Source: a virus. Taken from it: 21,559 nt of DNA. Of the stretch, positions 1 to 21,559 are shown piece after piece; within the stretch, counting starts at the first letter, position 1; each line of letters starts with the position of its first letter. The DNA lies in the IMG/VR virus record IMGVR_UViG_3300008218_000068, positions 1 to 21,559 of that record. One strand, 5' to 3'. The notes below the pieces were generated by a model. It searched no databases. It worked only from the letters and a program-made list of their open reading frames with translations, and was not told the origin of the DNA. The position numbers and the translations under genes are program-made.

Positions 1-417
1 GAGCTGCAAATGGGATGCGATGTTGAGGAGGTTGGCTTTATCCTGCACCCTGAGCGTGATGATATTGGCCTTTCGCCAGATGGCATTATTAATAGTGGCG
101 TTAAAGCTGTTGAGATTAAATGCCCTAAAAGCCCTACACATATCGAATATATGCGAAGTGGCACAGTGCCAAAGAAATACCTCTTTCAATTGGCCGCGTA
201 CTTTCTAAATATTCCACAATTAGAAACAATTGATTTTGTTAGCTATGATGAGCTAAATGAGGTTAAATGCTTAAGCGTTGCAACACTTACGCTTGATGAT
301 ATTTTAAAAATGGAGTATCTGAAAAATAAAACTATCGGCAGTATGGAAAACCTGAAAGAAAAAGTTTTCGATTTTGCTGATTCAATTCACACTGAATACA
401 ATAACTTAGTTTTTTAA
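1..417 (+). CDS. YqaJ/lambda exonuclease-like recombinase, 3' part
   Basis: This is the C-terminal part of a phage 5'-3' exonuclease of the YqaJ/lambda-Exo (PD-(D/E)xK) fold, which resects double-stranded ends for phage recombination. The frame is open to the left edge of the window, so the true start lies outside; a first internal ATG occurs at position 10. Visible motifs are SPDGI (the metal-binding Asp) at about residue 22 from that ATG, VEIKCP (the E-x-K pair) at about residue 34, and a QLAAYFL helix typical of the family. The gene ends 12 bases before ssb, so the two probably form one recombination/replication unit. The family call is good; the exact subfamily is not determined. Confidence 0.85.
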   Translation, partial: ELQMGCDVEEVGFILHPERDDIGLSPDGIINSGVKAVEIKCPKSPTHIEYMRSGTVPKKYLFQLAAYFLNIPQLETIDFVSYDELNEVKCLSVATLTLDDILKMEYLKNKTIGSMENLKEKVFDFADSIHTEYNNLVF

Positions 418-429
418 GGAGCTATAAAA

Positions 430-873
430 ATGAGAGGCGTAAATAAAGTAATAGTCGTAGGTAATTTAGGTCAAGACCCTGAAAGCCGTTCTTTTCCCGA
501 TGGCGGCACTGTCACAAATATAAGTGTTGCTACTTCTGAATCATGGAAGGATAAGAATACAGGGCAACAGCAAGAGCGTACCGAATGGCATCGCGTAGTG
601 TTTAAGCAGCGTCTTGCAGAAATTGCAGCTCAGTATCTTAAGAAAGGCTCTAAGGTTTATATTGAGGGTAAGCTCCAAACCCGCAAATGGACTAACCAAC
701 AAGGGCAAGATCAGTACACGACAGAAATACAAGCGCGTGAAATGCAAATGCTTGATAGTCGCGAAGGTGCAGGTGCTCAGGGTGGTTATCAGCAACAAGC
801 ACCACAACAACAGCAAGCCCCTCAAGCAGCCCCTCAAAGCGCTGACAACTTCGATGACGACATTCCATTTTAA
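430..873 (+). CDS. ssb: single-stranded DNA-binding protein
   Basis: A 147-residue bacterial-type SSB. It coats single-stranded DNA during phage replication and recombination and recruits partners through its C-terminal tail. The OB fold is recognisable: it opens [18 protein letters not shown], followed by the TEWHRVV and [11 protein letters not shown] segments at about residues 52-88. A Gln/Ala-rich linker spans about residues 118-138, and the protein ends in the acidic partner-binding tip DDDIPF. Length and architecture are normal for the family. A TAAGGAG ribosome-binding site overlaps the stop of the exonuclease gene, which supports this start and co-expression of the two. Confidence 0.97.
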
Positions 874-884
874 AGGTGAAACAG

Positions 885-1289
885 ATGATTGATGATAGTG
901 AGCAAGCAGAGATTAATGCGCGAGTTGTAAGACTTGGAACTCAAGAAACAAAAACAAAAAAACGCCTTAAGGTTGTTGAGGAGCGTTTAGCGGTATTTGA
1001 AAAGACCGATGTAGAGGAGTACTTAGATCAAATAAGGGCTGACGTTGTAGAGGTACACAGCCAGTATCAAATGCTGATAATGAAAACAACAACGCTTACA
1101 GAGCTACGTTACTTTCTAAAAGGTGATATAGAGCGCCAGAGTAGAATTATATCAGGCGCTATTTCTTGCTTTGATATGCCTGATGAGTGGTGGCGAAACA
1201 CAGAAGCTATGACATTACTTGACCTTTGCAATACTTTTGATAAGATAGGCAAAAACCAGTATGAAATAGCATCAAAAACATTAAATTGA
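885..1289 (+). CDS. coiled-coil protein of unknown function
   Basis: A 134-residue charged, mostly helical protein; I do not recognise a family. The N-terminal half (about residues 8-75) is rich in heptad-like Lys/Glu/Leu and is probably a coiled coil. The C-terminal half contains a DEWWRN segment at about residue 102. I chose the ATG at 885 because AAAGG at 872-876, which overlaps the ssb stop codon, lies 8 bases upstream of it. A GTG at 876 in the same frame would overlap that ribosome-binding site. Position directly after ssb suggests a replication or recombination accessory role, but this is context only. Confidence 0.8.
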   Translation: MIDDSEQAEINARVVRLGTQETKTKKRLKVVEERLAVFEKTDVEEYLDQIRADVVEVHSQYQMLIMKTTTLTELRYFLKGDIERQSRIISGAISCFDMPDEWWRNTEAMTLLDLCNTFDKIGKNQYEIASKTLN

Positions 1290-1297
1290 GGTGATTT

Positions 1298-1498
1298 ATG
1301 GCAAGGCCAGATAATGATATTTTTAATAGGCATGGGTTTGTTGGTGAGACTGATAAAAAAGTAACACTTGATATTAACGCACACACAGAGGCTTTTTTAG
1401 CTTCTGGTGGCGTTATTGAAGACTGCGGTAGTTACAATGATGATAATATTGTAACAATGGTTGACAGTAATGGTTGGTTTAACTGGGGTGAGGAATGA
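1298..1498 (+). CDS. small hypothetical protein
   Basis: A 66-residue acidic protein with no recognisable family. The start has a GAGGTG ribosome-binding site overlapping the previous stop, and the stop overlaps the start of the next gene as ATGA, so it is translationally coupled on both sides. There is no Cys cluster, membrane segment or signal peptide. It ends with an aromatic NGWFNWGEE segment. Confidence 0.7.
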   Translation: MARPDNDIFNRHGFVGETDKKVTLDINAHTEAFLASGGVIEDCGSYNDDNIVTMVDSNGWFNWGEE

Positions 1499-1653
1499 AA
1501 AAAATTACTATACCTAGAGGCTGGCTTGGCATTAAGTACAACGCTAACCCTAAAGTAGGTGAGTTCTATATAACTAGTAAGGGGTTTGTTAATCAGTGTA
1601 CGGTTAAAGGTGAGGCTGTGAATAAAACCATAGTAAAGCGTTTAAAGCGATAA
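1495..1653 (+). CDS. tiny basic hypothetical protein (52 aa)
   Basis: A 52-residue, strongly basic protein starting MKKITIPRGW and ending IVKRLKR. The ATG overlaps the stop of the preceding gene (ATGA) and a GTGAGGA ribosome-binding site lies just upstream, so it looks genuinely translated although short. Its TAA stop lies inside the left arm (CGATAAC, 1648-1654) of an attC-like stem-loop, a layout typical of integron cassette genes. The left side shows no convincing cassette boundary, so it may equally be a backbone gene. Function unknown; a nucleic-acid-binding role is only suggested by its charge. Confidence 0.65.
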   Translation: MKKITIPRGWLGIKYNANPKVGEFYITSKGFVNQCTVKGEAVNKTIVKRLKR

Positions 1654-1703
1654 CAAAACAATTAACAGGCAGCTATGCTGTCACGTTCAATGAAGAGTTA
1701 TAG
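1648..1703. repeat. attC-like recombination site, first of three
   Basis: A 56-base imperfect palindrome with integron attC architecture. Outer arms are CGATAAC (1648-1654) and GTTATAG (1697-1703), with 4-base spacers on each side. The inner arms are 1659-1673 and 1677-1692 around a TAT loop (CAGC pairs with GCTG, AAC with GTT, ATT with AAT). Two unpaired bases, T and C, fall on the right inner arm in nearly the same places as in the third site (2111-2166). It shares shape with that site but little sequence. The expected cut would be between G1697 and T1698. No U-tract follows, which argues against a terminator. Confidence 0.6.
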
Positions 1704-1840
1704 GCTGTTCACTACACTAAACCGTACATTAGTAATGCACAACTAAAAATAATGTACGGAGTATACTTATGATCAGTATAACCCTTAGCTCAGTTTTTGG
1801 CGTAAGCGCCAGCGAAACGACAATCAAATGCAGCGTTTTG
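1698..1840. mobile_element. putative ORF-less integron-type cassette
   Basis: A 143-base unit between the expected cut points of the first and second attC-like sites. The right box of the first site (GTTATAG) and the left box of the second (GTATAAC) pair over 6 bases (TATAAC). Each site's own two boxes pair over only 5, so the boxes match better across the unit, as expected for an excisable cassette. It contains the 10-bp inverted repeat at 1722-1759 and no convincing coding sequence; a 39-codon frame at 1769-1888 is rejected. Its identity depends on the attC calls. Confidence 0.45.
1722..1759. repeat. 10-bp inverted repeat in an ORF-less unit
   Basis: CCGTACATTA (1722-1731) and TAATGTACGG (1750-1759) are perfect inverted copies separated by 18 bases. 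They lie in the 143-base segment 1698-1840 bounded by two attC-like sites, where I find no credible gene. It could be an operator for a dimeric regulator or an RNA hairpin. A TATACT at 1762-1767 resembles a -10 box, but I see no good -35 partner. Confidence 0.6.
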
Positions 1841-1846
1841 TTATGC
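1776..1846. repeat. attC-like recombination site, second of three
   Basis: A 71-base element with outer boxes GTATAAC (1776-1782) and GTTATGC (1840-1846) and 4-base spacers. The inner arms are weaker: GCT, CA and TTT on the left side pair with AAA, TG and AGC on the right. An internal hairpin GGCG-TAAG-CGCC (1799-1810) would act as the variable terminal structure. An unpaired C on the right arm matches the position of the unpaired C in the other two sites. The expected cut is between G1840 and T1841. Confidence 0.55.
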
Positions 1847-2160
1847 GCTGCTACGGAGAATAGAGATGGGAATACAGACGACTTATAGGGTGCATATTAT
1901 GTACTCAACAGACCTTAGCGCACATGAAGATGATGAACTAGAGCGAAAACTAATGCTTGAGGGTGTAGCTAAAAAATCAGATAGGATGGAACATTGCCTT
2001 ATGTTTAACTATGTAGATGCCCTATTTACAGACCACGAGACAGCTAAAGAGTACCACCTACAAGCAACAAACATTATTAAAAATGAGTTTGGCGGGGAAA
2101 TTCTTTAAGCGCATAACAGGTATTAAACCGACAGCTTTAGCTGTTCGGTTCTAATCAGTG
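1841..2160 (+). mobile_element. integron-type gene cassette (320 bp) with one ORF
   Basis: The unit runs from TTATGCGC, just after G1840, to G2160, the expected cut points of the flanking attC-like sites. It holds one ORF starting 25 bases inside and stopping 2 bases before the left box of the right-hand site, the usual compact cassette layout. The decisive sign is cross-pairing of the unit's ends: AGCGCATAAC (2108-2117) is complementary over 10 bases to GTTATGCGCT (1840-1849). The two boxes within the right-hand site pair over only 6 bases, and those within the left-hand site over 5. Circularisation of the excised unit would therefore rebuild a fully paired site. No integrase gene is present in the window. 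Confidence 0.7.
1866..2108 (+). CDS. cassette-borne hypothetical protein (80 aa)
   Basis: An 80-residue protein, predicted soluble, with mixed alpha/beta character. It opens with a beta-like segment (TTYRVHIMYS), continues with a charged helix (EDDELERKLMLEG), and has a second strand and helix containing LFTDHETAKEYH. I do not recognise a family. The start follows a CGGAGA ribosome-binding site at 1854-1859. It is the only gene in the unit bounded by attC-like sites, and its stop codon nearly touches the right-hand site. Cassette proteins are typically small and orphan, which fits. Function unknown. Confidence 0.75.
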   Translation: MGIQTTYRVHIMYSTDLSAHEDDELERKLMLEGVAKKSDRMEHCLMFNYVDALFTDHETAKEYHLQATNIIKNEFGGEIL

Positions 2161-2166
2161 TTATGT
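2111..2166. repeat. attC-like recombination site, third and best of three
   Basis: A 56-base element. The left box is GCATAAC (2111-2117), followed by a 4-base spacer AGGT. The left arm ATTAAACCGACAGCT (2122-2136) is followed by a TT loop and the right arm 2139-2155. A 4-base spacer CAGT and the right box GTTATGT (2160-2166) complete it. The arms form 15 base pairs interrupted by two single unpaired bases, T and C, both on the right arm. Single bulged bases on one arm are the hallmark of attC folding. In the well-known aadA1 site the bulges lie on the left arm of the top strand, so by this criterion the site would point leftward although the ORF reads rightward. No T-run follows, so it is not a rho-independent terminator. 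Confidence 0.72.
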
Positions 2167-2230
2167 ATAAAAGTTTGACTATTGTTTGTTGTGGGTATAT
2201 TCTTACTTGTAGAAATAAGGAGAAAGAAAA

Positions 2231-2503
2231 ATGTTACCTATTTATAAATGCAAAGCTTACTCAAAAAAAATAAGCAGAAAATATGAAGTAGCCAAACTCA
2301 AAGATTTTGTGAAATCAGCATACCCTGATGACAATGCAACCCTATCGGAGTTCATGGCATCTTTATTTGTAAGCAAAAAAAAGGCATCTGAAGCAATTAG
2401 CGATTTAATCTATATCGCTGAATGTCAGAGCGCTTACACGTTACACATTGCAAAACAGCCGCTTCTAGCTCATTGCGATCTTATGCACAAGGATGGTAAT
2501 TGA
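2231..2503 (+). CDS. hypothetical protein (90 aa)
   Basis: A 90-residue basic protein without a recognised family. It has a Lys-rich start (YKCKAYSKKISRKYEVAK) and a central predicted helix pair (LSEFMASLFVSKKKASEAIS), compatible with a small DNA-binding or antirepressor-like helical fold, but no helix-turn-helix call can be made by eye. A strong AAGGAG ribosome-binding site at 2217-2222 supports the start. It is the first gene after the attC-like array and its stop overlaps the next start as TGATG. Confidence 0.75.
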   Translation: MLPIYKCKAYSKKISRKYEVAKLKDFVKSAYPDDNATLSEFMASLFVSKKKASEAISDLIYIAECQSAYTLHIAKQPLLAHCDLMHKDGN

Positions 2504-2691
2504 TGTACTTGCTTTTCCAGAGTATTGATGGGGTTATGGTTGCCACTCACTCTAGCTCAGACATAGAGAGTATTTTGGGTGAGTATAATGCCGCTATAGA
2601 GTCAGGTGTTACCTCTCTAAAGGTTGGTGAGTTTAGAGAGATTTATGATTTTAAAAACAAAAAAACAAAGTATAATGAGAACCCCTTGTAG
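2503..2691 (+). CDS. hypothetical protein (62 aa)
   Basis: A 62-residue protein starting MYLLFQSIDGVMVATHSS, with alpha/beta character and no recognised family. The chosen ATG at 2503 overlaps the stop of the upstream gene (TGATG); a TTG one codon earlier is less likely. GGATGG upstream could serve as a ribosome-binding site. It is probably co-translated with its upstream partner. Confidence 0.65.
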   Translation: MYLLFQSIDGVMVATHSSSDIESILGEYNAAIESGVTSLKVGEFREIYDFKNKKTKYNENPL

Positions 2692-2813
2692 CTCACTGCT
2701 ATTGCCCTCTCCTCTTTAGTGGGTGGGCGCAAGGTTTTTAGAGGGTGGTCAACGACCTTCATACAAGTTTAGCCCGCTTGCCTCGAAAAGGGCCACCAAC
2801 AATGGAGAGAGTT
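2692..2813. other. non-coding gap before the sulfotransferase gene
   Basis: About 120 bases, G/C-richer than their surroundings, with pyrimidine-rich then purine-rich stretches. CCCTCT (2705-2710) and AGAGGG (2740-2745) are inverted but 29 bases apart, and GGTC-AAC-GACC near 2747-2757 is a small hairpin. Neither is a convincing terminator. The stretch may hold a promoter or leader for the sulfotransferase gene, but I cannot identify one. Confidence 0.35.
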
Positions 2814-4226
2814 ATGAATATACACGAAAAAGCGTTGCAGTTAACCGTATCTGAGCGTTATGCAGAAGCAATACCTTACATCAAGCAAACCTTAAAACTT
2901 ATACCTAAAAGCGCTGAGATGCACGCATCTTTAGCTATGTGCTACATGAATTGCAGCCAGTTAACCAAGGCTGAGAACGCAATTTCAAAAAGCATAAAAC
3001 TAAACCCCAGCAATGCTATAGCAAAACTGATACGCGCCGATATAGCCAAAAGAAAAGGGCTATTAAAATCATCCGAACACAACATAAAAGAAGCGCTAAG
3101 ATTAAGCCCTGATAATGCCGCTGTGCTAGCTTTCTACGCTAATTTGCTTATTGAGAAGGGCGATATGAAGGGTGCAGCGAAATACGCTGACAAAGCAGAA
3201 GAGGTAGACCCAGAGAAGGGCTTAGAGTGTGCAATACTAGCCTCAAACTTTCTTAAAGCCACAAAAGATAGCAAGCATTTTAAAAAGCTACAAGATGAGT
3301 TTAATGAGGATCTTCCACAAAAAAACCTAATACCCGCAGCCTTTGCGCTTGGTAAGTGTTTTGATGAGGTTGGTGAGTATGATAAGGCTTTCAAATATTA
3401 CGAGATAGGCAACACGCACAAAGCCGCCCAGCTTATCCTAAATAAAACACCAAGCGACCCAGAAGCTCACAGCGCATACGTTAAAAGCATCATCAAGCTT
3501 ATGCCTGATTATCTAGTCTCAAGCAATACAGGCAAGGGCAACAACTCACAAGAGCCTATTTTTATCGTGGGAATGCCTAGAAGTGGAACAACGCTAGTAG
3601 AGAGCATTATTACAGCTGGTGATGTGGTTGCGGGTGGTGAGCTACCGCACTTCTCAACAATTGCACACACATTCAACTACCCTGATACAGATAATGAATT
3701 TAACTCATTTGATTTTGCTAAGCTTGGTAAGCAATACCTAGATAGAACGGGTTTAAGAGGTGCTAGATTCACCGACAAACTACCAAACAACTTCCATTTT
3801 TTAGGGCTTATTCGCCTTTGCTTTCCTAATGCAAAGGTAATCCATGTAAAACGAAACCCTTACGATACATGCCTAAGTATGTATTTTAATAACTTTACAT
3901 CACTAAACTACACAAACAACCTAGAGCATTTAGGTGTTTATTATAATGATTACATGGATTTAATGGAGCATTGGCGAGGCTGTGTTGATTTCTATGAAAT
4001 TCAATACGAAACCCTTATAGAGCATCAGGAGGAGGAGACAAGAAACCTTATTAACTATTGCGGCCTTGAATGGAATGATTGCTATATGGAGCCTCATAAA
4101 AACAATAGGCGAGTATCAACCGCAAGTATGCAACAGGTTAGAGAGCCTGTTTATAAAACAAGCAAACATAAGCACAAGAAATATGAAAAACATCTTGACT
4201 CTTTAATTGAAACAATTATGGTATAG
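2814..4226 (+). CDS. TPR-repeat sulfotransferase
   Basis: A 470-residue fusion of N-terminal tetratricopeptide repeats (about residues 5-150) with a sulfotransferase domain (about 245-470). Such enzymes transfer sulfate from PAPS to a hydroxyl or amine on a glycan, protein or small molecule. The PAPS-binding 5'-phosphosulfate loop is clear (FIVGMPRSGTTLVESII, about residue 249), as is the 3'-phosphate motif (VIHVKRNPYDTCLSMYF, about residue 342). I chose ATG 2814 because GGAGAGAG sits just upstream, like the next gene's AAGGAGAGAG. An in-frame ATG at 2802 and a GTG at 2745 are possible but lack such a site. It is a cytoplasmic accessory gene, and its substrate is unknown; host or phage surface glycan is a guess. 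Confidence 0.9.
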   Translation: MNIHEKALQLTVSERYAEAIPYIKQTLKLIPKSAEMHASLAMCYMNCSQLTKAENAISKSIKLNPSNAIAKLIRADIAKRKGLLKSSEHNIKEALRLSPDNAAVLAFYANLLIEKGDMKGAAKYADKAEEVDPEKGLECAILASNFLKATKDSKHFKKLQDEFNEDLPQKNLIPAAFALGKCFDEVGEYDKAFKYYEIGNTHKAAQLILNKTPSDPEAHSAYVKSIIKLMPDYLVSSNTGKGNNSQEPIFIVGMPRSGTTLVESIITAGDVVAGGELPHFSTIAHTFNYPDTDNEFNSFDFAKLGKQYLDRTGLRGARFTDKLPNNFHFLGLIRLCFPNAKVIHVKRNPYDTCLSMYFNNFTSLNYTNNLEHLGVYYNDYMDLMEHWRGCVDFYEIQYETLIEHQEEETRNLINYCGLEWNDCYMEPHKNNRRVSTASMQQVREPVYKTSKHKHKKYEKHLDSLIETIMV

Positions 4227-4237
4227 CTAAACCATAA
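4216..4237 (+). repeat. 7-bp hairpin over the sulfotransferase stop codon
   Basis: TTATGGT (4216-4222) pairs with ACCATAA (4231-4237) around an 8-base loop that contains the sulfotransferase stop codon. The right arm touches the AAGGAG ribosome-binding site (4236-4241) of the next gene. In mRNA it could partly mask that site. No T-run follows, so termination is unlikely. Confidence 0.45.
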
Positions 4238-4247
4238 GGAGAGAGAT

Positions 4248-4484
4248 ATGAAAACAACTTCTAACCTAGAACGATTAATAGCCGATAAGTTTAAAACAGG
4301 TAACTCAACACCTGTAGACCGTATAACCATTACGCGAGCAGAATATGAGGCCACAGACCAAAAGCTAACCGAGCAAAGCGATAGCTTTATATCAGGCCAA
4401 GAATTCTTAGACGCAATGAATGACATGTCTAATCATACTGATGAAATAGATAAGGCGCTGAATATCGAAGCACTGGAGCAATAA
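4248..4484 (+). CDS. small acidic hypothetical protein (78 aa)
   Basis: A 78-residue acidic, helical protein with no recognised family (starts MKTTSNLERLIADKFKTG). The AAGGAGAGAG site 3-12 bases upstream strongly supports the start. It sits between the sulfotransferase and HNH genes with one base before the next ATG, so it is coupled to the HNH gene. Confidence 0.75.
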   Translation: MKTTSNLERLIADKFKTGNSTPVDRITITRAEYEATDQKLTEQSDSFISGQEFLDAMNDMSNHTDEIDKALNIEALEQ

Positions 4485-4485
4485 C

Positions 4486-4941
4486 ATGACAGATAAGAAG
4501 CTAAAGCCATGCATTGTTAAGGATTGCTGCAAGATTGCAAAGAAGGGCGATAAATATTGCTCAATGCATCGCGCAAGACTTACACGCACCGGCAGGCTTG
4601 ATAAGAAATCTTTAGGCGAGAAGCTTACTGATAATATCAAGTTAGTTAATGGTTGTTGGGAGTGGCAGGGATTCAGGAATCGTGGCGGGTATGGTCGGCT
4701 AAGAGTCTCAGGCCGAAAAATGCTAGCTCACAGGGCTTCATACGTTGAGTTTGTAGGTGAGATTCCAGAAGATAAAATTATATGCCATACATGCGATAAC
4801 CCTTGCTGTATAAACCCTGCTCATTTATGGGTGGGTACACACAAAGAAAATTATGATGACGCTTTAGCTAAAGGTCGTGTTGACCCAGTTGCAAGAGCCT
4901 TGAGGAGATGGGAATTATGTCCAACATTCAAAAAAGCGTAG
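4486..4941 (+). CDS. HNH homing-type endonuclease
   Basis: A 151-residue phage HNH nuclease, free-standing in the accessory region. An N-terminal zinc-binding segment has C9-x4-C14 and YCSMHRARL with Cys26 and His29. The catalytic region follows: NGCWEWQGFRNRGGYGRL, then LAHRASYVEFVG, then CHTCDNPCCINPAHLWVGT (about residues 100-118), which holds the conserved Cys pairs and the Asn and His of the HNH core. Such enzymes nick or cut DNA and can mobilise themselves or neighbouring genes. The last 10 residues or so overlap the next gene in another frame and look unlike the family's usual end, so the C-terminus may have been altered at the junction. Confidence 0.92.
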   Translation: MTDKKLKPCIVKDCCKIAKKGDKYCSMHRARLTRTGRLDKKSLGEKLTDNIKLVNGCWEWQGFRNRGGYGRLRVSGRKMLAHRASYVEFVGEIPEDKIICHTCDNPCCINPAHLWVGTHKENYDDALAKGRVDPVARALRRWELCPTFKKA

Positions 4942-5495
4942 AGCTTGCTCCATGCCCGTTTTGTGGAGCAGATGCAGAAATTGCTGAATGCGCTGACACT
5001 CATGCAGGCGAAATTCAAAAAAAATGGTTCACGCCTAAATGCTTTTGGGATAACTGCCTAAGCTTAAATGGCATGTATGGAAGCTATGATGATGCATTAG
5101 AGGCATGGAACACCCGCCAAGATACCAATAGCGATGAAGTGCGTGAAGTTTTAGAGCTACTAGAAATGGAAGCCAAAAAAGTAAAAGAGCTTAGGGCGCG
5201 AGAGCGTAAGTTACTTGGTGTGCTTGATGTTGCGCTAGGTGATTATCAGGAATACAAAGCAGCCGCAATTTTAAATGAATTAAAAGCTTTAAACACCCTC
5301 CCCACTACTAAAAGCACTGAATGGATAGCAGTAAGCGAGCGATTGCCTGAGTACGATTTACCAACATTTTATGGCGTGATTGAAGATTTAAAAGACACTT
5401 ATATCAAGAAGAAAATATACGATTTAAGTAACACAGAAATCACAATTATATTAAACGCTTTTTGGCAAGCGTCAACCCCACCAGAGGCTAAGTAG
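4917..5495 (+). CDS. Lar-like zinc-finger protein with DUF551-like C-terminus
   Basis: A 192-residue multi-domain protein. The N-terminal 60 residues match the Lar (restriction alleviation) zinc-finger pattern: LAPCPFCGADAEIAEC, a second Cys pair, and DDALEAWNTRQ. A coiled-coil linker spans about 65-110. The C-terminal part (STEWIAVSERLPEYDLPT ... FWQASTPPEAK) resembles DUF551 proteins common in phage accessory regions. Rac Lar is known to modulate type I restriction; that function is not shown here. I chose ATG 4917, 9 bases after GAGGAG, over ATG 4908, which abuts it. It overlaps the HNH gene by 25 bases. Its last codons lie within a 29-base repeat found again at 6369-6397. Confidence 0.75.
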   Translation: MSNIQKSVELAPCPFCGADAEIAECADTHAGEIQKKWFTPKCFWDNCLSLNGMYGSYDDALEAWNTRQDTNSDEVREVLELLEMEAKKVKELRARERKLLGVLDVALGDYQEYKAAAILNELKALNTLPTTKSTEWIAVSERLPEYDLPTFYGVIEDLKDTYIKKKIYDLSNTEITIILNAFWQASTPPEAK

Positions 5496-5501
5496 ATGAG
5501 T
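5473..5501 (+). repeat. gene-junction repeat, copy 1 (29 bp)
   Basis: This segment (CAACCCCACCAGAGG followed by CTAAGTAGATGAGT) is identical to 6369-6397. The last 19 bases also match the copy at 5666-5687. It encodes the C-terminal tail PPEAK-stop plus the next ATG, and marks a recombination-like joint between genes. Confidence 0.85.
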
Positions 5502-5678
5502 ACAATATTATGTTGGCATAAATGGTCTAAATGGTCAGAGATTGTTTCTTGCAACGATCGCCCATATCAATTTGCAAGCTGTGATAAGTGCAATAAGATT
5601 ATAAGAAGGGGTGTTTGCCTGACAAATAACGGCGTAAACCCTTCTTTATGGAATAAGAAACCAGAAGAGGCTAAGTAG
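5496..5678 (+). CDS. small Trp/Cys-rich zinc-ribbon-like protein (60 aa)
   Basis: A 60-residue protein beginning MSTILCWHKWSKWSEIVSC and carrying CDKC-x-KIIRRGVC. The Cys pairs suggest a small zinc ribbon, and the HKWSKW start is a motif I associate with tiny phage zinc proteins. No function is known. Its ATG follows directly after the TAG stop of the gene upstream, and both ends lie in copies of the AGAGGCTAAGTAGATGAGT junction repeat. Confidence 0.7.
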   Translation: MSTILCWHKWSKWSEIVSCNDRPYQFASCDKCNKIIRRGVCLTNNGVNPSLWNKKPEEAK

Positions 5679-5687
5679 ATGAGTGAA
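5666..5687 (+). repeat. gene-junction repeat, copy 2 (22 bp)
   Basis: AGAGGCTAAGTAGATGAGT plus GAA is identical to 6379-6400. It codes for the tail PEEAK-stop and the next start, in the same frame as copy 1. Confidence 0.8.
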
Positions 5688-6065
5688 TTAAAAGCAAAAG
5701 AACTAAAGTCAAAAATTGAAAGAAAGGATAGATACATTTTGGATATGTCTGACAAGCTACGTAAGTTTGGTGATGAGCTAATTAATTCCAGTGATGACAT
5801 TGAAAGAATAAAAATGAAAATGAAGCGCAATAAACTTGAGTTTAGTGGAGATTTTCACGACATGAAGACCCTATGTTTACAGTTAATAGAGGCGGAAAAA
5901 TTAAACGATATTCTTGATGCTATCGCTAACAATATTGGGTATGAGCTTACTAGCCAATATGTTTGCGGAGGTGCTAATTGTTCAGCAGAAAATGGATTAG
6001 ACCATTCTCCAGAGTGTGTTTTAGAGCATGAATTAACAGTAAAAGGAGTCAGCGATGAAAGTTGA
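5679..6065 (+). CDS. coiled-coil protein with C-terminal Cys cluster (128 aa)
   Basis: A 128-residue protein. Residues 1-50 are a Lys/Glu-rich coiled coil. The middle, LQLIEAEKLNDILDAIANN, is helical, and a C-terminal cluster YVCGGANCSAENGLDHSPEC with a nearby His could bind zinc. No family recognised. It begins inside the junction repeat and overlaps the next gene by 11 bases. AAGGAG for the next gene lies within its 3' end. Confidence 0.7.
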   Translation: MSELKAKELKSKIERKDRYILDMSDKLRKFGDELINSSDDIERIKMKMKRNKLEFSGDFHDMKTLCLQLIEAEKLNDILDAIANNIGYELTSQYVCGGANCSAENGLDHSPECVLEHELTVKGVSDES

Positions 6066-6387
6066 CTACAACGATGTTAAAGAAGATTACGCAAGGCTTA
6101 ACGCTGAAATATCCTCACTAACCCAAGAGCTAGAAGAGGCTAAGGCTTTTCAGGAAATAGCAATAGCTGATAACGCTCGCATGATAGAGAAGTGCAATAA
6201 ATACTATGCCGAAATCGAACAACTCAAACAATCCCCTGATGCTGTAGTTATGCCTGAAGTAATTACCGATGTTTTACGCAATAGTTACAACGCAAAAGCA
6301 CTAGCTTGTGAAATATGGACTGTAGACGATGCCTGTAGAGCCGTTGAGCAGTTTTGCAAAGCCCTTACCAACCCCACCAGAGGCTAA
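6055..6387 (+). CDS. coiled-coil mosaic protein A (110 aa)
   Basis: A 110-residue protein with an N-terminal coiled coil. It contains SSLTQELEEAK (residues 20-30) and EIEQLKQSPDAVV (53-65), both encoded by DNA identical to parts of the next gene. The 65 bases between them are unrelated but of the same length. The tail KALTNPTRG is read in a different frame through the 29-base junction repeat that gives PPEAK upstream. An AAGGAG ribosome-binding site at 6042-6047 supports the start. Function unknown; proteins with this coil-plus-variable-tail design are common in phage accessory regions. Confidence 0.75.
   Translation: MKVDYNDVKEDYARLNAEISSLTQELEEAKAFQEIAIADNARMIEKCNKYYAEIEQLKQSPDAVVMPEVITDVLRNSYNAKALACEIWTVDDACRAVEQFCKALTNPTRG
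6110..6145 (+). repeat. coil repeat A, copy 1 (36 bp)
   Basis: Identical over 36 bases to 6528-6563 and in the same frame of each host gene; it encodes SSLTQELEEAK. Confidence 0.92.
6211..6248 (+). repeat. coil repeat B, copy 1 (38 bp)
   Basis: Identical over 38 bases to 6629-6666; it encodes EIEQLKQSPDAVV. It lies 101 bases after repeat A, exactly as in the second copy. Confidence 0.92.
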
Positions 6388-6397
6388 GTAGATGAGT
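6369..6397 (+). repeat. gene-junction repeat, copy 3 (29 bp)
   Basis: Identical to 5473-5501, but entered in another frame so that it encodes NPTRG-stop instead of PPEAK-stop. It leads into the ATG at 6392. Confidence 0.88.
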
Positions 6398-6826
6398 GAA
6401 ATATTCGAGACAGCTAAAAACCTAACAAAAGCAGAGTACGAGAAAGCTTTAGATTTCACTAATGATACTGACCATATTTATTTTTTAATGCGTGTATGGG
6501 CTGAGAAGCAATCCTTAGAGCTTAGACTATCCTCACTAACCCAAGAGCTAGAAGAGGCTAAGGTTGAATCAAAAATGTATGAAGATGCGTCAGTAGCATT
6601 TTATAACGACACGCTTGCTCTTGAAAAAGAAATCGAACAACTCAAACAATCCCCTGATGCTGTAGTGGCCATGCCTGAAGAAATTACAGCAGAAGCAAGC
6701 ATCGCCTTAAATCACGCTATAGGTAATGCTAGAAGGGCAAGTAATACTACGTTACAAGAGGATATGTCGAATATTTACCAAGCAATACGCAAAGCCCTAA
6801 CCAATAACGCAGATAAGGAGAATTAA
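6392..6826 (+). CDS. coiled-coil mosaic protein B (144 aa)
   Basis: A 144-residue paralogue-like partner of the preceding gene. It has a new N-terminal 45 residues, then the shared SSLTQELEEAK coil (46-56), a same-length but unrelated core, the shared EIEQLKQSPDAVV (80-92) and MPE-x-IT, a new helical tail, and the common KALTN end. A purine-rich AGAGG overlapping the previous stop is the likely ribosome-binding site. The perfect DNA identity of the shared blocks next to unrelated DNA points to recent recombination rather than simple duplication and drift. Function unknown. Confidence 0.75.
   Translation: MSEIFETAKNLTKAEYEKALDFTNDTDHIYFLMRVWAEKQSLELRLSSLTQELEEAKVESKMYEDASVAFYNDTLALEKEIEQLKQSPDAVVAMPEEITAEASIALNHAIGNARRASNTTLQEDMSNIYQAIRKALTNNADKEN
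6528..6563 (+). repeat. coil repeat A, copy 2 (36 bp)
   Basis: Second identical copy of 6110-6145. Confidence 0.92.
6629..6666 (+). repeat. coil repeat B, copy 2 (38 bp)
   Basis: Second identical copy of 6211-6248, followed in both genes by a near-match encoding MPE-x-IT. Confidence 0.92.
6799..6820 (+). repeat. stop/RBS junction repeat D (22 bp), with copy at 7449-7470
   Basis: AACCAATAACGC followed by AGATAAGGAG occurs identically at 7449-7470. Shorter versions at 7068-7089 and 7700-7721 share GCAGATAAGGAGTAAGACG plus ATG. All supply an AAGGAG ribosome-binding site to the following gene. Confidence 0.88.
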
Positions 6827-6827
6827 A

Positions 6828-7082
6828 ATGGGAATGGTTACAGATGTAGAATGGACTTGCCCTAAGTGCGAGACTAAAAATATAGCTCAGTTATACGATG
6901 ACTGTTATCCCGTTGGCTATTTTAATAGAGATGGAAAGCCTGACCCGCTACCACATACAGCAATACCCTCTGACGCATCACTAAAATGGAATCCACCTTG
7001 CGAGGGTTGCGGCGAGTACAAACTATCTAACCCTGTTGTGCGGTTAGTTGAATTTCCAATTATTTGGGCAGATAAGGAGTAA
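6828..7082 (+). CDS. zinc-ribbon-like small protein (84 aa)
   Basis: An 84-residue protein with two Cys pairs, WTCPKCETKN near residue 10 and PCEGCGEYKL near residue 60, probably forming one zinc site. Between them is a Tyr/Pro/Asp-rich loop. The AAGGAG site of junction repeat D lies 7 bases upstream of the ATG. No family recognised. It may bind nucleic acid or serve as a protein adaptor, by analogy only. Confidence 0.72.
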   Translation: MGMVTDVEWTCPKCETKNIAQLYDDCYPVGYFNRDGKPDPLPHTAIPSDASLKWNPPCEGCGEYKLSNPVVRLVEFPIIWADKE

Positions 7083-7086
7083 GACG

Positions 7087-7245
7087 ATGGATAAGTGGGA
7101 GTGTTTGTTTTGGGTTGCAATATTCGTATTAATTGTAACCTACGGTGTGATGCTTGGCTTTTTAACAAAGGTTGCCCATGAAGAGTGCGGCGGATGGTCA
7201 CAATGTTTTGAATTAGCAGATAAGGACACAACCAATGAAAGATAA
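7087..7245 (+). CDS. single-span membrane protein (52 aa)
   Basis: A 52-residue protein with one hydrophobic segment (LFWVAIFVLIVTYGVMLGF, about residues 6-24) followed by a polar tail with two Cys. The start at 7087 follows AAGGAG by 7 bases; a longer reading from upstream would have no ribosome-binding site and would overlap the previous gene. The last 11 bases overlap the next gene. The membrane segment is clear; the role is unknown. Confidence 0.68.
   Translation: MDKWECLFWVAIFVLIVTYGVMLGFLTKVAHEECGGWSQCFELADKDTTNER
7221..7245 (+). repeat. start-junction repeat (25 bp), with copy at 7890-7914
   Basis: TAAGGACACAACCA plus ATGAAAGATAA occurs identically at 7890-7914. It contains an AAGGA ribosome-binding site and the start codon of the genes at 7235 and 7904. 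Confidence 0.9.
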
Positions 7246-7450
7246 GAGTGAAAAGAACGAAAGATATTTAACGATTGAATCTGATGATGGCCGCATCAAA
7301 AGCGGAATAAATAGAATCTATGTAGGCGATGAAGATCAATTAAGCTTTAGATGGATGGACACAGGAGCTAAGGATAGTGAATTCCCTTGCCTGTATTACG
7401 CTATCGAGCGCATTGCAGAGCTAGAACAAAAGCTATCAGAATTCATTTAA
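7235..7450 (+). CDS. hypothetical protein (71 aa), possibly truncated
   Basis: A 71-residue protein that starts MKDKSEK and ends ELEQKLSEFI. Both its start junction (7221-7245) and its end (7422-7446) recur at 7890-7914 and 8028-8052 in the gene at 7904. In that gene the reading frame continues past LSEFI for over 40 more residues; here it stops and junction repeat D begins. It therefore looks like a recombined or truncated relative with its own middle. No family recognised. Confidence 0.65.
   Translation: MKDKSEKNERYLTIESDDGRIKSGINRIYVGDEDQLSFRWMDTGAKDSEFPCLYYAIERIAELEQKLSEFI
7422..7446 (+). repeat. LEQKLSEF-encoding repeat, with copy at 8028-8052
   Basis: A 25-base segment with one mismatch to 8028-8052, encoding LEQKLSEF in both genes. 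It marks the point after which the two genes diverge. Confidence 0.85.
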
Positions 7451-7476
7451 CCAATAACGCAGATAAGGAGTAGGGC

Positions 7477-7698
7477 ATGAAGAAGCCTAAATGTTTTTAT
7501 GCTAAATGGGAGTCTAGCGGTTATGTTGTTAGGTCTGCATGGCAAGGTGATTTTCGTGTTGCTAGCTTTGTAACTGAGATAGAGGCCGAAGATTATGCCG
7601 ATTACAGAAATTGTATGCTATTAGCTTTTGATGATTCTGGTACAAGAAAGTATAAAAAATTCAGAACACTGAAGCGAATCAAAGAGTTTAATCAATAA
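7477..7698 (+). CDS. hypothetical protein (73 aa)
   Basis: A 73-residue basic, aromatic-rich alpha/beta protein (KCFYAKWESSGYVVRSAW, then FVTEIEAEDYADYRNC). No family recognised. AAGGAG from the second full copy of junction repeat D lies upstream of the ATG, and its own 3' end runs into another copy of that repeat. Confidence 0.72.
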   Translation: MKKPKCFYAKWESSGYVVRSAWQGDFRVASFVTEIEAEDYADYRNCMLLAFDDSGTRKYKKFRTLKRIKEFNQ

Positions 7699-7718
7699 CG
7701 CAGATAAGGAGTAAGACG

Positions 7719-7892
7719 ATGTTAAGCGATAAAGAGGCAGGGATTGATTGTAGCGAGTGTGGACATAAAGAAACTGTTGACTCGCAAGACCAAATGGAAG
7801 CATTAAAGCAGAAGCTAGAGTGGAATGATTTTGGCGACCCTTTTTGCCCTGTGTGTGGTGATACTGTTTGGTTTGAAGATTACCTAGATTAA
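7719..7892 (+). CDS. two-CxxC zinc-ribbon protein (57 aa)
   Basis: A 57-residue protein with CSECGHKE at residues 11-18 and CPVCGDTVWF at residues 43-52, a compact rubredoxin- or zinc-ribbon-like arrangement joined by a Gln/Lys-rich helix. The ATG follows the AAGGAG of a junction repeat by 8 bases, and its stop overlaps the AAGGA of the next. It is short but well supported by its motifs and signals. Function unknown. Confidence 0.72.
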   Translation: MLSDKEAGIDCSECGHKETVDSQDQMEALKQKLEWNDFGDPFCPVCGDTVWFEDYLD

Positions 7893-7903
7893 GGACACAA
7901 CCA

Positions 7904-8188
7904 ATGAAAGATAATAATGAAAAACCACAACACCAGATGGCTGCAATAGATTTAATAGTTACTAAAGGTGACGGAGTTGCACTACCGAACCAAAAACAAG
8001 CTATCCATGACTTTAAAGAACAGTGCTTAGAACAAAAGCTATCTGAATTCATACCCAAAGCAAAGCTAGTTGAGTGGCTAAAGGATGTTAAGAATACGCC
8101 TTGGGTACAGGTTGATTGGGAAAATAGTACTAAAGAGTCATTCGTTAAAGTCTCAGACCTACTACAAGCAATCGAATCGTATAGCTAG
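7904..8188 (+). CDS. hypothetical protein (94 aa)
   Basis: A 94-residue protein starting MKDNNEKPQHQ with the shared LEQKLSEFI segment at about residues 42-50, followed by a helical and Trp-rich tail (LVEWLKDVKNTPWVQVDWE). It resembles the uncut form of the gene at 7235. The start uses the AAGGA of the duplicated 25-base junction. No family recognised. Confidence 0.7.
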   Translation: MKDNNEKPQHQMAAIDLIVTKGDGVALPNQKQAIHDFKEQCLEQKLSEFIPKAKLVEWLKDVKNTPWVQVDWENSTKESFVKVSDLLQAIESYS

Positions 8189-8199
8189 GGGGTGATTAG

Positions 8200-8271
8200 G
8201 TGAAATTAATAACATGGCAAGACATAGAAACAATAATCTTAATTTATGTAAATATCATAAAAACTAAATGA
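8200..8271 (+). CDS. possible 23-aa leader or micro-ORF
   Basis: A GTG-started 23-codon frame (MKLITWQDIE then hydrophobic Ile-rich residues) preceded by GGGGGTG. It lies in the 93-base gap before the metallophosphoesterase-like gene and stops 10 bases before that gene's ATG. It could be a coupling leader, but chance is possible. Confidence 0.25.
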   Translation: MKLITWQDIETIILIYVNIIKTK

Positions 8272-8281
8272 GGGTTTTACA

Positions 8282-9865
8282 ATGAGTGTAGGGAGAGGAA
8301 AAAAAGGTGTATGTGTTGTAAATGATGATAGCAGGCCAGAATGTGCCAAGTGTGGCGGGTTTTGCAAATCGAATGGGCATGAATGGAAGTGTACAGACTG
8401 TGGAAAGCGAATAAGAAAGAAAGCGAACCTTAAAAACATTGAAGAGGCTGGATTTGCTAAGGCTGGATATGATGTGGAAAGCGCCGAGCAAAGAGCAAAG
8501 AGCATTAAGGCTAAGTATAAAAAGGGGTGTAGGTCGTTTGTTGTTACATCAGCTCAAAATAATACAGGTGAGTTTAAGGCGTTTCTCAAAGCTCTAAAAG
8601 TCTACTGCAAACAAAGAAAAGCCGAATTGATTGTAATACCCGTTCATTATAAAAATGCAAACTCATGGAATAAAGACACCGAAAAGCAATGGAGCGGCGA
8701 GCTAGAGCCTTATTTGGTTCATGGTGATATTAGCTTAGGACACGTATTAATACGCTCACACATCAAAATAGAAGCCCCTAGCATTAACCCCTTACAAGGC
8801 AAGCAGTCTCACGGCGGCAATAAGTGGACTGTGTTTGGTAATGCTCAGCACGCAATGGAGCCAGTAGCAACGCCTGCTGATTTAATGCCTAAGCGCATGT
8901 ACACAACAGGCAGTGTAACTAAGAGAAACTATTCTCAATCAGATAGGGGTGCTAAGGCTGACTTTAACCATGTTTTTGGTGCGCTTACAATCAACTTTGT
9001 TAAAGGTTCCGATATTCCTTTTATCAGGCAGTTAAACTCTGATGATATGGGTAACTTTTACGATTTAGATAAGCGATACACACCCAAGGGAATAACAAAA
9101 GATCACCGCATAAAAGCCTTAACAACAGGCGATGAGCATGTGATGCATAATATAGTAGCTAAGGAAACATACCTAGCTAAAAACTCAATAGCCAAAAAAC
9201 TAAAACCAGAATACATCGTAAGGCATGATGTTTTAGATGGTTATGCTGGGAGTCATCACCATGAAAAAATGCCCCTTGTACAGTTTAAGAAATTTATTGA
9301 GGGTACTAATTGCTACAGATCAGAGCTTAATGAGTGCATACGATTCATCGATAAAACAACACCTGCTTACTCTACTAATATCCTTGTTGATAGCAATCAC
9401 CACTCTCATCTTGACAAGTGGCTGGATAGGGCTAACCCTAATAAGGATTTTACTAATACCGAGCTTATACATGAGCTTAGGGCTTTGCAATTTGATAATA
9501 TTAGGAATAAGATTGATAAGAACGCATTTCAAATATACTTAGAGCCAAGGCTTAAAAGTAAGACGCGGTTTATAGGTAGGAATGAGCACTTTTTGATAGG
9601 TGATGTGGATGTGTCTCAACATGGCGATGTGGGCGCAAATGGTAGTAGAGGCTCAGCAAATGGCCTTGCTAAAAGCACCTACAAGATGACCATAGGACAC
9701 TCCCATTCAGCCAGAATAGTGAAGGGTGTGTATCAGGTTGGTACGAGTACAGGTAAACTGGAATACGAGCAAGGGCTATCAGATCACAGCAATACGCATT
9801 GCATCCAGTATAAAAATGGCAAAAGGACTCTTTTAGATATAATCAACGGTAAATGGTGTGAGTGA
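8282..9865 (+). CDS. zinc-ribbon metallophosphoesterase-like protein
   Basis: A 527-residue protein. An N-terminal zinc ribbon (C21-x2-C24 and C37-x2-C40) is followed by a Rossmann-like region starting RSFVVTSAQNNTGEF near residue 84. The C-terminal half carries an ordered set of calcineurin-like phosphoesterase motifs: GDEH (283-286), RHDVLDG (314-320), VDSNHHSHL (369-377, in place of GNH[D/E]), SQHGDVGANGSRG (445-457) and GHSHSARI (472-479). All expected metal-ligand positions are occupied, so an active di-metal nuclease or phosphatase is likely. Large phage proteins of this kind, T5 A1 among them as I recall, act early against host DNA; that link is tentative. GAGGG lies 8 bases upstream of the start, and its stop overlaps the next gene. 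Confidence 0.72.
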   Translation: MSVGRGKKGVCVVNDDSRPECAKCGGFCKSNGHEWKCTDCGKRIRKKANLKNIEEAGFAKAGYDVESAEQRAKSIKAKYKKGCRSFVVTSAQNNTGEFKAFLKALKVYCKQRKAELIVIPVHYKNANSWNKDTEKQWSGELEPYLVHGDISLGHVLIRSHIKIEAPSINPLQGKQSHGGNKWTVFGNAQHAMEPVATPADLMPKRMYTTGSVTKRNYSQSDRGAKADFNHVFGALTINFVKGSDIPFIRQLNSDDMGNFYDLDKRYTPKGITKDHRIKALTTGDEHVMHNIVAKETYLAKNSIAKKLKPEYIVRHDVLDGYAGSHHHEKMPLVQFKKFIEGTNCYRSELNECIRFIDKTTPAYSTNILVDSNHHSHLDKWLDRANPNKDFTNTELIHELRALQFDNIRNKIDKNAFQIYLEPRLKSKTRFIGRNEHFLIGDVDVSQHGDVGANGSRGSANGLAKSTYKMTIGHSHSARIVKGVYQVGTSTGKLEYEQGLSDHSNTHCIQYKNGKRTLLDIINGKWCE

Positions 9866-10194
9866 TGGGCGAAATTATAGATATGAGCAAAAGGAGAGAG
9901 CTAGATATAATAGCAAAAGAATTAGCTGAGAAGCTTAATTACAACAACGTAAGTATTATAGCGAACGATGAAGAGTTCTCTGTGATTATAGAGGGAACTG
10001 ATGTAAAAGTCTCTTTTTGGGATGATGATATAGTCTCTATAGAGTTCAATCCAGATCATGCAATAGTATTGCCAAGAGATATATTTGCAACGCTGGTTAG
10101 TGCATCAAGCCTTATTGCTGATATTGAGTATAGGTGGGGCTGGCCCGAAGAGCTTGAGCTACCCTTGGCAGAGTATAAAGAAGATTTAGAGTGA
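9865..10194 (+). CDS. acidic hypothetical protein (109 aa)
   Basis: A 109-residue acidic alpha/beta protein (YNNVSIIANDEEFSVIIEG, then VSFWDDDIVSIEFNPDHA). No family recognised. The ATG at 9865 overlaps the stop of the metallophosphoesterase-like gene (TGATG), and an in-frame GTG one codon earlier is the alternative. Coupling suggests the two products act together or are needed in equal amounts. Confidence 0.75.
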   Translation: MGEIIDMSKRRELDIIAKELAEKLNYNNVSIIANDEEFSVIIEGTDVKVSFWDDDIVSIEFNPDHAIVLPRDIFATLVSASSLIADIEYRWGWPEELELPLAEYKEDLE

Positions 10195-10250
10195 TAATTC
10201 TAAAATAAGTGTGTATTATTGCTCACCCAAACAAACACAGCGAGAATATT

Positions 10251-10379
10251 ATGATTTACTTTCCAGTTATAAAGCCAGTTAAGGGATATAAAGAGGGCGT
10301 GAAGCTTATAAAAGAGAACTACCTATTGTTATTATCTTTAGTTTATATAGGTAGCGCTCTATACTTTATGGCTAGCTAA
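10251..10379 (+). CDS. tiny membrane protein (42 aa)
   Basis: A 42-residue protein with a basic N-terminal half (MIYFPVIKPVKGYKEGVK) and a C-terminal hydrophobic segment (YLLLLSLVYIGSALYFM, about residues 24-40). This makes one tail-anchored span. It is the last rightward gene and its stop overlaps the end of the first leftward gene by 4 bases. The ribosome-binding site is weak (GCGAGA). It could be a lysis or superinfection-related peptide by position, but there is no direct evidence. Confidence 0.5.
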   Translation: MIYFPVIKPVKGYKEGVKLIKENYLLLLSLVYIGSALYFMAS

Positions 10380-10585
10380 GGTATTAAACTTTCCTTATTA
10401 GCCTTCTTATTGGCCTTGTAAGACTCTTTTAGCTGCTCAACGATGCGATCATCAAACTCAGTCTTAGAGTGTTTTACGGCCATTTCTAGCGTTTCAAACA
10501 CGATGTATTCAATAATAGCCTCACCACAAGCCGCTAGTGCTATCTTTTTTAAGATTGATAATAGAACTTTTATTAGTATTTGCAT
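10376..10585 (-). CDS. small protein after lysozyme (69 aa)
   Basis: A 69-residue protein with a hydrophobic or amphipathic N-terminus (MQILIKVLLSILKKIALAAC) and a Lys/Glu-rich C-terminal helix. The start overlaps the lysozyme stop as TAATG, so it belongs to the lysis unit. An accessory lysis role is possible. It lacks a clear signal peptide or the proline-rich region of an outer-membrane spanin, so I do not call a spanin. Confidence 0.65.
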   Translation of the reverse strand: MQILIKVLLSILKKIALAACGEAIIEYIVFETLEMAVKHSKTEFDDRIVEQLKESYKANKKANKESLIP

Positions 10586-11022
10586 TATTTTAACCCTTTG
10601 TAGCTGTCTAAGTTTCCGCTCTTAATTATATCGCAAATGCGACGCCCACGGGATTTGACTTGACCATACCAGCGAGAATCAGCAGCCTCTAATGCCGCCA
10701 ATTTATAATGACCATCATCTAAAGCTTGCCACATCTTTTTAAACTTCTTAAGGGTGGGCACTCCCATATTGAAAGCCATATTAATTAAAGCTTGCTTTCT
10801 CTCTTCATTCATTTTGCCGAAAATATCACCCACATCCTTATCTGTTGATAAAGCTAATTGGAATTCATTAATATCATTAGTTAATAAGTACATAGCCTCA
10901 ACCTCAGATAACCCCTTATCATCTAAGTTTCGGCCCACACCAATCGTAGTCTTGCCGGATGTACACTCATAAGGCTTTAATCGCAAAGCCTCGTCAATAA
11001 TTAGCATTTCTTTTAAGTTCAT
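10585..11022 (-). CDS. T4-type lysozyme (GH24 endolysin)
   Basis: A 145-residue endolysin that cleaves the glycan strands of peptidoglycan at the end of infection. It starts MNLKEMLIIDEALRLKPYEC, matching T4 lysozyme closely. The catalytic Glu11 and Thr26 fall at the T4 positions. Position 20, Asp in T4, is Cys, a variation accepted in the E-8aa-D/C-5aa-T triad of this family. GVGRNL, INMAFNMG and the SRWYGQVKSRGRR segment are also typical. There is no signal sequence, so export depends on a holin, and the holin candidate overlaps its start by 4 bases (ATGA). Confidence 0.95.
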   Translation of the reverse strand: MNLKEMLIIDEALRLKPYECTSGKTTIGVGRNLDDKGLSEVEAMYLLTNDINEFQLALSTDKDVGDIFGKMNEERKQALINMAFNMGVPTLKKFKKMWQALDDGHYKLAALEAADSRWYGQVKSRGRRICDIIKSGNLDSYKGLK

Positions 11023-11297
11023 AATTTACCAAGGCCATAAGTTATTAAAGGTGCACCAATAAATGCGGCTACGGTGAAGTAAGCGCTCATTCTTGTCATC
11101 CCTGTTTCCAGCTTTTTTAATGCGTTATCAGTATCCTTATCATGTATCTCATCGTGATTTATATGATTTGTAAGAGTTTCCTTAATAGGTTCAACAATTA
11201 AAGTAATCTCTTTTGTAACGTCACTTTTAAGTTCGTCTATTTCTTCTTTGAACATTGTTCGTATTAATGAAAAATCTTCTACATCTAGGTTAGCCAT
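11019..11297 (-). CDS. holin candidate, coiled coil plus one C-terminal span
   Basis: A 92-residue protein. A charged coiled coil (about residues 10-68, including DEIHDKDTDNALKKLETGM) is followed by a single C-terminal hydrophobic span (MSAYFTVAAFIGAPLITYGL). This layout is that of XhlA-type hemolysin/holin partners encoded next to phage endolysins. The ATGA overlap with lysozyme strongly supports a lysis role. A true pore-forming holin usually has one to three spans, so this may be a holin or a holin-associated protein. Confidence 0.68.
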   Translation of the reverse strand: MANLDVEDFSLIRTMFKEEIDELKSDVTKEITLIVEPIKETLTNHINHDEIHDKDTDNALKKLETGMTRMSAYFTVAAFIGAPLITYGLGKL

Positions 11298-11318
11298 TTT
11301 TTATTATCCTTAAATCAA

Positions 11319-13427
11319 TTAAACTGGCGTATTTACAGTTGTACCAACCGCATCAGCCCACACAGATCCAGCCGTTGCTCCTTGTGCGTAAACAGGCTTG
11401 TTAGCGTCAGTATTATAATACATTTTACCCTCATATTTACCATACAGGTTTTCTTGTGCCGCTATATTATTAAGAGCTGAGTTTCTGACACCATCGTTCC
11501 ATGTGTTGTTATCCTCAATAAAAACACCTGTTACGGTTGTTGTTCCTTGTATAAGAATTCTTGCATCGCTAGCGACTGTCATTGTTGATGAGTTACCTAA
11601 GCATGTAATATTTCTAATACCAACAACATCACGCAAAAGAATAGCCCCAGAAACTGTTGCTCTAGTTTTGGTTGTGTCTAACTGATTATCCGATAACACT
11701 AAGTCTAGCGCTGTGGATGTGAATCCTCTAATTGCTATCTGGCCTTGTAGTGAGTTTAAACCCTCTGGTATAACATTATCGCAGGCTGTTATTCTTAATA
11801 TATCGGGAGCAAATGGATCGCCTGCTGAATTTGTTGAGGCTGTATTAAATCTCACTGAGCCATCAGGGATATAGTTCCCATTAAAACAACAAACCTCGTT
11901 ACCTAATATTTCAACATACTTATCACCAGTGCCACCATCAAGAAAATCATTTCCAGTTATATCTACATAGTTGTAAAATCTTACATCTATAATTTCTACA
12001 TCTGATGAAGATGTGTTCTCTATGGTATTACCTGTTATTTTTGCGTTCTGATAACCTCCAACATGGGCGGCTGTTGATGCACCATAAGAACCCTGCAAGC
12101 TTATTGTTACATTGTCATTTCTAATAAGGGGGTTGTTTGTTATCTGTAGGTTCTGATCAAAATCCTGCTTAATGCCTGTTTTGTTTTGAAATACCGAATT
12201 GAATCCCGTCACATCAATATAGTTACCGCTAATGTCAATATTCTGACAACCTGAAAACATGTCAAGCACTTGTTTAGATGATAATGTTGAGCCGCTAATA
12301 TTATTGCCTTTTATGGATATATTTTTAGAGCGGTAAGCGCTAACCTCATCGGGGTCAACATTGCCCTCAGTATCAGCAATTTTCATAACACGATGAACAT
12401 TTGTTACTTCGATTGTATTATTATCTATCCATACACCATCAATACCGCGAACAGTAATAACATCAATTTGTTGTGTGGCATAGTCAAAGTTAGTTGAGTC
12501 ACATACAATAAGATTATTCTCAAATCTAAAATTCTTATGAGTGGCTAACTCTTGATTTCTATGTCTAGTTCGAACATTTGTAAGCTTGCAGTTTTTAACA
12601 GTTAAGCCATCACAATCAGTAGCCTCAATTAAAACCTGAGAAAGAGTACCACTAGCAAGCGTCCCCTCAACCTCTACACCACTAATGGATATATCATCAG
12701 TTGATGTTGAAAAGAAAGAAGAGGTATCGCCATATATTCTACTATCACCCTCAACAGAGCTTACTATAGCAGCGGTTCCTGTCATTTTAACTTCAATATC
12801 TATATTTATTGGCCTATCTAGTGTTGCTGCAAGAGCTGAGCTATCCTCTATATTTTGGCTGTAGTCAATTGTATCATCTTTACACCCTGATTTTGTTATA
12901 GCGCCATCAAAATCAACTATTTCAAGATAATTACCACTACCATCTGTTTTAGCGTGGTTTAATGTGGTTAAGTAGCTTGGAGCTGAACTTACTATTTTAT
13001 AGGTTGCTCCACCTATACCGCTATCCGCTGTGTATTCAGCCGTTCTTACAAAATCACCAACACTACCCCCACCTGCAATCGCATCAGCTAGTGTTTTATA
13101 GCTAGCGACTTCTAAGTCTGATACCTCTATATTATCGATAACATAAACAGCGGAACCTGTATCATTGGCATCAGCATCAGCTTGATTGAGGTACAGCACA
13201 ACCTTATAAGCGCTATCAACATGCGGTATAACGCGATTGCCTGAAAGCGTAGAATAACCCGCAGAGTCCAATACAAACTCAGTCGTAGTGGTTGCACCTG
13301 TCGCAGATGTTGCAACAGTTAAAGGTGTAGTTGTGCCTACCTCGTAAAACTTCCACACATAGCCATTAGACTGATTACCGTTAGCTGTAGCTTGTGGTAC
13401 TATTCCTGATATTGGTCGCCAAGTCAT
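11319..13427 (-). CDS. tailspike, right-handed beta-helix
   Basis: A 702-residue receptor-binding protein. The N-terminal about 110 residues form a virion-attachment domain (GIVPQATANGNQSNGYVWKF, VGTTTPLTVATS, LDSAGYSTLSGN) common on podovirus spikes. After a linker (ADAIAGGGSVGDFVRTAEY), about residues 190-650 have short repeating Asn/Asp/Ser-rich turns such as ISIKGNNISG, ISGNYID and ITGNTIENTS. These are the rungs of a pectate-lyase-like parallel beta-helix that usually binds or degrades surface polysaccharide. P22 gp9 is 667 residues, a similar length. The start overlaps the upstream gene by 4 bases (ATGA). The enzymatic activity cannot be told from the sequence. Confidence 0.88.
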   Translation of the reverse strand: MTWRPISGIVPQATANGNQSNGYVWKFYEVGTTTPLTVATSATGATTTTEFVLDSAGYSTLSGNRVIPHVDSAYKVVLYLNQADADANDTGSAVYVIDNIEVSDLEVASYKTLADAIAGGGSVGDFVRTAEYTADSGIGGATYKIVSSAPSYLTTLNHAKTDGSGNYLEIVDFDGAITKSGCKDDTIDYSQNIEDSSALAATLDRPINIDIEVKMTGTAAIVSSVEGDSRIYGDTSSFFSTSTDDISISGVEVEGTLASGTLSQVLIEATDCDGLTVKNCKLTNVRTRHRNQELATHKNFRFENNLIVCDSTNFDYATQQIDVITVRGIDGVWIDNNTIEVTNVHRVMKIADTEGNVDPDEVSAYRSKNISIKGNNISGSTLSSKQVLDMFSGCQNIDISGNYIDVTGFNSVFQNKTGIKQDFDQNLQITNNPLIRNDNVTISLQGSYGASTAAHVGGYQNAKITGNTIENTSSSDVEIIDVRFYNYVDITGNDFLDGGTGDKYVEILGNEVCCFNGNYIPDGSVRFNTASTNSAGDPFAPDILRITACDNVIPEGLNSLQGQIAIRGFTSTALDLVLSDNQLDTTKTRATVSGAILLRDVVGIRNITCLGNSSTMTVASDARILIQGTTTVTGVFIEDNNTWNDGVRNSALNNIAAQENLYGKYEGKMYYNTDANKPVYAQGATAGSVWADAVGTTVNTPV

Positions 13428-15301
13428 TTCTTCTTACCTTCTTTTAGTAATTCTCTTAGGGCTTTAAGTGCTTTCTCATCTGTCACACCCTTAACTTTAT
13501 CGATACCCGCCGCGCCTGCTTTTACGCCTGCCATAACTGGGTTCACTTTAGCTTCAGCAGCCATGCCAACACCTTTAGCAACTGACGCTGAGTGACCAGC
13601 GGGGGGCGCAACCTTAAACCTTTCTTCAAGCTTAAGAAGTATTGCGTTAAGCTTTTTAATATCAGGCATTGAGCCACCTTCACCCTCAAGTAATAACTTA
13701 CCGTTGCCTGCGTATTTCTTGGCTGTAACCTCTAAAGCCTCTAAGCTATTAACTAGCTCTTGCCTAGATACAGCAGCGCTAGCCATGCGCCTCAAATTCG
13801 TTCCTAGCGCTTTTTCTGCATTGGCTGCATCAAGGTCTATTCTATTTGGTAGCACATCTTGAAGGTCGTTTAGAGCGTTTATGGTTTCACTGTAACGTAA
13901 ATTAGCTTTATCGTAAGCTTTATAAGTGTTATCAAGCGAGCCATCTATAGCCCTTCTAAAGTCGCGCAGTATCTTTTGGCCATCGCTGCTCATAGCTGTG
14001 GATGTTTTGCCATAAGTGATACTATTATCAATCTTTCTTTTCATTGTGTGAGCGGTAAAAGCATCAACACCACCCTCCCCTTGTAGGTTCATTTGGCGAA
14101 CAACTTCTTTAATCGCGCCCCTATCACTTGGAGGTAAACCAGAATCTTCAAAGTTAGCAACAAACTTACCTGTCTTCTCTTTTAGCTCAAGCTTTATTCC
14201 TTTAGCCTCTAGTGCATCATGGAAGTCAAGAACAGCCCTACTTATATCTATAGGCTTACCCTTTAAGCTATTAGCAACCTTATCTATCTCATCGCCTGCG
14301 CCACGATTGATAGCCTTAACTTCTTTATACCTGCTAAGCAGTACATCACCAAGCACATCACTAGGGCGGTTATCATGTGAAAACACAATATCACCCATGA
14401 TCTTATCTCGTTCAATAATATCAAGCATCTTATTGAGTAGTACGCGCTCAGTTTTGTTTGTTGTTTTTAGTGCTGAAGTAAAGCCCTCATCTATACCCTG
14501 ACTCAAAGCAGCTTGCTCTAATGGGTTTTTAATAATCTTGCCAGTAGGTGCAATCTCAAAACCAGCAGAAGCCTTATCTATTTCTGTACCCTCTCCCATA
14601 GTACGCTCTAAAGCCTCACGAATAGCAGCCTTTCTAGGTGTTTCGTAGTCCTGAACCGTTTTAGCTACATTTGAAGCTTTTTTAGCTACATCTTGCGGCA
14701 TATCCATAGCTCTTTGCTGTAAATCCGGCGCAACATCTTGTACAGCTCTAGCGCTTTGACTCATCGCTCTAGCTGGTAATTGTGTTTGAGCAACCCCTAA
14801 AATGGGCGGTAACTGGCTTGTAAGCTTCTCCATGCCTTGCGCTATATCCTGACCTGTTTGGCTTGTAGGTGTACGCATATAAGTCTTAGCAGCATCTGAA
14901 GCGCGATCAATAGCCATACGCTCTGCATCTTGAGGTGTAAAGCCCTCATCTACCAATGATTTAAACATGCCCTCTATAGAGCCTTGAAGGTATTGGATGC
15001 CAACAGGTACAGCGGCGGGAATGTTTGCAATAGTCTCACCGACACCCTGAGCGACATCTATCACACCGCGACTTGGTTGCTCTTGTTGTGAAGGGTCTAC
15101 CATTTGACTATCAGTTACATCGGGTACGAAATCTTCACCCTCTACCAAGGGGATTGTTTGTCCTACAGGCTTTCTAGGTACATCAGCTTTCACTCGAATC
15201 ATTTGAGCAAAACGAGACGCGGCATTTTTATCGCCTGCATTGTGAGCGTTTCTTAGCTTTATTTTAAGCTCGTCAACTGTGAAATCATCAACAGTAGCCA
15301 T
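13424..15301 (-). CDS. DNA ejection protein, P22 gp16-like
   Basis: A 625-residue, mostly helical, Ala/Lys/Asp-rich protein; P22 gp16 is 609 residues and occupies the same place. Its N-terminal region carries a Pro-rich stretch and SRGVIDVAQGVGETIANIPA, an amphipathic membrane-active segment seen in injected proteins. The middle is long helices (ERVLLNKMLDIIERDKIMGD and the DFRRAIDGSLDNTYKAYDKA region), and the C-terminus is Gly/Ala/Lys-rich. Such proteins leave the virion before the DNA and help form the channel. The assignment rests on order, size and composition rather than on recognisable sequence identity. It starts with a TAATG overlap. Confidence 0.6.
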   Translation of the reverse strand: MATVDDFTVDELKIKLRNAHNAGDKNAASRFAQMIRVKADVPRKPVGQTIPLVEGEDFVPDVTDSQMVDPSQQEQPSRGVIDVAQGVGETIANIPAAVPVGIQYLQGSIEGMFKSLVDEGFTPQDAERMAIDRASDAAKTYMRTPTSQTGQDIAQGMEKLTSQLPPILGVAQTQLPARAMSQSARAVQDVAPDLQQRAMDMPQDVAKKASNVAKTVQDYETPRKAAIREALERTMGEGTEIDKASAGFEIAPTGKIIKNPLEQAALSQGIDEGFTSALKTTNKTERVLLNKMLDIIERDKIMGDIVFSHDNRPSDVLGDVLLSRYKEVKAINRGAGDEIDKVANSLKGKPIDISRAVLDFHDALEAKGIKLELKEKTGKFVANFEDSGLPPSDRGAIKEVVRQMNLQGEGGVDAFTAHTMKRKIDNSITYGKTSTAMSSDGQKILRDFRRAIDGSLDNTYKAYDKANLRYSETINALNDLQDVLPNRIDLDAANAEKALGTNLRRMASAAVSRQELVNSLEALEVTAKKYAGNGKLLLEGEGGSMPDIKKLNAILLKLEERFKVAPPAGHSASVAKGVGMAAEAKVNPVMAGVKAGAAGIDKVKGVTDEKALKALRELLKEGKKK

Positions 15302-16536
15302 TAATACATATCCAGTAATTGCTCATCGCTAAGCTCATCGCCTGAGCTAAGCTTTCTTTGAAGCATTGATACTTGGTTTTTCTTAGCCTCCATAAATGCA
15401 GCTAGCTCAGCTTGCTTCTCGCTTGGTGAGTTATTTGGATTACCAAGAAGTGCTAACACTCTCTCACCTTCACCCTCTGTAAACGCTGGGCCAAGCATTT
15501 GTCTAAGTAGAGGTAAAACCTCATTATTTGCTATAGCAATGTAAGAAGCCCTATCATCTGCACCATCTGGCACACTAAAGCCAAGCTCTCTAAAGCCTGC
15601 ATTTGTAATTCTACCCGATGTTGTGTAGGTGGCTGTATCTGCAAGCTTACCAAGCCTGCCAACAAGATTTTCAAAGTTAGGCAGTGTTGCTTCTAGGTTT
15701 GCGAGTGTATCTTTATCCTCACCTCTGGCTTTACCTTCAATTCTAGCTTGAGCCATACGCTTTTCAATTTCTGGCTCATTGGCAAGCTCTATCTTATACT
15801 CCTCTTCTTTCGCTGCAAGCTCAACTTCTTTTTCTGCCTCCAGCTTAGCTGCTGCCTCAGCAGCCTCCCTAACCGCTCTCTGCTCGCTAGTTTCTTCTAG
15901 TGCTGCCTGCTCTCCGCTTGTTTTAGCAAAAGCACTACCCCCCGCAGCTTCAATTTTAGATGCCACAACAGGATTGCCAGTTGTTTTTGTAAACTTACCA
16001 CCGAAAGGCGTCTCTTCAGCAATCAACCCGCCATCTGGGTTACTAGGGTCGCGAGCGAATGTACTAGAGAAGTTTTGATATAAAGGAACCTCTACACCGC
16101 CCTCCATAGTTGTACCGACCTGTTTAACAAAATCAGTGCGGCCGCCCTGCGATTTAATTGAAGCACCTGAGCGAATAGCTGACATTTTTCCAGATTGGCG
16201 CATACTTTCCATAATCTGCATGTTATCTGATATGTCACCCTGAAAGTCATCCTCTTCAATAGGCACACCCATTTCTTGCATGGTACGCGCAGTTTCAAAG
16301 AATGTTTGAGGGTTTAATTCCCTATCACCTAAAATTCTATAAACCAAGTCAGCCTCACGACCACCAGCAGCCTCAACACCTTCTTGTACTTGTTGTTGAC
16401 TCATAGCTAGCTTTGCTTGATTTAACTCATCAAGTAAAGGGGCTTGTTTAATCTGCCTACCTAAAGCAAAACCCTCACTAGCAGCTTGAGTTAAGTTAGG
16501 CACGATGCCTGATAACATTATATTAGGATTAGCCAT
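15301..16536 (-). CDS. DNA ejection protein, P22 gp20-like
   Basis: A 411-residue helical protein, Glu/Ala-rich in the middle (long coiled coil with ETSEQRAVREAAEAAAKLEA near residue 215). It starts MANPNIMLSGIVPNLTQAAS and ends with LQRKLSSGDELSDEQLLDMY. P22 gp20 is 471 residues and lies between gp7 and gp16, exactly this position. It is probably an injected internal protein. Sequence identity to gp20 is not evident by eye, so the call is by context. Both ends are TAATG overlaps. Confidence 0.58.
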   Translation of the reverse strand: MANPNIMLSGIVPNLTQAASEGFALGRQIKQAPLLDELNQAKLAMSQQQVQEGVEAAGGREADLVYRILGDRELNPQTFFETARTMQEMGVPIEEDDFQGDISDNMQIMESMRQSGKMSAIRSGASIKSQGGRTDFVKQVGTTMEGGVEVPLYQNFSSTFARDPSNPDGGLIAEETPFGGKFTKTTGNPVVASKIEAAGGSAFAKTSGEQAALEETSEQRAVREAAEAAAKLEAEKEVELAAKEEEYKIELANEPEIEKRMAQARIEGKARGEDKDTLANLEATLPNFENLVGRLGKLADTATYTTSGRITNAGFRELGFSVPDGADDRASYIAIANNEVLPLLRQMLGPAFTEGEGERVLALLGNPNNSPSEKQAELAAFMEAKKNQVSMLQRKLSSGDELSDEQLLDMY

Positions 16537-17240
16537 TAAAAATTATACCCCGAGCTAGGGTCGCTAAATGACCACTGAGACTGAGGCTGCATTGATCCAC
16601 CTGTAAGAGCCGCCTCTGCTGGCCCACCCATAAACATACCTGCGCCTGTCATACCCAAGCCAATAAGGTTATTTATACCTTGTGACCTTGCATTAGCTGC
16701 ACCCATTGTACCCGCGCTTTGAGCCTCACCAATACCTGATAGCATGGCTGAGCTATTAGCGCCTGTTCTAGCGGCTGCATTCTGCATATTTGACAGTAGT
16801 GGGTTGAATCTATTTATTTGCTGGTTTATTAAGTCGTTACCTGTAGCTAGATAACTTTGCTGTAAAGCCTCTTGAGTGCTGCCAGAGCCTAGCTTACCTT
16901 TAGCTGCCAGATTGCCGAAAATATCCTGCTTAGAGCGCTCCATTAAGTTGTTAAACATAGGGTTGTTTTGCAGGTAATCCATTTGCGTTTGTGAGTCAGT
17001 AGCAAGGTTGATACCCGCCTGCATTTGCTCGGGTGTAAGCATATTACGGAAAGGGTTCATATCCTCCCTGAACTGAGCATCTGCGGCCTGCATTCCAGCC
17101 ACCTGTTGACGCGCAGCTTTTTTAGCAGCATCAGCAGCATCACTACCATCAAGACTACCCACAACCTCGCTAAGCCCACCTGTGGCCAAAGCTGTACCGT
17201 ACCTTTTAGCCTTCTTTTTAGCTTTACTGAACCAGCCCAT
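16536..17240 (-). CDS. DNA ejection protein, P22 gp7-like
   Basis: A 234-residue protein of the phage DNA transfer family; P22 gp7 is 229 residues. It begins MGWFSKAKKKAKRYGTALA, has an Ala-rich helical middle with FGNLAAKGKLGSGSTQEALQ and LINQQINRFNPLLSNMQNAA, and a Gly-rich hydrophobic stretch (GINNLIGLGMTGAGMFMGGP) near residue 190. These features recur in podovirus gp7-like proteins. It opens the three-gene ejection cluster. A 35-base gap holding a LexA-type palindrome lies upstream, and AGGTGA is its ribosome-binding site. Confidence 0.72.
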   Translation of the reverse strand: MGWFSKAKKKAKRYGTALATGGLSEVVGSLDGSDAADAAKKAARQQVAGMQAADAQFREDMNPFRNMLTPEQMQAGINLATDSQTQMDYLQNNPMFNNLMERSKQDIFGNLAAKGKLGSGSTQEALQQSYLATGNDLINQQINRFNPLLSNMQNAAARTGANSSAMLSGIGEAQSAGTMGAANARSQGINNLIGLGMTGAGMFMGGPAEAALTGGSMQPQSQWSFSDPSSGYNF

Positions 17241-17255
17241 ATATCACCTATATTC

Positions 17256-17275
17256 TACTGTATAAGTATACAGTA
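17256..17275. promoter_or_regulatory. LexA (SOS)-type operator palindrome
   Basis: Perfect inverted 9-base arms TACTGTATA (17256-17264) and TATACAGTA (17267-17275) around AG. The site reads CTG-N10-CAG, and all but two central bases match the enterobacterial LexA consensus as I know it. It sits 15 bases upstream of the gp7-like gene, in the only sizeable gap of the late operon, and ends beside the stop codon of the preceding gene. It could bind host LexA or a phage LexA/CI-like repressor, or it could be an AT-rich hairpin. No promoter could be placed with confidence. Confidence 0.6.
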
Positions 17276-17620
17276 TTAAGTCTCTGTTTTTCCACTTATG
17301 TCAATATTCACAACGGATGCTGTACCCGCTAACCCTGATATTTTTTGACTATTTCCTAATACATGCCCTAGCAACTTGTCCACTATCTCGGTCTTATTGG
17401 CTGGTATTGTCTTTTTCCAGAGCCAATTGCCGCCACTACCTGTAGTGCCTGTGGTGGTGTCATCTAAGCGCCACAAAGTTACCTCAATATTACTTGTAGA
17501 GGTATTTGTTACCGTGGCCATGCCTATAAATTTCTTTTCACTTGAATTAGTAGATACAAGCGTTGTTTCTGTCACCGCTAACTGTGTTTCTGAAGTAAAG
17601 TCGCTTAGTATTGTTGTCAT
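17276..17620 (-). CDS. small beta-rich virion-type protein (114 aa)
   Basis: A 114-residue Thr/Ser/Val-rich protein, predicted all-beta (TVTNTSTSNIEVTLWRL, WLWKKTIPANKTEIVDKLLG). This resembles small virion decoration or tail proteins that pair with a larger fibre-like protein. It starts on the stop of the 380-residue gene (TAATG). No family recognised; a structural role is inferred from its position in the virion operon. Confidence 0.6.
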   Translation of the reverse strand: MTTILSDFTSETQLAVTETTLVSTNSSEKKFIGMATVTNTSTSNIEVTLWRLDDTTTGTTGSGGNWLWKKTIPANKTEIVDKLLGHVLGNSQKISGLAGTASVVNIDISGKTET

Positions 17621-18762
17621 TATGAATCCTCTAGCGTATAGCCTGATACTGTAACTTTTAAATCTTCAAGGCCGCTCATATCATCTTGTACTCTGTAGGT
17701 TAAGCCCTCCCTTTGACTTGATCGCAAAGGTATGCCGCCGTTTTCTGAGAAGTCTAAAATAAAATTAACCCAAGTGTTTGTACCATCACTGCCACTAAAA
17801 ACCTTAACTAACTGCGGAAACTGCATCCAATCCCTTAAATCCTTAATGAGTGCAGACCTACCAGCTATGGGCGCGTTGTTTTTTGTTGCACCCAAAAGCA
17901 AACCCTCTGTAAGGCTTGATAAACCAAGAAATCCAGATTTACCAAAACTACCCTCTTGATTGGCAACTACATAAGCATCCTCAACCATTATAGATATTTG
18001 ATTAACATAGAAGTTAGTACTTTCATCGGGAAGTATTGTATATTCTATCCCCTCACCAACATCCTGCATTTTTAATACATCAAGATAGAAATCAACAGGC
18101 GGCCCTGAGCCAATATCAACAGGGTCAATAACTAAACTTTGAACAGTTAACCCCTCGACACCCATATCTGATAAGGGAATTGTGAAGTCCTGCCTTGTGC
18201 TGGTTAAGTTTGTATCGATGTAAGAACCTATATCAACCTTAATACCAACATCAACATTAGATGAGTCTTGAAAACCTACAAGCACTTGTTTAGTGCCTCT
18301 AGTATCCCAGTTAACAACGTATATAGAGCCTCTTACACTCACGTATGGCGTAAGGTCAATAGTTGAGCCTTTATCTATTCTAGCTAGTGAGTTGTTATTG
18401 GTTCCAGTGCCATCAATTGATTGAGTGCCATCAACAGGCCAGCCTGTCGAGCTAAATGTGGATGTAAAGTTGAACGGGTTGCCTGATATGTTTGATGGTG
18501 TCCAGTAGGCGTTATCACCGCCATTGTTTATATTCTCAGTTATAGTGGCTGTGGCTGTTCCATCTTGAGCCATCTGAGCGCCATAAGTACTATTTACAGC
18601 AAACTTTGTTACATTGTTTTTTCTAAACCTGTCGCGAGTATAGACAAGCATACCCGCCTCGCAGGTGCTAGAGTCACTATCTATACACTCTGGGTTGTGT
18701 AGGTGGGCTACGACCTTTTCATTTTTGCCGTTATGCCCAGCTATATATATCTTTGTAGCCAT
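17620..18762 (-). CDS. virion protein with carbohydrate-binding-like beta domain
   Basis: A 380-residue beta-rich protein. The N-terminus (MATKIYIAGHNGKNEKVVAH) is followed at about residues 80-235 by a jelly-roll-like domain. Its segments STIDLTPYVSVRGSIYVVNW and DFTIPLSDMGVEGLTVQSLV, ending in FYLDVLKM, are the pattern of a galactose-binding/CBM-type fold. The C-terminal part contains WVNFILDFSENGG. Probably an adhesin or tail accessory protein on the virion. The family is not identified with certainty. It starts 6 bases after the upstream stop. Confidence 0.58.
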   Translation of the reverse strand: MATKIYIAGHNGKNEKVVAHLHNPECIDSDSSTCEAGMLVYTRDRFRKNNVTKFAVNSTYGAQMAQDGTATATITENINNGGDNAYWTPSNISGNPFNFTSTFSSTGWPVDGTQSIDGTGTNNNSLARIDKGSTIDLTPYVSVRGSIYVVNWDTRGTKQVLVGFQDSSNVDVGIKVDIGSYIDTNLTSTRQDFTIPLSDMGVEGLTVQSLVIDPVDIGSGPPVDFYLDVLKMQDVGEGIEYTILPDESTNFYVNQISIMVEDAYVVANQEGSFGKSGFLGLSSLTEGLLLGATKNNAPIAGRSALIKDLRDWMQFPQLVKVFSGSDGTNTWVNFILDFSENGGIPLRSSQREGLTYRVQDDMSGLEDLKVTVSGYTLEDS

Positions 18763-18768
18763 TAACGA

Positions 18769-19326
18769 TTACTCGTAATAGCCGAAAAGTACACCCCATG
18801 TACGACCTGTAGTGCCTTGCTCGTACTCAATAGCTACAGCTTGATCTTGCCCTAAGATAAGGCGATCTTTCAATCTAAACTCTTCATGGCCAGCTGCTGT
18901 ACATGCTGCATGATCAATAACTAAATCCTCAGTAAGCCCTGTAATAGCTGTACCTGCCGCCTCAATAGTTATAGCGCTCGCTGAGCGTGGCTGAGAGCGA
19001 TTTAAACAAACTGGAGTTATTGAAGCGCCTGACGCTGTACCTGTTACGGTTGACAGCTTGAAGCTACAAGCATTAGTAGAATTAAGCCCAACAGCCTCAA
19101 GTATTAATTTCCGGCCTGTTACATCGGTATTTTTCCAATACACAATATAATCACCCGCCGCACTTGATGCATCATCCCAAACAAGAGAAAAAGCCTCGCT
19201 TTCATCCCTTGACACATAATAAGATCTATTATCCGAGCGAGAAGAAACATTCAACCGACCATCTGAGCCGCGTGTTTTTTCCTGCGCGTTTGTTACATCA
19301 TTTGCAAATTCAATCTCTAAAGACAT
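18769..19326 (-). CDS. virion-type structural protein (185 aa)
   Basis: A 185-residue beta-rich protein. It starts MSLEIEFANDVTNAQE and holds ESEAFSLVWDDASSAAGDYI and, near the end, EQGTTGRTWGVLFGYYE. I chose the ATG at 19326, five bases after AGGTGG, over a GTG at 19335 that overlaps this ribosome-binding site. Two bases separate it from the tiny upstream gene. No family is recognised; a structural role is inferred from context and composition. Confidence 0.6.
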   Translation of the reverse strand: MSLEIEFANDVTNAQEKTRGSDGRLNVSSRSDNRSYYVSRDESEAFSLVWDDASSAAGDYIVYWKNTDVTGRKLILEAVGLNSTNACSFKLSTVTGTASGASITPVCLNRSQPRSASAITIEAAGTAITGLTEDLVIDHAACTAAGHEEFRLKDRLILGQDQAVAIEYEQGTTGRTWGVLFGYYE

Positions 19327-19327
19327 G

Positions 19328-19477
19328 CTACCCACCTATATTTTTTAAAGTATCACCAACTTCCACGTCAGCTATAATTTCTAGTAAAAAGATAATTGCC
19401 TCAAGTCGGCTAAGTATCTGTTGATTTTGGTTCTCTAACTCAGTCTCGTGATTTGCGTTATCACCTTCAATAGCCAT
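19328..19477 (-). CDS. tiny coiled-coil protein (49 aa)
   Basis: A 49-residue protein starting MAIEGDNANHETELENQNQQ, with a helix containing ILSRLEAIIFLLEIIADVEV. It starts on the stop of the upstream gene (TAATG) and its own stop abuts the next start, so it is coupled on both sides and very likely real despite its size. It could be a small assembly or chaperone factor for its neighbours; no family recognised. Confidence 0.62.
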   Translation of the reverse strand: MAIEGDNANHETELENQNQQILSRLEAIIFLLEIIADVEVGDTLKNIGG

Positions 19478-19998
19478 TAGCGCAACCTCCACTGATCCAG
19501 CTCAACAATATAATCAACCCATCTACCACCCCTAGACTTAGAAAAGCTTAAGGAGCTGCCTACACCTTGTGGAGCAACTATATCTTTGTTTGTGCTTTTT
19601 AATGTAAAAGGGTAATCCCATGTTATCCACACAGACTCATCTGTATCTGGGTACTCATTAAGGGTTATAGTTACCTTTTTACCTGTAATTATTAAATATT
19701 CGTTGCTTATTGTATCATAATCTGATATTACAACGGTTTTATTCTTAGAGGCTTCATATTCACCTCTATTAACAGCTATATCAGATACGCTTATAGAGCT
19801 TTCGTCTTGTAGAGAGGCTGAGGATTGCCACGGGTAGGCAGCATCCACAATTGTTTCCTCTATAATATCGTTAGCACCACCTGTGCGCTGATAAAGTTGA
19901 TAGATTACGAAATAAAGCGCCTCTACCTCTTTTGATAGCTCAGGATCAAACAACCACTTATTAGGTGGTTTAATAGGTGGCAGATTAACCTTAGCCAT
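19477..19998 (-). CDS. neck/tail accessory virion protein (173 aa)
   Basis: A 173-residue protein. Its N-terminus is Pro-rich with PPNKWLFDPELSKEVEALYF followed by VIYQLYQRTGG, a pattern I have seen in podovirus virion proteins encoded beside tail genes. The rest is beta-rich (KKVTITLNEYPDTDESVWIT, WDYPFTLKSTNKDIVAPQGV). It directly follows the gp10-like gene (TAATG). In P22 that place belongs to the gp26 tail needle; this protein is not an obvious trimeric coiled coil, so I do not call it a needle. Confidence 0.6.
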   Translation of the reverse strand: MAKVNLPPIKPPNKWLFDPELSKEVEALYFVIYQLYQRTGGANDIIEETIVDAAYPWQSSASLQDESSISVSDIAVNRGEYEASKNKTVVISDYDTISNEYLIITGKKVTITLNEYPDTDESVWITWDYPFTLKSTNKDIVAPQGVGSSLSFSKSRGGRWVDYIVELDQWRLR

Positions 19999-21404
19999 TA
20001 ATAGCCAGCCGCCTTAACATCTAGTGACATATTTTGAAGTGAGGAGAATACAGGATCAGATACAGTTATCTTGAACTGTATGTCGTAAAAGCTTTTCATT
20101 TCCCAAAACTCAGACTTAACATCAAATTGCCCCATTCTACCAACATCTAGCCAGCGCTCTGTTGACCACACCTGACCACCATCATCAGAGTATTGCACCA
20201 TTATCTGTGGGTCGCTACCTTGACCGCTAGCAAGCCCTACACCTGTCTGAAGGATTACTTTAGCCTTAGACATTAACAAGCGCTTACCTGCGCCTAAACC
20301 AAGCTTAAAACTGTTTACAGGGGGTAATACTCTCACCCTTTGTATTGTTTCGCCTAGATCTGTATAAACGGAATCTGATAGCTCGACAAGGCTAGCGTTC
20401 CTGTAGTCAATAGCATAATGCTTGTTATAAACAAACTGATAAGATGCTGATAGATAGCGTTCATCGCTAACCCCTGTTGATAAGTTGAACCATTCGCCCA
20501 ACTGCTCAGAGTATGCGTAGGTTAAGTTTAATGCTCCAAATGAAATAATATAATAATCTTGTCCATCCTTATTCATTGTGTATGCTGTAGCTGATGACCA
20601 ATCTAAGCCAGCCATCTGATAAGCCACTGAAGCTGTGGATATTTGCCTAACTTGTGATTGTACAATCTGATATACAATGCCATCATCACCAAGAAAGTAT
20701 AAAAATTGATCTGTTTGGGCTAGTGTGTATCTACCACCTAAACCTTTTTGAATAATACCGCTATCTAATCTGTCGAAAGGTGGGTTTCCTTCTGCGCTAT
20801 TCCACCAAGGCTCAACAGTTTTCTTGCCAAAGAAATAAACCCATTGATTATAAGCATAAGGCCGCTCTAAATCATCGCCAGCACTCTCAGCTTGTGCAAA
20901 GTTCAAGCCGTTAATCGTTAAAGCATCACCCGCATTAGATACAAACCACTGATCACCAGAGTCATCATACACAAATTGATTGTTAAGCATTGTGACTGAA
21001 GTGGTGTTATTAAAGTCTGCACCGCCTTTAGTGAGTGTTGCGCCATTGTACGAGTAAACATTACCCAGAGAGGCTATAACCATCTCAACGCCATTATCGG
21101 CAAACACACAGCGCTCTGTGCCTGCAATAGTGCCAACAGAGGTGTATACACCACCATCTGCAACGCTGTATAGAGTTGTATCTATTACGTGGTACAAGAC
21201 CTCTTGAAAAACATGAGTACCACGATCTGTACCAGTATTAGCTGTAAGCAATGTGCTACCAAGCCACGGCAGCATAGTGGTATCTGACCTGCCATTATTT
21301 GTAGGCTCAGGACGCCAATTCTTTGTTAGCTCAGAGTTAGATTGAGAGCTTTGATTCTGATCGCTAGGGCCAGCTAAATCTAGGTCTATCGTTTGATAAG
21401 GCAC
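19998..21404 (-). CDS. packaged DNA stabilisation protein, P22 gp10-like
   Basis: A 468-residue protein; P22 gp10 is 472. It is a tail-hub accessory factor that plugs the portal after packaging. The repeated beta-propeller-like segments fit the family: LYSVADGGVYTSVGTIAG, ERCVFADNGVEMVIASLG, LNNQFVYDDSGDQWFVSN, YLSASYQFVYNKHYAIDYRN, VQYSDDGGQVWSTERWLDVG and the C-terminal FKITVSDPVFSSLQNMSLDV. It starts with GTG, with AGGA upstream inside the end of the previous gene. The position just downstream of a head-completion gene and the order gp4-gp10 agree with P22. Confidence 0.82.
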   Translation of the reverse strand: MPYQTIDLDLAGPSDQNQSSQSNSELTKNWRPEPTNNGRSDTTMLPWLGSTLLTANTGTDRGTHVFQEVLYHVIDTTLYSVADGGVYTSVGTIAGTERCVFADNGVEMVIASLGNVYSYNGATLTKGGADFNNTTSVTMLNNQFVYDDSGDQWFVSNAGDALTINGLNFAQAESAGDDLERPYAYNQWVYFFGKKTVEPWWNSAEGNPPFDRLDSGIIQKGLGGRYTLAQTDQFLYFLGDDGIVYQIVQSQVRQISTASVAYQMAGLDWSSATAYTMNKDGQDYYIISFGALNLTYAYSEQLGEWFNLSTGVSDERYLSASYQFVYNKHYAIDYRNASLVELSDSVYTDLGETIQRVRVLPPVNSFKLGLGAGKRLLMSKAKVILQTGVGLASGQGSDPQIMVQYSDDGGQVWSTERWLDVGRMGQFDVKSEFWEMKSFYDIQFKITVSDPVFSSLQNMSLDVKAAGY

Positions 21405-21406
21405 TA

Positions 21407-21559
21407 TTAAGGGTTCCTAGCATATACGCGCTTCTGAGGGGCTGCGCCTATATTACCCTCATTTTCCATTGCGTTTGCGCCTGCAATAGCTTTAATAAAC
21501 TTAACGTAGTACTTCGACTCCTCCTCTTCATTATTCGCCCACTGATTAAGCGCCCATAA
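21407..21559 (-). CDS. head-completion/adaptor gene, 3' end (gp4-like by position)
   Basis: The last 50 codons of a gene running out of the window: an acidic helix (LNQWANNEEEESKYYVKFIK), a Gly/Ala stretch, and the basic end APQKRVYARNP. By order (just before gp10) it should be the P22 gp4-type adaptor. This fragment alone has no recognisable signature, and another head protein is possible. Its stop is 3 bases before the GTG start of the gp10-like gene. Confidence 0.5.
   Translation of the reverse strand, partial: LWALNQWANNEEEESKYYVKFIKAIAGANAMENEGNIGAAPQKRVYARNP

Follow-up and report, generated by a model that had tools for sequence, protein, structure and literature searches.

A probable cluster of inverted, integrase-less gene cassettes in a P22-like marine podovirus

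The 80-residue gene and the attC sites around it

The window, that is the whole stretch of 21,559 nucleotides analysed here, corresponds to positions 1 to 21,559 of the IMG/VR virus record IMGVR_UViG_3300008218_000068 and belongs to a podovirus-like phage. YqaJ nuclease, SSB and HNH are encoded in it, together with a P22-type packaged-DNA stabilisation protein sharing ~27-32% identity with named phages among the matches listed. A search for relatives with the SSB returned a sole close relative, the sister contig IMGVR_UViG_3300025286_000164 (G001), which is 99.9% identical to the window across positions 1-7472 and adds 10.3 kb upstream; a nucleotide search of the region against phage records gave no match. 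The early region of the phage also encodes, at 2817-4226, a sulfotransferase domain fused to TPR repeats. At 5450-8190, very small + strand ORFs follow one another in series with near-identical repeats at their junctions (GAGGCTAAGTAGATGAGT; AACGCAGATAAGGAGTAAGACGATG; TAAGGACACAACCAATGAAAGATAA), and a segment missing from the sister contig (~7473-7686) has its breaks inside junction repeats of this type.

As predicted from the sequence, an ORF of 80 residues lies on the + strand at 1866-2108, and its stop codon falls 2 nt short of a hairpin at 2111-2166. No homologue of the protein was found in phages, plasmids, Pfam or PHROGs. In IMG/VR the gene was retrieved from the sister contig only, and no phage carrying a homologue without attC-like sites was encountered. 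A single-sequence structure model of the protein was poor (pLDDT 48.7). An Rfam match of the region to snR40 (24.7 bits) fell under the gathering score and was attributed to chance. On one side of the gene stands a 52-aa ORF (1495-1653, +), an array member or flank, whose stop codon lies within the + strand left box CGATAAC (1648-1654) of a further site. On the other side, 3' of the hairpin, the array is flanked by a 90-aa ORF (2231-2503, +), upstream of which a promoter-like TTGACT-17-TATATT was recognised by eye at 2175-2203.

Two attC covariance models were used. R1 derives from 29 bacterial sites whose variable terminal part was removed and whose polarity was taken from the neighbouring intI; R2 derives from 73 other viral sites, the studied phage being left out. 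Both are home-made models with a shortened calibration, distinct from that of IntegronFinder, and their E-values are rough. R1 recovered the non-seed phage arrays L174 and L176 on the expected strand, returned nothing at E<1 on 15 other viral loci and gave no match on P12002L. R2 produced 2 matches at E<1 in 798 kb of other viral DNA, and its pairs covary far above controls in the viral set, in an alignment that was itself fitted to structure.

Within the window, R1 matched 2111-2166 only, with 12.8 and 12.6 bits on the two strands (E ~0.2). This match is unconvincing alone, so significance rests on the viral model and on the sister contig, where R1 reached 27.3 bits (E=1.5e-5) and 19.8 bits (E=0.002). 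The top three R2 matches of the whole window are site 1 (1648-1703, 18.0 bits), site 2 (1776-1846, 25.8 bits, E=1.5e-4) and site 3 (2111-2166, 15.0 bits). The original prediction had placed two attC-like sites beside the ORF, and both exist, the right-hand one (site 3) by its fold and the left-hand one (site 2) by its R2 score. It had overlooked site 1, which is 89% identical to the sister-contig site 9330-9386, and the window holds at least three. A 39-aa ORF (1770-1888) runs uninterrupted across site 2.

Site 3 folds much as had been claimed: besides the R boxes it forms a stem of 14 bp, one arm of which carries single-base bulges. The hairpin has a free energy of -13.2 kcal/mol and a z of -4.9, and none of 200 shuffles was equally good. 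At site 2 the attC shape differs from the minimum-energy fold, and the minimum-energy folds of sites 1 and 2 are attC-like only poorly or not at all. These poor folds, the placement of the hairpins 3' of stop codons and the modest scores of sites 1 and 3 taken singly (both <20 bits in R2) would suit phage regulatory or terminator elements that merely resemble attC. We consider such an origin very unlikely: a low-background model built from other sites matches the hairpins, comparable sites flank a transferred cassette exactly at G^TT (see below), no T-run is present in the sequence downstream of site 3, and the two ends of the unit are complementary.

This last property had been singled out in the original prediction. 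AGCGCATAAC (2108-2117) pairs with GTTATGCGCT (1840-1849) over 10 bp, against 5-6 bp for the pairing within either site. The same excess is found in bacterial arrays, where the ends of a cassette pair over 8.53 bp versus 5.33 bp within a site (n=97, p=1e-12), and in viral arrays, with 7.0 versus 4.95 bp (n=60, p=5e-7). Judged on sequence, the 10-bp pairing is the usual mark left by cassette circularisation, and a marked example of this general rule.

About nine further sites were found by R2 in the sister contig, at 17-48 bits, the best scoring 48.4 bits (E=3e-10) and seven lying at 26-48 bits. They are located at 1098-1153, 1541, 1809, 1997, 2271-2321, 3970, 8852, 9123 and 9330-9386, the polarity of the last being ambiguous, and alternate with small ORFs and NinB-/NinG-like genes (translations read by eye). 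The phage thus has roughly 12 attC sites in total, in three separate clusters. In the locus L086, NinG- and NinB-like genes (3087-3671 and 4084-4560) lie among attC sites, suggesting cassette build-up within the nin region; the first-cluster cassettes of this locus begin alike (1780-1812, 2245-2277, 2545-2575), with GTTATGTGTGAGTTACGGGAGGAG, which contains a ribosome site.

Polarity of genes relative to attC

Polarity was scored with a test anchored on stop codons, in which a gene ends either at the R'' box (canonical) or at the other edge of the site and on the opposite strand (inverted). This test superseded one based on the longest ORF, which had given canonical to inverted ratios of 51:4 for bacterial and 10:28 for viral sites with many ambiguous GC-rich cases. 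Viral contigs were picked in IMG/VR with two attC patterns that are indifferent to gene direction. Their viral status is that of the IMG/VR classification, with hallmark genes confirmed for part of the contigs; phage head, terminase, tail and replication genes were found in the part of the set that was checked. Also counted among the controls are the arrays of L174 and L176, both prophage-type phages.

Bacterial genes end at the R'' box of their own attC, whereas most genes on viral contigs end at the opposite edge and on the opposite strand. Bacterial and control arrays together gave 82 canonical and 3 inverted sites, with 9 scored as both and 25 as neither, while the viral contigs gave 14 canonical and 57 inverted sites, 12 both and 16 neither (82:3 versus 14:57, Fisher 2.6e-25). 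About one fifth of the viral sites are canonical; counted per viral contig, 28 are inverted, 7 canonical and 3 tied. Additional chromosomal sites, for which the strand of reverse-stored loci was set by hand, were canonical in ~19 cases versus 1 inverted.

In the studied phage, the nine ORFs counted all stop at the edge expected of an inverted cassette, whichever way they are transcribed (window 1495-1653 and 1866-2108; sister contig 1148-1333, 1589-1789, 1851-2000, 2054-2251, 2323-2547, 8630-8857 and 8850-9128). At the sister sites 1098-1153 and 2271-2321 an opposite-strand ORF is also compatible with canonical polarity, and the reading direction of the phage was taken as that of the gene. In the studied phage, as in most phage arrays, the genes run antisense to the attC top strand. 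No description of inverted phage cassettes was found in the literature, as covered by open-licence papers.

These results bear on the limits of the mobile unit, which the original prediction had drawn as a canonical cassette made of the 80-residue ORF and the right-hand hairpin, with its top strand on +. Site 3 would permit this reading, as its two strands score nearly equally in R1 (given above) and in R2 (15.0 bits on -, 14.6 on +), and the end pairing is compatible with either polarity. Site 2, however, is assigned to the - strand (25.8 versus 8.3 bits) and so is site 1 (18.0 versus 8.9 bits), most sister-contig sites are antisense to their genes in R2, and the position of the single-base bulges of site 3, in the + right arm, suggests that its top strand is -. 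A gene in the same sense as the attC top strand, followed by its attC, is the usual though not strictly defining arrangement of a cassette, and it is not the one found here; we hold the canonical unit to be quite unlikely.

Since the polarity of attC opposes that of the gene, and by analogy with the transferred cassette described below, the most likely unit is instead 1782-2116 (-), bounded by the G^TT cut of site 2 and that of site 3 in the - strand reading and composed of site 2 and the 80-aa ORF. The hairpin of the 80-aa gene would then probably be the upstream one, and the two segments complementary over 10 bp (1840-1849 and 2108-2117) are the ends of this predicted cassette. A second predicted cassette, of 128 nt and devoid of an ORF, would span 1654-1781 (-), its limits being the site 1 and site 2 G^TT cuts as placed from the boxes 1648-1654 and 1776-1782; it contains a GTACATTA/TAATGTAC stem.

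No intI was detected in the window or the sister contig by tblastn with IntI1, in a record that is possibly incomplete, and the intI and attI of a complete integron are accordingly not both at hand. The absence of an integrase, together with sites that have lost a box (the sister site 1997 reads CATAAA and 2566 has no clear right end), would be expected if the cassettes had been taken from a bacterial integron and had since decayed into an immobile relic. The ORFs are nevertheless intact, and a fragment taken over from bacteria would be expected to keep the canonical polarity of bacterial cassettes (82:3), which makes a relic unlikely in our view. The region combines three sites lying close together, two of them at >=18 bits with the home-made models, R''/R' boxes, AAC/GTT cores, paired arms of which one carries extrahelical bases, cassette ends complementary past the boxes of their own sites and no intI nearby with the IntI1 query. 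It is thus probable that it forms part of an inverted, integrase-less cassette cluster (CALIN) of a P22-like marine podovirus. The central proposal of the original prediction, an integron-type cassette inside a phage genome, is upheld by the R2 matches, the sister-contig sites and the end pairing.

Cassette movement and a proposed mechanism

Two phage contigs, L281 and L292, have in common a 651-bp unit of 94.5% identity and no other detectable similarity. The unit consists of a single attC together with a Mom-like gene (phrog_1384) whose ORF is inverted, and the similarity stops exactly at the G^TT of both flanking attC sites. The upstream hairpin moves together with the gene, matching the prediction for inverted polarity. 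A blastn search with one sister-contig attC against phage records gave no useful match. No empty counterpart of the array in the studied phage was found, the SSB search having returned the sister contig as sole close relative. Integron integrases are present in 131 of the 296 genomes of one gammaproteobacterial order, marine genera included. On the viral contig L291, a gene resembling integron integrases (926-1897, 51% identical to IntI1) lies beside attC sites.

We propose that each cassette consists of an upstream hairpin and the ORF that follows it, the recombining bottom strand being the coding strand of the phage. An integron integrase supplied in trans by the host would fold this bottom strand and cut it at G^TT, and cassettes could in this way be inserted or removed during infection. 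Their genes would be expressed via the phage operon, each with its own ribosome site. More tentatively, inverted polarity combined with genes co-directional with replication would make the bottom strand part of the lagging-strand template, and phages may favour the inverted orientation as the mobile one. In Vibrio cholerae, shifting attC bottom strands to the lagging-strand template increases cassette excision (PMC11023631).

The sign of the GC skew flips near 8 kb of the sister contig, between divergent modules, and near 10.5 kb of the window. The switch is compatible with an origin there, and gene direction explains the skew equally well. This confounding leaves room for an inversion that arose for a reason other than replication, such as the way cassettes are formed or selection on insertions, to which we give slightly less than an even chance; nothing direct speaks against it, while the excision of V. 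cholerae cassettes does depend on strand placement (PMC11023631). The broader model is, in our estimate, evenly balanced between right and wrong. It holds that phages keep their own, intrinsically inverted cassette pool, moved between phages by host integrases and carrying phage genes such as those for Mom-like DNA modification, with inversion ensuring that the strand which recombines is the coding strand and lagging template. If the reversed orientation is systematic, phage cassettes would be more than bacterial cassettes taken over by phages, and a separate gene-exchange network would be running on bacterial integrases. The origin of the cassettes and the control of their mobility by the replication strand become testable.

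Comparison with known systems

Phage carriage of cassettes, put forward in the original prediction, is supported here but is not itself new, because the part of Qi et al. 2023 (PMC9892861) considered here reports 17 phage CALINs and recombination with IntI1 for 5 of 6 tested phage attC sites. In that same part the cassettes of PH101 and TJE1 are called same-direction, and no discussion of gene polarity relative to attC was found. The CALIN of Tetrasphaera phage TJE1 is also a phage-borne attC array, but with attC and genes both on +, and is thus canonical. Cassette insertion outside integrons, of the attG type (PMC12901181), would account for insertion without attI; the studied phage offers no definable insertion site.

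The lytic Pseudoalteromonas phage PH101 (record H101, NC_029094) carries four attC on + with the CDS there on -, an inverted arrangement. It resembles the studied phage in its integrase-less attC arrays, its small ORFs without known function and its antisense polarity. The studied phage differs in being an uncultured podovirus with three separated clusters. Finally, the sedentary chromosomal integrons of the Vibrio/Alteromonadales type have in common with it the attC architecture, the complementarity of cassette ends and a single small ORF per cassette, but their genes are sense to attC (82:3), whereas those of the studied phage are antisense and no intI was found with them.
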